64,000 nucleotides of DNA. It comes from Acidimicrobiaceae bacterium. Its GTDB lineage: Bacteria; Actinomycetota; Acidimicrobiia; Acidimicrobiales; RAAP-2. The translations under genes and the position numbers were made by a program. The notes under the pieces are model-generated. The model ran no database searches. It was not told the origin of the DNA and worked only from the letters and a program-made list of their open reading frames with translations. Location of the stretch: assembly GCA_027315045.1 (NCBI GenBank), contig DAHUZS010000114.1:1-64000 (forward strand). The letters run 5' to 3'. Shown piece by piece: positions 1 through 64,000 of the stretch. Positions within the stretch are counted from its first letter, which is position 1. Each line of letters begins with the position of its first letter.

Positions 1-1109
1 AGTGCCGCCGGGCGAGCATGCGGGCGGCCCCGGCCCGCAGGTGGTCGGCTGAGGATGCCTCGGCGTCGCGGATCGTGCGACCGGTGTAGGTCATGAACAC
101 GTCGTCGAGGGTGGGGCGCGACACCCGCACCGAGTGGATGGCGAGGCCGCTCGCGCTGAAGAGCAGGGGGACGAACTCCTCCCCGTTGGCCACGTAGAAG
201 GTCACCATGCCCTCCGAGACGCTGGCCTCGATCCCGAACCGCTCCCCGAGGGCGTCGACGGCCCCCTCGGGGTCAGAAACGGCGATCTCGACCCGGTCCG
301 CTCCCACCTCGGCCTTCAAGGCGTCGGGCGAGTCGAGGGCCACGATCTCGCCGTGGTCGATGATGGCGATCCGGTCGCAGTGCTCGGCCTCGTCCATGTA
401 GTGGGTGGTGAGGAAGATGGTGATCTGCTCGGCCCGCCGCAGGCTCTCGATGTAGGTCCAGATGTGGGCCCGGGTCTGGGGGTCGAGGCCGACCGTCGGC
501 TCGTCGAGGAACAGGACCCGGGGCGAGTGCTGGAGTCCGCGGGCGATTTCGAGCCGGCGGCGCATGCCGCCCGAGAAGTTCTGGACCACCTCGTGGCGCC
601 GGTCGGCCAGCTCGACCATGTCGAGGATCTGGTCCAGGCGGGGTCCGAGGACGGCCGGGTCCACGCCGTAGAGCTCGGCGTGGAAGCGCAGGTTCTCCTC
701 GGCGGTCAGGTACTCGTCGAGGGTGGGGTCCTGGAACACGAGCCCGATGCGGCTGCGGACCGCTCCTCGCTGGGTGAGGACATCGGCGCCGGCCACCCGG
801 GCCCGCCCCGGTCGTCGGGAGAAGGGTGCAGAGCATCGAGATGGTGGTCGACTTGCCCGCGCCGTTGGGCCCGAGGAAGCCGAAGGTCTCACCGCTTGGC
901 ACCTGGAAGCTGATGTCGCGCACCGCGTCGAGGTCGCCGAAGCGTTTGTGCAGGCCCTCGACCTCGATGGCCGGCTCGGCGCCGGTCGGATGGATGCGGG
1001 TCGTGTCGGGCGGTCTTGCCGGTGCCGGGGCCGCCTCGGACCCGGCGCGCCGCAGGTACGACCGGACGGCGGCCATACCCGCATCCTCGGCCCCGGTCGA
1101 CTGGGGCAC
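1..1109 (-). pseudogene. ABC transporter ATP-binding protein (DrrA type), frameshifted, 3' end outside window
   Basis: ATPase subunit of a DrrA-type (daunorubicin-resistance/ABC-2 exporter) transporter, expected to energise efflux through a membrane partner lying beyond position 1. From the start at 1109 (or the internal Met at 1076) the Walker A motif GPNGAGKST is at residues 80-88. Around 800-815 the frame breaks: the reading resumes in another frame with the signature NFSGGM near 560, Walker B LFLDEP near 510, and the C-terminal part that continues out of the window. One extra base in a G/C-rich tract explains the shift. It is either a real frameshift or a sequencing error, because both halves look well conserved. 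Confidence 0.8.
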
Positions 1110-1187
1110 TAGCTAGGGGAGAAGGTCACCGTGCCCCGGCGCGACGTGGGTGCGCGGACTCCATGAGATCGACCGGCCCGAGCAAGC

Positions 1188-2219
1188 TCAGCGGGGTTCG
1201 CCCTCGGGTGGGGCGTGGGCCTCTTCGGTTCGCGGCGGGACCGGGGACTGGTCGCGCTCGCCGTCGAAGTCGACCTCGACCCGCTGCTCCGGTCGGCGGC
1301 GGCCCTGCCTGGCCAGGTCGGCGAGGACCCGCTCGTCGGCGTCGGTGAGGGGCGGCTGGACCATCGATCGGGGCCAGAGCCGCCGGGCCCAGACGACGTT
1401 GATCTCCGCCGCGTACATGGTCACGTTGGCGCCCAGATAGAGCCAGGCGAGCAGGCCGAGGACGATGGCGAAGGTGCCGTAGATCTGGGAGGTGTGGCGG
1501 AGCTGGTGCTCGACCAGTGCGGTGCCGATGCTCAGGAGCACGGTCCAGACGAGCGCCCCGAGCAGGGCACCGGGGAGGAGGCCGCGGGTGGAGATCTGCT
1601 TGGGGGTGAGGATCCGAAAGGCGCTCAAGAAGAGCGCGCCGTTGGCGGCCAGCGAGCCGATCACGCCGACGACCCGCAGCCAGGCCGCATGGTTCCCCAA
1701 GGTGGCGATGGCGGCCAGCCCCGAGCTCACCACGAGGAAGAGTCCCAGCATCGCGATCAGGATCCCGGTGCGGGCGAGGCGGGCCCAGACGTTCGGTCGG
1801 ACCAGGTCGGGGATGTTCCAGATCTCGGCCATGGCGTACTGACCGATCTGGCTGGCGCCCTGGGATCCCCAGAGGAGACCGGCGATGCCGACGGCGAGAC
1901 CGGCCGCGCTGGCCTCGTGCAGGGCGTGGATGTTGGTGGAGAGGGTCCCGTTCGAGCCGATGAGGGGGAACTGGCTCAGAGCGGAGTCCTCGATGTGCTT
2001 GGCGATCGACGAGCTGCCCCCGGCCACGATGCCGAGCACCGTGACCAGCAGCAGCAAGAGGGGGAAGAGCGAGAGGAACCCGTAGTAGGTGAGGAGGGCG
2101 GCGAGCTGGCCGCCGCGGTCGTCCCCGTACTTCTTCACCACCCCGAAGACGAACCCCAGCGCCCGGTTGGACTGCTGGAGGCGGTCGATCCGGCGCAGGA
2201 GGCGTTCCAGCCGGTTCAC
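1188..2219 (-). CDS. YihY/BrkB-family inner-membrane protein
   Basis: Integral membrane protein of the YihY/virulence factor BrkB family (UPF0761), 343 aa, function unproven. The protein has a cytosolic basic N-terminus, about six hydrophobic segments between residues 40 and 270 and a charged Arg/Glu-rich C-terminal tail of about 60 residues. Family hallmarks seen include the early GGQLAALLTYYGFLSLFP segment and the later GLLAWLYLGANVTMYAAEIN segment. The GTG start at 2219 lacks a Shine-Dalgarno sequence, but its first bases overlap the stop of a nine-codon leader ORF, so initiation may depend on coupling. It lies 78 bp downstream of the ABC ATPase start, on the same strand. Confidence 0.9.
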   Translation of the reverse strand: MNRLERLLRRIDRLQQSNRALGFVFGVVKKYGDDRGGQLAALLTYYGFLSLFPLLLLLVTVLGIVAGGSSSIAKHIEDSALSQFPLIGSNGTLSTNIHALHEASAAGLAVGIAGLLWGSQGASQIGQYAMAEIWNIPDLVRPNVWARLARTGILIAMLGLFLVVSSGLAAIATLGNHAAWLRVVGVIGSLAANGALFLSAFRILTPKQISTRGLLPGALLGALVWTVLLSIGTALVEHQLRHTSQIYGTFAIVLGLLAWLYLGANVTMYAAEINVVWARRLWPRSMVQPPLTDADERVLADLARQGRRRPEQRVEVDFDGERDQSPVPPRTEEAHAPPEGEPR

Positions 2220-2258
2220 CGCCGCGCCCGGGGTTTGGGGCCCATGGGTTCGAGGCTA
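2216..2258 (-). promoter_or_regulatory. -10 box plus leaderless nine-codon leader ORF ahead of the yihY gene
   Basis: On the minus strand TAGCCT (2258-2253) is followed after 7 nt by ATG at 2245. This opens a nine-codon ORF, MGPKPRARR, whose TGA (2218-2216) overlaps the YihY GTG as GTGA. The spacing suits a leaderless transcript with translational coupling. No convincing -35 hexamer was seen, so this is an inference from spacing. Confidence 0.35.
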
Positions 2259-2327
2259 CCCAGAGGCTGGGGGCCATTCGCCCTGGTACCGTGGGTGCGG
2301 CGACCGGGGGAGCGCGAGGGAGGACCC

Positions 2328-2642
2328 ATGGCCGAGAGCGCAGGCCTGCACGAACCCGCCGATCGGCTGTCGCCGGCGACGATCGACCGGCACCGAGCCA
2401 TCATCTCGCTCCAAGAGGAGCTCGAGGCGATCGACTGGTACGACCAACGGGTGGAGGCGGCGACCGACCCCGAGTTGGCCGAGCTCCTCGCCCATAACCG
2501 CGACGAGGAGAAGGAGCACGCGGCGATGCTGCTCGAGTGGCTCCGCCGTCACGATCCGGCCCTCGACGTGCAGCTGCGGCGGTACCTGTTCACGACGGCC
2601 TCGCTGGCCGAGGTGGAGGCCGGCACCATACCTGAGGACTAG
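2328..2642 (+). CDS. Encapsulated-ferritin-type (EncFtn) protein, orphan
   Basis: Small ferroxidase of the encapsulated ferritin family, 104 aa, two-helix type that assembles into annular decamers with di-iron sites at subunit interfaces (family knowledge). The core EELEAIDWYDQRV at 30-42 and HNRDEEKEHAAM at 56-67 matches the family closely. The iron ligands known from the Rhodospirillum protein correspond to Glu31, Glu61 and His64, all present. ATG 2328 follows a GGGAGGA site. Two things are odd: no encapsulin shell gene is next to it, and the C-terminus (residues 91-104) lacks the SLGIGSL-like encapsulation peptide, so it may act unencapsulated or pair with a distant shell. Confidence 0.88.
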   Translation: MAESAGLHEPADRLSPATIDRHRAIISLQEELEAIDWYDQRVEAATDPELAELLAHNRDEEKEHAAMLLEWLRRHDPALDVQLRRYLFTTASLAEVEAGTIPED

Positions 2643-2755
2643 GGACGCCCGCTCTGCGCACAGTCCCAGCTCAGGGGCCTCCTCGCTGGGTCCCCCTCGG
2701 CGCCCGCCCCGGTCGTCGGGCCCTCGGGCGGGTGTCGGTCGGTAGGCTCGCAGCC

Positions 2756-3040
2756 ATGGCAGTCCGAGCGACCTTTCAAGCAACGGTGATCGCCGAGAGC
2801 GACAACACGGTGGTCGTCGAGGGCAACCACTACTTCCCGCCCGAGTCGGTGGTCGCGCGGTACCTGGAGCCGAGCGACGCCCACACCACCTGCCCGTGGA
2901 AGGGCGAGGCCAGCTACCACCACGTGGTTGTCGACGGCGCGCGCGCCGATGACGCAGCGTGGTTCTACCCTGACCCCAAGGAGGCGGCCGCCGCGATCAA
3001 GGACCGCATCGCCTTCTGGAGGGGTGTCGTCGTCGAGTGA
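2756..3040 (+). CDS. DUF427 domain protein
   Basis: A 94-residue single-domain protein of the DUF427 family (PF04248), common in actinobacteria and of unproven function. Family features visible are the [15 protein letters not shown] strand, the TCPWKG turn at about residues 48-53, and the C-terminal [21 protein letters not shown] segment. The start at 2756 was chosen because homology begins at once and TAGGCT (2743-2748) lies 7 nt upstream, suggesting a leaderless mRNA; there is no Shine-Dalgarno. It stands between the ferritin-like gene and msrA, both linked to iron or oxidative stress, but nothing shows shared regulation. Confidence 0.85.
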
Positions 3041-3090
3041 CGGTGAGTCGGCGCGCATCGGGCGCCGGCTCGTTCGAAGGAGGTCCGTCG

Positions 3091-3774
3091 ATGAGGTTCT
3101 TCCCCGCCCACAAGGTCGAGATGGTGGACCCCGACCGGGCCCTCCCCGGACGACCCCGGGCGATCACGGTTCCGGGGAAGCACCTGGTGCTCGGCACCCC
3201 GATCGCACCGCCGTTTCCCGAGAGGCTGGACCGGGCGATGTTCGCCCTCGGTTGCTTCTGGGGTGCGGAGCGTCGGTTCTTCGAGCTCGAGGGGGTCTAC
3301 ACGACGGCGGTCGGCTACTCGGGCGGGTACACACCGAACCCCACCTATGAGGAGGTGTGCAGCGGCCGGACCGGCCACGCCGAGGTGGTCCTGGTCGTCT
3401 ACGACCCGGCGAAGATCGCCTACCGCCAGTTGCTCTCGACGTTCTTCGAGAGCCACGACCCGACCCAGGGGATGCGCCAGGGCAACGACCTCGGCACCCA
3501 GTACCGCTCGGCCATCTACGTGGCGTCGAACGACCAGGCGGCAGCGGCGGCCGAGGTGAAGGCGATGTACGAGGAGCGCCTGCAGGCCGCGGGATTCGAC
3601 GAGATCACGACCGAGATCGCCGCCGCCGGGCCCTTCTACTACGCCGAGGACTACCACCAGCAGTACCTGGCGGTGAACCCCTGGGGCTACTGCGGTCTCG
3701 GTGCGACCGGGGTGGCGTGCCCGGTCGACGCGGGGGCGAACCGGCAAGCTCGAGCGGGGACTGACGACCGCTGA
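3091..3774 (+). CDS. msrA: Peptide methionine (S)-S-oxide reductase MsrA
   Basis: Reduces methionine-S-sulfoxide in proteins and free methionine, a cytosolic oxidative-damage repair step. The 227-aa protein has the catalytic GCFWG motif at residues 54-58 (Cys55) after an N-terminal extension of about 48 residues, the form also seen in E. coli-type enzymes. Candidate resolving cysteines lie near the C-terminus in GYCGLG (about Cys201) and VACP (about Cys210). The internal DYHQQYL segment is typical of the family. The ATG at 3091 is preceded by GAAGGAGG with good spacing. It follows the DUF427 gene by 50 bp and ends 12 bp from the convergent TetR gene. Confidence 0.95.
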
Positions 3775-3786
3775 CCCCGCGCCGGC

Positions 3787-4356
3787 TCAGCGGTCGGCCG
3801 CGACCATTCGGAGTTGGATCATGGCGTCGTCCATGATGCTCGTGAGATCCCGGTCGTCGCGTCCGCTGGCCCACCGTTCCAGGGCCACCCGGAGCACCGT
3901 CATGCCGGCCTCGGCGGCGAGGGTTGCCTGTGGCTCGCCCACGCCCCGCCGCTGCAGGACCGTTGCCACCGCTGCGGCGTAGTCGGCGACCTTGACGAGT
4001 TCCCGCTCGCGCAGTTCGGGGTTGGCCGCGATGACGGCGTGGCGTTGGCGCGACAGGTCCCGGTGGAACTCACCGAGCATGGTGGCGGCGGCATCAAGAC
4101 CCCGGGCCACCGCGTCGAGGGGAGGGTCGGGCCTCGGCGCGCCAGCCACGCCGGCCACGATCCGGTCCCTCAGAAGATCGGAACCCCCGAAGAGCACCTC
4201 TCGCTTGTCGGCGAAGTGGCGGAAGAAGGTCCGCTCGGTCAGCCCCGCTCGCGCCGCGATCTCGGCTGCGGTGGTCTGATGGAACCCTCGCTCGGCGAAC
4301 AGGGCCAGGGCTGCTTCCTGCAGCCGGCCACGGCTGTCTGGCTGCCATCGACCCAC
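3787..4356 (-). CDS. TetR-family transcriptional regulator
   Basis: One-domain TetR repressor, with an N-terminal helix-turn-helix and an all-helical ligand/dimer domain. The HTH spans QTTAAEIAARAGLTERTFFRHF, with the conserved KREVLF stretch after it. Many relatives begin with a GRW-P-RGRL stretch, so I prefer the GTG at 4356, giving 189 aa; an ATG at 4392 would add 12 residues. The shorter choice leaves the palindrome at 4375-4393 in the intergenic gap, where an operator belongs. It is divergent from the SDR-family gene at 4416, its likely target along with itself. The inducer cannot be read from the sequence. Confidence 0.85.
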   Translation of the reverse strand: MGRWQPDSRGRLQEAALALFAERGFHQTTAAEIAARAGLTERTFFRHFADKREVLFGGSDLLRDRIVAGVAGAPRPDPPLDAVARGLDAAATMLGEFHRDLSRQRHAVIAANPELRERELVKVADYAAAVATVLQRRGVGEPQATLAAEAGMTVLRVALERWASGRDDRDLTSIMDDAMIQLRMVAADR

Positions 4357-4374
4357 GGCCCCATCGTAGAGGGT

Positions 4375-4393
4375 GATGTCTGTTACTGACATC
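4375..4393. promoter_or_regulatory. Putative TetR operator (inverted repeat)
   Basis: GATGTC-N7-GACATC, a perfect 6-bp inverted repeat, sits in the divergent gap between the TetR regulator and the SDR gene. Position and symmetry fit an autoregulatory operator controlling both genes. It is inferred from location only. Confidence 0.5.
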
Positions 4394-4415
4394 GACAGTC
4401 CTTGGAGGTGGGCCC

Positions 4416-5339
4416 GTGCGCATGTTCGTCACCGGCGCGTCGGGTTGGATCGGCTCAGCGGTCGTCCCCGAGCTGCTGAGGGCCGGCCACGAGGTGGTCG
4501 GCCTGGCTCGCTCGGACGCCTCGGCGCAGCGTCTGCAGGCCGCCGGCGCACTCGTCGAGCGAGGCGACCTCGACGATCCCGACACGCTGGCCAGGGCGGC
4601 GGGGGATTCGGACGGGGTGATCCACCTCGCCTTCCAGCACGAGGTGGCCTTCGGCGGCGACTTCGCGGCGGCGGCGGCTGCGGACCGGCGGGCGGTGGCG
4701 GCGATGGGCGCTGCCTTGGCGGAGTCCGACCGTCCCTTCGTGCTGGCCTCCGGACTGCTCGGGCTCGCGCCGGGCCGAGCCAGTACGGAGCACGACGGGT
4801 TGGTGCCCAGCGCGGCGACACGGGCCAACCCGGCCGGTCGTCGGGCCGCCACCGCCCTCCTCGCGCTGTCGTTGGCCGGCACGGGCGTCCGCTCCTCGGT
4901 GCTGCGCCTCCCACCTACCGTGCACGGCGACGGTGACGAGGGATTCATCGCCCGCCTGGTTGGGATCGCCCGTGAGCGCGGCCTCGCCGGCTATGTGAGT
5001 GACGGCACCAATCGCTGGCCGGCCGTCCACCGCTCCGATGCCGCCCGCTTGGCGCGCGTTGCCGCCGAGTCGGCGCCGGCCGGCTCGGTGCTGCACGCCG
5101 TCGGCGACGGTGGCGTCCGGTTCCGAGAGATCGCCGAAGCGATCGGACGCCACGTGCACGTCCCCGCCGACTCGATACCACCCGGCCGAGCCAACGAGCA
5201 CTTCGGCTTTCTCGGTCCGTTGGTGTCGATCGACAGCCCCGCGACGGCCGAGGTCACACGCGAGTTGCTCGGATGGGAGCCGACCGGCCCCAGCCTGATC
5301 GAGGATCTCGAAGCCGAGCACTACGACCGCCGGCGATGA
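4416..5339 (+). CDS. NAD(P)-dependent epimerase/SDR-family protein
   Basis: Extended-type SDR protein, 307 aa, with a Rossmann dinucleotide-binding motif TGASGWIG at residues 6-13 and the downstream GDLDD and HLAF segments that line the cofactor site. A clear YxxxK catalytic pair is not evident (the equivalent region reads RANPAGRRA), which is common in atypical members of this group, so the reaction cannot be assigned. GTG 4416 follows TTGGAGG. It is divergent from the TetR gene, an arrangement usual for small inducible oxidoreductase units; regulation through the 4375-4393 palindrome is likely. Confidence 0.85.
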   Translation: MRMFVTGASGWIGSAVVPELLRAGHEVVGLARSDASAQRLQAAGALVERGDLDDPDTLARAAGDSDGVIHLAFQHEVAFGGDFAAAAAADRRAVAAMGAALAESDRPFVLASGLLGLAPGRASTEHDGLVPSAATRANPAGRRAATALLALSLAGTGVRSSVLRLPPTVHGDGDEGFIARLVGIARERGLAGYVSDGTNRWPAVHRSDAARLARVAAESAPAGSVLHAVGDGGVRFREIAEAIGRHVHVPADSIPPGRANEHFGFLGPLVSIDSPATAEVTRELLGWEPTGPSLIEDLEAEHYDRRR

Positions 5340-5445
5340 GCTCTTTTGCTCGATGGGCCTCTCGACCCCGGCGGCGGCCGTCTCAATAGCCGTCCGAGGG
5401 CACGCTCGGCGCTGGAGGCCGTGACGAGCCGGGACGTCGCGTCGT

Positions 5446-5735
5446 TCAGCGGGACCGGTACTTGGAGCGGAGTTTCTCGGCATTGACGGCCTTGCCCGTG
5501 CAAGGTCTTCTCGTGATCTGTTGATCTTTCTGCGGGCCTTCGGGTCGGACAGCGGCTCCAAGGCGTCCTCCAGTGCCCAGAGGTCCTCGGGGCTCATGAT
5601 GACGGCCGCGGCGCGGCCATTGCGGGTGAGCACGACGCGGTCGTGCTCGTGCTCGTGCCGCTCCACGATCTCGAAGAGACGTGCCTTGATCTCGGCAAGA
5701 GGCAGGGTCGTTGGCACGACCATTCTGATCGTCAT
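5446..5735 (-). pseudogene. Phd/YefM-type antitoxin, frameshifted orphan
   Basis: The reading from ATG 5735 gives MTIRMVVPTTLPLAEIKARL and then VVLTRNGRAAAVIMSPED, a typical Phd/YefM antitoxin DNA-binding fold of about 90 residues. Near 5495-5505 the frame changes: the natural ending AVNAEKLRSKYRSR and a TGA at 5446 are found only after restoring one base, while the uncorrected frame runs on without family similarity. No RelE/Doc-like toxin follows, since the SDR gene ends 106 bp away. I read it as a decayed toxin-antitoxin remnant; a one-base sequencing error would make it an intact orphan antitoxin. Confidence 0.7.
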
Positions 5736-6195
5736 CTGATCCAAGCTGCGATGGTGACCTCGGCACCACGGTGGAAGATTGGGCGACGCCCACACTTTGG
5801 AGGCGGCGAGTACCGTGACCGAGTTGCTCCACGTCGGGCGCGTGGAGACCGTTGGACAGCTTCTCCGAACTTGATCGGCCAACTCGAGCGGAGAACGGAG
5901 GCGCGGTGTTCGCCTTGGCGATTGAACTGGGTCGTGATCGCCTGAGCCGACAGCTGGCGCAAGGAACGGCGACGCGGACCCGCTCGATGCGGCACCCGGG
6001 TTGTCTGCACACTCAGCCCGATTTTGAGAACCCTCCGAAGCTGCGCACGCATCGGAGCACTCGAGAGCACCCTGGGCGACTCCCCCGTGCGCCAGGTGGC
6101 CGACGAGACATGGCCGTCACGTTCCGGGCGCCTCCCGGGATGGCGACGGCTCCCAGCAGCCGGCCAGCGTCCACGCGGTTGGTGAACCCTTCGCC
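5736..6195. other. Gene-poor intergenic stretch, nothing recognised
   Basis: About 460 bp between the antitoxin remnant and the phosphoesterase gene. No open frame here resembles a known family, and its composition appears less GC-rich than the flanks. No tRNA, insertion-sequence end or attachment site was seen. It may be degraded mobile or toxin-antitoxin DNA. Confidence 0.4.
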
Positions 6196-7188
6196 GTGAG
6201 CCGGTCGGGAGGCTCGGGGAGAGGTACCCTCGGGGCGCGTCCTCTCGTCCTCGTCGCTGCCGCACTGGTGCTCGCGGCGTGCGGGAGCACGATTCCCTCC
6301 GTGGCACGAGGGTCGCGCCCGCCGTCGTCAACCACCTCAACCACCGGCCCGACCACCACCACCACCACGCACGCGGCGTCCTCTTCAAGCCGGCCGTGCG
6401 GGACGAAGCCAGCGCCACCAGCTCGCTACACACACGTGGTGTGGATCTGGATGGAGAACCACACGTGGAGCTCGGTGATCGGCAGTTCGTCGGCGCCGTA
6501 CATCACCGCGCTCGCCCACGCGTGCGGCACCGACACGGCGTGGGCGGCGGTGGGTTCGCCGTCGTTGCCCAACTACCTCGGCGCCACCTCGGGATCCACC
6601 CAGGGCGTGACCGACGATGCCGACCCCGGTGCCCACTCCTTCGCCGTGGACAACCTCTTCGGACAGGTCCGCGCCGCCGGCGGTACCGAGAAGAGCTTCG
6701 TCGAGTCGATGCCCGGCGACTGTGTCCTCGTGTCCCAGGGCTCCTATGCCGCCAAGCACAACCCGGCCGTCTACTACGACGCTCCAGGGGACCGCGCTGC
6801 CTGCAGCATTGACGACGTCCCGTTCAGCGCGTTCTCGGCGGTGCTGGCGAGTGGGCAGCTCCCCACTTACACCTCGATCATCCCGAACATCTGCAACGAC
6901 ATGCACGACTGCTCGGTCGCCGTCGGCGACCAGTGGCTCGCCACCTGGGTGCCGCGCATCCTGGCCACCTCCTCCTACCGATCGGGGACGACGGCGCTGT
7001 TCATCGTCTGGGACGAGCCGACCCCTCTCGCCAACGTGGTGATCGCCCCGAGCCTTCGTCCCGGGACGGTGTCCAACGTGGCCGTCGACCAGTACTCGCT
7101 GCTCCGCACCACCGAGCAGATGCTGGGCCTGCCCCTGCTTGGCGCTGCCGCCTCGGCTCCGAGCTTGCGGCCGGTGTTCGGCATCTGA
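6196..7188 (+). CDS. Secreted phosphoesterase-family lipoprotein
   Basis: Phosphoesterase-superfamily protein (acid phosphatase/phospholipase C-like, PF04185), 330 aa. The N-terminus is a lipoprotein signal, with a hydrophobic run ending in LVLAAC (lipobox Cys29), then a Ser/Thr-rich linker to about residue 65, so the enzyme is probably anchored outside the membrane. The domain opens with VVWIWMENHTWSSVIG, the metal/nucleophile region of the family, followed by SLPNYL and by VWDEPTPLANVVIAPS near the end. The substrate is unknown; related enzymes cleave phosphate esters and phosphatidylinositol phosphates. GTG 6196 was chosen to include the signal peptide. The Fic-like frame begins at its 3' end. 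Confidence 0.82.
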   Translation: MSRSGGSGRGTLGARPLVLVAAALVLAACGSTIPSVARGSRPPSSTTSTTGPTTTTTTHAASSSSRPCGTKPAPPARYTHVVWIWMENHTWSSVIGSSSAPYITALAHACGTDTAWAAVGSPSLPNYLGATSGSTQGVTDDADPGAHSFAVDNLFGQVRAAGGTEKSFVESMPGDCVLVSQGSYAAKHNPAVYYDAPGDRAACSIDDVPFSAFSAVLASGQLPTYTSIIPNICNDMHDCSVAVGDQWLATWVPRILATSSYRSGTTALFIVWDEPTPLANVVIAPSLRPGTVSNVAVDQYSLLRTTEQMLGLPLLGAAASAPSLRPVFGI

Positions 7189-8059
7189 GCTCGGTTGGCT
7201 CCAGCGGGGACGGATCCCTGACGGCGCCGCATCGAGGTCCATCGCGCTCGCCAGCGCGCGGGGCGATGTCTTCTCGGTCGAGCTCGTGTGCCGCTGGCAC
7301 ACCATCTGCATGACCGGGAGCCCGTTGCCCGGACGCTACGTCGGGGCGCTGCGCACCGAGCAGGGATGGATCGGCGGCACCGACCCGACCAATGCCGCCC
7401 TCGTGACCCCGCCTCCCGACGCCGTTCCGGCGCTCGTGGGGGTCCTCGTGGCCTACGTGAACCGCGACGACCTCGACCCGGTGATCCGGGCGGCCGTGGC
7501 CCACGCGCAGTTCGAGATCGCCCACCCCTTCGGCGACGGCAACGGACGGGTGGGGCGGGTGCTCGTGTCGGGGATCCTGGCCCGTCGGATGTCGCTTCTC
7601 GTGCCGCCGCCGGTGAGCGTGGCCATTGCAGCGGACTTCGGCGGCTATCTCTCCGGTCTCACCCGCTTCCGACTGGCCGACGCTCCGGGCTGGGTCCGCT
7701 GGTTCTCCGACGCGGTGGCGAGGGGCGGACGGGACCAGCGCAGCCTCGTCGACGCGGTCGGCTCGGTCAAGGCGATGCTGCGGGCGCGCCTCGAGGGCCA
7801 GGGCAACCGCAGCGACGCCGCGGCGTGGCGGGTGCTCGACCTCCTGCCGCGCTTGCTCGTCCTCACCACCGGGATCGTCGAGCACGAGCTCGGGATCTCG
7901 AACAAGGCCGCCAACGCCGCCATGCACCAGCTCGTCGACGCCGGAGTGCTCTCGTCCGACGAGCAGCTCCCGGGTCGGCGCGGGCGTCCGGCCCGGCGCT
8001 ACGTCTGTCCGGATCTCCTGGCGTTGGCCGGCTCGACGCCGGTGCACCGAAGGGCTTGA
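7139..8059 (+). CDS. Fic-domain protein, probably 5'-truncated
   Basis: Fic (AMPylation/NMPylation) domain protein. The catalytic signature HPFGDGNGRVGR is complete, preceded by ALRTEQGWIGG and the flap-like LVTPPPDAV, and followed by a C-terminal winged-helix-like segment (HELGISNKAANAAMHQLVDAGVL). Ordinary relatives carry roughly 100 more N-terminal residues, including the inhibitory (S/T)xxxE(G/N) helix. Here similarity starts only about codon 33, directly after the phosphoesterase stop. In-frame starts are TTG 7139, a GTG near 7289 and ATG 7310; none has a good Shine-Dalgarno. It is either a decayed gene or a Fic enzyme that has lost autoinhibition. Confidence 0.7.
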   Translation: MALPPRLRACGRCSASELGWLQRGRIPDGAASRSIALASARGDVFSVELVCRWHTICMTGSPLPGRYVGALRTEQGWIGGTDPTNAALVTPPPDAVPALVGVLVAYVNRDDLDPVIRAAVAHAQFEIAHPFGDGNGRVGRVLVSGILARRMSLLVPPPVSVAIAADFGGYLSGLTRFRLADAPGWVRWFSDAVARGGRDQRSLVDAVGSVKAMLRARLEGQGNRSDAAAWRVLDLLPRLLVLTTGIVEHELGISNKAANAAMHQLVDAGVLSSDEQLPGRRGRPARRYVCPDLLALAGSTPVHRRA

Positions 8060-8074
8060 GGGGCCGACGAGCGC

Positions 8075-9055
8075 TCAGGGCTTCGTGCGCTCGGCCAGTC
8101 GGCCCACCCGGGCGATCGTCTCCTTAGCGTCGCGCATGAACCGGGCCACCAGCTCGGCCGCCGGGACCAGCTCGTCGATGCCGCCCACCCCTTGTCCCGC
8201 GGGGTACCCCTCCTTGGCCGGGTCGATGCCGGCGGTCGACTCGTCGCCACCGAGGTGCCAGGCGTTGGCCCCCATCGAGACCCGTAGCTGGTTCGGGAAG
8301 GGCTGCAGGTCCTCGGGGTGGGCGGCGAAGTGCTCGGCGAACTCGTTGCGCAGCACGCGCATCGGCTTGCCCGAGTACGCCCGGGAGATGAGGGTCCCGT
8401 CCTCTCGGGCCCCTATGAGAGCGTCTTTGTAGCCGGGGACCGCCCGGGCCTCGGGGGTGGCGATGAATCGGGTCCCGACCCACGCCCCCTCGGCGCCGAG
8501 GGAGAGGGCGGCCGCCAGGCCCCGCCCGTCGAAGATCCCCCCGGCGGCCACCACCGGGACCCGGTCGCCGACGGCGTCGACGATCTGGGGGACGAGCGCC
8601 ATGGTGGCCACCAGGCCGGTATGCCCGCCGGCCTCGGTGCCCTGGGCGACCACGAGATCGCACCCCGAGGCCACCGCCCGCTCGGCGTGGATCACCCGGC
8701 CGCACATGTTGGCCACGAGGACGCCGTGGCGGTGACACAGCTCGACCGCGTCGACCGAGACCCCGAGGCCGGCGACGAACAGGCTGGCCCCGCCGTCGAT
8801 GAGGACCTGCACCCGCGTGAGCAGTTCGTCGCCCATCACCGCCAACAGGTCGACCCCGAAGGGCCGGTCGGTCACGGCCCGCACCGCCCTCATCTCGGCC
8901 TCGAGCTGCTCGGCCGACATGGTCGCGGCCCCCAGGCACCCGAAGCCGCCGGCCGCCGAGACCGCTGAGACCAGCGGGGCGTAGGCCACCCCGCCCATGC
9001 CGGCGAGCATCAGCGGGTGCTCGATCTCCAACAGGTCGGTCAGTCGGGTGCGCAT
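8075..9055 (-). CDS. Nitronate monooxygenase-family flavoprotein
   Basis: FMN-dependent TIM-barrel enzyme of the nitronate monooxygenase/2-nitropropane dioxygenase family, about 326 aa, which oxidises alkyl nitronates such as propionate-3-nitronate. Visible features are the N-terminal HPLMLAGMGGV, the FMN-phosphate and catalytic-His region GTEAGGHTG, and AAGGIFDGRGLAAALSLGAEGAWVGT. In actinobacteria related proteins also act in lipid metabolism, so the exact substrate is open. The ATG at 9055 has GGGAGG five bases upstream; an in-frame start at 9070 would add five residues. It is convergent with the Fic-like gene (15 bp gap). Confidence 0.88.
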   Translation of the reverse strand: MRTRLTDLLEIEHPLMLAGMGGVAYAPLVSAVSAAGGFGCLGAATMSAEQLEAEMRAVRAVTDRPFGVDLLAVMGDELLTRVQVLIDGGASLFVAGLGVSVDAVELCHRHGVLVANMCGRVIHAERAVASGCDLVVAQGTEAGGHTGLVATMALVPQIVDAVGDRVPVVAAGGIFDGRGLAAALSLGAEGAWVGTRFIATPEARAVPGYKDALIGAREDGTLISRAYSGKPMRVLRNEFAEHFAAHPEDLQPFPNQLRVSMGANAWHLGGDESTAGIDPAKEGYPAGQGVGGIDELVPAAELVARFMRDAKETIARVGRLAERTKP

Positions 9056-9186
9056 CTGGCCTCCCGCCACTCGCGATACTGCTCGGGTCGGTCCCGGGCT
9101 CGGTCACATTGTGGTCGCCGCCGCTGGCGCGTCAAGCTGCCAGTGACCAACGGGGGCCAGTGGTGGTCGTCGGGCAGTGAGGAGAC

Positions 9187-11523
9187 GTGGGCTTGGGAGA
9201 GAGACTGTTCCGGGCGCTCGGTCGCGGCGTCGTCCGCTACCGCTGGGTGATCCTCGTCCTGTGGCTGGTCGGGACGGCCGTCGCCAGCCGGGCGCTGCCC
9301 AGCCTGGGCAGCCAGGTCAACAACAACAACAGCGCCTTCTTGCCGGCCAGCGCCCCGTCCAACCAGGCCGCCCAACTCGCCGCGCCGCTCACCGGCCCGG
9401 CAGACCAGACCCTGGTCCAGGTGGTGGCGGTGTCGAGCACCGGGGCCCTGAGTGTCTCGGACCAGTCCTCGCTCCAGACCATGGCGGACGCGTTGCGCAA
9501 GGTGCCCACGGTCGACCTGGTCCAGTTCGGGGGGGTCTCGCCCGACGGCGCGGCGGCCCAGATCGTCGTCCTGTCGTCGCGCTCGCCCAACGACATCGGG
9601 GGGGACAAGAAGCTCATCGCCTCCATGGACTCGGTGGTCGCCAAGGACGAGAGCGCCACGCTCCAGATCCACCTGGCCGGGTCGGTGGCCACCCAGGTGG
9701 CGAACAACAAGCAGTCCCAGTCGGAGGGCAAGCAGACCCAGACCCTGTCGCTCCTTCTCATCATCATCCTCTTGCTCCTGATCTTCCGCTCGCTGCTCGC
9801 CCCCTTGCTCACGCTGTTCCCGGCCGCCGTGGTGCTGGTGCTCTCCCAGGCCCTCATCGGCGGTCTGGGATCGGTGGGGCTCAAGATCTCCGAGATCACC
9901 CAGCTGCTCCTCATCGTGCTCGTGCTCGGAGCCGGCACCGACTACGGCCTGTTCCTCGTCTTCCGGGTCCGAGAGGAGATGGAAGCGGGCCGTTCGGCCC
10001 ACGAGGCGGTCGAGGTCGCGGTGGCCCGGGTGGGCGAGTCGATCACCGGGTCGGCCTCGACGGTGATCCTGGCGCTGCTCAGCCTCTCCCTGGCCAACTT
10101 CGGGCTCTACAAGGACCTCGGCCCGCCACTGGCCGTCGGGATCGCCGTGATGCTCCTGGCCGGTCTCACCCTGCTCCCGGCGCTCCTGGCCATCTTCGGG
10201 AGGGCCACGTTCTGGCCGTTCCGGCTGCGCCAACGCGAGCAGCAAGCCGGCACCTGGGGGAGGATCGCGGCGAGGCTCATCCAGCGCCCGGCGCTCTCGC
10301 TGGCGGTCGGCATCCTCGTGTTCGGCGCGCTGGCCATCGCGGTGATCGGCTACAAGCCCGGCGGCTTCGGGGGGAACCTGACGGCGCCCCCGGGTACCAG
10401 CGCGGCACTCGGCAACGCCGCGCTGCGCCAGCACTTCCCCGAGGCGAGCCAGAACCCGACCAACCTGATCATGACCCTGCCCCAGTCGGCCTGGACCGAT
10501 CCCGCCCGGCTCGAGCGGGCGACGAGCCTGATCAAGACGAGCGGCCGGTTCACCAAGGTGAGCGGTCCGCTCGATCCCAACGGCACCGTGCTCACGCCGA
10601 GCCAGCTGGTCGCGCTGCACGACCAGTTGGGCACGGCCCTCGAGCTGCCGACGGCCGAGCCCCCGGGCACCACGGTGCCGGCCACGCTCTACAACGCCTA
10701 CCGGGCCACGGCGCGGTTCGTCTCGGCGGGCGGCGCCACCGTGCAGTGGGAGGTCGGGCTGAAGGCCGGTGAGCCCTCGGCCACCGCGGCGATCAACGCC
10801 GTCCCGGCCATCAGGACCACCTTTGCCGGGATCGCCAAGCAGGTGGGGGCGACGGCCAGCGGGGTGGCCGGCCAGGCGCCGGCGCTCAACGACGTGAGCA
10901 CCATCTCGGACCGGGACCTCAAACGCATCGTCCCGATCGCCGTGGTGGTCATCGGGATCATCCTCGCCCTGGTGCTTCGGAGCCTGGTGGCCCCGCTCTA
11001 CCTGCTGGCGAGCGTCGTCGTCTCCTACCTCGCCTCGCTCGGGCTCGCGGTGCTGGTCTTCGTCTACCTCGCGCACCAGGGCGGGCTGACCTTCATCCTG
11101 CCGTTCCTCATGTTCGTGTTCCTCCTGGCGCTCGGGGAGGACTACAACATCTTGGTCATGTCCCGCATCCGGGAGGAGGCCAAGCGCCTGCCCCTCCGCC
11201 AGGCGGTGGTGCGGGCGGTGGGCGCCACCGGCTCCACCGTCACCTCGGCCGGGCTCGTCTTGGCCGGGACCTTCTCCGTGTTCGCCATCGTCTCGGCCCG
11301 TCAACCCGGCGGCAGCTCGATCGAGTCCGTGGGCTTCGGCCTGGCGGTGGGCGTCCTGCTCGACACCTTCGTGGTCCGAACGGTCCTGGTCCCCGCCACG
11401 GTCAGCCTGTTCGGCCGGCTGAACTGGTGGCCTTCGGCCATGGGGCGGTCCGGCCCGGAGGGGCCGGCGGCCACCGGCCCGGATCGATTGGTGGCACCAT
11501 CGGGTCCAGCGGTCCGACGCTGA
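9187..11523 (+). CDS. MmpL/RND-superfamily membrane transporter
   Basis: Large RND-type exporter, 778 aa. The layout is the MmpL pattern: one N-terminal transmembrane helix (residues 18-40), an extracytoplasmic loop, five helices, then the same arrangement repeated (helix near 375, loop, helices from about 580). Proton-relay-like acidic residues appear in the GAGTDYGLFLVFR and GEDYNILVMSRIREE helices, matching mycobacterial MmpL Asp-Tyr pairs. Such proteins export lipids or drugs; the cargo is unknown here. GTG 9187 is preceded by GTGAGGAG. It is divergent from the nitronate monooxygenase gene and is followed by the LapA-domain gene. Confidence 0.92.
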   Translation: MGLGERLFRALGRGVVRYRWVILVLWLVGTAVASRALPSLGSQVNNNNSAFLPASAPSNQAAQLAAPLTGPADQTLVQVVAVSSTGALSVSDQSSLQTMADALRKVPTVDLVQFGGVSPDGAAAQIVVLSSRSPNDIGGDKKLIASMDSVVAKDESATLQIHLAGSVATQVANNKQSQSEGKQTQTLSLLLIIILLLLIFRSLLAPLLTLFPAAVVLVLSQALIGGLGSVGLKISEITQLLLIVLVLGAGTDYGLFLVFRVREEMEAGRSAHEAVEVAVARVGESITGSASTVILALLSLSLANFGLYKDLGPPLAVGIAVMLLAGLTLLPALLAIFGRATFWPFRLRQREQQAGTWGRIAARLIQRPALSLAVGILVFGALAIAVIGYKPGGFGGNLTAPPGTSAALGNAALRQHFPEASQNPTNLIMTLPQSAWTDPARLERATSLIKTSGRFTKVSGPLDPNGTVLTPSQLVALHDQLGTALELPTAEPPGTTVPATLYNAYRATARFVSAGGATVQWEVGLKAGEPSATAAINAVPAIRTTFAGIAKQVGATASGVAGQAPALNDVSTISDRDLKRIVPIAVVVIGIILALVLRSLVAPLYLLASVVVSYLASLGLAVLVFVYLAHQGGLTFILPFLMFVFLLALGEDYNILVMSRIREEAKRLPLRQAVVRAVGATGSTVTSAGLVLAGTFSVFAIVSARQPGGSSIESVGFGLAVGVLLDTFVVRTVLVPATVSLFGRLNWWPSAMGRSGPEGPAATGPDRLVAPSGPAVRR

Positions 11524-11540
11524 GATCGAGAGGGGCAGCC

Positions 11541-11804
11541 GTGGCGCTTCCAGAGGACTCGAACGAACCGACGGCCAGCCCCGAGCCGACCAGCCACCGG
11601 CGTCGGGACCTGCGGCTGGTGACCACCGGCGTGCTCTTGGCCCTGGGGGTCTGGTTCGCCGTGGCCAACACCCAGGCCGTGACGATCCGGTTCTGGCTGG
11701 TCTCCACCCGGACCCCGCTCGTGAGCGCGTTGGCCATCGCCGCGGTGTTCGGTGCGGGCATCGGGATCCTCGCGACCCGGCGATTCCGGCGGCGAGGCGA
11801 GTAG
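11541..11804 (+). CDS. LapA-domain (DUF1049) small membrane protein
   Basis: An 87-aa protein with two hydrophobic segments (roughly residues 28-46 and 55-75) separated by VRFWLVS-like sequence typical of the lipopolysaccharide-assembly A domain (PF06305, DUF1049). In actinobacteria this family is of unknown role. The N-terminus is polar and proline-rich, and the C-terminus ends in a basic RRFRRRGE tail, predicting both ends in the cytosol. GTG 11541 follows GAGAGGGG and lies 17 bp after the MmpL stop, so the two are probably cotranscribed. Confidence 0.8.
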   Translation: MALPEDSNEPTASPEPTSHRRRDLRLVTTGVLLALGVWFAVANTQAVTIRFWLVSTRTPLVSALAIAAVFGAGIGILATRRFRRRGE

Positions 11805-11966
11805 CGATGGGCGGGCCCGATGGAGCCGGCCAACCCGGCGCGTGCGGCGAAGCGGTTGGTAGCGCCGTAGACTCACGCGCGGTGAGGTCGCCAACGGGTG
11901 CGGCGAGTTCGACGGGAGGTCGCCTCGCCCCTTCGCGCCGCCGTTCGGTGGGTGTCGGGAGGGGCT

Positions 11967-12365
11967 GTGCCGCTCTCTGACCACGAACAGCGCATCCTGG
12001 CCGAGCTCGAGGAGTCCCTGGTCCGCCATGACCCTCAGTTCGCCGAGCGGGTGCGCTCCGAGACCGTGTACCGCCACGCCGGCCGGTACTGCAAGTGGGC
12101 CACCGTCGGCTTCTTGGCCGGGGCGGCCATCCTGATCGGCTTCTACCCCCACTCGGTGGCGGTCGGGTTCTTCGGCGTGGCCCTCATGTTCGTCTCCGCC
12201 GTGGTGTTCGAGCGCAACCTCCGGCGGATGGGCAAGGCCGGCTGGCACGACCTGACCCGCTCGGTCCAGAAGAATCGCCCCAAGGGGGCGGAACCGACCG
12301 GGATCGAGGGGGCCGTGGACAACGCCCGGACCTGGTTCCGCAGCCGTTTCCGCCGCGACCACTAG
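11967..12365 (+). CDS. DUF3040 membrane protein
   Basis: Actinobacteria-specific DUF3040 protein, 132 aa. It starts with PLSDHEQRILAELEESL, the family's signature, followed by two transmembrane helices (about residues 48-66 and 68-85) and a basic C-terminal tail. DUF3040 genes commonly lie just upstream of mraZ and the division cluster, as here (about 2.7 kb away). The GTG at 11967 was chosen because family similarity begins at the next codon and GGGAGGGG precedes it. A TAGACT box at 11868-11873 could serve as its -10. The function is unknown; a link to envelope or division is only positional. Confidence 0.88.
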   Translation: MPLSDHEQRILAELEESLVRHDPQFAERVRSETVYRHAGRYCKWATVGFLAGAAILIGFYPHSVAVGFFGVALMFVSAVVFERNLRRMGKAGWHDLTRSVQKNRPKGAEPTGIEGAVDNARTWFRSRFRRDH

Positions 12366-12377
12366 TCCCACCGCGAG

Positions 12378-13259
12378 GTGGCGGCCCTCTGCCTCGCCGT
12401 CGACATCGGCGGCACCAAGCTGGCCGCCGGGCTCGTCGATGCACAAGGTGAGCTCGGTGACGCCGAGCAGGTCCCCACGCCCTCGACCGACGACCCAGAG
12501 GCGGTCTTTGCCGCGCTCGGCGCGCTGATCGATCGGGTCGTCGCCAGCGCGGACCCCGGGAGCTTGCGGGCCTGCGGGGTCGGTTGCGGTGGGCCGATGG
12601 AGCCCGGCGGGGCCACGGTCTCGCCGCTCAACATCGCGGCCTGGCGGCGCTTCCCCCTCCGTCGCCGGGTGCACGAGCACGTCGGCCTACCGGTCGCGGT
12701 CGACAACGACGCCAAGGCCCTCGCCCTCGGCGAGTGGTGGCGAGGGGCGGCCGTCGGCTGCGACAACTTCCTCGCCATGGTGGTGTCGACCGGGGTGGGG
12801 GGCGGGATCGTGCTCGACGGCCGACTGCTCGACGGCCGGCTCGGCAACGCCGGCCACATCGGCCACGTCGTCGTCGAGCCCGGCGGCCGCCCCTGCTCGT
12901 GCGGCGGCTTCGGGTGCCTCGAGGCCGAGGCCTCGGGGACCGCGATCGCCGCGATCACCGGGGGACTGGCGACCGACGCGCCGGGGGAGGTGGTCGAGCG
13001 GGCCGGCACCATGGTCGGCAGGGCGGTGGCTTCGGTGGCCAACCTCCTCGACCTCGAGCTGGCGTTGGTGGCCGGCTCGGTGGCGCTCGGGTTGGGCGAG
13101 CCGTTCTTCGTCGCCGCCCGGGCCGAGCTCGAGCGGCGGGCGAGGATGGACTTCTCCCGCACGGTGCGGATCGAGCCGGCGGGCCTCGGCGCCCGCGGGC
13201 CTCTGGTCGGCGCCGGGGCGCTCGGCTGGCGGCTGTGCGGGACCGGGCCGAGCCGTTGA
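12378..13259 (+). CDS. ROK-family sugar kinase (glucokinase-like)
   Basis: ROK-family sugar kinase, 293 aa, probably phosphorylating glucose or another hexose with ATP. The N-terminal phosphate-binding motif DIGGTKLAAGLVD (residues 9-21) is present. The catalytic DND motif VAVDNDAKALALGE and the glycine-rich STGVGGGIVLDGRLLDG follow. The zinc-binding ROK signature is GHIGHVVVEPGGRPCSCGGFGCLE, with its His and three Cys residues. Because it keeps these catalytic elements and lacks an N-terminal HTH, it is a kinase rather than a ROK repressor. GTG 12378 is 12 bp after the DUF3040 stop, and its own stop overlaps the next start. Confidence 0.9.
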   Translation: MAALCLAVDIGGTKLAAGLVDAQGELGDAEQVPTPSTDDPEAVFAALGALIDRVVASADPGSLRACGVGCGGPMEPGGATVSPLNIAAWRRFPLRRRVHEHVGLPVAVDNDAKALALGEWWRGAAVGCDNFLAMVVSTGVGGGIVLDGRLLDGRLGNAGHIGHVVVEPGGRPCSCGGFGCLEAEASGTAIAAITGGLATDAPGEVVERAGTMVGRAVASVANLLDLELALVAGSVALGLGEPFFVAARAELERRARMDFSRTVRIEPAGLGARGPLVGAGALGWRLCGTGPSR

Positions 13260-13534
13260 GGGCGCGAGGCGGGGGCCGGGCGGCCACGGCGGCCAGGGGG
13301 ATCCAGGCCCTCGCCGCCCGCCCCTCGCTGTGGCCGGAGGCCTTGGGCGCCCTCCGGAGGCTGGCTCCGCAACGCTGGTGGCGGCATGCACCGTTCCTGC
13401 CGGTGCCCGATGCCGCCTACTGGCGGTTCCGCATGGAGACCGCCTACGGATCGGACGCGCCCGGTCGTCCGAGCGCCGAGGACATCGTCGAGTACCTCCG
13501 CTGGTGTCAGCGGTCCCGACCCCGACCCCGGTAG
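13256..13534 (+). CDS. Small conserved protein of unknown function
   Basis: A 92-aa protein starting at TTG 13256, which overlaps the ROK kinase stop (TTGA). Its sequence runs ALAARPSLWPEALGALRRLAP then RWWRHAPFLPVPDAAYWRFR and ends EYLRWCQRSRPRPR. It is rich in Trp, Arg and Pro with no membrane helix. I recall similar short proteins in actinobacteria, but no function. Coupling to the kinase gene and high third-position GC argue that it is real. The HNH gene begins 10 bp later. Confidence 0.65.
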   Translation: MRARGGGRAATAARGIQALAARPSLWPEALGALRRLAPQRWWRHAPFLPVPDAAYWRFRMETAYGSDAPGRPSAEDIVEYLRWCQRSRPRPR

Positions 13535-13544
13535 CCTCTCGTCA

Positions 13545-14057
13545 GTGACGACCGGCCGGGTCCTCTTGCTCAATGCAACCTTCGAGCCGCTGGCCCTGGT
13601 GTCGGACCGTCGCGCCGTCGTGCTCATGCTGGGGGGCCGAGCCGAGCCGGTCGCCTTCCGTCCCAAAGGGGTGGTGTTCCACTCCGCCCAGCTGGTTGTG
13701 GAGGTCCCGGCCATCGTCCGGCTCCTCCACATGGTCCGCATCCCTCGCTGGGCCCGGACCCCGCCGCTCACCCGGCGCGCCGTGTTGCGGCGCGACGGCG
13801 GCCGTTGCGCCTACTGCTCGGCCCCGGCCGACACCATCGACCACGTCATCCCGCGGAGCCGGGGCGGCCGCCACGAGTGGGCCAACGTCGTCGCCTCGTG
13901 CCAGCAGGACAACCTGACCAAGGGCGACCAGCTGCTCGACGAGCTCGGCTGGGCCCTGGCGTTCCAACCCCACGCACCCGAGGGCCATCTCTGGCGGCTC
14001 CGCCACCTGTCCGAGGTCGATCCGCTGTGGGCCCCGTATCTGGCGCCGGCGTCGTAG
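13545..14057 (+). CDS. HNH endonuclease
   Basis: Stand-alone HNH nuclease of the type common in actinobacteria and cyanobacteria, 170 aa. The N-terminal half (GRVLLLNATFEPLALVSDRRAV) is the conserved extension, and the C-terminal half is the zinc-stabilised HNH fold. The first CxxC is CAYC (residues 88-91), the catalytic DH is in DTIDHVIPRSRGG (Asp99, His100), and the remaining NVVASC..DNLTKGD supplies Asn and a further Cys. No phage or intein context is present; it sits in an ordinary operon. GTG 13545 has TAGCCT 7 nt upstream, so a leaderless message is possible. Confidence 0.9.
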   Translation: MTTGRVLLLNATFEPLALVSDRRAVVLMLGGRAEPVAFRPKGVVFHSAQLVVEVPAIVRLLHMVRIPRWARTPPLTRRAVLRRDGGRCAYCSAPADTIDHVIPRSRGGRHEWANVVASCQQDNLTKGDQLLDELGWALAFQPHAPEGHLWRLRHLSEVDPLWAPYLAPAS

Positions 14058-14079
14058 CGGGACGATCCGCCACTCGGCG

Positions 14080-14754
14080 ATGAGCGAGGACGGGCTCTTC
14101 GACGTCGAGGCGTTCCGGGCCCGCCGGCACCGCAGCGTCGTCCTGCGCCGGATCGAGCGGCCCACTCTCGTCCTCGGCAGCACCCAGGAGCTCGGGGTGG
14201 TCGACGTCGGGGCCGCGGCCGGTCGCGGGGTCGAGGTGCGCGCGCGGCGCAGCGGCGGGGGAGCGGTGCTCCTCCAGCCGGGCCGGGTGGTGTGGCTCGA
14301 CACCTGGGTGCCGAGGGGCGACCCGCTGTGGGATGACGACGTCGGGCGCTCGGCCCTGTGGGTCGGACGATGGTGGGCGGGCGTCTTGGCCCCGTCGCTG
14401 GCGTCGGTGCACCGGGGTCGGTCACTCGAGACGCGCTGGTCCCGGCTGGTCTGCTTCGCCGGGGTGGGCCCCGGCGAGGTCGTGACCGGGGGGCGCAAAT
14501 TGGTGGGGGTGGCCCAGTGGCGGGGTCGTGAGGGTGCCCTCACCCACTCGATGGCGTACCGCGACGTCGACTGGGCCGACCTGGCCGCCCTGTTGCGCGT
14601 GGGCATGGCAGGCACCCAACTGGCCTCCGACCTGACGGCCAGCGCCGCCACCCTGTCGGAGGTGGGGATCGACGACACCGGGGCCTTCGTTCGCCGGCTG
14701 GTGGCCGACCTCCCCGACTCTTGCTCCTGGGAGCTCGTCGACCAGGAGCCCTGA
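14080..14754 (+). CDS. Lipoate-protein ligase A-like (BPL/LplA/LipB fold) protein
   Basis: A 224-aa protein of the biotin/lipoate ligase fold. The RRSGGGAVLL motif (56-65) is the lipoyl-binding glycine loop, and GGRKLVGVAQ carries the lysine that contacts lipoyl-adenylate. It resembles lipoate ligase/octanoyltransferase relatives in actinobacteria. Whether it attaches lipoate, octanoate or acts as an amidotransferase cannot be told from sequence. It lacks the C-terminal accessory domain of E. coli LplA. It starts with ATG 22 bp after the HNH stop and is the last gene before the mraZ promoter. Confidence 0.75.
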   Translation: MSEDGLFDVEAFRARRHRSVVLRRIERPTLVLGSTQELGVVDVGAAAGRGVEVRARRSGGGAVLLQPGRVVWLDTWVPRGDPLWDDDVGRSALWVGRWWAGVLAPSLASVHRGRSLETRWSRLVCFAGVGPGEVVTGGRKLVGVAQWRGREGALTHSMAYRDVDWADLAALLRVGMAGTQLASDLTASAATLSEVGIDDTGAFVRRLVADLPDSCSWELVDQEP

Positions 14755-14940
14755 GGCCCCGCCGGGCTCCGGCCCGGTTCTCGTCGGAACCCCCGGCTCG
14801 CCTGCCGTGCCCGGCCCGCCAAGGCCGCGCTCCCGTCCCCTCCCGCCCCTCCTCGGGCGCGCCGAGTTCGTCGCGTTGGGGCGTCGCTGCCACGACGACG
14901 TCCCCGGTGGCGCGCCGGGGGGCATCGGGGCGAGATGTTG

Positions 14941-14993
14941 TTGACCGGTGGTGATTTGGGGCGTAGAGTGGAGCGAAGTGGTTGCTAGGGGAG
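14941..14993 (+). promoter_or_regulatory. mraZ promoter with phased GTGG-type repeats
   Basis: TTGACC (14941-14946), a 17-nt spacer and TAGAGT (14964-14969) form a good housekeeping promoter about 65 bp before mraZ. Overlapping it are GTGGTG (14948), GGGGCG (about 14958), GTGGAG (14969), GTGGTT (14978) and GGGGAG (14988), about one helical turn apart. MraZ is known to bind GTGGG-like direct repeats at this spacing, so autorepression is plausible. Confidence 0.65.
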
Positions 14994-15033
14994 CGGCGAG
15001 CGATCCGGGGACGGACGGTGGGAGATCGGTCAG

Positions 15034-15450
15034 GTGTCTGGCTTCGTCGGGAGGTACGAGCACTCGCTCGACACCAAGGGCAGGGTCATCCTGCCGGCGA
15101 AGTTCCGCGCCACCTTCGAGCGGGGCGGGTACCTGGCCGAGAACCACGAGGGCTGCCTCGCCCTGTGGACCTACGGGGAGTTCGAACGACAGATGACGAG
15201 CATGCAGGAGCAGGCGGCCGCCGGCCGTACGGATCGCAACCGGGCTCGCCTCTGGGCCTCCAATGCCCAGGAAGTGGAGATCGACCGGCAGGGTCGCATG
15301 GTCATCCCGCCCCGGCTGCGCCAGTTCGCCCGGCTGGAGAGCGACGTGCTCGTGATCGGGGCCCTCGACCGGATCGAGCTGTGGAACCCCTCCTTGTGGG
15401 AGGAGCAGGTGCAGCCGGCCGAGCAGTGGTTCCTCGGGGACGCGGACTGA
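15034..15450 (+). CDS. mraZ: Transcriptional regulator MraZ
   Basis: First gene of the division/cell-wall cluster: a 138-aa ring-forming DNA-binding protein that represses its own operon. It has two SpoVT-AbrB-like domains, marked by DTKGRVILPAKFR (about residues 13-25) and by DRQGRMVIPPRLR (about 83-95). GTG 15034 gives the canonical MSGFVGRYEHSLD N-terminus. The promoter and phased repeats at 14941-14993 lie directly upstream. The 167-bp gap to rsmH contains a hairpin (15584-15609). Confidence 0.96.
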   Translation: MSGFVGRYEHSLDTKGRVILPAKFRATFERGGYLAENHEGCLALWTYGEFERQMTSMQEQAAAGRTDRNRARLWASNAQEVEIDRQGRMVIPPRLRQFARLESDVLVIGALDRIELWNPSLWEEQVQPAEQWFLGDAD

Positions 15451-15583
15451 GGAAAGGAGCACGACCAGGACCACGACGACCTGAACGACCACATGGATGC
15501 GCCCGGTACATGCGCAGCCCCTCGACCGGCACGGTGGAAGACTCCTCCTCCGCCCTCTTCCCCGTCGGTCGCCAAGGGAAATG

Positions 15584-15609
15584 CCCTGACAGCACCTCGC
15601 CTGTCGGGG
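15584..15609 (+). promoter_or_regulatory. Hairpin in the mraZ-rsmH gap
   Basis: CCCTGACAG (15584-15592) pairs with CTGTCGGGG (15601-15609), 8 of 9 Watson-Crick plus one G-U, loop 8 nt. It ends 8 nt before the rsmH ATG, where it could attenuate transcription or limit ribosome access. Effect unknown. Confidence 0.45.
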
Positions 15610-15617
15610 GGCTGCGG

Positions 15618-16616
15618 ATGGACCGGGACCCTCTCCACGAGCCGGTCATGGTCGCCGAGGTGGTCGAGCTGTTCGCACCGGTCCCGGCCGGCGTCATCCT
15701 CGACGCCACCGTCGGGACCGCCGGGCACGCCGCCGACGTCCTCGCCACGCACCCCGGTCTCGGGGTGCTCGGGATCGACCGCGACCCCGAGGCCCTGGGG
15801 GTGGCCGCCGAGCGGCTGGCCCCGTTCGGGTTCCGGGTGGTCCTCAAGCACGCCCGCTTCGCCGACCTCGAGAGCGTGGTCGACGAGGCCCGGGCCGCCG
15901 GCCGGGGCCACTGGCCCTCGACCGGCGAGGCCGACGCGAGTAGCAAAGAGCTCGTCGGGGCCCTGTTCGATCTCGGGGTGAGCTCGCTGCAGCTCGACCG
16001 GGCCGAGCGGGGGTTCTCCTACCGCCTCGACGCGCCCCTCGACATGCGCATGGATCCGGCGGCGCCACTCGGCGCCGCCGACGTCGTCAATCACAGCGAC
16101 GAGGCTGACCTGGTCGCCTGGATCCGGGCCAGCGGAGAGGGTCGTCTCGCCCGCCGGATCGCCCGGGCCATTGTGGCCGCCCGGCCCATCGAGACCACCG
16201 GACGGCTGGCCGAGGTGGTGGCGGCGGCGATCCCGGCGGCTGCACGTCGACGGGGCAACCCGGCCGCCCGCACCTTCCAGGCCATCCGGATCGCGGTGAA
16301 CGACGAGGCGGACGAGTTGGCCACCGGACTACCGGCCGCGCTCGGCCTCCTCGCGCCCGGCGGTCGCTGCCTGGCCATCGCCTACCACTCCGGGGAAGGG
16401 GGGCTGGTCAAGGACACCTTCGCCCGGGCGGTCAGCGGCGGGTGCGTGTGCCCGCATGGACTGCCGTGCCGTTGCGGCGCGCTCTCCCAGTTCCGCTGGG
16501 TCTTCCGGGGTTCCCGGGGGGCCAGCCCGGCCGAGGTGGCCCGAAACGCCCGGGCCTCGAGCGCCCGCCTGTGGGCGGTCGAGCGCCTCGGTGATCGCGG
16601 AGCGCCGGGGACGTGA
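15618..16616 (+). CDS. rsmH: 16S rRNA (cytosine(1402)-N(4))-methyltransferase RsmH
   Basis: SAM-dependent methyltransferase that modifies C1402 in the ribosomal P-site, 332 aa. The SAM-binding loop is DATVGTAGHAADVL (family form DATxGxGGH), followed by LGIDRDPEAL. The conserved FDLGVSSLQLDRAERGFSYRLDAPLDMRMDP block is complete. The NPAARTFQAIRIAVNDE and LAIAYHSGEGGLVK segments complete the family set; the latter has GEGG where most relatives have LED. ATG 15618 gives the typical HEPVMVAEVVELF N-terminus. Its stop overlaps the FtsL-like start by 4 bases. Confidence 0.96.
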   Translation: MDRDPLHEPVMVAEVVELFAPVPAGVILDATVGTAGHAADVLATHPGLGVLGIDRDPEALGVAAERLAPFGFRVVLKHARFADLESVVDEARAAGRGHWPSTGEADASSKELVGALFDLGVSSLQLDRAERGFSYRLDAPLDMRMDPAAPLGAADVVNHSDEADLVAWIRASGEGRLARRIARAIVAARPIETTGRLAEVVAAAIPAAARRRGNPAARTFQAIRIAVNDEADELATGLPAALGLLAPGGRCLAIAYHSGEGGLVKDTFARAVSGGCVCPHGLPCRCGALSQFRWVFRGSRGASPAEVARNARASSARLWAVERLGDRGAPGT

Positions 16617-17044
16617 CCCCGCCCGCCGCGGCGGCCCAACGGGCCGCGTCACTCCGGCCCGACCGGGTCGGTTCCCGCCCGGCCGCGCCGAAGCGTCCGG
16701 CACTCCGGGTCCTCGAGGCTCGTCCGCCACGACGGGGGCGTCTCGTGCGCGGGCTGTCGGCGTGCCTCGTCGCCGGGGCCCTGCTGGCGGTGGTGGTCGC
16801 GCACTCCATGCTGGCGCAGGGCGAGGTCCGCCTGACCAAGGTCCAAAACGCCCTGACCACCGAGCAGGCGCTGCACCGACAGCTGCTGGCCTCGGTCGCC
16901 TCGGCCGAGAACCCGGCCCACATCGTGGCCGAGGCGAAGAAGCTCAACCTCGTCCAGCCGGGCTCGGTCACCCAGCTGCCCGCGGTCCCGCTCGACACGC
17001 CCCTCGGCTCGATCACCGCCGGGTCCACGGCGCCGTCGGGGTGA
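16613..17044 (+). CDS. FtsL-like septum formation protein
   Basis: A 143-aa bitopic membrane protein in the ftsL position between rsmH and ftsI. It has a basic cytosolic N-terminus of about 45 residues, one transmembrane helix (LSACLVAGALLAVVVAHSML, about 48-67) and a short extracytoplasmic coiled-coil (LTTEQALHRQLLASVASAEN), then an AHIVAEAKKLNLVQP segment typical of FtsL/FtsB-type proteins. Such proteins bridge FtsQ and the FtsW-FtsI synthase. Sequence conservation in this family is low, so assignment rests on topology and context. It overlaps both neighbours (GTGA at each end). Confidence 0.8.
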   Translation: MTPPAAAAQRAASLRPDRVGSRPAAPKRPALRVLEARPPRRGRLVRGLSACLVAGALLAVVVAHSMLAQGEVRLTKVQNALTTEQALHRQLLASVASAENPAHIVAEAKKLNLVQPGSVTQLPAVPLDTPLGSITAGSTAPSG

Positions 17045-18906
17045 GCCCGACCGGCACGCTGGTCCGGTCGGGCGACCGCACCCGGGGGACCGGGCGCCCG
17101 GGTGCGGGGGCCCGGTCGCCCCACCGCCGGCCCCGCCCCGCCCCGCCCCGCCACGGCACCGGGCCGACCTCCGCCATCTTCGGGCGCCGCCTGCGGGTCC
17201 TGCGAATCCTCCTCGTGATGGTGCTGATCGCCGTGGTGGCGCGACTGGTCGACCTCCAGGTGCTGCGGTCCTCGCACTACCAGCGCCTGGCCGCCGCCGA
17301 ACTCTCGGTCACGGTGGCCGATCCGGGCCTGCGCGGCGACATCTACGACCGCAACGGCTCGGTGCTCGCCATCTCGGTCCCGACCAAGACCGTGGTGGCC
17401 GACGACTTCCAGATCACCCACCCGGTGCGCGAGGCGGCGGTGCTCTCGCCCCTGCTCGGCGTGCCCAGCGCGACGCTCGCCCCCGAGCTCCACCAGCGCT
17501 CGGGGTACGTGAAGCTGGCCACCCAGGTGCCGGCCAGCGTGGGGGCCAAGCTCGCCGCCGACAACCTCCCGGGGATCACGTTGCTCGACTCCTCCGAACG
17601 GGTCGACCCCGACGGGTCGCTCGCCGGCCCGCTGCTCGGACAGGTGCACGCGTGGGGGGCCGGGGCCTCGGGGGTCGAGTACAAGTACAACGGCCTCCTC
17701 ACCGGCCATTCGGGGACCCAGACCATCCTCGAGTCCCCGGTCGGCGTCGACCTGCCCGAGGGTGCCGCCCTCACCCGGTCGGCCGGGCGCAACGGGACCG
17801 GTCTCGAGCTGACCCTCGACCAGCCGCTCCAGTACTTCACCGAGGGGGCGCTCGGCAAGGAGATCGTCGCCTCCCACGCCACGAGCGGCATGGCGATCGT
17901 CATGGACACCCGGACCGGGGACATCCTGGCCATGGCCAGCCTGGTGGCCGGCAACAACGGGCTGGGGCTGGTCCCGGGCACCTCGTCGCCGGTGAGCGAG
18001 GCACCCGAGAACCTGGCTGTGACCAAAGCCTTCGAGCCCGGGTCAGTGTTCAAGCTGGTCACCTTCTCGGCCGCCCTGGGGGACGGGGTCATCACCCCGC
18101 AGAGCACCTTCACCGTCCCCGACCAGATCCAGCTGGACGGATCGACCTTCCACGACGCCGAGGTCCACCCGGTCGAGCAGCTCAGCGCGACCCAGATCGT
18201 CGCTCTCTCCTCCAACATCGGCACTGGCGAGGTGGCCCAGCGGCTGGGGGAGGCCCGGCTGTTGGCCCAGGTCCCGAAACTCGGCTTCGGCCAGGTCAGC
18301 GCGCTCAACCTCCCCGGTGAGAGCCCCGGGGTCCTGGCCGGCACGGCGCAGTGGGAGCCGACCGACTACGTGTCCCTCCCGATCGGCCAGGTGGACGCGG
18401 TGACCGCCCTGCAGACCGTCGACGCCTACAACGCCCTGGCCAACGGGGGGGTCTTCGTCCAGCCCCGCCTGGTGCGGGCCACGATCGCCCCCAACGGCAC
18501 GGTGCACGCCGCCCCCGCCTCCTCGAGGTACCGGGTCTTCTCTCCGTCGGTCGACGCCGAGATGATGAAGATGTTCGAGCAGGTGGTGGCGTACGGGACG
18601 GGGACCCAGGCGGCCGTCCCGGGCTACACCGTCATCGGCAAGACCGGCACAGCCCAGATCCCGGCCCCGGGCGGGGCCTCCTACATCCCCGGCGCCTTCA
18701 TTGGCACCTTCGTCGGCGCGGCCCCGGCCCAGAACCCGGTCCTGAGCGCCGTGGTCGTCTTGGACCGCCCGACCCCGGTCTATGGGGGTGCGGTGGCCGC
18801 CCCGGTGTTTTCCCAGATCATGAGCTATGCGCTCCACCGCTACGGGATCCCCGGCAACGGGTCGACGGCCAGCCAGGTCACCACGTCCAACCCGAACCCG
18901 GCCTAG
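17041..18906 (+). CDS. ftsI: Septal peptidoglycan transpeptidase FtsI (PBP3)
   Basis: Class B penicillin-binding protein that cross-links septal peptidoglycan with FtsW, 621 aa. An unusually long Arg/Pro-rich cytosolic N-terminus (about 45 residues) precedes the membrane helix (about 52-72). The dimerisation domain follows, with RGDIYDRNGSVLAIS at 98-112. The transpeptidase domain has the catalytic SVFK (335-338, Ser335), SSN (390-392) and KTGT (534-537). There is no PASTA domain. The GTG at 17041 overlaps the FtsL-like stop; a later start would shorten only the disordered tail. Confidence 0.94.
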   Translation: MSPTGTLVRSGDRTRGTGRPGAGARSPHRRPRPAPPRHGTGPTSAIFGRRLRVLRILLVMVLIAVVARLVDLQVLRSSHYQRLAAAELSVTVADPGLRGDIYDRNGSVLAISVPTKTVVADDFQITHPVREAAVLSPLLGVPSATLAPELHQRSGYVKLATQVPASVGAKLAADNLPGITLLDSSERVDPDGSLAGPLLGQVHAWGAGASGVEYKYNGLLTGHSGTQTILESPVGVDLPEGAALTRSAGRNGTGLELTLDQPLQYFTEGALGKEIVASHATSGMAIVMDTRTGDILAMASLVAGNNGLGLVPGTSSPVSEAPENLAVTKAFEPGSVFKLVTFSAALGDGVITPQSTFTVPDQIQLDGSTFHDAEVHPVEQLSATQIVALSSNIGTGEVAQRLGEARLLAQVPKLGFGQVSALNLPGESPGVLAGTAQWEPTDYVSLPIGQVDAVTALQTVDAYNALANGGVFVQPRLVRATIAPNGTVHAAPASSRYRVFSPSVDAEMMKMFEQVVAYGTGTQAAVPGYTVIGKTGTAQIPAPGGASYIPGAFIGTFVGAAPAQNPVLSAVVVLDRPTPVYGGAVAAPVFSQIMSYALHRYGIPGNGSTASQVTTSNPNPA

Positions 18907-18923
18907 AAGGTCGGTCGAGCCCC

Positions 18924-20456
18924 GTGACAGATACCATCGGCCGACCGGTGACCCCGGGCACCGACGGCCGTCGTCCGGCCCCCGCCCCCCGATCTGCGCT
19001 CATCATGAACATGGCCCGCCTGCTCGACGACGTCGACGTCCTGCATGTCTCGGGTGACCCCGACCGCGAGGTCACCTCGGTCGAGCACGACAGCCGGCGG
19101 GTGGAGCCCGGGGCGCTGTTCTGCTGTTTGGTCGGCGAGCACGCCGACGGCCACGACCACGCGGCCGAGGCCGTCTCGCGGGGGGCGGTCGGGGTGGTCT
19201 GCGAGCATCCGGTCGCCCTCCCCGACGATGCCGATGTCGCCGTCGTCCGGGTCCCGCCGGGACGGTCCCGGCCGAGCATGGCCCTCTTGGCTTCGGCGTT
19301 CTTCGGCCACCCCTCACGGCACCTGGTCACTGCCGGGGTCACCGGGACCAACGGCAAGACCACGGTCGCCCACCTGCTCGGCGAGGTCCTCGCCGTGGCC
19401 GGCGTCCCCACCTTGGTGATCGGGACGTTGACCGGGACCAGGACCACGCCCGAGGCCCCCGAGCTCCAGGCCCTCTTGGCCGCGGAGCGGGACCGGGCGG
19501 GCCTCGACCACGCGACCCACGGGGTCTCGATGGAGGTCTCCAGCCACGCGCTCGCCCAGAACCGGGTGGAGGGCATCGTCTTCGACGTGGCCATGTTCAC
19601 CAACCTGAGCCACGAGCACCTCGACTTCCACAAGTCGATGGACGCCTACTTCGAGGCCAAGGCGTCGCTGTTCACCCCGGAGCACGCCGCCTTCGGCGTG
19701 GTCTTCGCCGACGACCCGGCCGGCGAACGAGTGGCCGGGCAGGGCCGCATCCCGATGCGCGCGGTGCGGCGCACCGACGCGGTGGCGGTCGACCTCGGCC
19801 TCGGGCGGAGCCGTTTTTTGTGGCGGGGACGTCCGGTCGAGCTGGCCATGTCGGGCCGGTTCAACGTGGACAACGCGCTGGTGGCCGCCGAGGCCGCGAC
19901 GGCCCTCGGGGTGGAGGCCGACGACGTCGCCATGGGCCTCACCCAGGCGCCACCGGTGCCCGGGCGCATGGAGCTGGTGACGCTCGAGGGCGAGAGCTGG
20001 CACCCCACGGTCCTGGTCGACTATGCCCACACCCCGGCCAGCCTCGAAGGAGCGCTGGCCGAGGTGGCCGCGCTGAAGAAGCCCGGGGCCCGGGTCGTGG
20101 CCGTCTTCGGCTGCGGAGGCAACCGGGACAGGGCCAAGCGCCCGCTCATGGGCCGGATCGCGGTGTCCCTGGCCGACCTGGTCGTCATCACCTCCGACAA
20201 CCCGAGGGACGAGGACCCCCTCCGCATCATCGAGGAGATTCGAAGCGGCATCGACACCGCCACCGGGCTGCGGGCCGAGGTGGTGATCGAACCGGACCGG
20301 ACCCGGGCGATCGCGCTGGCGATCGAGCGGGCCGCGCCCAGCGACGTGGTGCTGGTGGCCGGACGCGGCCACGAGCAGTTCCAAGAGCGGCGGGGCGAAC
20401 TGATCGAGCTCGACGACCGGGCGGTGGCCACAGCGGTGCTCGAATGCTCGCCATGA
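18924..20456 (+). CDS. murE: UDP-MurNAc-tripeptide ligase MurE (meso-DAP type)
   Basis: Cytosolic Mur ligase adding the third stem-peptide residue, 510 aa. The ATP loop is GTNGKTT (141-147), the central domain carries SMEVSSHAL, FTNLSHEHLDFH and the carbamylated-Lys region KASLF, and the C-terminal domain has DNPR (about 425-428), which marks meso-diaminopimelate specificity. The N-terminus has an extra polar stretch of about 25 residues, and an internal Met at residue 28 or 30 could be the true start. Its stop overlaps the mraY start (ATGA); murF, expected next, is missing. Confidence 0.94.
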   Translation: MTDTIGRPVTPGTDGRRPAPAPRSALIMNMARLLDDVDVLHVSGDPDREVTSVEHDSRRVEPGALFCCLVGEHADGHDHAAEAVSRGAVGVVCEHPVALPDDADVAVVRVPPGRSRPSMALLASAFFGHPSRHLVTAGVTGTNGKTTVAHLLGEVLAVAGVPTLVIGTLTGTRTTPEAPELQALLAAERDRAGLDHATHGVSMEVSSHALAQNRVEGIVFDVAMFTNLSHEHLDFHKSMDAYFEAKASLFTPEHAAFGVVFADDPAGERVAGQGRIPMRAVRRTDAVAVDLGLGRSRFLWRGRPVELAMSGRFNVDNALVAAEAATALGVEADDVAMGLTQAPPVPGRMELVTLEGESWHPTVLVDYAHTPASLEGALAEVAALKKPGARVVAVFGCGGNRDRAKRPLMGRIAVSLADLVVITSDNPRDEDPLRIIEEIRSGIDTATGLRAEVVIEPDRTRAIALAIERAAPSDVVLVAGRGHEQFQERRGELIELDDRAVATAVLECSP

Positions 20457-21484
20457 TGGAAGCGGGGGTGGTCGCCCTGCTGGCGTCCATCCTCGTCACT
20501 CCGGTCATCATCGGGTGGTTCCGGCGCCGGCATATCGGCCAGCACATCGGCGAGTACCTCCCCGGCCACGCCGAGAAGGCCGGGACCCCCACCATGGGCG
20601 GGCTGGCCCTCGCCGGCGCGGTGATCTTCGGCTACACCATGGGCCACATCGGTCCGGCCGTGAAGTTCGCCCGCACCGGTCAACTGGTGATCATCACGAT
20701 CTTCATGTACATGGTCATCGGGTTCGTCGACGACTGGCTCGGGTTGCGCAACCGGCGAAACCTCGGGCTCCGCAAACGGGGCAAGCTCCTCGGCCAGATC
20801 GCCGCCGGGGTGGTGTTCTCGGAACTGGCGGTCCACTGGGCCCACACCTCGACCGCCTTGTCCTTCACCCGGGCAGCCAACCCCGGCTGGCACCTGGGAG
20901 AGGTCGGCTGGGTCGTCTTCGCCACCTTCGTGCTCGTGGCCACCTCGAACGCGCTCAACCTGGCCGACGGGCTCGATGGCCTGGCCGCCGGGTCCTCGAC
21001 CTTCTGCTTTTCGGTGCTCGCCATCATGGGCTACTGGGTCTTCCGTCACGAGAGCATCTATGGGATCCTCCCGGCCGGCGCGCTCGACCTCGCCATCTGC
21101 TCGGTGGCCCTGGCCGGGGGGTGCCTCGGCTTCTTGTGGTGGAACGCGGCCCCGGCCAAGATCATCATGGGCGACACCGGCGCCCTGGCCATCGGTGCCG
21201 GGCTGGCCTCGGTGTGCCTCCTGCTCAACCTGGACCTCTTGCTGCCCATCCTGGGCGGGCTGTTCGTCATCGAGGTCCTCTCGGTCATCGCACAGGTCGT
21301 GAGCTTCCGGGTCTTCGGCCGTCGCGTGCTGCGGATGTCGCCGATCCACCACCACTGCGAGCTGCTCGGGTGGCCCGAGACGACGGTGATCGTCCGCTTC
21401 TGGATCATGGGCGGCCTCTTCGCCGCCCTGGCGCTCGGCATCTTCTACGGCGAGTACCTGACCATGACCCGGGGCATCGCGTGA
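20453..21484 (+). CDS. mraY: Phospho-MurNAc-pentapeptide transferase MraY
   Basis: Ten-helix membrane enzyme that makes lipid I from UDP-MurNAc-pentapeptide and undecaprenyl phosphate, about 343 aa. Seen: GTPTMGG near residue 45, the catalytic NLADGLDGLAAGS loop, the PAKIIMGDTGALAIG Mg-binding segment and the C-terminal SPIHHHCELLGW motif. The ATG at 20453 overlaps the murE stop; ATGs at 20444 and 20456 are close alternatives. It is followed immediately by ftsW (GTGA overlap), with no murD between them. Confidence 0.94.
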   Translation: MMEAGVVALLASILVTPVIIGWFRRRHIGQHIGEYLPGHAEKAGTPTMGGLALAGAVIFGYTMGHIGPAVKFARTGQLVIITIFMYMVIGFVDDWLGLRNRRNLGLRKRGKLLGQIAAGVVFSELAVHWAHTSTALSFTRAANPGWHLGEVGWVVFATFVLVATSNALNLADGLDGLAAGSSTFCFSVLAIMGYWVFRHESIYGILPAGALDLAICSVALAGGCLGFLWWNAAPAKIIMGDTGALAIGAGLASVCLLLNLDLLLPILGGLFVIEVLSVIAQVVSFRVFGRRVLRMSPIHHHCELLGWPETTVIVRFWIMGGLFAALALGIFYGEYLTMTRGIA

Positions 21485-22725
21485 GCGGGGTCGCGGCGGT
21501 CTACCCGGGTCCGCGCTCGGTCGGCAAGGCTGACGGCGTGGGTGCCGACCGGGGCGGCCCGTCCACCGCTTCCATTCTGCTCGCCTTGGTAGCCGTCTTG
21601 TGTGTGGTCGGCGTGGTGATGGTCGGCTCGGCGTCCGAGGTCATCTCGATCGAGCAGTACCACAGCCCCTGGGCCATCCTCATCAGAGAGCTGATGTGGA
21701 TGACGGTCGGGGCGATCGGGCTGTTCTTCGCCGTGCGCTTCGACTACCACAAGCTCCGCCCCTTGCGGGTCCCGATCCTGATCGGCACCTTCTTCCTCCT
21801 GCTCCTCGTCCTCGCCCCCGGGATCGGAGTGGCCGCCAACGGCTCCAGCCGATGGATCGGCTTCGGCCAGTTCCGGCTCCAGCCCTCCGAGCTCATGAAG
21901 TTCGCCATTGTGATCTTCGGCGCCGACCTCATCGTGCGGCGCCAGGAGACCGGCGGGAGCTATCGAACGGTGATCGGCCCGATGCTCCTCGTGGCCGGCC
22001 TGGCCTGCGGGCTGATCCTGATCCAGCCGGACATGGGCACCGCCCTCGTCATCGCGGTGATCGCCATCGCCTTGTTGTTCGCATCGGGGGTCTCGATGCG
22101 GCCCATCGTGAAGGTCCTCGTGGGACTGGGCCTCCTGGCGGTGGCGGTCGGGCTCGTCGACCCGTACCGGCGGGCCCGGTTGCTCTCCTTCCTCGACCCG
22201 ACGGCCCACGCCGCCGGCTCGGGCTACCAGGTGACCCAGTCGCTGATCGGCCTGGGGTCGGGGAACCTGATCGGGGTCGGACTGGGGTCGGGGCGGCTCA
22301 AGTGGGGGGCGCTGCCCAACGCCCACACCGACTTCATCTTCTCGGTCATCGGCGAGGAGCTCGGCCTCATCGGGGCGGTCGCGGTGCTGCTCCTCTTGGT
22401 CGCCTTGTGCTGGTTCGGGTTGCAGGCGGCGGAGCGGGCACCGGACCGCTTCGGCTCGGTGCTCGGGGTGGGCCTGGTGACCTGGTTGGCCGCCGAGAGC
22501 TTCATCAACGTCGGCGCGGTCATCGGCCTTCTGCCGGTGACCGGGATCCCCCTGCCGTTCATCTCCTTCGGCGGCTCCTCCCTCGTGATCACGATGGTGT
22601 CGGCGGGGGTGCTCATCAACATCGCCCGGCAGGGCGCCGCCGCCCGGACCCCGGACCCCCACGGCCACCGGCCGCGCGCCCGCGCCCTCAGGCACCCGGT
22701 GGCGGCGGGCTCGAGGCCTCGGTGA
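21481..22725 (+). CDS. ftsW: Septal SEDS glycosyltransferase FtsW
   Basis: SEDS-family polymerase that builds septal glycan strands from lipid II together with FtsI, 414 aa with about ten membrane helices. Motifs seen are NGSSRWIGFGQFRLQPSELMK, the DMGTALV helix, the large-loop HTDFIFSVIGEELGLIG with the catalytic-site Asp, and LPFISFGGSS near the end. The N-terminal cytosolic tail (about 30 residues) and the basic proline-containing C-terminal tail are variable. GTG 21481 overlaps the mraY stop, and its stop overlaps murG. RodA is a relative, but the cluster position supports FtsW. Confidence 0.93.
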   Translation: MSGVAAVYPGPRSVGKADGVGADRGGPSTASILLALVAVLCVVGVVMVGSASEVISIEQYHSPWAILIRELMWMTVGAIGLFFAVRFDYHKLRPLRVPILIGTFFLLLLVLAPGIGVAANGSSRWIGFGQFRLQPSELMKFAIVIFGADLIVRRQETGGSYRTVIGPMLLVAGLACGLILIQPDMGTALVIAVIAIALLFASGVSMRPIVKVLVGLGLLAVAVGLVDPYRRARLLSFLDPTAHAAGSGYQVTQSLIGLGSGNLIGVGLGSGRLKWGALPNAHTDFIFSVIGEELGLIGAVAVLLLLVALCWFGLQAAERAPDRFGSVLGVGLVTWLAAESFINVGAVIGLLPVTGIPLPFISFGGSSLVITMVSAGVLINIARQGAAARTPDPHGHRPRARALRHPVAAGSRPR

Positions 22726-23855
22726 GGCTGCGCTACGCCGTCATCGCCGGCGGGGGGACCGCCGGCCACGTCTTCTTGGCCCTGGCGGTGGCCCGGGCGC
22801 TCGTGGCCCAAGGGGTTCGGCCCGACGAGATCGAGCTGATCGGCTCGTCCCGGGGCCAGGACGCCACCCGGGCGGCCGACCAGGGCTTCCCCCTCACCCT
22901 TCTACCCGGGCGGGGGATCGTCCGACGCCTCGGTTGGCCCGAGGTGGTGACCAACGCCGGGGCCCTGGCCGGCCTGGCGTGGGCAGTGCTCCGGGCGCTC
23001 GTGGTGGTGGCCCGTCGCCGGCCCCGGGTCGTGGTCTCGGTGGGGGGGTATGCCAGCGTGCCGGCCGGACTGGCCGCCGTGGCCCTCCGGATCCCGCTCG
23101 TCTTGGTCGCCCACGACGCCCGCCCCGGCGCCGCCCAGCGTCTGCTCGGGCGCTTCGCCGTGGCCAGCGCGGTGGCGTTCCCCGGGACCGGCCTGCCCCA
23201 CCCGGTCCTGACCGGCACCCCGGTCCGGGAGGACCTGGACGGGGTGCGCCGCAGCACCGAGGCGGCGGTGGCGGCCAAGCTGGCGCTCGGGATCCCACCC
23301 GAGCGCCGGACGGTGGTGGTGGTCGGCGGCTCCCTCGGGGCCCGGCGGCTCAACGAGGCCGCGCTCGCCCTCGAGACCATCTTCGTCGGGCGCGACGAGC
23401 TCACACTCTACCACGTGTGCGGCCCCCGCAACCTCGAGGAGGTGCAGGCGGCCCGGGCCGCGACCGAGGCGGGGGAGGAATCGGCCCTCTGCTACCGGCT
23501 GGTCCCCTTCGAGGAGGACAGCGTCTCCCTCTACGCCGCGGCCGACGTCATGGTGTGCCGGGCCGGCGCGCTGACGGTGGCCGAGCTCTCCGTGACCGGG
23601 GTGCCCGCGGTCTTGGTGCCGCTCCCCGGGGCCCCCGACGACCACCAGCACGCGAACGCCGCGGCGCTCGTCGACGCCGGGGCGGCCCTCATGCTCGACG
23701 ACGAGGAGTGCACCGGGGAGCGGCTGGGCACGATCTTGAACGAGCTGCTCTCGGACCCGGGGCGACTGGAGGCCATGGGTCGGGCGGCGGCCGCCCTCGG
23801 TCGGCCCGACGCCGCCGAGGCCGTGGCCACGCTGGTGCAGGCCCATGCCCGCTGA
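22722..23855 (+). CDS. murG: UDP-GlcNAc:lipid I GlcNAc transferase MurG
   Basis: Peripheral membrane GT-B glycosyltransferase converting lipid I to lipid II, 377 aa. Present are the first glycine loop GGGTAGHVFLALAVA (second Gly replaced by Ala), the second loop SVGGYASVP, GGSLGARRLNEA, and the UDP-GlcNAc pocket RAGALTVAEL with DDHQHANA. One deviation is clear: where most MurG proteins have HEQN before a Gly, this one reads VAHDARPG, so the conserved Glu and Asn are missing. It should still be MurG by context and the other motifs. It overlaps murC by 11 bp. Confidence 0.9.
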   Translation: MRLRYAVIAGGGTAGHVFLALAVARALVAQGVRPDEIELIGSSRGQDATRAADQGFPLTLLPGRGIVRRLGWPEVVTNAGALAGLAWAVLRALVVVARRRPRVVVSVGGYASVPAGLAAVALRIPLVLVAHDARPGAAQRLLGRFAVASAVAFPGTGLPHPVLTGTPVREDLDGVRRSTEAAVAAKLALGIPPERRTVVVVGGSLGARRLNEAALALETIFVGRDELTLYHVCGPRNLEEVQAARAATEAGEESALCYRLVPFEEDSVSLYAAADVMVCRAGALTVAELSVTGVPAVLVPLPGAPDDHQHANAAALVDAGAALMLDDEECTGERLGTILNELLSDPGRLEAMGRAAAALGRPDAAEAVATLVQAHAR

Positions 23856-25227
23856 TCCGGCCGAGCTCCTCGTGCGGGACCGCCACCGCGTGCACGTGGT
23901 CGGGGTGGGCGGCGCGGGCATGAGCGCCATCGCCGCGTTCCTTGTCGCCATGGGCCATCGGGTGAGCGGCAGCGACCGACGGGCCGGGTTCGCCACCGCC
24001 CGCCTCGCCGATCTCGGGGTCGAGGTGTCCGTCGGGCACGAGGCCGCGCACGTCGCCGGCGCCGAGGTGGTGACGGCCTCCCCGGCCGTGGGCGACGACA
24101 ACGTCGAGTTGGTCGAGGCCCGCCGCCTCGGGGTGCCGGTGCTCAGCCGGGCCGAGGTCCTCGGCGCGCTGGCCTCGACCCGTTCGACGGTCGCTGTGGC
24201 CGGGACCCACGGCAAGACCACCACCGCCTCGATGCTGGCCCTGGCGCTGCGGGCGGCCGGGATGCGGCCCTCGTTCCTGATCGGTGCCGACGTCGGCGAC
24301 CTCGACGCTAACGGGCTGCTCGACGAGGGGGAGTGGCTGGTCCTCGAGGCCGACGAGAGCTACGGCTCGTGCGCTGAGCTCGCCCCCGCCGCGACCGTGC
24401 TCACGAGCGTCGAGCCCGATCACCTCGACTACTACAAGACCCTCGAGGCCCTCCTCGGCGCGTTGGAGCGGCTGCTCGGGACGGCCCCGGGGCCCCGGCT
24501 GGTGAGCGCCGACGACGCCGCCGCCGCCTCGCTCGGTCGGCGCGTCGGGGCGCTCTTGGTGGGGGAGGCCGAGGGCGCCGACTACCGGATCTCCTCGCTC
24601 GATCTCGACGCCCGTTCGGGGCGCTTCGGGCTCGCCGGCCCGGCCGGCCGCCTAGCCGTGGCGGTCTCGGTCCCGGGCCGACACAACGCCCACAACGCCG
24701 CACTGGCCGGCGCGGCGGCCCTCGAGATCGGGGCCGATCCGACGGCCGTGGAGGCGGCGCTGGCCGCTTTCACCGGCGCCCCGCGGCGCTACGAGTGGCG
24801 GGGCGAGGCCGGCGGGGTGACCTTCGTCGACGACTACGGGCACCTGCCGGGCGAGGTAGCCCCGACCCTCGCCACCGCCCGGCTCGCCGGGCACGCCCGA
24901 GTGGTCGCGGTCTTCCAGCCCCACCGCTACACCCGCACCGCGGCCTTGGCCGCCGACTTCGCCCACGCGTTCGACGACGCCGACGTGGTGGTGGTGACCG
25001 ACGTCTACTCGGCCGGGGAGCCGCCCATCCCCGGGGTCTCGGGCCGGCTGGTGGCCGACGCGGTGGCCTCGGCCCGCCCGGCGATGCCGGTGCACTACGC
25101 GGCGGAGCGCGCCGAGCTGGTGCGCCTGGTCGCCTCGGTACTGCGGCCGGGGGACCTGTGCGTGACCCTCGGGGCCGGCGACCTCACCACCTTGCCCAGC
25201 GAGCTGCAGATCGAGCTGACCCGGTGA
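23845..25227 (+). CDS. murC: UDP-MurNAc-L-alanine ligase MurC
   Basis: First Mur ligase, joining L-Ala to UDP-MurNAc, 460 aa. The Rossmann start VHVVGVGGAGMSAIA (17-31), ATP loop GTHGKTTT (120-127), EADESYGS and EPDHLDYY in the central domain, and the C-terminal FQPHRYTRT motif identify MurC rather than MurD. Two small departures are Tyr in place of the usual Asp in ADESDGS, and DDYGHLP where most enzymes have DDYxHHP. ATG 23845 lies inside the end of murG, and its stop overlaps murB (GTGA). It is one of only two Mur amino-acid ligases in this cluster. Confidence 0.94.
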   Translation: MPADPAELLVRDRHRVHVVGVGGAGMSAIAAFLVAMGHRVSGSDRRAGFATARLADLGVEVSVGHEAAHVAGAEVVTASPAVGDDNVELVEARRLGVPVLSRAEVLGALASTRSTVAVAGTHGKTTTASMLALALRAAGMRPSFLIGADVGDLDANGLLDEGEWLVLEADESYGSCAELAPAATVLTSVEPDHLDYYKTLEALLGALERLLGTAPGPRLVSADDAAAASLGRRVGALLVGEAEGADYRISSLDLDARSGRFGLAGPAGRLAVAVSVPGRHNAHNAALAGAAALEIGADPTAVEAALAAFTGAPRRYEWRGEAGGVTFVDDYGHLPGEVAPTLATARLAGHARVVAVFQPHRYTRTAALAADFAHAFDDADVVVVTDVYSAGEPPIPGVSGRLVADAVASARPAMPVHYAAERAELVRLVASVLRPGDLCVTLGAGDLTTLPSELQIELTR

Positions 25228-26195
25228 GCCGGGCCCGGGGGGAGATGGAGGCGCTGGCCCGCCGGCTCGGCCGCCTGGCCCGGCCCGGGGTCGCGCTCGG
25301 CCCGCTCACCACCTACCGGGTCGGCGGGCCGGCCGCCCTGTTCGTCGAGGCGAGGACCCGACGCGACCTCCTGGCGGTCCGGGCCGCCCTGGCCGGGTCG
25401 TCGGTGCCGGTCCTCGTGGTCGGGAAGGGCTCCAACCTCTTGGTTGCGGACCGGGGCTTCGACGGCCTGGCCGTCCGGCTGGCTCCGGCCGAGCCGAGCG
25501 AGTTCCTGGCGCTGACGATCGGGCCCGACCCGGCCGGGCCGGCCGGCGCCATGGTGGTGCGGGCCGGCGGGGCGCTCGGCCTGCCGGTGGTGGCCCGTCG
25601 CAGCGTCGACGCCGGCGCCCGCGGCCTCGAGTGGGCGGTCGGGGTCCCTGGCTCGGTTGGCGGGGCCCTGCGGATGAACGCCGGCGGCCACGGCTCCGAC
25701 GTCGCCGCCTCGTTGCGCCGCTACGGCTGGCTGGAACTGGCGGCCGAGGCCGAGGGCGAGGGGGACCTGGCCCGCCTGGCCCCCGCCTACCGCCGGTCCT
25801 CGATCGGGCCGACCGAGGTGGTGCGGTGGGCCGAGTTCGCGGCCGTGGCCGGGGAGGTGGCGGGGGGCAAAGCCGCGTTGGCTGAGATCGTGCGGTGGCG
25901 CCGCCACCACCAGCCCGGCGGGTCCAACGCCGGCTCGGTCTTCACCAATCCGCCCGAGACCCCCGCCGGCGCCCTGATCGACGCGGCCGGGGCCAAGGGG
26001 CTGCGGCTCGGCAGCGCGTGCGTGTCGAGGAAGCACGCCAACTTCATCCAGGCCGACGAGGGGGGCTCGGCCGACGACGTCCGGGCGCTCATGGAGCGGG
26101 TCCGGGCGATGGTGGAGGCGAGCGCGGGGGTCCGCCTGGAGAGCGAGGTCCGCCTGGTCGGCTTCGACGACCAGGCCGACGAGGGAGCGGCGTGA
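25224..26195 (+). CDS. murB: UDP-N-acetylenolpyruvoylglucosamine reductase MurB
   Basis: FAD/NADPH enzyme that completes UDP-MurNAc synthesis, 323 aa. The FAD-binding domain shows TTYRVGGPAALFVEA and VLVVGKGSNLLVADRGF. GLEWAVGVPGSVGGALRMNAGGHG follows. The active-site tyrosine region AYRRSSI and GGSNAGSVFTNP carry the catalytic serine, and the C-terminal LESEVRLVG carries the catalytic glutamate. GTG 25224 overlaps the murC stop. MurB between murC and ftsQ matches the usual actinobacterial order. Confidence 0.94.
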   Translation: MSRARGEMEALARRLGRLARPGVALGPLTTYRVGGPAALFVEARTRRDLLAVRAALAGSSVPVLVVGKGSNLLVADRGFDGLAVRLAPAEPSEFLALTIGPDPAGPAGAMVVRAGGALGLPVVARRSVDAGARGLEWAVGVPGSVGGALRMNAGGHGSDVAASLRRYGWLELAAEAEGEGDLARLAPAYRRSSIGPTEVVRWAEFAAVAGEVAGGKAALAEIVRWRRHHQPGGSNAGSVFTNPPETPAGALIDAAGAKGLRLGSACVSRKHANFIQADEGGSADDVRALMERVRAMVEASAGVRLESEVRLVGFDDQADEGAA

Positions 26196-27046
26196 GGGGA
26201 GCCGGAGTGTTGGCCGAGGCCCGCCAGAGGAAGGGGGACGGGTTCGACGTGGCCATCGACCCCCGCTTCGACGCCCGGCGCCAACAGGTGCGCCGGCGCA
26301 GCACGACGCGCCGGCGGGTCCTGCTCGGGCTGCTCGCGCTGGTGAGCCTCCTCGCCGCCTCGGCGTGGCCCCTCTTGCACTCCCGGTACTTCTCGGCCCG
26401 GGTCCTCAGCGTGACCGGCAACACCCACACCCCGAGCGCGACGATCCTGTCGGCAGCCGGGCTGGCCGATCACCCGCCGATGATCGACGTGCACCCGTCG
26501 GCGGTCGTGGCGGCACTGCGCAACCTGCCGTGGGTGGCCAGCGCCAGCGTGGCGCTGCACTGGCCCGACGGGGTCGCGCTCAGCGTGACCGAGCGGGTCC
26601 CGGTGGCCTTCGTGCTCGAGGGGTCGCGCGTCGCCGAGGTGGACGCCACCGGCCGGGTCCTGGCGCTGGTCGCCTCGGCGCCGAGCGGCTTGGTCCAGCT
26701 GGTCTCGGTCGGGACCCCCGGGGCCCCGGGGACCACCGTCGCCCCGGCGGCCCCGGCGCTCGAGGTGCTCGACGCCCTCCCGGTGGCCCTGCAGGGGTTG
26801 GTGACCGCGGCGGCGCCGACGTCGAGCGGCGGGGTGGACCTGGCGCTGTCGGACGGGGTGGGGGTGCGCTTCGGCCCCCCCCGCCAGCTCCAGGCGAAGT
26901 TCGAGGACATCGCGTCGGTGGTGGCGGGCGCGTCGCTCGCCGCCGGTTCGCTGCTCGATGTGACCGTGCCCACCTACCCGGCGGTCACCCCGCCCCCCTC
27001 GAGCGGCGGCTCGGCCCCGGCGACGACCGGCACGACGTCGGGTTGA
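26192..27046 (+). CDS. ftsQ: Cell division protein FtsQ
   Basis: Bitopic division protein linking early and late divisome parts, 284 aa. Cytosolic basic N-terminus (about 45 residues, RRQQVRRRSTTRRR), one transmembrane helix (about 46-65), then a POTRA domain starting SARVLSVTGNTHTPSATIL and the FtsQ beta domain with LRNLPWVASASVALHWPDGVALSVTER. The C-terminus is a low-complexity Pro/Ser/Thr/Gly tail of about 25 residues. GTG 26192 overlaps the murB stop. It is the last gene before the ftsZ promoter region. Confidence 0.9.
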   Translation: MRGAGVLAEARQRKGDGFDVAIDPRFDARRQQVRRRSTTRRRVLLGLLALVSLLAASAWPLLHSRYFSARVLSVTGNTHTPSATILSAAGLADHPPMIDVHPSAVVAALRNLPWVASASVALHWPDGVALSVTERVPVAFVLEGSRVAEVDATGRVLALVASAPSGLVQLVSVGTPGAPGTTVAPAAPALEVLDALPVALQGLVTAAAPTSSGGVDLALSDGVGVRFGPPRQLQAKFEDIASVVAGASLAAGSLLDVTVPTYPAVTPPPSSGGSAPATTGTTSG

Positions 27047-27068
27047 CCAGGTCGCAAACGGGCCTGCG

Positions 27069-27180
27069 TTGACCCCGATTAGGCCGTTCGCCTAACCTGG
27101 CACCCCGGCAAGTCGGGGCCCACCTCCACCCTCGATCTCAGGTTGAGATCGCGCCCAATCGGCGAGGGGTGCAGTATCCT
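27069..27180 (+). promoter_or_regulatory. ftsZ promoter and structured leader
   Basis: TTGACC (27069-27074), an 18-nt spacer and TAACCT (27093-27098) form a likely promoter. TTAGGC-N5-GCCTAA (27079-27095) overlaps the -10 box and looks like an operator. The leader then holds a CCCCG-N6-CGGGG hairpin (27103-27118) and the perfect GATCTCA-GGT-TGAGATC repeat (27134-27150). A second -10-like TATCCT is at 27175-27180. Confidence 0.6.
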
Positions 27181-27246
27181 GGCCCCTACGAGGGGGTGCA
27201 CACCAATGGCACGGAACAGGCGACCCTTGCAGCACCCCATGAGCTC

Positions 27247-28353
27247 ATGACCCTCGGTCCGCAGAACAGCTACCTCGCCGTCATCAAGGTGGTGGGGATC
27301 GGCGGGGGCGGGGTGAACGCCGTCAACCGGATGATCGACGCCGGCCTTCGCAACGTCGAGTTCATCGCCGCCAACACCGACGCCCAGGCGTTGCTCATGA
27401 GCGACGCCGACCTGAAACTCGACATCGGCCGCACCCTCACCCGGGGGCTCGGGGCCGGCAGCGATCCGGAGATCGGCCGCCAGGCGGCCGAGGAGCACCG
27501 CAGCGAGATCGAAGAGGCGCTCAACGGGGCCGACATGGTGTTCATCACCGCTGGCGAGGGCGGGGGCACCGGCACCGGTGGGGCGCCGCTCGTGGCCGAA
27601 GTGGCCAAGGCGCTCGGGGCGGTGACCATCGGCGTCGTCACCCGGCCGTTCACCTTCGAGGGCCGGACCCGGGCCATGCAGGCCGAGAAGGGCATCCAGG
27701 TCTTAAAGGAGAAGGTCGACACCCTGATCGTCATCCCCAACGACCGGCTCCTCACGGTGTCCAACGAGAAGACCTCGATGGTCAACGCGTTCCGGATCGC
27801 CGACGAGGTGCTGCTCCAGGGGGTCCGGGGGATCACCGACCTCATCACGGTGCCCGGCCTCATCAACACCGACTTCGCCGACGTGAAGATGATCATGTCC
27901 AACGCCGGCACCGCCATCATGGGGATCGGCAGCGCGAGTGGCGACGGCCGGGCCGTCACCGCGGCCCGGGCCGCGATCACGAGCCCGCTGCTCGAGGCGT
28001 CCATCGAGGGCGCCCGGGGGATCCTGCTCAACATCGTCGGCGGCAACGACCTCGGCCTCTTCGAGGTGAACGAGGCGGCCGAGATCATCCACTCGGTGGC
28101 CCACCCCGACGCCAACATCATCTTCGGCGCCGTCATCGACGAGAACATGGCCGACGAGGTCCAGGTGACCGTCATCGCGGCGGGGTTCGAGCGCTGGGAG
28201 GGGGTGGGCCGGGGGTCCAAGGCCATGGACGCCGGTGCGAGCGTCGTCGGCGCCCGGACCTCCCCCACCCCGGTCGACATCTTCGCCGACGCCGAGGACG
28301 ACGACATCGAGCTCGGCGACGACGACTTCGACGTCCCGTCGTTCCTCCGCTAG
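27247..28353 (+). CDS. ftsZ: Cell division GTPase FtsZ
   Basis: Tubulin-like GTPase that forms the Z-ring, about 368 aa. It opens [23 protein letters not shown], has the GTP signature GGGTGTG at about 105-111, [10 protein letters not shown], the T7 loop region [15 protein letters not shown], and a C-terminal peptide [11 protein letters not shown] that binds partners such as SepF and FtsW. ATG 27247 matches the usual family start but has no Shine-Dalgarno. A GTG at 27196, directly after GAGGGG, would add 17 residues and cannot be excluded. The acidic linker is short (about 30 residues). Confidence 0.96.
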
Positions 28354-28383
28354 GGCGGCCGCCTGCACCGGGGGCCCGGCCCG

Positions 28384-29052
28384 GTGAGCGACCCCGGGTC
28401 CGCCTTCGTCGATCTGCCGGCACGCCTCTCGGCGGTCGTGGCACGGGTCGAGGCGGCCGGGGGCGACCCCGAGCGGGTCTCGGTCGTCGCGGTGACCAAG
28501 GGCTTCGACCCCGACGCGGTCCGCGCCGCCTGGGCCGCCGGGCTGCCTTTGGTGGGGGAGAACTACGCCGCCGAGCTGTTGGCCAAGCGGGCGGCTGCCG
28601 GCCCGGGCCCGCCCGGGAGCCGCTGGCACTTCCTGGGCGCCCTCCAGACCAACAAGATCGCCCGGCTGGCCCCGGCTGTCGACTGCTTCCAGTCGGTGTC
28701 CCGCCTCCTCGAGGGCGAGCGGATCGCCCGGGCCCGGCCCGGGGCCGAGGTGCTGGTCCAGGTGTCGTTCTCCGACGACCCGGCCCGGCCGGGGTGCCCG
28801 CTTTCGGCCGTGCCGGCCCTCGTCCGCGACCTCGCGGGGCTGGGGCTGGCGGTGGCCGGGCTCATGGCGGTGGCCCCGCCCGAACCCGACGGGGCGCGGG
28901 CCGCCTTCCGCAGCGTGCGCGAGCTGGCCGACCGTCTGGGCCTCCCGGTCCGGTCCATGGGAATGACCGAGGATCTGGAGCTGGCGGTGGCCGAGGGCTC
29001 GACCATGGTCCGGATCGGCCGGGCCCTCTTCGGCGACCGGCCGGCCCGGTGA
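28384..29052 (+). CDS. YggS/PLPBP-family pyridoxal-phosphate homeostasis protein
   Basis: PLP-binding TIM-barrel protein of the YggS family, 222 aa, which buffers PLP and affects amino-acid pools rather than having a firm catalytic activity. The PLP lysine is in VVAVTKGFDPDAVRAAW; GENYAAELLAK, HFLGALQTNKIARL, the LMAVAPPEP segment and the phosphate-binding SMGMTEDLELAVAEGSTMVRIGRALFG complete the family set. It usually sits between ftsZ and sepF in actinobacteria, as here. GTG 28384 is 30 bp after ftsZ. Confidence 0.92.
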   Translation: MSDPGSAFVDLPARLSAVVARVEAAGGDPERVSVVAVTKGFDPDAVRAAWAAGLPLVGENYAAELLAKRAAAGPGPPGSRWHFLGALQTNKIARLAPAVDCFQSVSRLLEGERIARARPGAEVLVQVSFSDDPARPGCPLSAVPALVRDLAGLGLAVAGLMAVAPPEPDGARAAFRSVRELADRLGLPVRSMGMTEDLELAVAEGSTMVRIGRALFGDRPAR

Positions 29053-29155
29053 GCCGGCCCGGAAGGGGTGGGGCACCACGCGGCCGGCAGTGTCGGAGGG
29101 GTAACGGTCCCGGGTCGAGCGGAGCGATACGCTGTCAGCAAGGAGACGTGGAGCC

Positions 29156-29704
29156 TTGCCCTCTTTGCTGAAGAAGACGATGGTCTACCTAGGCCTGGTC
29201 GACGACGACTACGACGACTACGCCGACGACTATGAAGAGCGCGGGTCCAGGGCCTTCACGCCGCTGGCCCGGGTGGAGACCCGCAACCCCGAGCGCGACG
29301 AGCCCGAGGGGCGCCCGGTGGTCGCGCAGTCCGGCCGGATCCGGGCGTTACCCCGGGAGAACGGGTCCAACGTGATCCCTGCGGTGCGGCCCCAGGCGGT
29401 GCCCACGGTAGTGCGGCCGTCCGCCGGCGACAGCACCCCCAAGATCGTGGCCCCGACCCGCTTCCCCGACGCCAAGGAGATCGCCGACTGCCTGAAGGCC
29501 AACCGCCCGGTGATCGTGAACCTCCAGGTGGCCGAGCGCGACCTGCAGCGGCGGATGATCGACTTCTGCGCCGGTGTCTCCTACGCCTTGGGCGGGGAGA
29601 TGGAGAAGGTGGCCGAGCAGGTGTTCCTCCTCGCGCCGAGCAACGTGAAGGTGTCCGACGAGGAGCGCCAGCGCCTCCAGGAGCGCAACTTCGGGCGTTA
29701 CTAA
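29156..29704 (+). CDS. sepF: Cell division protein SepF
   Basis: Membrane-associated protein that tethers FtsZ, 182 aa. The N-terminal helix (SLLKKTMVYLGL) is the amphipathic membrane anchor, followed by an Asp/Tyr-rich stretch DDDYDDYADDYEE, a variable linker, and the C-terminal SepF domain from about residue 98 (TRFPDAKEIADCLKANRPVIVNLQ through RRMIDFCAGVSYALGG to VFLLAPSNVKVS). The TTG start at 29156 follows AAGGAGACGTGGAG and keeps the whole membrane helix. Confidence 0.93.
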   Translation: MPSLLKKTMVYLGLVDDDYDDYADDYEERGSRAFTPLARVETRNPERDEPEGRPVVAQSGRIRALPRENGSNVIPAVRPQAVPTVVRPSAGDSTPKIVAPTRFPDAKEIADCLKANRPVIVNLQVAERDLQRRMIDFCAGVSYALGGEMEKVAEQVFLLAPSNVKVSDEERQRLQERNFGRY

Positions 29705-29707
29705 CCG

Positions 29708-29971
29708 GTGATCCAATCGATCCTGGTCGGCCTCGTCGAGGCCTTCGTCGTGGTCCTGATCGTGCGGGCCCTGTTGAGCTGGTTCCCCTCCCACCCCGGG
29801 TCCCCGGTCTTCCGCCTCGAGCGGGCCCTGGGCGTCGTGACCGAGCCGGTGCTCCGCCCGATCCGCCGCCTCCTGCCACCGGTGCGGCTCGGGGCCCAGT
29901 CCCTCGACCTCTCCTTCATCGCGGTGATCCTCATCGCCCAGATCATCGTGATCCCCCTCCTGCGGGCCTAG
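29708..29971 (+). CDS. YggT-family membrane protein
   Basis: Small YggT-family (CCB3-like) protein, 87 aa, with two transmembrane helices (about residues 3-24 and 66-86) flanking the conserved LSWFPSHPGSPVFRLERALGVVTEPVLRPIRRLLPP segment. It lies directly after sepF (3 bp gap), an order conserved from Bacillus (ylmG) to actinobacteria, where the protein affects division-site organisation. GTG start at 29708. A GGGC-TATC-GCCC hairpin soon after the stop could end the transcript. Confidence 0.88.
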   Translation: MIQSILVGLVEAFVVVLIVRALLSWFPSHPGSPVFRLERALGVVTEPVLRPIRRLLPPVRLGAQSLDLSFIAVILIAQIIVIPLLRA

Positions 29972-30365
29972 CGGGGGATTGCGGGCTATCGCCCGACCCG
30001 CTCGATCAGCACCGAGGAGATTTCTTTCAGAAATTCGCGCGACCAGCGCGTTTGTCGACGCGTGGTGCTCGCGATCGGTTGGTGATGGGAGTCTGAGCTC
30101 GACCCTGGCATCGATCATCTCCAAGAAGGTCGGCGGGCACACCTCCTACGACCGGCGCGAGATGACCCGGGTGGGTGGTCATGGGCGTCCTCGAGATGGC
30201 GCACCTCGCCCCCTCGTCTTCGGTCATCGAGCTTGGGGGACTCAAAGGCCCGATGCAGCTGGGAGGACGCGGCTCACCCCAGGGCAAGCCCGGAAACTCC
30301 CGCTAGGCCCCAGAAACGGGCGGGTCGGGCCCCCGGCGGGGCCCGGGAGATAGAGTGGCTCGCCT
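29972..30365. other. Intergenic stretch between the yggT and divIVA genes
   Basis: No convincing gene. It contains a CGGGC-TATC-GCCCG hairpin (29982-29995), possibly a terminator; an ATTTCT-TTC-AGAAAT inverted repeat (30020-30034); and near its right end TAGAGT (30351-30356), a -10 box that would start divIVA transcription a few bases before the ATG. An open frame here (29979-30353) has no family-like sequence and is probably spurious. Confidence 0.5.
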
Positions 30366-31169
30366 ATGGATAGTGGCCAGCCACCCCACCAGCCGATCCT
30401 CGAGACGCTCCGCACGGTCGAGTTCCGGCTTGGCCTGAAGGGCTACAACGTCGACGAGGTCGACGAATACCTCGAGAGGGCGGCGGTCGAGGCCGAACGG
30501 CTCAACGAGCAGTTGCGCCAGAGCGTCGAGCGGCTGCGCCAGGCGACCGAGCGGATCGCCCAGCTCGAGAGCTCCGCCGCGGTTGTTGCCCCCGTCCCGC
30601 CCCCGATGTCCTTGGAGGAGCCGACGGCGGCCATGCCCGCCCCGGTCTCCGACGACACCCTCCACCAGACGCTGCTGCTCGCCCAGCGCTTCGTCGAGCA
30701 GACCAAGCGGGAGAGCGAGGCGGAGGCCCACCGCCTCGTGTCCTCTGCCGAGGACCGGGCGCGCACGCTCATGAGCCGAGCCGAGGACGAGGCGCGCCAG
30801 TTGATGACCGACTCCCAGCAGCGGCTGCGCGACGAGGTGGCCCGCCTGGAGACCATGCGGGCCCAGCTGGCCACCGACGTCGAGAACATGGCGCGCCACT
30901 TGGAGTCGGAGCGCACCCGCCTGCGGACCATGCTCTCGGAGGTCCTCAAGTGGATCGAGGAGAACGTGCAACCGGCCGAGTCGCTGATGGCACTGCGGCC
31001 CCGCGCCGTCGACGGTGGTCGTCAGGCGGCCGGTCGGTTGGGGACCGGCGAGGCCTCCGGGGACCAGTCGGCCGAGCCCTTCAACGCCGAGGCGGCCGAC
31101 AACGTGGCGCAGGTGCTCGACTTGCGGGGTCCGAGCGCCATCACGGTCCCGCCCGACCCCCGCGCCTGA
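30366..31169 (+). CDS. divIVA: DivIVA-domain polar growth/division protein (Wag31-like)
   Basis: Coiled-coil scaffold that marks curved membrane at poles and septa, 267 aa. The DivIVA lipid-binding N-terminal domain is VEFRLGLKGYNVDEVDEYLERAAVEAERL (about 18-46). A Pro-rich spacer of about 25 residues separates it from a long coiled coil (about 105-200). The C-terminus is less ordered. In rod-shaped actinobacteria this protein directs polar wall growth. TAGAGT 9 nt before the ATG suggests a near-leaderless mRNA with no Shine-Dalgarno. Confidence 0.9.
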   Translation: MDSGQPPHQPILETLRTVEFRLGLKGYNVDEVDEYLERAAVEAERLNEQLRQSVERLRQATERIAQLESSAAVVAPVPPPMSLEEPTAAMPAPVSDDTLHQTLLLAQRFVEQTKRESEAEAHRLVSSAEDRARTLMSRAEDEARQLMTDSQQRLRDEVARLETMRAQLATDVENMARHLESERTRLRTMLSEVLKWIEENVQPAESLMALRPRAVDGGRQAAGRLGTGEASGDQSAEPFNAEAADNVAQVLDLRGPSAITVPPDPRA

Positions 31170-31176
31170 CCCGCCG

Positions 31177-31202
31177 CCGGCACCCGGCCTCCGGGCCGCC
31201 GG
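31177..31202 (+). terminator. Candidate terminator after divIVA
   Basis: Nested G/C stem, CCGGC (31177-31181) with GCCGG (31198-31202) and an inner CCGG-CCT-CCGG, 8 bp after the divIVA stop. No T-tract follows, as is common for actinobacterial hairpin terminators. Confidence 0.4.
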
Positions 31203-31211
31203 TGGGAAGTT

Positions 31212-31240
31212 TTGAGACCGCCTCGGCGTTCCACTATGGT
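31212..31240 (+). promoter_or_regulatory. Housekeeping-type promoter for the DksA-like gene
   Basis: TTGAGA (31212-31217), a 17-nt spacer and TATGGT (31235-31240) lie about 65 bp before the ATG at 31306, which itself has a GAGGAGGAG Shine-Dalgarno. This is one of the best sigma-70-type matches in the window. Confidence 0.6.
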
Positions 31241-31305
31241 CACCCGCCCCGGCTGCCCGGTCCGCCACCGGACTGCGATGCCGCCGGGCCCCAGAGGAGG
31301 AGCAG

Positions 31306-31914
31306 ATGACCTCACCGAGCAGGGCTTCGAGCGCAGGCTCGGCCGTCGCGACCAAGGCCGCGGCGAAGAAGGTCCCGGCCAAGGTGCCGGCCAAGAAGGC
31401 CCCGGCCAAGGCGCCGGCGAAGAAGGCCCCGGCCAAGGCGCCGGCCAAGAAGGTCCCGGCCAAGGCGCCGGCCAAGGCGCCGGCGAAGAAGGTCCCGGCC
31501 AAGCGGCCGTCCCGGGCCAAGACCCCGGTCGGCCCCTATGCCGGCGACGCCAAGTTCCTCGAGGAGCAGCGCGACAGCCTTATCTCCGAGCGCGCAGTCT
31601 ACCAAGAGCAGGCCGACGCCCTGAAGGCGGAGGCCGACTCGTTGGCCCAAGAGCGCGAGCCCGGCGACGTCCAGTTCGACGAGGAGTCTGGTGAGGGCGG
31701 GACGGTCACGGTCGACCGCGAACGCGACCTCGCCCTGAGCGCCCAGGCGATGGCGGCGATCGAGGAGATCGAGGACGCGCTGGTGCGGATCGCCAACAAG
31801 ACCTACGGCGCGTGCGAGCGCTGCCGCCAACCGATCATGAAGGCCCGGCTGCGCGCGCTGCCCTACGCGCGGTTGTGCGTGGCATGCAAGAGCGGGGGCC
31901 TGTCGCGACGCTGA
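31306..31914 (+). CDS. DksA/TraR-type zinc-finger protein with Lys/Ala/Pro-rich N-terminal tail
   Basis: A 202-aa protein in two parts. Residues about 16-68 are repeats of AKKVPAK/AKKAPAKAP units like the tails of histone H1-like and mycobacterial HupB proteins, which bind nucleic acid. The rest is a DksA/TraR-like module: a coiled-coil arm with acidic residues, then a C4 zinc finger CERC...CVAC (Cys170, 173, 191, 194). DksA-type proteins enter the RNA polymerase secondary channel; whether this one does is untested. It overlaps lspA by about 31 bp. Confidence 0.85.
   Translation: MTSPSRASSAGSAVATKAAAKKVPAKVPAKKAPAKAPAKKAPAKAPAKKVPAKAPAKAPAKKVPAKRPSRAKTPVGPYAGDAKFLEEQRDSLISERAVYQEQADALKAEADSLAQEREPGDVQFDEESGEGGTVTVDRERDLALSAQAMAAIEEIEDALVRIANKTYGACERCRQPIMKARLRALPYARLCVACKSGGLSRR
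31361..31510 (+). repeat. Tandem Lys-Ala-Pro coding repeat
   Basis: Imperfect tandem units built on GCCAAGAAGGTCCCGGCCAA-type sequence (units of about 12 to 36 bp) encode the basic tail of the DksA-like protein. Such repeats can vary in copy number between strains. Confidence 0.8.
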
Positions 31915-32411
31915 GCCGACCGGGCGAGGAGCCGCCGTCGCGGCGGCGCCCCGGCCTCGGGCGGTTGGCGCTCACCCTCGCCGTCGCCGCGGTCCTTCTC
32001 GCCGCGGACCAGGTCACCACGTCACTGGCGTTGGCCCACCTCCACGGGCCGGTGCATCTGTTCGGACCGCTCGGGCTCGAACTGGCCTTCAACTCCGGCG
32101 CGGCCTTCAGCCTCTTCACCGGGGCGGCGGCGGTGATCGTGCCGGTGGCGCTGGTCGTGGTGGGCATGGTGGTCGTGGCCGCCTGGCGCGCCCGGTCCAC
32201 GACCCTCTCGATCGGCCTCGGGCTCGTGCTCGGCGGCGCGCTGGGCAACCTGGCCGACCGGGCCTTCCGCGGTCACGACGGGAAGGTGGTGGACTTCATC
32301 ACCCTCACCCACTGGCCGACCTTCAACCTGGCCGACGCCGGCATCACCGTCGGCGCCGTGGTGGTGGTCGTGGTCTCGCTGTGGCGCCTGCGACCCCGGG
32401 GGGCGCCGTGA
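31884..32411 (+). CDS. lspA: Lipoprotein signal peptidase LspA
   Basis: Membrane aspartyl protease that removes signal peptides from prolipoproteins, 175 aa. It has four membrane helices, ADQVTT in the first helix, the conserved FNSGAAFSLF, and the two catalytic aspartates in GNLADR (Asp125) and FNLADAG (Asp151). The start is uncertain. ATG 31884 overlaps the preceding gene by about 31 bp; an unusual CTG or other start nearer 31900 is possible, since only the cytosolic N-terminus changes. Its stop overlaps the pseudouridine synthase start. A substrate in this window could be the lipoprotein phosphoesterase. Confidence 0.9.
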   Translation: MQERGPVATLSRPGEEPPSRRRPGLGRLALTLAVAAVLLAADQVTTSLALAHLHGPVHLFGPLGLELAFNSGAAFSLFTGAAAVIVPVALVVVGMVVVAAWRARSTTLSIGLGLVLGGALGNLADRAFRGHDGKVVDFITLTHWPTFNLADAGITVGAVVVVVVSLWRLRPRGAP

Positions 32412-33373
32412 CCGGGGCCGACGGCGGGGAGGCCGACCAGGCGTTCTCCGTGCCGTCCTCGCTCGACGGGGTCCGTCTCGACCGGGCGGTGTCGCTGCTC
32501 ACCGGGATCTCCCGGGCCGAGGCCAGCGCCCGCATCGCCGAGGGCAAGGTCCGCGTCGACGGCCGGCCCGAACGGCGCCGGAGCGCCCCGGTGGCGGCCG
32601 GGAACCTGCTCCTCTTGGCCCCGGGGCGCCCGGTCGCCCCGCCCGGCCGCGAGCCCGGGGTGCCCCTGGCGGTGGTGTTCGCCGACGACGACGTGATCGT
32701 GGTCGACAAGCCCTGGGACCTCGTCGTGCACCCCGGCGCCGGGCACCGGGACGGCACCCTGCTCGGCGCGGTCTTGGCCCGCTTCCCCGATGTCGCCGAG
32801 CTCGTGGCAACTGGGGACTGCGAGCCCGAACGGCCAGGCATCGTGCACCGCCTCGACCGCGGCACCTCGGGCCTGCTCGTGGTGGCGAGGTCCCCCCGGG
32901 CGCTGCGGTCACTGCGGGACCAGCTGGCCCGGCGAGGGGTGGCCCGGCGCTACGGGGCGTTGGTCCACGGCCACCTCGAGCACGACCGGGGCCTGGTGGA
33001 CGCCCCCATGGGCCGCTCCACCCGCCGGCCGACCCGCATGAGCGTCTCGGCCGCCGGCCGTGAGGCGCGCACCGGCTACCGGGTGGTGGCCCGCTACGAA
33101 CGCCCGGTGCCGGCCACCTTGGTGGTGGCCACCTTGGAGACCGGCCGCACCCACCAGATCCGGGTGCACCTGGCGGCGATCGGCCATCCGGTGGTGGGGG
33201 ACGCCGCCTACGGTCCGGCGACCGGGGTCCACGGGCTCACCCCGGGGCGGTTCTTCCTCCACGCCTTCGAGCTCGGCTTCGACCACCCGGCCGACGGGCG
33301 GCCGGTCCGCTTCCGCTCCGCGCTGCCCCCGGAGCTCGTCGCGGTCCTCGGCGAGGCGCCCGAGCTCGACTGA
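32408..33373 (+). CDS. RluD-family 23S rRNA pseudouridine synthase
   Basis: RluA/RluD-type pseudouridine synthase, 321 aa, expected to act on 23S rRNA. An N-terminal S4 RNA-binding domain (about 18-75, LDRAVSLLTGISRAEASARIAEGKVRVDG) precedes the catalytic domain. VVDKPWDLVVHPGAGH and the catalytic motif HRLDRGTSG follow (Asp150), and TGRTHQIRVHLAAIGHPVVGD completes the family motifs. The lspA-rluD pair is widely conserved. GTG 32408 overlaps the lspA stop (GTGA). The exact uridines modified cannot be predicted. Confidence 0.92.
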   Translation: MTGADGGEADQAFSVPSSLDGVRLDRAVSLLTGISRAEASARIAEGKVRVDGRPERRRSAPVAAGNLLLLAPGRPVAPPGREPGVPLAVVFADDDVIVVDKPWDLVVHPGAGHRDGTLLGAVLARFPDVAELVATGDCEPERPGIVHRLDRGTSGLLVVARSPRALRSLRDQLARRGVARRYGALVHGHLEHDRGLVDAPMGRSTRRPTRMSVSAAGREARTGYRVVARYERPVPATLVVATLETGRTHQIRVHLAAIGHPVVGDAAYGPATGVHGLTPGRFFLHAFELGFDHPADGRPVRFRSALPPELVAVLGEAPELD

Positions 33374-33379
33374 GCCGTC

Positions 33380-34219
33380 CTACGCGGCCCGGTGGGCCCC
33401 CGACACGTCGCGGTCGTCGCGCAACGCGGCGAGGCCCTCCTCCTCGGCCCGGCGGACCCGGCGGACGCCCACGCCCAGGCGCTCGGCGGTCATCTGGAGC
33501 GAAGCCGGCGAGCTGCCGTCGAAGCCGAAGCGCAGGCGGAGCACGTCGCGCTGGAGCTCGGGCAGCCGGTCGACGGCGCCGCGGATGCGCTCCAAGACCA
33601 AGCGGTCCTCGATCTCCTCGGTCCAGTCGATGGCGTCCGGCGAGACCAGCTCACCGAGCGTGGTCGTCGAGTCGATGGCCGCGGGTTGGTCGAGGCTGGC
33701 CGACACCCGGGCGGCGTCACCCAGCGCCTGGCGTTCCTCCCGGCTCATGCCGGTAGCCTCGTCGAGCTCCTCGGCCGTCGGGACCCGCCCGAGCTGACCG
33801 GTCAGCTCGGCGGTGACCCCGTCGAGCCGTTGCAGCCGCTCGCCCACCTCGAGGGGGAGCCGGATGACCCGGCCGTGCTGCTGCACCGCGCGTTGGAGCG
33901 CCTGGCGGATCCACCAGGTGGCGTAGGTGGAGAAGCGGAACCCGCGCTCCCAGTCGAACTTCTCGACCGCCCGGATGAGCCCGAAGGTGCCCTCCTGGAC
34001 CAGGTCGGCCATGTCCACACCGCGGTCCTTGTACCGGCGGGCCCAGTGGACGACGAGGCGGAGGTTGGCTGCCACCATCTCCCGCTTGGCGTCCTGGTCG
34101 CCGGCGGCGACTCGCTTGGCCAGTTCGAGCTGTCGGTCGTAGTCGGGCATCGGGTGCCGCTCGAGGTCGCGGAGCAACAACCCGAGGCTGTCGGTCGTCG
34201 GTGCGCTCTGTGGGCTCAT
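33380..34219 (-). CDS. RNA polymerase sigma-70 factor, group 2-like
   Basis: Sigma factor of 279 aa lacking the long region 1.1 of primary factors. Region 2 is complete: KREMVAANLRLVVHWARRYKDRGVDMADLVQEGTFGLIRAVEKFD, and the -10-reading FRFSTYATWWIRQALQRAV. Region 3 follows, and region 4 has VDRLPELQRDVLRLRFGFDG with an HTH in SLQMTAERLGVGVRRVRRAEEEGLAALR. This pattern fits a non-essential RpoD-like group 2 factor. The start is ATG 34219, with GGAG 11 nt upstream. It converges on the rluD-like gene (6 bp gap) and is divergent from the phosphatase gene. Confidence 0.9.
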   Translation of the reverse strand: MSPQSAPTTDSLGLLLRDLERHPMPDYDRQLELAKRVAAGDQDAKREMVAANLRLVVHWARRYKDRGVDMADLVQEGTFGLIRAVEKFDWERGFRFSTYATWWIRQALQRAVQQHGRVIRLPLEVGERLQRLDGVTAELTGQLGRVPTAEELDEATGMSREERQALGDAARVSASLDQPAAIDSTTTLGELVSPDAIDWTEEIEDRLVLERIRGAVDRLPELQRDVLRLRFGFDGSSPASLQMTAERLGVGVRRVRRAEEEGLAALRDDRDVSGAHRAA

Positions 34220-34393
34220 CGTGCAAGGTTCTCCGGTTCGCTTCCCTGTGGCTCTCCGAGTCGATCGCCGGCGGGCCTCGATCCTGAGCCGCGGCTGTGA
34301 CACCACCGGCGTGTTCGACCGCTCTTTGGTTTCAACGCCCGCCGGGGCCGGCACATTCCGAGCTGAAGCGGCCGGTGGCCCGGATGGGCCGAA

Positions 34394-34405
34394 GGGAACG
34401 TTCCC
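34394..34405. promoter_or_regulatory. 12-bp perfect palindrome in the sigma factor/phosphatase gap
   Basis: GGGAACGTTCCC lies in the 214-bp divergent gap, 28 bp before the phosphatase ATG. It could be an operator for either gene; no cognate regulator is evident. Confidence 0.3.
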
Positions 34406-34433
34406 GCCCCCGGTGCCCCGTCGAGTTGCAGGG

Positions 34434-35054
34434 ATGCGTGGCGCATGTTCTCCTGATCCGGTGGCGTCGGAGCCCCTTCCCCAGCTGCACAAACTCGTCC
34501 TGGCCCGCCACGGGGCGACCGCCTGGAGCGTCGAGGGACGGCACACCGGGCGCACTGACGTCCCGCTCAGCGACGAGGGGCGGGAGGAGGCCCGGCGGCT
34601 GGCGGTGCTCCTGGCGCCGTTCGTCTTCTCCCTCGTGTTCACGAGCCCGTCGTCCCGGGCGACCGAGACCTGTGCTTTGGCCGGCTACGGGGACCGGGCC
34701 GAGGTCGACCCGGACCTGGCCGAGTGGGACTACGGGGAGGCGGAGGGGCGGACCACCGAGGAGCTGCGCGCCACCCGCCCCGGCTGGACGCTATGGCAGG
34801 AGGGGGTGGTCGGAGGGGAGTCGGCCGCGGATGTCGGCCGACGGGCCGACCGGGTGATCGCCCGAGCCCGGGCGGCCGACGGCGACACGCTGTGCTTCGC
34901 CCACGGGCACCTGTCGCGGGTGCTGGCGGCCCGGTGGGTGGGGCTGCCGCCGGTGGGCGGCCGGCTGGTGGCCTTCGACGCCGGGTCGGTGGGGGTGCTC
35001 GCCTACGAGCGGGAGGTGCCGGTCATCGAACGCTGGAACGAGCGGCCCCGCTGA
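34434..35054 (+). CDS. Histidine phosphatase (phosphoglycerate mutase-like) protein
   Basis: Histidine phosphatase superfamily enzyme, 206 aa. The catalytic LARHGAT (His26 phosphorylated in the cycle) and downstream TSPSSRATETC, the DLAEWDYGEAEGRTTEE segment and the second catalytic histidine in CFAHGHLSRVLAARW are present. It resembles actinobacterial MSMEG_4193-type phosphatases; the substrate is unknown. The start may be ATG 34434 or GTG 34461, the latter shortening an unconserved N-terminus. Its 3' end overlaps the convergent Rrf2 gene by 32 bp. Confidence 0.85.
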   Translation: MRGACSPDPVASEPLPQLHKLVLARHGATAWSVEGRHTGRTDVPLSDEGREEARRLAVLLAPFVFSLVFTSPSSRATETCALAGYGDRAEVDPDLAEWDYGEAEGRTTEELRATRPGWTLWQEGVVGGESAADVGRRADRVIARARAADGDTLCFAHGHLSRVLAARWVGLPPVGGRLVAFDAGSVGVLAYEREVPVIERWNERPR

Positions 35055-35499
35055 GGGCGGGCGGTTCGGGGGCCGGTGCGACGCCCCGGACCTTGTCGAC
35101 CATGTCGGCCAGGGTGAACGAGGAGAGGTGCTCACGCATCTTCTCGCCCACCTGGGCCCAGAAGTCGAGCAGGACGCACTGGCCCTCGTGATCGCAGGCC
35201 CCGTTGGCGTGGGGCTCGCCGAACTCCCCGGCGACGATCGGCCCGTCGACGGCCGAGACGATCTGGGCCAGCGTGATCATCTCGGGCGGGCGGGCGAGCA
35301 CGTAGCCGCCGCCGACCCCACGCTTCGAGCGGACGAGGCCGGCACCCTTTAAGGCCAGCAGGATCTGCTCCAGGTAGGGCTGGGGCAACCCGGTGCGTTC
35401 GGCGATGTCCCGGACCGAGGTCGGCACCGACGCCGAGTCGTGGAGCGCGAGCGAGAGCAGCGCCCGGCTGGCGTAGTCGCCCCTCGTCGAGACCCGCAC
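35023..35499 (-). CDS. Rrf2-family transcriptional regulator
   Basis: Rrf2-type winged-helix regulator, 158 aa. The N-terminus VSTRGDYASRALLSLALH and wing region RSKRGVGGGYVLARPPEMITLAQIV are typical. The sensor loop reads ACDHEGQC, two cysteines five residues apart, while the third cysteine of IscR/NsrR-type Fe-S ligands is absent. It could therefore bind a cluster with another ligand or act without one. The start is GTG at 35499. It is followed divergently by bpa; its targets are not evident. Confidence 0.87.
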   Translation of the reverse strand: MRVSTRGDYASRALLSLALHDSASVPTSVRDIAERTGLPQPYLEQILLALKGAGLVRSKRGVGGGYVLARPPEMITLAQIVSAVDGPIVAGEFGEPHANGACDHEGQCVLLDFWAQVGEKMREHLSSFTLADMVDKVRGVAPAPEPPALSGAARSSVR

Positions 35500-35578
35500 G
35501 CCACGATGTTACCGGGCACCGGGGACCGGCCCCGGACCACGGCCCGCTGTCGGGTGCCTGGACCGTTAGCATCGGCGC

Positions 35579-35809
35579 GTGCGTGTCAGGCTCCCCCCAG
35601 CTCGGTCGAGTGGCGACCGTCGGATCCACGCCGCCTCGCAGGCCATCGCGCTGACCCAGCTGCGCGCTGGGTCCGGACGTGCCCACCTCGAGCACCCCAT
35701 GGAGCTGGGCGCCACCAAAGCGGAAGCCACCGCCGGCTCGCGTCGGCTCCTCGCCGATGCTCGGGCACAGACTCTTCGGGCGGCGGCTTGCGTCGCTCCC
35801 AAGCCTTGA
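35579..35809 (+). CDS. Possible small leaderless ORF upstream of bpa
   Basis: GTG 35579 lies exactly 6 nt after TAGCAT (35567-35572), the spacing expected for a leaderless start. It opens a 76-codon frame that ends 14 bp before bpa. Its middle part uses G/C-ending codons, but I recognise no family. It could be a leader gene cotranscribed with bpa or only the bpa 5' UTR. Confidence 0.3.
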   Translation: MRVRLPPARSSGDRRIHAASQAIALTQLRAGSGRAHLEHPMELGATKAEATAGSRRLLADARAQTLRAAACVAPKP

Positions 35810-35823
35810 CAGAGGACCATCCG

Positions 35824-36333
35824 ATGGCCGACGACCAGACCCAGATGCAGCCCGCCGAATCGGTGGCGCCCGACGAGGTGATCCCGGCCGAGGGGCGTGA
35901 CGAGACGTTCGAGGTGGCCGGGGGGGAGACCATCGAGAAACCGGCCAAGGTGATGCGGATCGGCTCGATGGTGAAACAGCTCCTCGACGAGGTCCGCCAG
36001 GCCCCCCTCGACGAGGCCGGGCGGGCCCGGCTGCGGGAGATCTACGGCCAGTCGGTCCGGGAGCTGACCGGCACCCTCTCCCCGGACCTCGCCGCCGAGC
36101 TCGAGTCGATGGCCATCCCCTTCGACGCGGACACCGTGCCCTCCGAGGCCGAGCTCCGGGTGGCCCAGGCCCAGCTGGTCGGGTGGCTCGAGGGTCTCTT
36201 CCACGGGATCCAGGCCGCCCTCATGGCCCAGCAGATGTCGGCCCGGGCCCAGCTGGAGGAGATGCGCCAGCGCGGCCTGCCCCCGGGCGCGCCCCAGTAC
36301 CCAGGCGGCGGGGAGCGGCCCGGGTACCTCTGA
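35824..36333 (+). CDS. bpa: Bacterial proteasome activator Bpa (PafE)
   Basis: ATP-independent activator that forms a twelve-fold ring on the 20S proteasome and feeds it unfolded proteins, 169 aa. The core EKPAKVMRIGSMVKQLLDEVRQAPLDEAGRARLREIY, then SELR-like EAELRVAQAQLVGWLEGLFHGIQAALMAQQMSARAQLEEMRQ, matches mycobacterial Bpa almost block for block. The C-terminus ends PGYL, close to the GQYL tail that opens the proteasome gate. The N-terminal 35 residues are acidic and disordered. Its presence implies that the genome has a 20S proteasome elsewhere. ATG 35824 follows AGAGGA. Confidence 0.92.
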   Translation: MADDQTQMQPAESVAPDEVIPAEGRDETFEVAGGETIEKPAKVMRIGSMVKQLLDEVRQAPLDEAGRARLREIYGQSVRELTGTLSPDLAAELESMAIPFDADTVPSEAELRVAQAQLVGWLEGLFHGIQAALMAQQMSARAQLEEMRQRGLPPGAPQYPGGGERPGYL

Positions 36334-36412
36334 GCCCGGCCCGCCCGCCCCACGGCCGCGGTGAGCCCGCCACGTGAGGGAGCGAACGGCCACGGGGTCA
36401 CCTCCCCGGGGC

Positions 36413-36479
36413 TATAAAGGGGCGAGGAGAGGAACCACAGCTTTGTAGTTCGTCCACAGGCCTGTGCGGGATCTGTGGG
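36413..36479 (+). promoter_or_regulatory. dnaE upstream region with palindrome
   Basis: TATAAA at 36413-36418 is a possible -10. CACAGGCCTGTG (36455-36466) is a perfect 12-bp palindrome, flanked by further CCACAG (36435-36440) and CTGTGG (36473-36478) half-sites about 20 bp on either side. This is suggestive of a protein-binding array about 40-80 bp before dnaE. Confidence 0.4.
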
Positions 36480-36515
36480 CCATCGGGCTGACCACGAGAC
36501 GGAGGGCGCAGGGAC

Positions 36516-39500
36516 TTGGCTGAGCAGTCGTTCGCCCACCTGCACACCCACACCGAGTTCTCGATGCTCGACGGCGCCGCCCGGGTCGACGACCTGGTGG
36601 CGGCGGCGCTCGCCGACGGCCAGCCCGCCCTCGGGATCACCGACCACGGGAACATGTACGGGGTCCTCGACTTCTACCGGGCGTGCCGGGACGCCGGGAT
36701 CAACCCGGTGATCGGGACCGAGGCCTACATGGCGGCCGAGTCCCGCCATGAGCGGCCGGTCCGGCGGGGCCGGCTCGACGACACCGGCGGGGACGTCGAG
36801 GGGGGTCAGAAGCTCTACTACCACCTCACCGTGCTGGCCGAGAACGACGCCGGGTATGCGAACTTGATGAAGCTGTCCTCGGCCGCCTACCTCGAGGGCT
36901 ACTACTACAAGCCCCGGGTGGACTGGGAGCTGCTCGAGCGGCACCACGAGGGCCTGATCGCCACCACCGGCTGTCTGGGCGGGGTGGTGCTCCAGGCCCT
37001 CTTGGCCGGCGACCGGGCAGGCGCCGAGGCCCGGGCGGCCCGGCTCCAGGACATCTTCGGCCCGGAGAACCTCTTCGTCGAGCTCCAGGACCACGGCCTG
37101 GCCGCCCAGCGCCGGACCAACCCCGAGCTCGTCGAGATCGCCCGTCGCATCGGGGCGCCGCTGCTTGCCACCAACGACAGCCACTACTGCCGGCGCCAGG
37201 ACGCCGAGACCCACGACGCCTTGCTCTGCGTCCAGACCGGGGCGCTCGTGAGCGACCCCAACCGGTTCAAGTTCGAGGGGAGCGAGCACTACCTGAAGAG
37301 CGCGGCCGAGATGCGGCGCCTCTTCGCCGAGGTGCCCGAGGCGTGCGACAACACCCTCTTGATCGCCGAGCGCGCCGGGGTGGAGATCGAGTTCGGCACG
37401 TCCAAGCTCCCCGAGTTCCCGGTGCCCGAGCAGTTCCAAGGCGCCACCTACGAGGAGCGGGCCAACGCCTACCTGCGCCACCTGAGCTTCGCCGGGGCCG
37501 CCGAGCGCTACGGGTCGCCGGTTCCCGCTCACGTGGTCGAGCGGCTCGACTACGAGCTCGGCGTGATCGAGTCGATGGGGTTCGCCGCCTACTTCTTGGT
37601 GGTGTGGGACCTGATCGACCATGCACGGAGCTCCAACGTCAGGGTCGGTCCGGGACGCGGCTCGTCGGCTGGGTGCTGCGTGGCCTACTGCCTGCGGATC
37701 GTCGACCTCGACCCGATCCGCTATGGACTCATCTTCGAGCGGTTCTTGAACCCCGGCCGCAAGGAGATGCCCGACATCGACATGGACTTCGACGAGCGCT
37801 ACCGCTCCGAGATGATCCGCTACGCCTCGGAGCGCTACGGCTGGGACCACGTGGCCCAGATCGTCACCTTCTCCACCATCAAGGCCCGGGCCGCGGTGCG
37901 CGACGCGGCGCGGGTGCTTGGTCTCCCCTACGGGGTGGGGGACCGGATCGCCAAGGCCATGCCCCCGCTCGTGATGGGGCGCGACACCCCGTTGTGGGCC
38001 TGCCTCGAGCCGAGCCCCGAGTTCGCCGACGGCTACAAGGCGGCGGCCGACCTGCGCCAGATGTGCGAGGACGACCCCGACGCCCGCCGGGTGGTCGAGG
38101 TGGCCCGGGGGCTCGAGGGACTCCGACGTCAGGACGGCATCCACGCCGCCGCGGTGGTCGTCACCCACGACGCCTTGACCGAGCACCTCCCGATCCAGCG
38201 CAAGCCGGAGCCCGGGAGCGACCCCTCGGGCGCCCCCATCGTGACCCAGTACGAGATGCACGGGGTCTCGGACCTCGGGCTGTTGAAGATGGACGTCCTC
38301 GGCCTGCGCAACCTCTCGGTCATCGAGCGGGCCCTCGACATCGTCGAGCGCAGCACCGGGGAACGCCCCGACATCGACGGCGTGGCCCTCGACGACGAGG
38401 CCACCTTCGCGATGTTGCAGAAGGGAACGAGCATCGGGGTGTTCCAGTTGGAGGGGGCCCCGATGCGCTCGCTCCTTCGCTCGCTCGCCCCCACCAGCTT
38501 CGACGACGTGAGCGCGTTGGTCGCCCTCTACCGCCCCGGGCCCATGGCGGCCAACATGCACAACGACTACGCCGACCGCAAGAACGGCCGCAAGCCCATC
38601 ACCTATCTCCACCCCGACATGGAGGAGCTGCTCGGCGACACCTTCGGGCTGATGATCTACCAGGAACTGGTGATGCGGGTGGCCCAGCGTTTCGCCGGCT
38701 ACTCGTTGGAGGAGGCCGACAACCTCCGGAAGGCCACGGCCAAGAAGAATCGCGAGCTCATGGCTGAGGAGCGGGCCAAGTTCGTGGCCGGTTGCGTCGC
38801 CACCGGCTACGGCGAAAAGCTCGGCAACCAGCTCTTCGACATCATCGAACCCTTCGCCGACTACGCCTTCCCCAAGGCCCACGCCTACGGCTACGGCCTC
38901 GTCGCCTACCAGACGGCCTGGCTGAAGGCCCACGACCCGGTCGAGTACCTGAGCGCGCTGTTGACCTCGGTGAAGGACGACAAGGACAAGACCGCGGTCT
39001 ACCTCGCCGAGTGCCGGAGCCTCGGCATCGAGGTCACCGTCCCCGACGTCAACCGCTCGGCGGCCGAGTTCACCCCGAGCGGAGGGGAGCGCCCGGGCAT
39101 CCTCTTCGGGCTGGCCGCGGTGCGCAACGTGGGCGAGGCGCTGGTCGAGCGCATCGTGGCCGAGCGCGAGGCCGGCGGCCCGTTCTGCGACATCTACGAC
39201 TTCTGCCGCCGGGTCGACCCGGTCGTGCTCAACAAGCGGACGATGGAGTCGCTGGCCAAGGCGGGGGCCTTCGACGCCCTGGGGCACCCCCGCCAGGGGC
39301 TGTGCCTGACCCTCGACGACATCGTCGAGCGGACCGTCGAGCGTCGCCGCGAGCTCGAGGCCGGGATCTCCACCCTCTTCGCTGCCCTCGAACCGGCCGT
39401 CGACTCGCCGGACTCGGGCGACTGGGAGGGGACCCGGGTGCCGGTCCCCGACACCGAGTTCGACAAGACCCAGCGGCTGGTCTTCGAGAAGGAGATGCTC

Positions 39501-40112
39501 GGCCTCTACGTGAGCGACCACCCGCTGCGCGGCCTCGAGGCCGCGCTGTACGCCCACACCGACTGCCCGCTCGCCGAGCTGCGCGACGCCGTCTCCCCCG
39601 AGGCTGGTGGGGGCGCGGGGGCCGAGGGGACGGTGCGTTCGGTCGGCGGGGTGGTGACCGAGCTGAAGCGCCAGTACACGAAGAAGGGCGAACTCATGGC
39701 CCGCTTCGTCCTGGAGGACCTCGAGGCCTCGATGGAGGTCTTCGTGTTCCCCCGGGTCATGGCCGAGTGCGGGCCCATGCTGGCCAACGACGCCATCGTC
39801 GTCGTGCGGGGGCGGCTCGACCTGCGCGACGACACCCCGAAGCTGGTCTGCATGGAGGTCCGCCGGCCGGAGTTGGCCTCCGACGGGGTCCCCCAGGAGC
39901 TGCGCATCTCGCTCCCGCTCGGCCAGCTGACCGACGAGAAGGTGGAGCGGCTGAAGGGGGTCCTCCTCGAGCACCCGGGCCCGTGCCCGGTCCTCCTCCA
40001 CGTCGGCCAGAAGGTGCTCCGACTACCGCCCGACTTCAACGTGGACAGCCGCAATGGCCTGGTCGGTGAGCTCAAAACCCTGCTCGGGGCCAACGTCATC
40101 GTGGCCGCCTGA
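36516..40112 (+). CDS. dnaE: DNA polymerase III alpha subunit DnaE
   Basis: Replicative polymerase, 1198 aa. The PHP domain opens with FAHLHTHTEFSMLDGAARV (6-24), keeping metal-binding histidines, so proofreading by PHP as in mycobacterial DnaE1 is possible. The polymerase core has GPGRGSSAG and the catalytic PDIDMDFD (Asp422, Asp424). QLEGAPMRSLLRSLAPTSFDDVSALVALYRPGPM and the AFPKAHAYGYGLVAYQTAWLK segment follow. The helix-hairpin-helix and OB domains (about 1030-1110, GGVVTELKRQYTKKGELMARFVLED) and a short beta-binding end complete it. TTG 36516 follows ACGGAGGG. Confidence 0.96.
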   Translation: MAEQSFAHLHTHTEFSMLDGAARVDDLVAAALADGQPALGITDHGNMYGVLDFYRACRDAGINPVIGTEAYMAAESRHERPVRRGRLDDTGGDVEGGQKLYYHLTVLAENDAGYANLMKLSSAAYLEGYYYKPRVDWELLERHHEGLIATTGCLGGVVLQALLAGDRAGAEARAARLQDIFGPENLFVELQDHGLAAQRRTNPELVEIARRIGAPLLATNDSHYCRRQDAETHDALLCVQTGALVSDPNRFKFEGSEHYLKSAAEMRRLFAEVPEACDNTLLIAERAGVEIEFGTSKLPEFPVPEQFQGATYEERANAYLRHLSFAGAAERYGSPVPAHVVERLDYELGVIESMGFAAYFLVVWDLIDHARSSNVRVGPGRGSSAGCCVAYCLRIVDLDPIRYGLIFERFLNPGRKEMPDIDMDFDERYRSEMIRYASERYGWDHVAQIVTFSTIKARAAVRDAARVLGLPYGVGDRIAKAMPPLVMGRDTPLWACLEPSPEFADGYKAAADLRQMCEDDPDARRVVEVARGLEGLRRQDGIHAAAVVVTHDALTEHLPIQRKPEPGSDPSGAPIVTQYEMHGVSDLGLLKMDVLGLRNLSVIERALDIVERSTGERPDIDGVALDDEATFAMLQKGTSIGVFQLEGAPMRSLLRSLAPTSFDDVSALVALYRPGPMAANMHNDYADRKNGRKPITYLHPDMEELLGDTFGLMIYQELVMRVAQRFAGYSLEEADNLRKATAKKNRELMAEERAKFVAGCVATGYGEKLGNQLFDIIEPFADYAFPKAHAYGYGLVAYQTAWLKAHDPVEYLSALLTSVKDDKDKTAVYLAECRSLGIEVTVPDVNRSAAEFTPSGGERPGILFGLAAVRNVGEALVERIVAEREAGGPFCDIYDFCRRVDPVVLNKRTMESLAKAGAFDALGHPRQGLCLTLDDIVERTVERRRELEAGISTLFAALEPAVDSPDSGDWEGTRVPVPDTEFDKTQRLVFEKEMLGLYVSDHPLRGLEAALYAHTDCPLAELRDAVSPEAGGGAGAEGTVRSVGGVVTELKRQYTKKGELMARFVLEDLEASMEVFVFPRVMAECGPMLANDAIVVVRGRLDLRDDTPKLVCMEVRRPELASDGVPQELRISLPLGQLTDEKVERLKGVLLEHPGPCPVLLHVGQKVLRLPPDFNVDSRNGLVGELKTLLGANVIVAA

Positions 40113-40124
40113 GCGCCGGGGCCC

Positions 40125-40140
40125 GCCGGGTCAACCCGGC
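40125..40140 (+). terminator. Candidate dnaE terminator
   Basis: GCCGGG-TCAA-CCCGGC, a perfect 6-bp stem with a four-base loop, 13 bp after the dnaE stop. No T-tract follows. It abuts the -35 region of the next gene. Confidence 0.5.
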
Positions 40141-40143
40141 CCG

Positions 40144-40173
40144 TTGGGCCGGGGTCACACCATCTCCTAGAAT
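40144..40173 (+). promoter_or_regulatory. Leaderless promoter of the 40180 gene
   Basis: TTGGGC (40144-40149), an 18-nt spacer and TAGAAT (40168-40173). The ATG at 40180 starts exactly 6 nt after the -10, so the A of ATG is the expected transcription start. Confidence 0.6.
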
Positions 40174-40179
40174 TCAGCT

Positions 40180-40851
40180 ATGGCCGTCGCAGCAAGCACC
40201 AAGGACTGCACCTCGCTCTCGGACGCGGAGCTGGTCGAGATGGCGGATCTCTCCGCCGACCGCCGGATCTGTTTCGACATCGGCTTCGTCTCCAAGCAGC
40301 GGGAGGAATGGGTGCTCGTCACCCAAGCCCGGGAGGGGTCCAAGCTCCGGGGGTTCTCGTTCTGCACCCTCGAGCGGATCGGCGGGACGCCGTCGCTCCT
40401 GGTCGGCCTGGCGACCACCGACCGCACCACCAAGGCCGAGACCGCCCTCAAGGCCATGATGGCCGACCAGTACCGCAGGGCCCTCTTGGCCTTCCCCGAC
40501 GAGGACGTCCTGCTCGGCACGAGGCTGCTCGCTGCCGACGGGTTCCGGGCCTTCGCCAAGCTGGCCGACGTGGTCCCCCGGGTGGACCACCGGGCGAGCG
40601 GCGAGGAGCGGGCCTGGGCCCGGCGCCTGGCCAAGCGGTTCGGGGCCGAGAGCCGGCTCGACGACCGGACCTTCGTCACCAAGGGCAACGGCTCGCCGGT
40701 CGGCGGGCTGGACTTCGAGTCCCCGAAGGCGCAGTCGGCCGCCGAGCTTGAGACGCTGTTCGGCCCGGTGAACGTGGACCGGGGCGACCGGCTCATCGCC
40801 TTCGGATGGGCGATGGCCGAGGACCTGGCCGCCGGCCGCCTCAGCCGCTGA
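40180..40851 (+). CDS. Conserved protein of unknown function
   Basis: A soluble 223-aa protein without recognisable catalytic motif, signal or membrane segment. It begins TSLSDAELVEMADLSADRRICFDIGF and has a beta-rich centre (EEWVLVTQAREGSKLRGFSFCTLERIGGTPSLLVGL) that recalls acyltransferase-like folds, but no acetyl-CoA loop is visible. The C-terminal half is helical and charged. It may be an actinobacterial conserved protein; no function is proposed. It has its own leaderless promoter, so it is probably expressed independently of dnaE. Confidence 0.8.
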   Translation: MAVAASTKDCTSLSDAELVEMADLSADRRICFDIGFVSKQREEWVLVTQAREGSKLRGFSFCTLERIGGTPSLLVGLATTDRTTKAETALKAMMADQYRRALLAFPDEDVLLGTRLLAADGFRAFAKLADVVPRVDHRASGEERAWARRLAKRFGAESRLDDRTFVTKGNGSPVGGLDFESPKAQSAAELETLFGPVNVDRGDRLIAFGWAMAEDLAAGRLSR

Positions 40852-40869
40852 ACCCGGGGCCCGCGGGGC

Positions 40870-41625
40870 TCAGCCCCGAGGCAGGACCGCCGTGCAGACC
40901 TTGGCGCAGTAGCTGTCGCGCGGCTGGGTGAGGCAGACCAGCAGGTAGTGGGGCCGGAACCCGAGCGCGCTAGCGAGGGCCTTGCCCGAGAGCCGGTCGC
41001 GCCGGGCGGCGTCGAGAGCCCGGGTGGCCTCGGGGGCCTCCACTGGCAGCCACACGTCGTCGCGGTCCCAGCCGAAGCGGACCCAGGTCGAGTCCTCCTT
41101 GCGGCGCCGGATGAACTGGGGGCCCCGGCTCGGGACGATCAGGGCGGCCGAGGGCCGCTGGCCCCGGAACTCCCAGTAGGGGGCGGAGGGGCCGGGGAAG
41201 CCGAGGAGCGGACCGTCGGGCGAGGCGTTGAGGGCCTGGAGGAGGCGCCGGACCCGCCGGCCCCGCAGTGTGCCGACGTGGCGGGGCAGGGCGGCGACGG
41301 TGGCCGCCTCCGGCTGGGCTAGATCGTCGGTCTCGGGGTCGTCGGCCAGGACCACCTCGACCACGTCGAAGGCCGTGAGGTCGGGCTCGTGGCCGACCGG
41401 CCAGGGGACCCGCAACCGGATCAACGCGCCGGAGGCCAGGTCGACGGCGGTGGTGTCCTCCTCGGTGCTGGCCAGCACGAGGAGGGAGAGCTCGGCTCCC
41501 CCGCTCAGGTCGGCTCGTGGCCAGACCGGGGCGCGCGTTGCCGGGATGGCCCGACCGCCTATGCCCCCCCGGTGGGTCGGGCCGAGCTCCTCGGTGTTGG
41601 CTGGACGCCCGAACTGCGCCTGCAC
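40870..41625 (-). CDS. Protein of unknown function
   Basis: A 251-aa protein I do not recognise. The N-terminal half has two beta-strand-rich repeats (LSLLVLASTEEDTTAVDLASGALIRLRVP; FDVVEVVLADDPETDDLAQPEAATVAALP), suggesting a small beta domain. The middle has LLGFPGPSAPYWEFRGQRPSAALIVPSRGPQFIRRR, and the end FRPHYLLVCLTQPRDSYCAKVCTAVLPRG carries two Cys residues. The first 35 residues are unconserved-looking, so the start at GTG 41625 is uncertain. It lies 8 bp from the DUF255 gene on the same strand, so the pair is probably an operon; it faces the 40180 gene. Confidence 0.7.
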   Translation of the reverse strand: MQAQFGRPANTEELGPTHRGGIGGRAIPATRAPVWPRADLSGGAELSLLVLASTEEDTTAVDLASGALIRLRVPWPVGHEPDLTAFDVVEVVLADDPETDDLAQPEAATVAALPRHVGTLRGRRVRRLLQALNASPDGPLLGFPGPSAPYWEFRGQRPSAALIVPSRGPQFIRRRKEDSTWVRFGWDRDDVWLPVEAPEATRALDAARRDRLSGKALASALGFRPHYLLVCLTQPRDSYCAKVCTAVLPRG

Positions 41626-41632
41626 CGACCTG

Positions 41633-43648
<2,016 letters not shown>

Positions 43649-43821
43649 CTTTCCGAGCCTACGGGGGGCCGGCCCCTCGATGACCGGGCCCGGGTGTCAA
43701 GGGCTGATTCTCGGTGATCGACGGGCGAACCAGCGCCCAGGGCCAAGGTTGGGGCCCGTTCTTGGCCAGCGAGCCCCGGTGATCTGCGCGCCCCGACTGG
43801 CCGGAGGCCCCCTTTTCATGA

Positions 43822-43881
43822 CTGTGAGGATCCCAGGCGCAGCGCAGTGAGTCTGCTGGGCTGCGCCTGGGATCCTCACAG
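43822..43881. repeat. Perfect 22-bp inverted repeat (stem-loop)
   Basis: The left arm 43822-43843 is the exact reverse complement of the right arm 43860-43881, with a 16-nt loop. It sits 20 bp beyond the menE-like stop and 173 bp upstream of the DUF255 start (both minus strand). It may terminate menE, but no T-tract follows on either strand; a dispersed palindromic element is also possible. Confidence 0.75.
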
Positions 43882-43901
43882 ACGCTCCTATGGCGCGTCA
43901 T

Positions 43902-45053
43902 TCAGGACAGCGCGCTCCGGCGGACCTTGCCCGAGGCGGTCCGGGGGAGCGAGGCGACGAGGACCAGCTCCTTGGGCCCCGCCCACGGGGCGAGGTGCTC
44001 GCCGGCCAGCCCGGCCAACTCGCCGAGGGAGGGGGGATCGGCGTCGTCGACCGGCACCACCCAGGCCACCACCCGCTCGCCCCACTCGGGGTCGGGGCGC
44101 TTCCACACCGCCACCTCGCGGACCTTGGGGTGGCCGGCCAGGACCATCTCGACCTCGCCCGGCCAGACCTTCTCGGCCCCAGTGACCACGATCTCGGCCA
44201 ACCGGCCGTCGACCACGAGGCGCCCGTCGTCGTCGAGGTGCCCACCGTCGCCGGTGGCCAGCCAGCCCCCGGTGCCGCCGGGGCCGGGCACGGTCGGGTC
44301 GGTGCCGTCGCGGTAGGCCCGCAGCTGCATGGGGCACCGGAGGAGGATCTCGCCGGGGGCCCCGCCCTCGGCCACGCCGGTCCCGAAGCCGACCTCGACC
44401 CCCTCGAGGGGCACCCCGTCGTAGACGACCCCCGAGCCAGTCTCGGTCATCCCGTAGGTGGTGACCACATTGTCCGGCAGGTCCCGGGGCGCCGCGGCCC
44501 CGCCGAGGACGATGCAGCGGAACACCGCGGGGTCCAGGCGACCGAGCGCGGTGGCCACCAAAGAGACGTGGGTGGCCCGGCCCCTTCGGCCAAGCGATTC
44601 GACGACCGAGGCGTCGAAGGCCGCCAGGACCTCGAGGGGGGTCGCGGTGAGCAGGGCCCGGGTCACGACCGAGAGCCCCCCGATGTGGGCCAGCGGCAGG
44701 CAGCACAGCCACCTGGAGGTGGCCGGGTCGGCGTGCACCGCCTTGGAGGTGGCCCGGGCCGAGGTGGCCACCGCGTGGTGGGTCAGGACCGCCGCCTTGC
44801 GCCGGCCGAGCGATCCGGAGGTCGCGACGACGAGCGCGTCGCCCGGCTCGACCCCCCGGCCCCCGGTGAGCCGGCGCTCCCCGTCGGCGTCGAGGAGGAC
44901 CGATGGGGCGAGCACCGCCACCAGCTCGGCCGCGGCCGGTGCGGGGAGCCGGCGGTCGAGCACGCAGGCGGCGTCGCCGCGCTCCCAGACGCGCACCAGC
45001 GCGTCGACGAACGCCGGCCCGCCGTCGAGGTCCAGGGCAACGAGGTCGGGCAT
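43902..45053 (-). CDS. menE: o-Succinylbenzoate-CoA ligase MenE-like AMP-forming ligase
   Basis: ANL-superfamily acyl-CoA synthetase, 383 aa, shorter than most relatives (about 450). It has the ATP loop TSGSLGRRKAAVLTH, the CLPLAHIGGL region, the adenylate motif TTYGMTETGSG, the hinge GDGGHLDDDGRLVVDGRLAEIVVTGAEKVWPGEVE and a C-terminal catalytic lysine in PRTASGKVRRS. Position beside menB, menA and menD supports activation of o-succinylbenzoate in menaquinone synthesis. The start at ATG 45053 is 24 bp from the divergent menB start. The strong stem-loop at 43822-43881 follows its stop. Confidence 0.86.
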   Translation of the reverse strand: MPDLVALDLDGGPAFVDALVRVWERGDAACVLDRRLPAPAAAELVAVLAPSVLLDADGERRLTGGRGVEPGDALVVATSGSLGRRKAAVLTHHAVATSARATSKAVHADPATSRWLCCLPLAHIGGLSVVTRALLTATPLEVLAAFDASVVESLGRRGRATHVSLVATALGRLDPAVFRCIVLGGAAAPRDLPDNVVTTYGMTETGSGVVYDGVPLEGVEVGFGTGVAEGGAPGEILLRCPMQLRAYRDGTDPTVPGPGGTGGWLATGDGGHLDDDGRLVVDGRLAEIVVTGAEKVWPGEVEMVLAGHPKVREVAVWKRPDPEWGERVVAWVVPVDDADPPSLGELAGLAGEHLAPWAGPKELVLVASLPRTASGKVRRSALS

Positions 45054-45063
45054 CTAGGCCCGG

Positions 45064-45069
45064 TAGCGT
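45064..45069 (+). promoter_or_regulatory. -10 box of menB
   Basis: TAGCGT, 8 nt before the menB GTG, in a 24-bp divergent gap shared with menE. No Shine-Dalgarno, so a leaderless start is likely. Confidence 0.4.
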
Positions 45070-45077
45070 AGGGCGGC

Positions 45078-45977
45078 GTGGCCGAGCCCCCCGCACCGAG
45101 CTTTCGAGTCCACCCTGACCCCCTCGACGAGCTGCGCTCGCTCCCGGCGCCGGACTGGGAGCGGCGGGGGGCATACCGGGACATCCGCTGCGAGGTGGCC
45201 GAGGGGATGGCCCGGATCACCATCTGCCGGCCCGAGGTCCGCAACGCCTTCCGGCCCGAGACCCTCGACGAGTTGACGGCGGTGTTCGGGGCGGCGCGGG
45301 ACGACCCCGACGTCGGCACGATCATCCTCACCGGCGAGGGGCCCGACGCCTTCTGCTCCGGCGGCGACCAGCGGATCCGCGGCGACGACGGCTACCTGGG
45401 CGGCGACGACGTGGCCCGGCGGGGGATCGGCCGGCTGAACGTGCTCGACCTGCAGATCCTCATCCGCCGGATCCCCAAACCGGTCGTGGCCAGTGTCGCC
45501 GGCTACGCCATCGGCGGCGGCCACGTGCTGCACCTGGTCTGCGACCTCACGATCGCCGCCGACAACGCCCGGTTCGGCCAGACCGGTCCCAAGGTCGGGA
45601 GTTTCGATGGCGGGTACGGCTCGGGCCTCCTGGCCCGCACCGTCGGCCTCAAGCGGGCCAAGGAGATCTGGTTCCTCTGTCGCGAGTACGACGCCGCCCA
45701 GGCCTTCGAGTGGGGGCTGGCCAACACGGTCGTCCCCCTGGCGCGCCTGGAGGCCGAGACGGTGGCCTGGTGCCGCCGGATGCTCATGCTCTCGCCCATC
45801 GCGCTGCGGATGCTGAAGGCCGGCTTCAACGCGGCCGACGACGGGCTGGCCGGCGTCCAGCAGCTGGCCGGGGACGCCACCATGCTCTTCTACATGACCG
45901 AGGAGGGCCAAGAGGGGCGCAACGCCTACGTCGAGCGTCGCCCCCCGGACTTCTCGCGCTTCCCGCGTCGGCCGTGA
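45078..45977 (+). CDS. menB: 1,4-Dihydroxy-2-naphthoyl-CoA synthase MenB
   Basis: Crotonase-fold enzyme that cyclises o-succinylbenzoyl-CoA, 299 aa. The N-terminus carries the family extension up to [34 protein letters not shown]. The oxyanion and active-site segments are [55 protein letters not shown] and the C-terminal [18 protein letters not shown] tail typical of MenB. GTG 45078; its stop overlaps menA (GTGA). Confidence 0.95.
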
Positions 45978-46882
45978 CCGAGGTGTCGGCCGGGGCCGGC
46001 ACGCCGCCGAGGGGCCGGGGGCGGCTCTGGGTGGCCGGCGCCCGGCCGCGCACCCTGGCCGCGGCGGCCGTCCCGGTCGCGGTGGGCACCGCCGTCGGCC
46101 GGATCTCCTCGCCCGGCGGGGTCCTGTGGTGGCGGGCCGCCTGCGCGTTGGCGGTGGCGGTCCTGGTCCAGGTTGGCACCAACTACGCCAACGACTACTC
46201 CGACGGGGTCCGGGGCTCGGACAACGAGCGGGTGGGCCCGCTGCGGCTGACCTCCTCGGGGCTGGCCACCCCGAGCCAGGTGCGGGCGGCGGCGATCGTC
46301 TCCTTCGCGCTGGCCGGCGCCGCCGGCCTGGCGTTGGCCGCGACGGTCGGGTGGTGGCTGGTCGCCGTCGGGCTCAGCTGCGTCGCTGCCGGCTGGCTGT
46401 ACACCGGCGGCCCCCACCCCTACGGCTACCTCGGGCTGGGGGAGGTCTTTGTCTTCGTCTACTTCGGCCTGGTGGCCACGGCCGGCGCGGCCTTCGTCCA
46501 GCACGGCCGGCTGAGCGCGGCGGCGGTAGCCGCCTCGGTCCCGGTCGGCCTGCTCTCGGTCGCGCTGCTCGAGTCGAACAACCTGCGCGACGTCGAGGGT
46601 GACGCGGCGGTCGGGAAGCGCACCCTGGCGGTCCGGGTCGGCCTGACCCGGGCAAGGTGGCTGTACGTGTGCTCGGTCGCCCTGGCCCTGGCGTCGGTCG
46701 GCCTGGTGGCCTGGTGGCGGCCGGCAGCCCTGCTGGCGCTGGCCGCCGCCCCCCTCGCACTGCGCCCGTGCACCCTCGCCACGGGGAACGCCTCGGGCCG
46801 CGAGCTCTTGCCGGTGCTCTCGGGGACCGGGCGGCTCCAGCTGGCCGTCGGGGCCCTCCTCGTGCTCGGCCTCTCGTTGTGA
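45974..46882 (+). CDS. menA: 1,4-Dihydroxy-2-naphthoate polyprenyltransferase MenA
   Basis: UbiA-superfamily prenyltransferase in the membrane, 302 aa with about eight helices; it attaches the isoprenoid tail to form demethylmenaquinone. The first Asp-rich motif is [16 protein letters not shown], and the second is [22 protein letters not shown]. The cytosolic N-terminus has [20 protein letters not shown] 45974 overlaps the menB stop. It converges with the alpha/beta hydrolase gene (4 bp gap). Confidence 0.94.
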
Positions 46883-46886
46883 GCGC

Positions 46887-47648
46887 TCAGTCGGCGCCCG
46901 GGACGTGATCGAGCCAGGACGAGACGATGGCCGCGCTGAGCGCGGGCTGCTCCAGATGGAGCGCATGGCCGGCCCCGGGCACCACCGCCAGGGTGCCGCC
47001 GCTCGCAACCGCGAGCCGGGCCCCGAGGGCCTGGTAGCGCGGGTCGGTCGCCCCGGTCAGCACGAGGACCGGCATGGTCAGCTCGCCGAGCCGGTCCCAC
47101 AACGGTTCCTGGGTCCCGGCCCCGGCCAGCCGGAGGCTGGAGGCCAGGCCGGCCGGGGTGTTGCGGCGGCGCTCGTCGGCCCCGGTGGCCCGCAGGGTCG
47201 CGAACATCGGTGCAGCCAGCCATCGGGCCACGAAGTCCGAGACGTCGGCCGCCGCCGCCAGCTCGTCGGCCAGCTGTTCGTCGCGGTGCCGCCGGCGGGC
47301 CCGCGCCTCGAGGTCCTCGATGCCGGCGGTCCCACTGAGGAGGACCAGCCGCGCCACCCGGCCCGGGGCGCCGAGGGCGGCGTGGAGGGCGAAGCGGGCG
47401 CCGAGCGAGTAGCCGAGGAGGTCGACCGGCCCCGGCCCGCCCGCCTCGAGCACCAGTTCGCCCCCGGCCACCAGGTCGGCCTCGACCCCGGCGGAGCCAC
47501 CGTGGCCCGGGAGGTCGACGGCGACGACGCGGCGGCCCCGCCCGACGAGCGCGCCGAAGGGGCCCCACAGCCGGCCGGTCTGGGTGAAGCCGTGCGCCAG
47601 GACCAGCGTCGGACCGGTCCCGGTCGTCTCGGCGTGCAGGGGGCCCAC
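46887..47648 (-). CDS. menH: Alpha/beta hydrolase, MenH-like (SHCHC synthase)
   Basis: A 253-aa alpha/beta hydrolase. It has the oxyanion HGFTQTGRLW, VDLPGHGGS, the nucleophile elbow GYSLGAR, a cap region rich in Arg/Glu, the aspartate in GATDPRYQ and the histidine in VVPGAGHALHLEQP. Placement between menA and menD makes the MenH role (2-succinyl-6-hydroxy-2,4-cyclohexadiene carboxylate synthase) likely, though sequence alone does not settle specificity. The GTG start at 47648 is only 5 bp from the divergent menD start. Confidence 0.8.
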   Translation of the reverse strand: MGPLHAETTGTGPTLVLAHGFTQTGRLWGPFGALVGRGRRVVAVDLPGHGGSAGVEADLVAGGELVLEAGGPGPVDLLGYSLGARFALHAALGAPGRVARLVLLSGTAGIEDLEARARRRHRDEQLADELAAAADVSDFVARWLAAPMFATLRATGADERRRNTPAGLASSLRLAGAGTQEPLWDRLGELTMPVLVLTGATDPRYQALGARLAVASGGTLAVVPGAGHALHLEQPALSAAIVSSWLDHVPGAD

Positions 47649-47653
47649 CGCCG

Positions 47654-49366
47654 GTGAGCGTACCGATCGGCGACGTCCAGGCCACCTTTGCCGCCACCTT
47701 GGTGGACGAGTGGGTGGCCGCGGGCCTGCGGCACGCGGTGCTCTGCCCGGGGTCCCGCTCCACCCCCCTTGCCCTGGCCCTGGCCGAGCGGTGGGAGGTC
47801 AACCTCCACGTCCGGCTGGACGAGCGGGGGGCGTGCTTCTTCGCGATCGGCCTGGGGGTGGCCACCGGCTTGCCTGCGGTGGTCTGCACCACGAGCGGGA
47901 CCGCCGCCGCCGAGCTCCACGCCGGGGTGGTGGAGGCCAGCCACGCCCGGGTCCCCCTCATCGTGTGCACCGCCGACCGTCCGCCGCGGCTGCACCACGT
48001 GGGGGCGCCCCAGACGATCGAGCAGGTCGGCCTGTACGGGTCGGCGCCCCGGCGCTCGTTCGACCCCGGCGTGCCGCGCGACGCCGACCGCGGGTGGTGG
48101 CGCCGGCTCGCGGCGGGGTCGTTCCGAGCTGCGGTCGAGGGAGCCGGGCCGGTCCACCTCAACTTGGCTTTCGAGGAGCCGCTCGTGGGGTCGGCCGGGG
48201 CGCTCCCCCCGCCGGCGCCCCGGCCGGCGGCGACCGGGTCCCGGCCCGTTCCGGCGCCGGCCGAGGGGGACTGGTGGCGGCGCCGGGGTCTGATCCTGGC
48301 CGGGGCCGGGGCCCCGGCGGCGACCCTCGGACTGGCCGAGCGCCTGGGTTGGCCGGTCTTGGCCGACCCGATCTCTGGGCTCCGACTGCGCCAGCGGGCG
48401 GTGGTCGGGGCGGCCGACGCCGTGCTGCGCGACCCGGCGGCCCGCGCCGCGCTCGCCGCCGAGGTGGTCCTGGTGGTCGGGCGCCCGTGGGCGTCGAGGG
48501 TGGTAGCGGAGTTCGTCGAGTCGAGCGGCCGGGCCGGGGCCGAGGTGGTGGCGGTCGGCGAGGTGCTCGACGACCCGGCCCGGGTGGTCGGGCGGTTCCA
48601 CCGGGCCGACCCCGGGGCGTTCTTCGACCGTCTCGACCCCGCTTGGAGCGGGCGCGACGACCGCTGGCGCGACCGTTGGGAACGGGCCGAGGCGCTGGCC
48701 CAGCGGGCCATCGACGCGACCCTGGTCGCCGATCCTCTGGCAAGCGGTGGACGGGCCACCGAGCCCGGCGTCGCCCGCCACCTCTTCGGCACCCTCGAGC
48801 GGCCGAGCGTCCTGTTCGTGTCGTCGTCGATGCCGGTCCGGGACCTCGAGTGGTTCGGGGCGCCGCGCCCGGACCCCCCGCGGGTGCTGGCCAACCGGGG
48901 CGCGAACGGGATCGACGGCGTCACCTCGAGCGCCCTCGGCGTGGCGGCCGGCCAGGACGCCCCGGTGGTGTGCCTGCTCGGCGACCTGGCCTTCCTGCAC
49001 GACGCCTCGGCGCTGGCCGGCCTGGGGGAGCGGCGGGGCTCGTGCACCCTGGTGGTGCTGGACAACGGCGGGGGCGGGATCTTCAGCTTCCTGCCCCAGG
49101 CCGACGCCCTCGCGCCGGCGCGGTTCGAGCAGGTGTTCGGTACCGCCCCGTCGGTCTCGGTCCCAGCCGTCGGGCGTGGGTTCTCCCTCCCGGTGGCCGA
49201 GGTGGCCACTTTGGGCGAGCTCGACACCGCACTCGGACGCTTCGTCGGGGTCGAGCCGTGCGCGCTGGTGCGGGTCGCGGTGCCCGACCGGGTGCAGAAC
49301 CGGGCCCTGCACGACCGGCTGCATGTCGCGGTGGCCGGGGCGCTGCGGGCCGGACTCCTGCGATAA
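47654..49366 (+). CDS. menD: SEPHCHC synthase MenD
   Basis: Thiamine-diphosphate enzyme joining isochorismate and 2-oxoglutarate, 570 aa. The N-terminal PYR domain has HAVLCPGSRSTPLALALAE and DERGACFFAIGLGVATGLPAVVCTTSGTAAAELHAGVVEAS. The C-terminal PP domain has NRGANGIDGVTSSALGVAAGQ, the TPP/Mg motif LLGDLAFLHDASAL...DNGGGGIFSFLP. GTG 47654 lies 5 bp from the divergent menH-like start, so the two 5' regions overlap. menF, menC and menG are not in this window. Confidence 0.95.
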   Translation: MSVPIGDVQATFAATLVDEWVAAGLRHAVLCPGSRSTPLALALAERWEVNLHVRLDERGACFFAIGLGVATGLPAVVCTTSGTAAAELHAGVVEASHARVPLIVCTADRPPRLHHVGAPQTIEQVGLYGSAPRRSFDPGVPRDADRGWWRRLAAGSFRAAVEGAGPVHLNLAFEEPLVGSAGALPPPAPRPAATGSRPVPAPAEGDWWRRRGLILAGAGAPAATLGLAERLGWPVLADPISGLRLRQRAVVGAADAVLRDPAARAALAAEVVLVVGRPWASRVVAEFVESSGRAGAEVVAVGEVLDDPARVVGRFHRADPGAFFDRLDPAWSGRDDRWRDRWERAEALAQRAIDATLVADPLASGGRATEPGVARHLFGTLERPSVLFVSSSMPVRDLEWFGAPRPDPPRVLANRGANGIDGVTSSALGVAAGQDAPVVCLLGDLAFLHDASALAGLGERRGSCTLVVLDNGGGGIFSFLPQADALAPARFEQVFGTAPSVSVPAVGRGFSLPVAEVATLGELDTALGRFVGVEPCALVRVAVPDRVQNRALHDRLHVAVAGALRAGLLR

Positions 49367-49401
49367 CGCACGCCGCAGGCTGGTCGTGGAACCATTTCGG
49401 T

Positions 49402-50529
49402 GTGGATCGCTCTGCGTGGGAGGAGGCGGGGATCTATGACCCCGCCGCCGCCGCCGCCCCCGAACGCCTCGAGCTCCTCGAGTACCTGACCCGCCAGGGC
49501 GCCGGCCTCGACCAGATGGTCGAGGCGATGCGCCTCGACAGCCTCCCGGCGCTGGCCGGCCAGCTCCTGCGGCTCCGGTCGACCCCGAGGGTCCCGATCG
49601 GCGTCCTGGCCACCCGGTGCGGCGCCACCGTCGAGATGGTGGAGCGGCTCATGCTGGCGGCCGGCCTCCCGGCCGACGCCACGAGCGAGCTCCCGGCCGA
49701 CATGGACGCGCTCGTCTCGGCCTTCGTGTCCGGCGCGGCCCTCATGGGCGAGGGCCCGGTCCTCGCTTTCACCCGGGTGCTCGGCTCGGCCGCCATCCAG
49801 GTCGCCGAGTCGGCCGTGGCCCTCTTTTACTCCGAGCTCGGCCCGGGCACCGACCGGGCGCCCCACAGCGAGCTGGCCCGGGCCCACATGTCCGAGCGGG
49901 CCACCCTGGCCTTCAACGCCGTGCCCGAAGCGTTCTCGCGCCTGCTCGTGGCCCAGTTCGACCGGGCCGTCCGCCGGGCGGTGCTCACCCGGGGACCGGC
50001 GTACTCGGCCGAGGGCGAGGAGTTCGACTCCGACCGCGAGCGCGTCGCGCTCGGCTTCGTCGACCTGGTCGGCTCGACCGCCTGGGCGAACCAGATCGAC
50101 CTGCGCGAGCAGAGCCTGGCCCTCGCCCGTTTCGAGTCGGCGGCGTGGTCGAGCGCGGTCCTGGCCGGCGGGCGGGTGGTGAAGATGATCGGCGACGAGG
50201 CGTTCTTCGCCGCCCCGAGCGTCGAGGCGGCCTGCCGGATCGCCACCGAGGTCACCGCCGCGGTGGCCGACGATCCGGTGCTGCCGCCGGCGCGCGGGGC
50301 GGTCGGGTTCGGGGCCGCCGGCTCGCGGGAGGGGGACTACTTCGGGCCGGTCGTGAACCTGGTCTCACGCCTGGTGAAGTCGGCCCGACCGGGCGCCGTG
50401 CTCCTGACCGCCGAGGCGGCGGCCGAGCTGCCGGCCGAGGGCTTCTCCCTCCGATCCATCGACGAGCTCGCGGTGCGCGGGCTCGACCACCCCGTTGCCG
50501 CTTTCGAGCTCGGCGTCGAAGGGTCCTGA
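49402..50529 (+). CDS. Class III adenylate/guanylate cyclase with N-terminal regulatory domain
   Basis: Soluble cyclase of 375 aa. The first 200 residues are a helical regulatory domain like that of the pH-sensing M. tuberculosis Rv1264. The catalytic domain keeps metal-binding Asp221 (GFVDLVGSTAWA) and Asp265 (KMIGDEAFF), Lys261 and Asp312 for base recognition (GDYFGPVVN), and transition-state Asn319 and Arg323 (NLVSR). All catalytic residues are present, so it should make cAMP. The layout parallels Rv1264 strongly. GTG 49402; no membrane helix or HAMP. Confidence 0.9.
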   Translation: MDRSAWEEAGIYDPAAAAAPERLELLEYLTRQGAGLDQMVEAMRLDSLPALAGQLLRLRSTPRVPIGVLATRCGATVEMVERLMLAAGLPADATSELPADMDALVSAFVSGAALMGEGPVLAFTRVLGSAAIQVAESAVALFYSELGPGTDRAPHSELARAHMSERATLAFNAVPEAFSRLLVAQFDRAVRRAVLTRGPAYSAEGEEFDSDRERVALGFVDLVGSTAWANQIDLREQSLALARFESAAWSSAVLAGGRVVKMIGDEAFFAAPSVEAACRIATEVTAAVADDPVLPPARGAVGFGAAGSREGDYFGPVVNLVSRLVKSARPGAVLLTAEAAAELPAEGFSLRSIDELAVRGLDHPVAAFELGVEGS

Positions 50530-50570
50530 GCGGGGCGGGGAACGCGTCGAGCTATGGCAGGCTTTTGACC

Positions 50571-51866
50571 GTGCCGACGCTCGTCGACGACCTCACGTTC
50601 CGCGGCCTCATCCACCAGCTCAGCGACCAGGCGCTCCTCGAGCGCCTCGACGCCGGCGGGCTGACCGCCTACGCCGGGTTCGACCCGTCGGCCTCCAGCC
50701 TCCACCACGGGAACCTCCTCCAGCTGTGCACCCTGCGGCGCCTGCAGCTGGCCGGGCACCGGCCGATCGCCCTCGCCGGGGGCGGCACCGGATTCATCGG
50801 CGACCCCTCGGGCAAGTCGGACGAGCGCAACCTCCTCGACCTCGACCATCTCGCCGCGAACGTCGAGGGGGTCCGTCCCCAGCTGGCCCGGCTGCTCGAC
50901 TTCGAACCCTCGGCCGGCCCGACCCAGGCGCTGTTGGCCGACAACGCCAGCTGGCTCTACGACCTACCCCTCGTCACCTTCCTGCGCGACGTCGGCAAGC
51001 ACGTGACCGTCAACCAGATGGTGAAGAAGGACTCGGTCCGGGCCCGCTTAGAGCGCGCCGGCGAGGGGATCTCCTACAGCGAGTTCAGCTACATGCTGCT
51101 CCAGGCCTACGACTTCCTCCGCCTCCACCTCGACGAGGGGTGCGACCTGCAGATCGGCGGCAGCGACCAGTGGGGCAACATCTCGCTCGGGGCCGAGGTG
51201 GTGGGCAAGGTGACCGGGGACAAGGTCTACGGGCTGACCACCCCCCTCGTCACCCGGCCCGACGGCGCCAAGTTCGGCAAGACGGTGGAGGGGGCGGTCT
51301 GGCTCGACCCCGCCCGGACCAGCCCGTACCGCTTCTACCAGTTCTTCTTGAACGTGGAGGATCGCAGCGTCGGCCAGTACCTGCGCTTCTACACCTTCTT
51401 CTCCCACGGCGAGATCGCCGCCCTCGACGCCGAGACCGAGGCACACCCCGAGCGGCGGGCCGCCCAGCGGGCGCTGGCCCGCTCGGTGTGCGAGCTGGTC
51501 CACGGCGAGGGCGAAGCGGCTCGGGCCGAGCGGGCCTCGGCGGCGTTGTTCGGGGCCGAGCTCTGCGAGCTCGACGAGTCGACGCTGCTCGAGGTGTTCG
51601 AGGACGCGCCGTCGAGCGCTATCTCGGCCCAGGCGCTGGCGGGCAACGGGTCGGGGACTCTCGACATCGTCGGCGCCCTCGTCCGTGCCGAGCTGTGCGG
51701 CTCGCTCAGCGAGGCCCGCCGGCTCGTCGCCGCCGGCGGGGCGTACCTCAACAACCAGCGGATCGACGATCCGTCGCGCCTGATCGGGTCGGGCGATCTC
51801 GTGGCCGGTCGCTACGTCGAGCTGCGCAAGGGCCGTCGCGACTACCACCTCCTCCGGGCGGAGTGA
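50571..51866 (+). CDS. tyrS: Tyrosyl-tRNA synthetase
   Basis: Class I aminoacyl-tRNA synthetase, 431 aa. The Rossmann domain begins AYAGFDPSASSLHHGNLLQL with the HIGH-type motif HHGN; GDPSGKSDER, GGSDQWGNI (tyrosine and ATP site) and the KMSKS-equivalent KFGKT follow. The C-terminal S4-like domain ends in GGAYLNNQRIDDPSRLIGSGDLVAGRYVELRKG. GTG 50571 was chosen as the first start after the cyclase. It overlaps the next gene by 4 bases. No T-box-like leader was seen in the 41-bp gap. Confidence 0.95.
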   Translation: MPTLVDDLTFRGLIHQLSDQALLERLDAGGLTAYAGFDPSASSLHHGNLLQLCTLRRLQLAGHRPIALAGGGTGFIGDPSGKSDERNLLDLDHLAANVEGVRPQLARLLDFEPSAGPTQALLADNASWLYDLPLVTFLRDVGKHVTVNQMVKKDSVRARLERAGEGISYSEFSYMLLQAYDFLRLHLDEGCDLQIGGSDQWGNISLGAEVVGKVTGDKVYGLTTPLVTRPDGAKFGKTVEGAVWLDPARTSPYRFYQFFLNVEDRSVGQYLRFYTFFSHGEIAALDAETEAHPERRAAQRALARSVCELVHGEGEAARAERASAALFGAELCELDESTLLEVFEDAPSSAISAQALAGNGSGTLDIVGALVRAELCGSLSEARRLVAAGGAYLNNQRIDDPSRLIGSGDLVAGRYVELRKGRRDYHLLRAE

Positions 51867-52387
51867 GCCGCCCCCCGGCCCGCTGGAGCGTGGTGGCGGC
51901 GGCGGTCGTCATCGTCGGCATCGGGGTCGGCGCCTACTTCGCCTACGGCCAGACCAATCACTCGGGCTCCCCGACCGCCCAGCTTCGTTCGTGGGTCGAC
52001 GGCACCGACCTCGGCCAGTCGATCGGCATGGTGATGGGGGACGCGGCCCGGGTCCAGGTGGCCCTGGAGCAGCACAAGGCGGTCGGCGTCGTGCACACGG
52101 TCTGCGGGGTGCTGCTCACCGACGCCCAGTCGGCCAACGGTGAGCTGCCGACGCCCGACACCGAGCTCACGAACCTGTTGTCCTCGGGGTATGCGCTGGC
52201 CTACGACGCCGGGGGCGACTGCTACGACTCGGGCGGCACCAACCGGGCGCTCGTCGCCAAGGCCCTCAGGGAGCGCATCAAGGCCGAGGCCAAGCTGACC
52301 CAGGCCCTCGATTTGGTCGACCGCCTGCTCGGCTCGGTCCTGTCGACCACCACCACCACCCAGCCGCCGACGGGGATCTTGGGGTGA
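51863..52387 (+). CDS. Predicted exported or membrane-anchored protein of unknown function
   Basis: A 174-aa protein with one N-terminal hydrophobic helix (about residues 8-27, VVAAAVVIVGIGVGAYFAY) and an extracytoplasmic domain that contains Cys pairs (VCGVLL, GGDCYDSG) and a charged helical segment (KALRERIKAEAKLTQALDLVDRLL). The C-terminus is Thr-rich (STTTTTQPP). No family is recognised. GTG 51863 overlaps the tyrS stop and its stop overlaps the flavin reductase start, so it is in that operon. Confidence 0.75.
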   Translation: MSRPPARWSVVAAAVVIVGIGVGAYFAYGQTNHSGSPTAQLRSWVDGTDLGQSIGMVMGDAARVQVALEQHKAVGVVHTVCGVLLTDAQSANGELPTPDTELTNLLSSGYALAYDAGGDCYDSGGTNRALVAKALRERIKAEAKLTQALDLVDRLLGSVLSTTTTTQPPTGILG

Positions 52388-52944
52388 GCCCCGAGGCGGC
52401 CGGCCCGTTCCCCGGGCAAATGGACTCCGACGCCTACGACCGGCTGCGCCGTCGGATCCTGTGGTCCTTCCCCACCGGACTCTTCGTCGTGGGCTCGGCC
52501 GGGGAGCTCGACGGCGAGGTTCGCCACAACCTGATGACCGCCAACCTGGTGGTGCAGGTGGCCACGGACCCCAAGCTGGTGGCGGTGGCGGTGGAGGCCG
52601 GGGCGCTGACTGCCCGCCTGGTGAGGACGGGCCGCTCGTTCTCGGTCTCGGTCCTCGACCGGGCCGACCGCGCGGTCGTCCGGCGATTCGTCAAGGCGGT
52701 GACCGACGTGCGCTACGACTCCGGCGGCCGGCCCCAGAAGATGGCCGACGAGGAGGTCGTGGTGGCCGGGACCGGGGCGCCGATCCTGGCCCGAGCCGTG
52801 GCCTGGGTCGACTGCTCGCTGGCGGACCTCCTTGAGCTCGGCAGCCACGTGCTGGCCATCGGCGAGGTGGTCGGTGCCGGTGGGCGGCCCGAGGAGACCG
52901 AGATCCTCCGCATGGAGGACACGAAGATGCACTACGGGGGTTGA
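52384..52944 (+). CDS. Flavin reductase-like FMN-binding split-barrel protein
   Basis: A 186-aa protein of the flavin reductase-like family (PF01613). It has the conserved FPTGLFVVGS opening, the NLMTANLVVQVATDPKLVAVAVE flavin-binding region, and RSFSVSVL with a C-terminal GEVVGAG segment. Members either reduce flavin with NAD(P)H to supply monooxygenases or bind flavin as cofactor; the partner is unknown. GTG 52384 overlaps the upstream stop. A 12-bp palindrome follows it. Confidence 0.85.
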   Translation: MSPEAAGPFPGQMDSDAYDRLRRRILWSFPTGLFVVGSAGELDGEVRHNLMTANLVVQVATDPKLVAVAVEAGALTARLVRTGRSFSVSVLDRADRAVVRRFVKAVTDVRYDSGGRPQKMADEEVVVAGTGAPILARAVAWVDCSLADLLELGSHVLAIGEVVGAGGRPEETEILRMEDTKMHYGG

Positions 52945-52972
52945 GCCGCGCCAGCCGAGGGGGGTCCGGGGT

Positions 52973-52984
52973 CGGCCCGGGCCG
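52973..52984. terminator. Candidate bidirectional terminator
   Basis: CGGCCCGGGCCG, a perfect 12-bp palindrome in the 72-bp convergent gap between the flavin reductase gene and the 53017 gene. No T-tract. Confidence 0.3.
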
Positions 52985-53016
52985 CCGGTCGCCCCGGGCG
53001 GTGCCCGCCAAGGTGG

Positions 53017-53265
53017 TCAGGACGCCGCCGAGCCGTCCCCCCGGCGCTCGGGCGGCCGTAGGTCGATCCGGATGGTGAGCACCCCGCCCACCAGGTCGGC
53101 CGTGGCGTCTCCGAGCATGGCGAAGTCCATGTAGTCCAGTTCGGCCTGCTCCTTGAACCGCTGGCGCTCGACCCCTTCGAGCGGCGGCAGGCCGCGTCGC
53201 CGGACGGCCTGGGCCCGCCCCCGGAATCGCTCGATCATGGCTGCCGGGTCAAAGGTCGGTTCCAC
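53017..53265 (-). CDS. Small conserved protein of unknown function
   Basis: An 82-aa protein, TFDPAAMIERFRGRAQAVRRRGLPPLEG, then FKEQAELDYMDFAMLGDATADLVGGVLTIRIDLRPPE. It has no membrane helix. I recall similar short proteins in actinobacteria but know no function. The GTG at 53265 lies exactly 6 nt after CACAAT on the minus strand, so it may be leaderless. Confidence 0.6.
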   Translation of the reverse strand: MEPTFDPAAMIERFRGRAQAVRRRGLPPLEGVERQRFKEQAELDYMDFAMLGDATADLVGGVLTIRIDLRPPERRGDGSAAS

Positions 53266-53271
53266 CCCGCC

Positions 53272-53312
53272 ATTGTGGACCGGGTCCGCCGGTGGCGCGA
53301 CCGCACTACAAT
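53272..53312. promoter_or_regulatory. Divergent -10 boxes
   Basis: Minus-strand CACAAT (53277-53272) precedes the 53265 GTG by 6 nt. Plus-strand TACAAT (53307-53312) would start a transcript near 53319 toward the zinc-ribbon gene, giving it a leader of about 130 nt. No clear -35 boxes. Confidence 0.35.
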
Positions 53313-53448
53313 GGGCAGGTCAGTGCGGTGGTTCCGGGTACCCGGACCGGGCCGTTCGACGAGATGGCGCCGGATCGTCGCAGTCGTCAGGGTTGGCGCG
53401 CTCAGGAGGGCTTCGGGCGGCGGCAGCTGGCGGCAGTTAGGAGTCGTG

Positions 53449-53679
53449 GTGAAGAAGGGACGCCATCGGCGCTTCGAAGAGGCACGGAGCCTGAAGCGCT
53501 CCATCGCCACCGCCGGGGAACGATGCCCGGAGTGCGGGGCCGAGCCCGACGACGTCCACGCGTCGTGGTGCCGGGCCGAGGAGGACCGCTACGACCGCAT
53601 CCTCGGGTCCGACGTCCCGGGCTGGGACGACAACCACGAGGACGAGGAGGACGACGAGGCGGACCCGCTCGAGGACTGA
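53449..53679 (+). CDS. Small zinc-ribbon-like protein
   Basis: A 76-aa protein with a basic N-terminus (KKGRHRRFEEARSLKR), a CPEC...HASWC zinc-ribbon-like centre, and a very acidic C-terminal tail (DDNHEDEEDDEADPLED). GTG 53449 follows TTAGGAGT. Its last 91 bases are antisense to the end of the longer minus-strand gene. No function is known. Confidence 0.6.
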   Translation: MKKGRHRRFEEARSLKRSIATAGERCPECGAEPDDVHASWCRAEEDRYDRILGSDVPGWDDNHEDEEDDEADPLED

Positions 53680-54449
53680 GCGGTCCCCGGCGGCGCCGTC
53701 TCGGCGCTGCGCAGCACCGGGTGGGGGAGGGGCACCCGCTCGGCCCTCCGCCGGTCCCGGTCAATGAGATAGGTGCGGAGCCGCTTGAAGGTCTTCTTCC
53801 CCACCATCTCCGCCAGCTCGGCCGCCATCTCCTCGTAGACCGGGCGCAGCCCGACGAACGCCTCGGGTGACTCGGTGCACCACCAGTGGAACTGCTCGCC
53901 GCCGGGGCCCCAGTGCTTGCGGTCCCACTGGGTGATGGTCGTGGTGACGTGGCCGTCCTCGGCCACGGTGTCGTCGCGGCGCAGCGGCAGCTGCCAGCAC
54001 ACCTCGGGCTTGAGCTCGAGCGGGTTGCGACCCTCGGCCAGGGCGACCTGGTGCAGTGCGCAGCCCGGGCCGGTGGCGAAGTCGGTCCGGTTCAAGAAGA
54101 TGCACGCGCCGTCGACGATCCGGGTGGCCACCTCGCCGGCCCGGTTCTTCTTGGTGATGCCGCCCTTCTTGGCCTTGGCCCGGTACTGCCACTGCTCGGC
54201 GGTGAGCCGGGCCGCGACCTTCTCCACCCGGCGGCGGTCGGCCCCGTCGACGAAGTGGGCGCCATAGGAGCAGCAACCGTGGACGAGCTCCTCGGCCGGG
54301 CCGGTCAGCACCCCCTGGCAGCCGCGGCCGAAGATGCAGGTCCAGTTGGAGGTGAGGAAGGTGACGTCGAAGACCCAGGTCCGTTCCTCGTCCTGGTCCT
54401 CGAAGCTGACCCACTCGTGCGCGTCGTCCGGGACCGCCGCAGGGGTCAT
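53589..54449 (-). CDS. Conserved Cys-rich protein of unknown function
   Basis: A 286-aa soluble protein with many cysteines and histidines: NWTCIFGRGCQG, HGCCSYGAHFVD, DGACIFLNR, GPGCALHQ, EVCWQLPL and FHWWCTESPEAFVG. This resembles conserved actinobacterial proteins of the DUF3109 type, where clustered Cys residues probably bind a metal or Fe-S cluster; the function is unproven. The last 30 residues are Ser-rich and antisense to the acidic tail of the 53449 gene, so the true functional end may be near residue 255. Confidence 0.75.
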   Translation of the reverse strand: MTPAAVPDDAHEWVSFEDQDEERTWVFDVTFLTSNWTCIFGRGCQGVLTGPAEELVHGCCSYGAHFVDGADRRRVEKVAARLTAEQWQYRAKAKKGGITKKNRAGEVATRIVDGACIFLNRTDFATGPGCALHQVALAEGRNPLELKPEVCWQLPLRRDDTVAEDGHVTTTITQWDRKHWGPGGEQFHWWCTESPEAFVGLRPVYEEMAAELAEMVGKKTFKRLRTYLIDRDRRRAERVPLPHPVLRSAETAPPGTAQSSSGSASSSSSSSWLSSQPGTSDPRMRS

Positions 54450-54552
54450 CGCGCGCCGACGTTACTCGCCTCGGTGCGCGCCGCGACGGTGACCAACGCC
54501 CGAAGTGCCCGCGTGGTCCGACGGGCCGTTCGCCCCGTGGTCGAATAGCGCC

Positions 54553-56151
54553 GTGCTGAGTGGCGAGGGGATCACCATCGAGCTGGCGGGTCGCACGCTG
54601 GTCGACGACGCCTCGTTCGCGCTGGCCGCCACCGACAAGGTCGGTCTGGTCGGCCGCAACGGCGCCGGCAAGTCGTCGCTCCTCGCCTATCTCCTGGGCG
54701 AGGCCGGTGGCCACCTCCGCTGCCGTGGGCGGCTCCGGGTGAGCGGGACCGTCGGGTACCTCCCCCAGATGCCGGTGCCCCGCGGGCTCGGCCGGGACCC
54801 GAGCGCCCTCGCCCACGTCCTGTCGGCCCGCGGCCTTGACGTCTTGGACGTCGAGCTCCACGAGGCCCGCCGGGCCCTCGAGCCCTCGGCCTCCGAGGAG
54901 GCCGTCGCCGCCTTCAGCCTGCTCGAGGAGCGCTACCGGCTGGCCGGCGGCTATGAGGTCGAGAGCATCCTCGGCCGGCTGGCCGACGGCCTCGGCCTCC
55001 CCCAGGGGCTCTTGCTGGCCGACGTGGACTCGCTCTCGGGGGGGCAGCGCCGCCGGGTCGACCTCATCCGGGTCCTCTTCGGTCGACCCGATCTCCTCAT
55101 CCTCGACGAGCCGACCAACCACCTCGACCGCGCGGCGAAGCTGTGGTTGATGGACGAGCTTGCGGCCCAGAAGGGCGCGCTCTTGGTGGTCAGCCACGAC
55201 TTGAAGCTGCTTGACCACGCCATCTCCAAGGTCCTGCAGCTCTCCGAGGGCACCCTGCGGGAGTTCAAGGGGAGCTACAGCGCGTTCACGTTCCAACTCG
55301 ATGCCGACATCGTGCGAAGGGAGAAGCGCGCCGCCATGGAGTCGGCCGAGATCGCCCGGATGCGGGCCCACGCCGACCAGTGGCGGCACTCGACGGTGGC
55401 GCAGGCCCGCAAGGCCAAGATCCTCGACCGCAAGGTGGCGAGGCTCGAGGCGACCCGGACCGAGGTGATCAAGCGGGAGCGCAAGGTAGCCTTCAAGCTC
55501 CCCGAGCCAGCCCGGCCGGGCGCGGTGGTGCTCACCGCCTCGCACCTGGCGGTCGCCTACGGGGACCACCGGGTGCTCGACGACGTCGACTTCGTGGTCG
55601 ACCGCGGTGACCGGGTGGTGGTGATCGGCCGCAACGGGGTCGGCAAGTCCTCGCTCCTGCGCTGCCTGGCCGGCCTGCAGGTCCCGAGCGCGGGGAACGT
55701 CGAGCTCGGCCACCGGGTGCAGCCGGGCTACTTCGCCCAGGAGCACGAGCAGATCGACCTGGACGCCGACGCCCTCGCCAACCTCGACGACCAGGTGCTC
55801 GTGAAAGAGTCGGACCGTCGTTCGCTCCTCGGATCCTTCGGCTTGACCGGCCCGACCGCGACCCAGCGGGCCGGCTCGCTCTCGGGCGGCGAACGGGCCC
55901 GGCTCAGCCTGGCCATGCTGGCGGCCGGCCGGGCCAACGTGCTCATCCTCGACGAGCCCACGAACAACCTCGACCCGGCCTCGGTGGTGGCGATCGGGGC
56001 GATGCTCGGGAGCTGGAAGGGCACCGTCGTCGCGGTCAGCCACGACGCGCCGTTCGTCGAGGCACTCGGGCCGACCCACGCGCTGCACCTGCCCGAGGAG
56101 CGCTACGGGTTCTGGCGCCACGAGGACCTCGACCACGTCGAGGTGCGCTGA
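54553..56151 (+). CDS. ABC-F family ATPase
   Basis: Duplicated ABC ATPase without membrane segments, 532 aa, of the ABC-F type that acts on ribosomes in translation or antibiotic protection. The first domain has GRNGAGKSSL (about 34-43) and LSGGQRRR with LILDEPTNHLD. A linker of about 60 residues with basic, coiled character (SAEIARMRAHADQWRHSTVAQARKAKILDRKV) follows; then the second domain has GRNGVGKSSL, LSGGERARL and LILDEPTNNLDP. The GTG at 54553 lies 6 nt after TCGAAT. Specific role (EttA-like, Uup-like or resistance type) cannot be set. Confidence 0.9.
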   Translation: MLSGEGITIELAGRTLVDDASFALAATDKVGLVGRNGAGKSSLLAYLLGEAGGHLRCRGRLRVSGTVGYLPQMPVPRGLGRDPSALAHVLSARGLDVLDVELHEARRALEPSASEEAVAAFSLLEERYRLAGGYEVESILGRLADGLGLPQGLLLADVDSLSGGQRRRVDLIRVLFGRPDLLILDEPTNHLDRAAKLWLMDELAAQKGALLVVSHDLKLLDHAISKVLQLSEGTLREFKGSYSAFTFQLDADIVRREKRAAMESAEIARMRAHADQWRHSTVAQARKAKILDRKVARLEATRTEVIKRERKVAFKLPEPARPGAVVLTASHLAVAYGDHRVLDDVDFVVDRGDRVVVIGRNGVGKSSLLRCLAGLQVPSAGNVELGHRVQPGYFAQEHEQIDLDADALANLDDQVLVKESDRRSLLGSFGLTGPTATQRAGSLSGGERARLSLAMLAAGRANVLILDEPTNNLDPASVVAIGAMLGSWKGTVVAVSHDAPFVEALGPTHALHLPEERYGFWRHEDLDHVEVR

Positions 56152-56165
56152 GCGACCGCTCAGGG

Positions 56166-56187
56166 CCCGGCCGCGCCGGCGGCCGGG
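56166..56187 (+). terminator. Terminator hairpin after the ABC-F gene
   Basis: CCCGGCCG (56166-56173) and CGGCCGGG (56180-56187), perfect 8-bp arms with a 6-nt loop, 15 bp after the stop; no T-tract. Confidence 0.5.
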
Positions 56188-56208
56188 ACCGCTCCTATGA
56201 TGGCGGGC

Positions 56209-56871
56209 ATGGTTCGTTCGGCAGAAGAGCTGGAGCACGAGGTGGCCCCCCAGGTCGTGACCCTGACCGAGGACGCCCGCAAGGTCGTGCTGGAGGCCAA
56301 GACGGCGGAGCCCGATCCCGACAGCCTGGCGCTGTGGCTGGAGGTCCGGGGGGTACTGGGCGGCAACTTCGCCTACGACCTGTACTTCCAGGCCCTGGCG
56401 GACGCGACCGACGACGATGCTGTCGTGCGCGACGAGGAGCTCTCGGTGGTGGTGCCGTCGGCCAGCGTCGATCGCCTCCGCGGGGCCCGCCTCGAGTGGT
56501 CCGAGGACGCTGAGGGCGGACTGGTCCTGGTCAACCCGAACACCCCGACCCCCGAGGAGGCCGCGCCCGGCGTGCCTCCCGAGGTGCTGGCGGCCGGCCT
56601 GGACACCGAGCTCGCCCGTCAGGTGCTGCAGGTTCTCGAGGAGATGATCAACCCCTCGATCGCCGGCCACGGGGGCCGGGCCGACCTCGTGGCCTACGAC
56701 GCCGAGGGCGGCGTGGCCTACCTTCGGCTCTCGGGGGGCTGCCAGGGCTGCGCGATGTCGCGGATGACCCTGACCCAGGGGATCGAGGTGGCCCTGCGCG
56801 ACGAGGTCCCCTCGCTCACCAGGGTGGTCGACGTCACCGACCACACCGGCGGGGAGAACCCCTACTACTAG
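56209..56871 (+). CDS. NfuA/NifU-type Fe-S cluster carrier protein
   Basis: A two-domain Fe-S protein, about 220 aa from ATG 56209 (upstream in-frame ATGs at 56197 and 56200 add four residues). The N-terminal half is a degenerate A-type carrier domain (LTEDARKVVLEAKTAE) without its cysteines. The C-terminal NifU domain has IAGHGGRADLVAYD and the cluster-binding CQGC in GGCQGCAMSRMTL. It should carry [4Fe-4S] clusters to targets. TATGAT 7 nt upstream of ATG 56209 supports a leaderless start there. Confidence 0.88.
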   Translation: MVRSAEELEHEVAPQVVTLTEDARKVVLEAKTAEPDPDSLALWLEVRGVLGGNFAYDLYFQALADATDDDAVVRDEELSVVVPSASVDRLRGARLEWSEDAEGGLVLVNPNTPTPEEAAPGVPPEVLAAGLDTELARQVLQVLEEMINPSIAGHGGRADLVAYDAEGGVAYLRLSGGCQGCAMSRMTLTQGIEVALRDEVPSLTRVVDVTDHTGGENPYY

Positions 56872-56895
56872 ACCCGTAGCGGGCAGGATGGCGGG

Positions 56896-57669
56896 GTGGA
56901 CGCCGTCGTGGTCGCCGGGAGTTTCGTCGGTGGCTCGGTGGCCGGCGCCGTCCTCTGCACCCTGACCGGGCGCATCGTGCGGCCGGCCCCGCCCGAGCCG
57001 GCCCCGTCCGAGCCGGCCCCGCCCGATCCGGCCCCGCCCGATCCGGCGGCGGAGCGGGGCGCGGTGGCGACCGTCGCCCCGGGTGCGGTCGCCGTCCGGG
57101 TCCCCCCGAAACTCGAGCTGGCCGTCTCGGCGCTCCTCACCGGGCTGTGGTTCGCCCTGGCGGCGATCCGGATCGGCGACGTCCCGGCCCTCGGGGCCTA
57201 CTGCGCGCTCGGGGTCGGCCTGGTGGCGGCGTCGGTGGTCGATGCCCGCGACGGCATCGTGCCCCGGGTGATCGTCTTCCCCACCCTGGCCGTGGCCGGC
57301 GGCGCCCTGGTGGCGGCGTCGGTCGCCGCCGCCCACGAGCAGCCGCTCCTCGACGCGGCGATCGGCGGGGCGATCGCCTTCTGCGTGTTCTTCACGCTGT
57401 GGTGGTGCTTTCCCCGGGGCCTCGGCTACGGCGACGTGCGGCTGGCCGGGCTCATCGGCGTCGCGCTCTCGTGGCTCGGGTTCGGGGAGCTCTACGTCGG
57501 CTTCCTCTTCGCTTTCGTCGCCGGCACGGTCCTCGGCGTGGCCCTCATGGTCCTCCAAGGCACCGGGCGCAAGACGACGTTGCCCTTCGCTCCGCCGCTC
57601 GCGCTGGGCGCGGCGTTCGGCTGTTTCTTCGGAGCCTGGGCGCTGCACCTCTGGCTGCCCCACACCTGA
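56896..57669 (+). CDS. Prepilin peptidase (A24 family)
   Basis: Aspartyl membrane protease of the type IV prepilin peptidase family, 257 aa. It has about six helices, and both active-site aspartates are in motifs: VVDARDGIVPR and GLGYGDVRLAGL. The usual N-terminal methyltransferase region with CxxC is replaced by a short loop that carries a Pro-rich repeat (PAPPEPAPSEPAPPDPAPPDP-type, about residues 28-50), so it is probably a peptidase only. No pilin or pilus genes are in the window. GTG 56896 has CAGGAT 6 nt upstream. Prepilin peptidases often sit beside aro genes in actinobacteria. Confidence 0.85.
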   Translation: MDAVVVAGSFVGGSVAGAVLCTLTGRIVRPAPPEPAPSEPAPPDPAPPDPAAERGAVATVAPGAVAVRVPPKLELAVSALLTGLWFALAAIRIGDVPALGAYCALGVGLVAASVVDARDGIVPRVIVFPTLAVAGGALVAASVAAAHEQPLLDAAIGGAIAFCVFFTLWWCFPRGLGYGDVRLAGLIGVALSWLGFGELYVGFLFAFVAGTVLGVALMVLQGTGRKTTLPFAPPLALGAAFGCFFGAWALHLWLPHT

Positions 57670-57723
57670 GCACCGCGTCCGGCACCACCAGGGATGTTTG
57701 TCGTTCCAGGTAGCGTTGGGCCG

Positions 57724-58917
57724 ATGCTGCGCTTCCTGACCGCAGGGGAGTCCCACGGCCGCTCGATCGTCGTCGTCGTCGAGGGCGTCCCAGCCGGGCT
57801 GCCCTTCGGCGCCGAGGACGTCGTCGCCGAGCTGGCGAGGCGTCGCCTCGGCTACGGGCGCGGGCCGCGCATGCGATTCGAACGCGACGAGGTCACCTTG
57901 ATCGGCGGGCTCCGGCACGGCCGGACCCTGGGTTCGCCGGTGGCGATCGAGATCGCCAACACCGAGTGGCCGAAATGGACCGAGGAGATGGACCCCGGCC
58001 CCGGCGCACCGTCCCGGGTCCTCACCCAGCCCCGCCCGGGTCACGCGGACCTGGCCGGGATGCAGAAGTACGGGTTCGCCGACGCCCGCGACGTGCTGGA
58101 GCGGGCCTCGGCCCGGGAGACGGCGGCGCGGGTGGCAGCGGGCAGCCTGGCCAAGGCGCTCCTCGCCCGCCTCGGGATCCAGGTCCTGAGCCACGTGGTC
58201 GCCCTCGGCGGGGCGTGGGCGACCGGGGGGCGCCGGCCGGCCCCCGAGGACCTGGCACGGGTCGACGCCTCCGAGGTCCGCTGCTTCGACCCCGAGGCCG
58301 AGGTCGCGATGGTCGCGGCCATTAAGGGCGCGGCCAAGGAGGGCGACTCTTTGGGCGGGGTGGCCGAGGTGCTCGCCTACGGGGTCCCGGTCGGGCTGGG
58401 CAGCCACGTCCACTGGGACCGCAAGCTCGACGGCCAGCTGGCCCAGGCGCTCATGAGCATCCAGGCGGTGAAGGGCGTGGAGTTCGGCGACGGCTTCGAC
58501 CTGGCCGCGAGGCGAGGCTCGGAGGGCCACGACGCGATCTATTGGGCTCCCGACCGGGCCGAGGGTTCGGGCGGCTACGAGCGGCGCACGGCGCGGGCCG
58601 GGGGGATCGAGGGGGGCATGTCCACCGGTGGGTTGATCGTGGCCAAGGTGGCGATGAAGCCGCTCGCCACCTTGAACCGGCCGGTGCTCGAGACGGTCGA
58701 CGTGGCCACCAAGGAGCCGGCGCTCAGCTTCAAGGAGCGCACCGACGTGACCGCGGTGCCGGCCATGGGGGTGGTGGCCGAGACCATGACCGCACTGGTC
58801 CTGGCCTCCGAGACGTTGCGCAAGTTCGGCGGCGACTCGCTGGCCGAGCTCCAGCGCAACCGGGACGGCTACCTGAAGGCGCTGGGGGAGGCCCCCTCGG
58901 TCCCGCCCCCTCTGTGA
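57724..58917 (+). CDS. aroC: Chorismate synthase AroC
   Basis: Final shikimate-pathway enzyme, using reduced FMN to make chorismate, 397 aa. The N-terminus [21 protein letters not shown], the [35 protein letters not shown] block and IEGGMSTGG all match. ATG 57724 was chosen over an upstream frame; TAGCGT lies 7 nt before it. Its stop overlaps the aroK ATG (TGATG). First gene of the coupled aro run. Confidence 0.95.
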
Positions 58918-59441
58918 TGGGACCGACGGCCGACCGGCCCGAGCGGCTGCTCTTGATCGGGATGATGGGGGCGGGGAAGACCACGGTCGGCCGGCTGGCC
59001 GCCGCCGAACTGGGTTGGCCGTACCTGGACTCCGACGACGAGGTCGAAGAGGCCACGGGCAAGCGGGTCCCGGAGATCTTCGCCACCGAGGGGGAACCGG
59101 CCTTTCGGGCCGCCGAGGCCGAGGCGCTGGCCCGGGCGCTCGACGTCGAGCCGGCGGTGGTCTCGGTGGCCGGCGGTGCGGTGCTCGACCAGGCCAACCG
59201 GACCCTGATCGAACGGGGGGGCACCGTCGTGTGGCTCCGGGCGCGGGTCGCCACCCTGGCCCGGCGGGTCGGCACCGGCGCCGGCCGGCCCCTCCTCGAC
59301 CCGGACCCCGCAGCGGCGCTGCGCGCCCTCGACGCGGCGCGCCGCCCCCTCTACCAGTCGCTCGCCGACGAGGTGGTCGACGTGGACGACCTCACCCCCG
59401 AGCAGGCGGCGGCGGCCACCGTGCGCGCGCTCGCCCGCTGA
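58917..59441 (+). CDS. aroK: Shikimate kinase AroK
   Basis: ATP-dependent phosphorylation of shikimate, 174 aa, cytosolic. Walker A is GMMGAGKTT (about 15-23); LDSDDEVEEATG, SVAGGAVLDQ and RRPLYQSLADEVVDVDDL match the shikimate-binding and lid regions. The ATG at 58917 shares a base with the aroC stop, and its stop shares one with aroB (TGATG). Confidence 0.94.
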   Translation: MGPTADRPERLLLIGMMGAGKTTVGRLAAAELGWPYLDSDDEVEEATGKRVPEIFATEGEPAFRAAEAEALARALDVEPAVVSVAGGAVLDQANRTLIERGGTVVWLRARVATLARRVGTGAGRPLLDPDPAAALRALDAARRPLYQSLADEVVDVDDLTPEQAAAATVRALAR

Positions 59442-60493
59442 TGATCGTCGTCCCGGTCGAGCTGCCGGGTCGCCCCTACGACGTCGTCATCGGGGCGGGG
59501 ACCCGTCACGAGCTGGCCCCGGTCGTCACCGGGCTGGCCGGGGTGGAGCACGCCGCGTTGGTCACCCAGGGATCGGTGGCCGACGCCGGCTGGCTGGCCG
59601 GGCTCGACCCCGGGGTCCCCTTCGAGGTCGACCTGATCGAGCCGGGGGAGGGGGCCAAGTCGTTCGCCACGGTGGAGGAGCTCTGCCGGCGCTTCGCTCG
59701 CCGGGGCATGAGCCGCGCCGACGTGGTGGTGGCGGTCGGCGGGGGGGTGGTGAGCGACGTGGCCGGGTTCGCCGCCGCCACCTACCACCGCGGGGTGCGC
59801 TACGTGAACGTCGCCACCACCCTCCTCGCCCAGGTCGACGCGGCGGTCGGGGGGAAGACCGGCGTCAATCTGCCGGAGGGCAAGAACCTCCTCGGTGCGC
59901 TGTGGCAACCCGAGGCGGTGCTGTGCGACACCGAGACCCTGCGGACCCTGGACGAGCGGGAGTGGCGTTGCGGGCGGGGCGAGATGGCCAAGTACGCGTT
60001 CTTGGGCGAGGGGCCCCCCGACGCCTCCCTCCTCGAGCTCGAGGTGGCCGACCAGGTGGCCCGGTGCGTGGGCATCAAGGCGGCGGTGGTGGCCATGGAC
60101 GAGGCCGAGACCGGACGCCGGATGGTCCTCAACTACGGCCATACCCTGGCCCACGCCTTGGAGGCCGGTGCGTTCGGCCGGCCGGGCGACCTGGCCCACG
60201 GCGAGGCGGTGGCGATCGGCCTTCTGTTCGCGGCCCTGCTCGCCCGGCGCCTTGGGCGTATCGACGACGCCCGGGTCGACCTCCACCGCGAGGTGGTCGT
60301 CGGCTTCGGCCTCGACCCCCGGCTCCCGGCCGGCTCGGATCCCGAGGCCCTCGTCGTGGCGATGGGCCGGGACAAGAAGGCCCGCCACGACCTGACCTTC
60401 GTCCTCGACGGTCCCCGAGGGGTGGAACCGGTCCACGGCGTCGCGGTCGGCGACGTCGTCGCTACCCTTGCCGAGATGGAGACGGTGCGATGA
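59441..60493 (+). CDS. aroB: 3-Dehydroquinate synthase AroB
   Basis: NAD-dependent, metal-requiring enzyme forming 3-dehydroquinate from DAHP, 350 aa. Seen are the NAD-binding VAVGGGVVSDVAGFAAATYHRGV, TTLLAQVDAAVGGKTGVNLPEGKNLLGALWQP, the GEMAKY region and the metal histidines in NYGHTLAHALE and HGEAVAIG. The ATG overlaps the aroK stop by one base, and its stop overlaps aroQ (ATGA). Confidence 0.95.
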   Translation: MIVVPVELPGRPYDVVIGAGTRHELAPVVTGLAGVEHAALVTQGSVADAGWLAGLDPGVPFEVDLIEPGEGAKSFATVEELCRRFARRGMSRADVVVAVGGGVVSDVAGFAAATYHRGVRYVNVATTLLAQVDAAVGGKTGVNLPEGKNLLGALWQPEAVLCDTETLRTLDEREWRCGRGEMAKYAFLGEGPPDASLLELEVADQVARCVGIKAAVVAMDEAETGRRMVLNYGHTLAHALEAGAFGRPGDLAHGEAVAIGLLFAALLARRLGRIDDARVDLHREVVVGFGLDPRLPAGSDPEALVVAMGRDKKARHDLTFVLDGPRGVEPVHGVAVGDVVATLAEMETVR

Positions 60494-61014
60494 GCGCCGG
60501 GCAACGGCCCCTCGTGCTCTTGCTCTCGGGGCCCAACCTGGACCTGCTCGGCCAGCGCGAGCCCGAGATCTACGGGACGGCCACGCTCGAGGACCACGTG
60601 GAGCGGGCGAGCGCCGCGGCGGCGCGCCTCGGGTTGGCACTCGAGCACTACCAGTCCAACCACGAGGGGGACCTCATCGAGGCGGTGCACGGGGCCCGGG
60701 GCCGGGCCGCCGCCATCGTGGTCAACGCCGGCGCCCTCACCCACACGTCGTGGTCGCTGCACGATGCCATGAGCGCCTTCGACGGGGTGGTGGTCGAGCT
60801 GCACCTGTCCAACCCGGCCGCCCGCGAGCCGTTCCGCCACACCTCGGTGCTGGCCCCGGTGGCCGACGGGCTGATCGCCGGCTTCGGCGGGCTCGGCTAC
60901 GAGCTGGCCATCGAGGCGGTGCGTCGGCTGCTCGAGGGGGGCGGCCCCGCGCCGGGCCGGCCAAGCGCGGCCGAACCCGACGCGCGTCCCGACGAACCCA
61001 AAGGAGCCCGATGA
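60490..61014 (+). CDS. aroQ: 3-Dehydroquinate dehydratase, type II (AroQ)
   Basis: Type II dehydroquinase, a flavodoxin-like dodecamer, 174 aa. Motifs: [19 protein letters not shown] with the catalytic Tyr in the lid, [58 protein letters not shown] disordered Pro/Ala-rich tail of about 25 residues is unusual for the family. Its stop overlaps the peptidase ATG (GATGA). Confidence 0.94.
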
Positions 61015-62147
61015 CCACGACCCAAGGTGCCGTGCCCCTCGAGGTGGCCGGGCGGCTGGACCGCCTGCGGGACCGGTTCGAGACCTGTGGTGTGGACGCG
61101 TTGATCGTCACCAACCTGGCCAACGTGCGCTACCTGAGCGGCTTCAGCGGGTCGGCCGGGGTGGTGGTGGTGACCGGGAAGGGCGCGCTGTTGACCACCG
61201 ACGGCCGCTACCGGACCCAGTCGGCCGAGCAGGTGGCCTCGGCCGGGGGGGCCGAGCAGCTCGACATCGCCATCGGCAACGGCGAGGGCCAGCGGGCGGC
61301 GGTGCGGGCGGCCCTCGAGGCCGCCTCGCCGGGGCGGGTGGGCCTGGAGGCCGAGGACGTGTCGTGGGCCGGGTCGAAGCGCTGGCGCGAGCTGTTCGAC
61401 GACCAGACGAGCGCGGTGGCGGTCACCGGCGCGGTCGAGGCCCTGCGGGAGGTGAAGGATGCCGGGGAGCTCTACCGGATGGCCCGGGCCGCGGCGATCG
61501 CCGACGGCGCGCTGAGCGAGGTGCTCCCCCTGCTGGCCGAGGCGGGCTCGGGGGCGGTCACCGAGGGCAGTTTCGCCTTGGCCCTCGACACCGCGATGCG
61601 CCGGGGCGGGGCCGAGGACCGGGCGTTCGACACCATCGTCGCGGTGGGGCCGAACTCGGCCAAGCCCCACCACCAACCGACCGACACCCCGCTCTCGCCG
61701 GGCCAGCCGGTGGTGGTCGACTTCGGCGCCACCTACGACGGCTACCGCTCCGACATGACCCGGACCTTCTGGCTGGGGGGCGAGCCGACCGGCGAGCTGG
61801 CCCAGGTGTTCGCGGTGGTGGCCGACTCCCAGGCCAAGGGGGTGGCCGCGGTGCGGGCCGGGGTGGCGGCGAAGGACGTCGACACGGTGTGCCGGGAGGT
61901 CATCGCCAAGGCCGGCTTTGCCGAGCGGTTCGAGCACGGGACCGGCCACGGGGTGGGCCTCGACATCCACGAGGCTCCGACGGTCAGCCAGCAAGGCACT
62001 GCTATCCTCGCCGCCGGCACCGTCGTCACCGTCGAGCCCGGCGTCTACCTGCCGGGTCTCGGGGGGGTCCGCATCGAGGACACCCTCGTGGTGACCGAGG
62101 ACGGCAGCCGAACGCTCACCGCCTTCACGAAGGACGTCGCCGCCTGA
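61011..62147 (+). CDS. Xaa-Pro aminopeptidase (PepP/M24 family)
   Basis: M24 metallopeptidase removing N-terminal residues before proline, 378 aa. The N-terminal creatinase-like domain (about 10-140) starts [34 protein letters not shown]. The pita-bread catalytic domain has metal ligands in [37 protein letters not shown] and [23 protein letters not shown] 61011 follows AAAGGAG. It sits between aroQ and efp, an order common in Gram-positive bacteria. Confidence 0.93.
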
Positions 62148-62707
62148 TGGCCGTCTCCACCAACGACTTGAAGAACGGGATGACCCTGGACCTGCCCGAG
62201 GGGCTGTTCAGCGTTGTCGAGTTCCAGCACGTGAAGCCGGGCAAGGGGGGCGCCTTCGTCCGGACCAAGCTGAAGAACGTGCGCACCGGGGCGGTGCTCG
62301 ACCGCACCTGGCGGGCCGACGAGAAGCTCGAGCAGGCGATCATCGACAAGCGGGACATGCAGTTCCTCTACCGGGACGGCACCGACTACGTCTTCATGGA
62401 CACCACCAGCTACGAGCAGCTGAACGTGAGCGCCGAGGCGCTCGGGACGGCCGCCCGGTACCTGAAGGAGTCCGATACCACCAACCTCGCCCTCTACGAC
62501 GGCGAGATCGTGGGGGTCGACCTGCCGGCTGCGGTCGAGCTGACCGTCACCGAGACCGAGCCGGGGATCCAGGGCGACCGGGTCTCGGGGGCCCGCAAGC
62601 CGGCCACCCTCCAGACCGGCCTGGTCATCCAGGTCCCGTTGTTCGTCAACCCCGGCGACCTGGTGAAGGTCGACACCCGCTCGGGTGAGTATCTGACCCG
62701 GGCCTGA
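62147..62707 (+). CDS. efp: Translation elongation factor P
   Basis: EF-P relieves stalling at polyproline stretches, 186 aa. Three OB-like domains are present, with the tip loop [16 protein letters not shown] where Lys is at the modifiable position. The C-terminal end [29 protein letters not shown] is typical. Post-translational modification enzymes EpmA/EpmB are not nearby; in most actinobacteria the lysine may stay unmodified. The ATG shares a base with the preceding stop (TGATG). Confidence 0.95.
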
Positions 62708-62712
62708 GCCCG

Positions 62713-63138
62713 GTGCCCGGCGCGACCCGGCACCAGGCGCGCGAGCGCGCGCTCATGCTCCTCTACGAGGCCGAGATGAAAGGGGAGCCACCCGGGGCGG
62801 TGGTGGCCGCGCTGGCCGTCCCCCCCGACCCCTACTGCGCCACCCTCGTCGCGGCGGTGGAGCGGCACCGCGACGAGGCCGACGCCCTGGTGGCCGGGGC
62901 CGCGATCGGCTGGGCGCCCGACCGCATGGCCGTCGTCGACCGGCTGGTGCTGCGCCTGGGCACCGCCGAGCTCCTGGAACCCGGTGGCCCACCACCGGCA
63001 GTGGTCATCGATGAGGCGGTCGAGCTGGCCAAGGTGTACTCGACCGAGGCGTCGGGGGCCTTCGTGAACGGCATCCTGTCCACCATCGCGAAGGCCCTGG
63101 CCAGACGGGCTGTCGGGGGAGGACCGATCCCCGGCTGA
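62713..63138 (+). CDS. nusB: Transcription antitermination protein NusB
   Basis: RNA-binding helical protein forming with NusE the core of the rRNA antitermination complex, 141 aa. It begins TRHQARERALMLLYEAEMKGE and shows DRMAVVDRLVLRLGTAELL, VVIDEAVELAKVYSTEASGAFVNGILSTIAK, all typical. GTG 62713, 5 bp after efp. Confidence 0.94.
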   Translation: MPGATRHQARERALMLLYEAEMKGEPPGAVVAALAVPPDPYCATLVAAVERHRDEADALVAGAAIGWAPDRMAVVDRLVLRLGTAELLEPGGPPPAVVIDEAVELAKVYSTEASGAFVNGILSTIAKALARRAVGGGPIPG

Positions 63139-63153
63139 CCGGGGCCCCGTCGG

Positions 63154-63231
63154 TAGATTTGGCCGGTGCGACGCGCGGCCAAGGGCCGGTCGACCTCGTC
63201 CGCTCGCGGGGATCAGGGGATGACGCGGTGA
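63154..63231 (+). promoter_or_regulatory. -10 box and leaderless 21-codon leader ORF ahead of the GAF/PAS gene
   Basis: TAGATT (63154-63159) is followed after 6 nt by GTG 63166. The 21-codon basic frame ends with TGA (63229-63231), overlapping the sensor GTG as GTGA. It mirrors the leader before the yihY gene. No clear -35 box. Confidence 0.4.
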
Positions 63232-64000
63232 CCGCCGCGCTTCACGCAGCGTGGTCGGTCACCGACGAGGCGGCCAACGTGGGTGCCCGCCTGTCCCGGG
63301 TGCTCACCGCCGCCGACGACGACGAGGCGTTGGCCCAGGCCGCCGTGACCTGCCTCGAGATCCTGGCGGCCTTCGTCGAGGCCGACCGGGCCCTGGTCGG
63401 GATGTTCGACGAACACGAGCAGGTGACCGAGAGGTTCTCCTGGAGCCGCCCCGGCGTTCAGGCTCGGGAGATCCCGATCGGCGCCGGTGTCGACGAGTTC
63501 GCCGGCGCCTCGATGGGGTTCCTGCGGATCGGCCGCGCCGTCGCGATCGGCAACTCCGCCGCCATCGAGCTCAGCCTGACCGAACGCCAGACGGCCGAGC
63601 GCACCGGGGAGATGCCGGCTGCCGCCATGCTCATCCCGGTCCTCGTCGCCGGGGATCTCGCCGGGGTGCTGGTGCTGGAGTCGACCGAGGCCACGAGGAC
63701 CTGGACCCGCCAGTTCGTGGCCGAGGTCGAGACCTGCGCCGAGCTCGTGGTCCGGATGCTCGGGCGCACCCGCGAGCGCCAGGCGCTGGCCGTTGCCAAC
63801 GCCCGGGCCCGCCGCATCGCCGACCATCTGCCCGACGGGCTGGCCATGCTCACCCCCGAGGGGGCGATCGCCTGGGTCTCGCCGTCGTTCTCGGCCATGA
63901 CCGGGCGTCTGGCCAAGGAGCTCGAGCGGCTCCCCCTCTCCGAGCTGGTCTCGCCGCCGGACCGGGGTCAGCTGCTCGAGTGCCTCGCCTCACTCGACCC
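63228..64000 (+). CDS. GAF-PAS sensor protein, partial (3' end outside window)
   Basis: The N-terminal 257 residues or so of a signalling protein, from GTG 63228. An initial GAF domain (about residues 20-180) has LSRVLTAADDDEALAQAAVTCLEILAAFVEADRALVGMF and ends AAMLIPVLVAGDLAGVLVLESTEA; a PAS domain begins about 200 (RRIADHLPDGLAMLTPEGAIAWVSPSFSAMTG). The output domain is beyond the window; GGDEF/EAL or histidine-kinase modules are usual for this order. The start lies within the leader-ORF stop, so translation is probably coupled. Confidence 0.8.
   Translation, partial: MTAALHAAWSVTDEAANVGARLSRVLTAADDDEALAQAAVTCLEILAAFVEADRALVGMFDEHEQVTERFSWSRPGVQAREIPIGAGVDEFAGASMGFLRIGRAVAIGNSAAIELSLTERQTAERTGEMPAAAMLIPVLVAGDLAGVLVLESTEATRTWTRQFVAEVETCAELVVRMLGRTRERQALAVANARARRIADHLPDGLAMLTPEGAIAWVSPSFSAMTGRLAKELERLPLSELVSPPDRGQLLECLASLD

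Follow-up and report, generated by a model that had tools for sequence, protein, structure and literature searches.

The level of FtsZ sets cell division, and the way in which this level is adjusted is poorly known in actinobacteria, where the closest described system is that of FtsR. In Corynebacterium glutamicum, FtsR binds the ftsZ site AACCCTAAAGTAAAGGTTGAGGGTA both in vivo and in vitro, and the corresponding ftsZ site of Mycobacterium tuberculosis, whose regulator is Rv1828, reads AACtCTAAgcctAtGGTTGAGGtTt (Kraxner et al. 2019, PMC6683498). The published neighbours of ftsR are odhI/garA before the gene and a bifunctional nuclease gene after it, followed by a second MerR gene (PMC6683498). 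McdR/Rv1830, likewise a regulator of the MerR type, recognises a motif unlike that of FtsR (PMC9040748). At the level of translation, the nearest described case is ppe2 of M. tuberculosis, which has no Shine-Dalgarno (SD) sequence, shares an AUGA overlap with an SD-led upstream ORF (uORF) and depends on translation of the latter, mainly through termination-reinitiation (PMC11260477).

The ftsQ-ftsZ intergenic region and the leaders compared

The window, a stretch of 64,000 nucleotides of an Acidimicrobiaceae genome (assembly GCA_027315045.1; 2.3 Mb in 147 contigs), harbours a leader that fills the gap between ftsQ and ftsZ (Table 1). All letters and coordinates named in an initial annotation of this leader, as well as the assignment of the downstream gene to ftsZ, were verified. 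The ATG at 27247 is the likeliest ftsZ start codon: the 30 nt preceding it hold no alternative ATG, GTG or TTG, and the GTGs at 27169 and 27196 were rejected, since in relatives L007 and L008 a stop codon closes the ftsZ frame 51 nt upstream. On the 3' side of ftsZ, positions 28384-31166 encode, according to Pfam, a protein with an alanine-racemase N-terminal domain (YggS-like), SepF and DivIVA, an ordinary actinobacterial division cluster.

Seven genomes, that of the window and six relatives, form the genus alignment. The 111 loci first scanned include duplicates (L001 and L002 are both the window; L032 and L007, for example, are the same), and the counts use 94 genomes, with related leaders from separate searches (30 and 64 loci), plus 67 phylum leaders. 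Of the phylum leaders, 40 were selected manually; L238 duplicates L175 and was removed, and L275 had no ftsZ match. An FtsZ tree was built from 38 hand-chosen loci of the 54 loaded. Since related genomes are not independent, all counts below overstate the number of evolutionary events. Contigs L054, L063 and L111 have Acidimicrobiales- or Arthrobacter-like ftsZ regions, with which their titles, Bifidobacterium breve and Sporosarcina beigongshangi, seem not to agree.

Table 1. Features of the ftsQ-ftsZ leader and the ftsR gene (positions in the window unless a locus is given).
Feature	Position	Strand	Remarks
ftsQ	stop ends at 27046		POTRA and FtsQ_DivIB_C domains
P1 promoter, TTGACC-N18-TAACCT	27069-27098 (TTGACC 27069-27074, TAACCT 27093-27098)	+	predicted start ~27105
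TTAGGC-N5-GCCTAA dyad	27079-27095 (arms 27079-27084, 27090-27095)	.	judged non-functional: not conserved
Stem 1, CCCCGGCAAGTCGGGG	27103-27118
Candidate FtsR-type operator (box), CACCCTCGATCTCAGGTTGAGATCG	27127-27151	+	contains perfect dyad 27133-27151; matrix match, conservation, uniqueness
Second dyad, CGATCTCAGGTTGAGATCG	27133-27151		stem 27134-27150 of the initial annotation plus one pair
Putative P2, -10-like TATCCT	27175-27180	+	no -35; predicted start ~27187; box centre ~-48
SD of mini-ORF, GAGGGGG	27190-27196	+	7/7 columns invariant; -10.7 to -14.5 kcal/mol in 7/7 genomes
Mini-ORF, 14 codons	27206-27250	+	ATG 27206; TGA stop overlaps ftsZ start (ATGA)
ftsZ	27247-28353	+	start ATG 27247; own SD absent; TIGR00065, 410.5 bits
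ftsR	L118:1435-2481		NF050798 (NCBIfam equivalog), 235.8 bits against a cut-off of 150

A putative FtsR operator and its regulator

The search for FtsR sites was based on a matrix built from the two published ftsZ sites alone. The best site in the leader is the box at 27127-27151, equalled in one of 100 shuffles in a first run and in none of 100 in a second. The box is a 25-bp inverted repeat of the published type, AACCCT...GGTTGAGGGT, and the region resembles the C. glutamicum FtsR/M. tuberculosis Rv1828 system in this repeat, in the regulator family and in the location of the site between ftsQ and ftsZ (PMC6683498). Within the genus, 24 of its 25 columns are invariant, the lone variable position being a C/G change in L005 and L006. 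The exact core, ACCCTC-N6-AGGTTGAG, has a single match in the whole genome, at the ftsZ leader. With up to two mismatches allowed, the core is found 18 times genome-wide as against 23 times for the reversed control, so that this pattern reveals no wider regulon. A box match at a shuffle p≤0.05 is present in 74 of the 94 related leaders and missing from 20. This share is no census because the set excludes about 25 further genomes of the family, mainly from genus g9 (apparently box-less), and, for want of upstream DNA, the order genome G034.

The ftsR product shows similarity of its C-terminal domain to the M. tuberculosis Rv1828 domain in PDB (E 1.1e-13). As in the published ftsR locus (PMC6683498), an FHA gene and a nuclease gene lie beside it: the former, OdhI-like and 5' of ftsR, scores 159 bits with the OdhI model, short of the cut-off of 200, and the latter, 3' of ftsR, is a bifunctional-nuclease gene recognised by its nuclease domain. 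The nearest further MerR match on the same contig is about 7 kb away. Of 41 genomes, 35 have an FtsR that scores above the cut-off. FtsR is also retained in some genomes whose ftsZ leader has no recognisable box (e.g. L011/G022, L021/G012, L028/G023). That box and FtsR do not disappear together counts against the model proposed below. Co-loss is uninformative as a test because FtsR is kept nearly everywhere. In G014 (L176), the FtsR match (123 bits) falls below the family cut-off, and the ftsZ leader has P1 with no convincing box nearby. All in all, the box is very probably an operator of FtsR.

Position of the box relative to P1 and a putative P2

A promoter scan demanding 9 of 12 matches returned no site, and P1 was judged by conservation instead. 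All six columns of its -35 element are invariant in the seven genus genomes, and the pattern TTGACN-N16-18-TANNNT occurs in 69 of the 94 related leaders as compared to 0.14% of shuffles. The published box centres are at -73 in C. glutamicum and between the -35 and -10 elements in M. tuberculosis (PMC6683498), whereas that of the window lies at ~+34 of P1 and those of its relatives at +26 to +38. Among the 65 box-bearing family and order leaders (p≤0.02), the distance from the predicted P1 start to the downstream box centre is 26-38 nt in 51 (expected 0.00). The same spacing was found for 17 of the 56 box-bearing leaders of the phylum sample (expected 0.01), any such promoter being recognised in 23. 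The box thus usually occupies the first transcribed bases wherever a consensus promoter is found. Relaxing the -35 element to TTG adds further phylum leaders, from Streptomyces-sized and other genomes, with the box at +35 to +42 (L259, L265, L271, L276). Leaders L201 and L206 were scored against this geometry, though a second site at ~+29 is visible by eye.

The box lies not only downstream of P1 but also upstream of the putative P2. In agreement with the initial annotation, which had pointed to a second TATCCT box, all six columns of this element are invariant within the genus. It follows the box at exactly 23 nt in all seven genomes, with 9 of the 23 spacer columns invariant; the P1-to-box spacing in the same genomes varies from 26 to 34. 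This fixed distance to a second -10 element is unlike the published box positions (PMC6683498). More than one promoter before ftsZ, as predicted here, is also a feature of the Streptomyces and mycobacterial ftsZ regions cited there. We infer that the absence of a -35 element at TATCCT fits an activator-dependent promoter. Inspection by eye revealed no P2 in L016, a member of the sister genus.

Other arrangements occur farther afield. In a subclade of the family (L018, L019, L020, L187, L190, L203-L205 and others), the box is situated at -34 to -10 of ftsZ, abutting or overlapping the ribosome-binding site. A downstream promoter cannot fit there, which leaves the upstream promoter alone to transcribe ftsZ; activation of P2 therefore cannot be general, and the subclade points to an ability of FtsR to act on P1 as well. 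In the Mycobacterium-like leaders L280, L284, L288 and L292, TTGACATAAC stands directly 5' of the box, and a -10-like TANCGT without a consensus -35 element is found farther upstream; this arrangement perhaps represents an older two-promoter layout.

A mini-ORF in place of an ftsZ ribosome-binding site

The initial annotation did not include the mini-ORF that ends in the ftsZ start, nor its strong ribosome-binding site. Starting with ATG and ending in the ATGA overlap, it is present in all seven genus genomes with 14 or 15 codons, and likewise in L016, where it begins at -41 with an SD of -8.7 kcal/mol and the own SD of ftsZ amounts to -3.0; in the FtsZ tree, L016 joins the genus with support of 91/86 and a long branch. 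No genome of the genus has an SD of its own for ftsZ (7/7; -3.0 to +1.2 kcal/mol, against a median of -7.4 in the other leaders). Outside the genus, 85 of 87 leaders reach -5 kcal/mol or better; within it, none of the seven does. Leader L170 has a weak ftsZ SD (-3.3) and no such mini-ORF, its start codon perhaps being misjudged. An SD-led mini-ORF ending near the ftsZ start was detected in 15 of the 87 other leaders, 14 of them with a good ftsZ SD, which weighs against the model proposed below. In L009, L012, L013, L014 and L017, which belong to sister genera, a GC-rich hairpin of the GCGATCG-GCCGG-CGATCGC type is located directly 5' of the ftsZ ribosome-binding site, in the place that the mini-ORF occupies in the genus of the window.

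Both the SD (7/7 columns) and the ATG (3/3) of the mini-ORF are invariant within the genus, as compared to 17 of 38 columns in its body. The encoded peptide is thus poorly conserved, and its translation rather than its product would matter. The arrangement resembles uPPE2-ppe2 (PMC11260477) in the SD-less downstream gene, the short out-of-frame SD-led uORF and the AUGA stop/start overlap; it differs in its target, ftsZ being a core division gene, in the lack of a riboswitch, for which the window yields no Rfam match, and in that the dependence is putative here. Coupling of ftsZ translation to the mini-ORF appears probable from these features.

Proposed control of ftsZ and alternative readings

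Taken at its full extent, the proposed model places the supply of FtsZ under control at two levels, transcription and translation. FtsR, a MerR-type regulator, would occupy the box between P1 and the genus-specific P2. Once bound, it would most likely recruit RNA polymerase to P2, for which the position of the box centre and the fixed spacing speak, and would obstruct transcripts from P1, so that FtsR could move the supply of ftsZ from one promoter to the other. In the resulting mRNA, the strong ribosome-binding site would feed the mini-ORF rather than ftsZ, and ribosomes terminating at ATGA would reinitiate on the overlapping ftsZ ATG. We assign this whole account a probability of roughly one in two; it is less sure than either of its halves because these are independent.

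The initial annotation had viewed the leader as a structured control point with an operator-like repeat on the -10 element of P1. That the leader is a control point is very likely, for reasons other than those given there. Of the elements named, the consensus promoter and the conserved TATCCT stood; the -10 repeat, the first stem and an excess of RNA structure did not. The comparison of orthologous ftsZ leaders which it proposed uncovered conserved elements, and so the absence of conservation named there as a counter-argument fails. Although the TTAGGC-N5-GCCTAA dyad is perfect, 17.8% of 2000 dinucleotide shuffles of 27069-27180 contain one or more such dyads with 6-bp arms, as against 0.95% for 8-bp arms, which makes this dyad unremarkable and that at 27133-27151 remarkable. 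Moreover, the former is absent from the six genus relatives, with 0/6 invariant columns in the TTAGGC arm and 3/6 in the GCCTAA arm, and any 6-bp dyad over the P1 -10 element is seen in just two of 68 related P1 promoters, the one of the window included; a repressor acting at this place is hardly conceivable. Of the first stem, 2/16 columns are invariant in the genus. The second stem is a different matter, its sequence being real and conserved. With perfect 8-bp arms and a 3-nt loop within the predicted P1 transcript, it could be regarded as an RNA hairpin, i.e. an attenuator or a protein-binding leader. However, folding of 27105-27260 does not exceed that of shuffles (z -0.17), nor does that of 27187-27270 (z +0.17); a terminator scan and the Rfam search of the window were both empty, and the motif is the same as that of the FtsR-bound sites. 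Since, in addition, the letters themselves are fixed and the single change in L005 and L006 breaks the stem without compensation, the dyad is better understood as a DNA operator, and the RNA interpretation is improbable. A possible helix between the SD of the mini-ORF and GCACCCC before the ftsZ start gave 13 consensus pairs in all and no compensatory changes.

The main rival to a switch between P1 and P2 is repression of P1 alone, with FtsR as a plain repressor that binds ~30 nt beyond the start predicted for P1 and TATCCT being no promoter. Such an action agrees with the P1-box geometry, which is retained even where a second promoter cannot fit, and in C. glutamicum genes other than ftsZ are reported to be possibly repressed by FtsR (PMC6683498). 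On the other hand, FtsR of C. glutamicum activates ftsZ (PMC6683498), and the distance from the box to TATCCT is constant in the genus though the letters between them vary. Repression alone is rather unlikely, and switching between P1 and P2 by FtsR, suggested by this constant distance, is itself put forward tentatively. As regards translation, it may be argued that the mini-ORF is a chance frame and that ftsZ is translated alone from its SD-less start. Actinobacteria translate many genes without an SD, the peptide is poorly conserved, and the TGA is automatic if the second codon of ftsZ begins with A. A chance frame, however, would hardly explain why invariance is concentrated in its SD and ATG, why its length changes in frame only, or why the genomes that carry it are the same that lack an ftsZ SD, otherwise near universal, and it is rather unlikely; translational coupling through the mini-ORF is preferred.

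Implications for ftsZ regulation in Actinomycetota

The main text of Kraxner et al. 2019 (PMC6683498) does not name Acidimicrobiales, and both the P1-box geometry with its fixed box-P2 distance and the SD-less ftsZ with its mini-ORF go beyond it. By titles and the beginnings of abstracts, the papers found on ftsZ with a uORF, a leader peptide or translational coupling describe no such ftsZ leader, and those found on Acidimicrobi with ftsZ or FtsR contain nothing on this subject except the FtsR paper.

If the observations are extended to the whole of Actinomycetota, FtsR might at root be a promoter selector, which hinders P1 and serves a downstream promoter if one is present, rather than a simple upstream activator; in addition, one acidimicrobial lineage may have made FtsZ dependent on reinitiation after loss of the ftsZ ribosome-binding site. 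This generalisation is less probable than the model for the genus. The geometry of P1 and the box, seen in part of the phylum-wide sample, predicts the effect of FtsR on each ftsZ promoter and may explain how ftsZ can be activated in spite of the odd box positions that have been published. If true, a core division gene without a ribosome-binding site of its own, reliant on a mini-ORF, would represent an unusual way of fixing the dosage of FtsZ.

What the first reader, a model, noticed from the sequence alone, without database searches (positions are those of the whole stretch)
43822..43881. Perfect 22-bp-arm stem-loop between menE and the DUF255 gene
Forty-four paired bases with no mismatch and a 16-nt loop is far stronger than other hairpins here. 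It could be a terminator, but no T-tract is present; it could be a dispersed element or a processing site.
Basis: seen in the sequence. Interest (0 to 1): 0.65.

Follow-up and report, generated by a model that had tools for sequence, protein, structure and literature searches.

The report
Stem-loop left by an RNA-guided transposon
The perfect stem-loop behind menE is the leftover left end of a small RNA-guided transposon (IS110 family) that had landed on the edge of another transposon; it is a new example of a known kind of mobile DNA, not a terminator.

Summary
The hairpin is real: 22/22 paired bases, 16-nt loop, no T-tract. It is not a terminator but part of a 77-bp remnant (43823-43899) of an IS110-group insertion sequence, here called ISX. 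The left arm and loop are the start of ISX's left end, where IS110 elements encode their target-choosing bridge RNA; the right arm runs into a mirrored ISX right end, hence the perfect stem. The remnant lies between a decayed second IS110-family element (ISA, 43716-43821) and ISA's own target, the CTGAATG at the menE stop. The same draft genome holds another ISX left end (C3) and a right end (C78). In eight relatives the flank of the left end matches a guide inside it; with the C3 guide/window flank pair added, the true pairing is the unique best of 362,880 permutations, and the window flank fits the C3 guide at 11/11 positions. Right guides fit in six elements (best of 720). A genome of the same genus (G001) carries the mini-element, minus one arm, at another gene. 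New member of a known kind; how the mirrored junction formed, and whether the mini-element moves in trans, is inferred.

The parts
43822..43881 (+). The hairpin: 22-bp perfect arms (43822-43843, 43860-43881) and 16-nt loop. + strand is the ISX left-end (LE) orientation
   Evidence: matches G000:C3 at 98% and the LE of an IS110 element in G517 at 85%, E 6.6e-10
43823..43899 (+). 77-bp remnant (mini-element) of IS110-group element ISX: LE start TGTGAGGATCCC... through a mirrored right end (RE) finishing GCGTC
   Evidence: LE boundary from 8 relatives that all start TGTGA; RE boundary from four other genomes and C78
43881..43899 (-). ISX right-end terminus GACGCGCCATAGGAGCGTC, reading on the - strand straight into LE TGTGAG (an RE|LE junction)
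   Evidence: RE matches in other genomes begin exactly at GACGCTCCTAT with the transposase C-terminus behind it
43812..43823 (+). Left target sequence CTTTTCATGACT, identical to the left guide in the ISX left end on contig C3
43900..43905 (+). Right target ATTCAG (reverse complement of CTGAAT at the menE stop); the same bases follow the ISX right end on C78
43803..43821 (-). Left end (TCATGAAAAGGGGGCCTCC) of a second IS110-family element, ISA
   Evidence: ISA left ends in related genomes; window match E 0.0015
43716..43799 (-). Decayed ISA transposase fragment (QSGRADHRGSLAKNGPQPWPWALVRPSI)
   Evidence: 57% identical over 28 aa to the G028 ISA transposase, pairwise E 6e-9; that protein hits PF01548 and PF02371
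43902..45053 (-). menE-like AMP-binding ligase; its stop codon lies within the CTGAATG target
41633..43648 (-). DUF255 / Thioredox_DsbH gene downstream

Best explanation
The hairpin is the terminal part of the left end of an IS110-group insertion sequence (ISX) surviving as a 77-bp remnant without recombinase. ISX relatives carry, from this end inward, a non-coding RNA gene whose target-binding loop holds a left and a right guide matching the two halves of the insertion site, as in bridge RNAs. ISX's guide is addressed to the outer edge of another IS110-family element, ISA (left target CTTTTCATGACT, right target ATTCAG), so ISX inserted between ISA and the CTGAATG at the end of menE. Shown: identity of the LE and RE pieces, their boundaries, the target/guide match and the ISA remains. 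Inferred: the perfect stem arose because the copy here is a fold-back of an RE|LE junction (as in the circular or tandem form), probably by template switching at the natural 15-bp inverted repeat of the ISX left end. Also inferred: it has no function of its own now, beyond being a very stable 3' structure if menE is transcribed through it.
For: (1) Second copy at C3:37-96, 98% identical, continuing into left-end sequence where the stem is only 15 bp. (2) The same sequence lies about 200 nt upstream of an IS110 transposase in G517, a different family. (3) RE terminus 43881-43899 is the conserved end behind the transposase C-terminus in C78 and four other genomes. (4) Eight relatives share TGTGA starts and a foldable left-end RNA with 17 of 42 pairs showing two-sided changes. 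(5) Flank versus left guide: the true pairing is the unique best of 362,880 permutations (78 matches, permutation mean 40); window flank versus C3 guide 11/11. Right guide: unique best of 720 over six elements. (6) ISA left end and transposase fragment beside it. (7) The exact LT+LE joint occurs only in the window and G055, both at an ISA edge; the exact RE+RT joint only in C78.
Against: The ISX body is not in this draft assembly (C3 and C78 both end inside it), so its recombinase and right guide were not seen. The C3 copy's own left flank (CGCGTCATGGAC) matches its guide in only 4 of 11 positions. The right end here is mirrored, so this is not a simple internal-deletion product. The core dinucleotide could not be fixed consistently on both sides.
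Confidence: 0.9

Rival explanations
1. It is a transcription terminator or 3'-end stabiliser of menE: the hairpin ends the menE transcript or protects it.
For: It starts about 20 nt behind the menE stop and is extremely stable.
Against: No T-tract on either strand, no terminator-like site; the sequence is explained as an IS left end and its position as a target site. A later, incidental effect on RNA ends is not excluded.
Confidence: 0.05
2. It is an independent repeat family (REP/BIME-like or a MITE of an unrelated transposon) that happens to lie beside IS remains.
For: Palindromic, intergenic, more than one copy.
Against: Only two copies in the genome and none in reference genomes. Both outer segments and the inner sequence match the ends of one IS110 element, at the site its guide predicts.
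Confidence: 0.03
3. A variant of the best explanation: a full ISX inserted at menE and decayed in place, and the identical junction in G001 arose separately in the same way.
For: Both loci are at ISA|CTGAAT junctions, as targeted insertion would give.
Against: 39 of 39 bases including the mirrored RE|LE junction are identical at two different genes in two species; the same rearrangement twice is unlikely. Shared descent, transfer or movement of the already rearranged mini-element fits better.
Confidence: 0.15

Closest known systems
IS110-group insertion sequences with bridge RNA (IS621; PMC11208160) / seekRNA (ISEc21; PMC11187229)
   Same: DEDD + Transposase_20 recombinase, long non-coding left end upstream of the gene, short right end, target-binding loop with left and right guides that follow the insertion site, abutted RE|LE junction
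   Different: The window copy has no recombinase and no guide region. ISX targets the edge of another IS, and its left end has a 15-bp inverted repeat that became a perfect 22-bp stem here
IS4321/IS5075 (IS1111 group), which target terminal inverted repeats of Tn21-type transposons (cited in PMC11187229)
   Same: An IS110/IS1111-family element addressed to the end of another mobile element
   Different: IS1111 group, whose RNA lies downstream of the gene; here an IS110-group element with an upstream guide, aimed at the edge of an IS110-family element
ISEc21, whose target is a conserved stretch inside IS3-family transposase genes (PMC11187229)
   Same: IS110-group element guided to another IS
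   Different: Target is inside a transposase gene rather than at the element's edge

Membership tests
IS110-group element (ISX, to which the remnant belongs) | DEDD_Tnp_IS110 + Transposase_20 recombinase | tested here: met
   Relative with the same ends (G048): PF01548 E 1e-12, PF02371 E 7e-16. In the own genome only the last 39 aa are seen on C78; absent from the window copy
IS110-group element (ISX, to which the remnant belongs) | Long non-coding left end between element edge and recombinase gene, with a structured RNA | tested here: met
   About 200-300 nt in eight relatives; consensus fold with 17 of 42 pairs changed on both sides
IS110-group element (ISX, to which the remnant belongs) | Left and right target guides match the insertion site | tested here: met
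   Left: unique best of 362,880; right: unique best of 720. For ISX itself only the left guide could be read; C3 ends before the right guide
IS110-group element (ISX, to which the remnant belongs) | Donor-binding loop matching RE and LE ends | tested here: met
   TCACAG (complement of CTGTGA at LE) in 8/8 and ATCAGGAGC (like RE ATAGGAGC) in 7/8 relatives; by inspection, no shuffle control
IS110-group element (ISX, to which the remnant belongs) | Same core dinucleotide on both sides of the insertion | tested here: inconclusive
   LE side usually CT, RE side TC; boundary ambiguous by one base
Intrinsic (Rho-independent) terminator | Stem followed by a T-tract | tested here: not met
   sequence
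MITE (trans-mobilised mini-element) | Both parental ends retained and several copies at independent sites | tested here: inconclusive
   LE kept, RE mirrored; same mini-element at menE and, with one arm lost, in G001 at another gene
REP/BIME | Many dispersed copies in one genome | tested here: not met
   Two copies in 2.3 Mb
REP/BIME | Associated RAYT transposase | not tested
   No search was made for a RAYT gene

The most novel reading that the evidence does not exclude
The 77-bp fold-back element is a non-autonomous, bridge-RNA-guided mini-transposon: made from the RE|LE junction of an ISX circle, it presents usable ends and is moved in trans by ISX to the edges of ISA elements, giving IS110 elements their own palindromic MITEs.
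Probability: 0.15. Interest if true: 0.6.

Novelty: new member of a known kind. Interest (0 to 1): 0.38.

Why it matters
It turns an unexplained hairpin into a readable insertion history: an IS110-family element landed at the menE stop codon, and a second IS110-group element was steered by its guide to the edge of the first. It adds a natural set of left-end RNAs with guides and targets that can be checked against each other, and a case of one RNA-guided IS aimed at the edge of another. For annotation it warns that strong hairpins without T-tracts near gene ends may be IS110 debris.

Tried and rejected
Rfam found nothing in the window. Exact scans for the 22-mer in viral and genome collections found nothing, and a relaxed arm pattern gave only three unrelated organisms, judged chance. 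A pattern for the GACGC...GCGTC stem across the family gave only scattered single hits outside this genus. Reading the hairpin as the left end of ISA itself was rejected: most ISA copies lack it, and it lies outside the ISA edge. Reading it as an IS target palindrome of REP type was rejected when the outer piece turned out to be the ISX right end. In the left-guide test the G448 guide was entered one base off, which lowers its score; the result stands without correction.

Full report
What is there. The two arms at 43822-43843 and 43860-43881 are exact reverse complements over 22 bases with a 16-nt loop, much more stable than shuffled sequence, and no T-run follows on either strand. At a matching chance of about 0.29 per base pair in this G+C-rich DNA, a perfect 22-bp inverted repeat with a short loop is expected roughly 1e-5 times in 64 kb (own estimate). 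Both neighbouring genes run on the - strand: a menE-like AMP-binding ligase ending at 43902 and a DUF255/Thioredox_DsbH gene starting at 43648.

Copies. In the 2.3-Mb, 147-contig draft genome there is one more copy, at the very start of contig C3 (37-96, 98% identical). There the stem is perfect for only 15 bp, because one side continues into GCGAACGTGACTCTTTTCATGACTGG rather than back into CTCACAG. Reference genome and viral collections hold no exact copy. A genome of the same genus, G001, has CTGAATGACGCGCCATAGGAGCGTCTGTGAGGATCCCAG, identical over 39 bases, but at a different gene and without the second arm.

The right-hand piece. The segment 43881-43899 (GACGCGCCATAGGAGCGTC on the - strand) also stands at the end of contig C78, directly behind the C-terminus of an IS110-type transposase. 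Homologous ends in G005, G115, G048 and G055 begin at exactly the same base with unrelated flanks. It is therefore the right-end terminus of an IS110-family element, called ISX here. C78's flank beyond it is ATTCAG, as at 43900-43905.

The left-hand piece. In a genome of another family (G517) the hairpin sequence lies about 200 nt upstream of an IS110 transposase start (E 6.6e-10 for one genome of 397 searched). A protein search over 397 genomes of the order gave more relatives. Seven of these plus G517 have a left end starting TGTGA and a long non-coding stretch before the gene. The aligned left ends fold into two large loops, with 17 of 42 pairs showing changes on both sides.

Guide test. 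[quoted passage not shown] seekRNA in PMC11187229). Here the bases just outside each left end recur inside it, for example AACTTCTGACTG in G517, CCACTTGATT in G448 and GGAGCGCAGCTG/GGAGCGAAGCTG in G173. Over nine flank/guide pairs (eight relatives plus window flank against C3 guide) the true pairing scores 78 matches against a permutation mean of 40 and is the only arrangement of 362,880 to reach it. Right guides of six elements fit their own right junction best out of 720. The window's flank CTTTTCATGACT equals the guide on C3 at all 11 positions compared. The C3 copy's own flank fits its guide poorly (4 of 11), which remains unexplained.

What ISX landed on. The left target plus preceding bases (GGAGGCCCCCTTTTCATGA, 43803-43821) is, on the - strand, the left end of another IS110-family element, ISA. 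ISA copies in related genomes mostly follow CTGAATG or a close variant. In the window ISA survives as this 19-bp end and a transposase fragment at 43716-43799 (pairwise E 6e-9). The CTGAATG holds the menE stop codon; the same holds for a gyrA-like gene on C80 and two further cases (the gyrA name is by eye). So most of the menE-DUF255 gap is nested IS debris. Exact LT+LE joints occur in 172 family genomes only in the window and G055, both at ISA edges; the exact RE+RT joint occurs only in C78.

Why the stem is perfect. Reading the + strand, the remnant runs from LE start through the loop and the 15-bp right arm, then into CTCACA and GACGCTCC: the reverse complement of an RE|LE junction. Such abutted ends exist in the circular form of IS110 elements (PMC11187229). 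A template switch at the natural inverted repeat of the left end in a circle or tandem would give this product; this is inference. G001's version fits slippage between CTG/CAG repeats that removed one arm. The identical rearranged junction at two genes in two species suggests movement, transfer or shared descent of the mini-element; movement in trans is possible but not shown.

Verdict. An IS110-group left-end remnant with a fold-back right side, guided to the edge of another IS110-family element. The kind is known; the instance, the guide set and the fold-back are new. Organism names were not available for these genomes.

Noticed in passing
G000:C80 about 4024-4072 (L033); window 43902-43905; L030, L039: ISA/ISX-type insertions sit at CTGAATG where TGA is the stop codon of the upstream open frame (menE, a gyrA-like gene on C80, a long frame in G004), so the gene product is left intact.
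   Followed up: partly
G055:C334 36763-36807 (L012, L113): A different ISX remnant of about 30 bp (CTGTGAGGATCC...CACAGCGTC) at the same kind of ISA edge, beside a decayed ISA copy.
   Followed up: partly
L009:1-600 (G000:C3): The C3 hairpin copy is followed by a broken WD40-like reading frame (named by eye); its left flank does not fit the ISX guide.
   Followed up: no
L117-L123 left ends: The left ends also seem to carry donor guides: TCACAG (complement of the LE start) in all eight relatives and ATCAGGAGC (like the RE end) in seven.
   Followed up: partly
L116:1-1682: In G517 the IS110 gene seems to run in frame into a helix-turn-helix transposase-like sequence, and an IS3-type orfA lies just upstream: further nested insertions (named by eye).
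   Followed up: no
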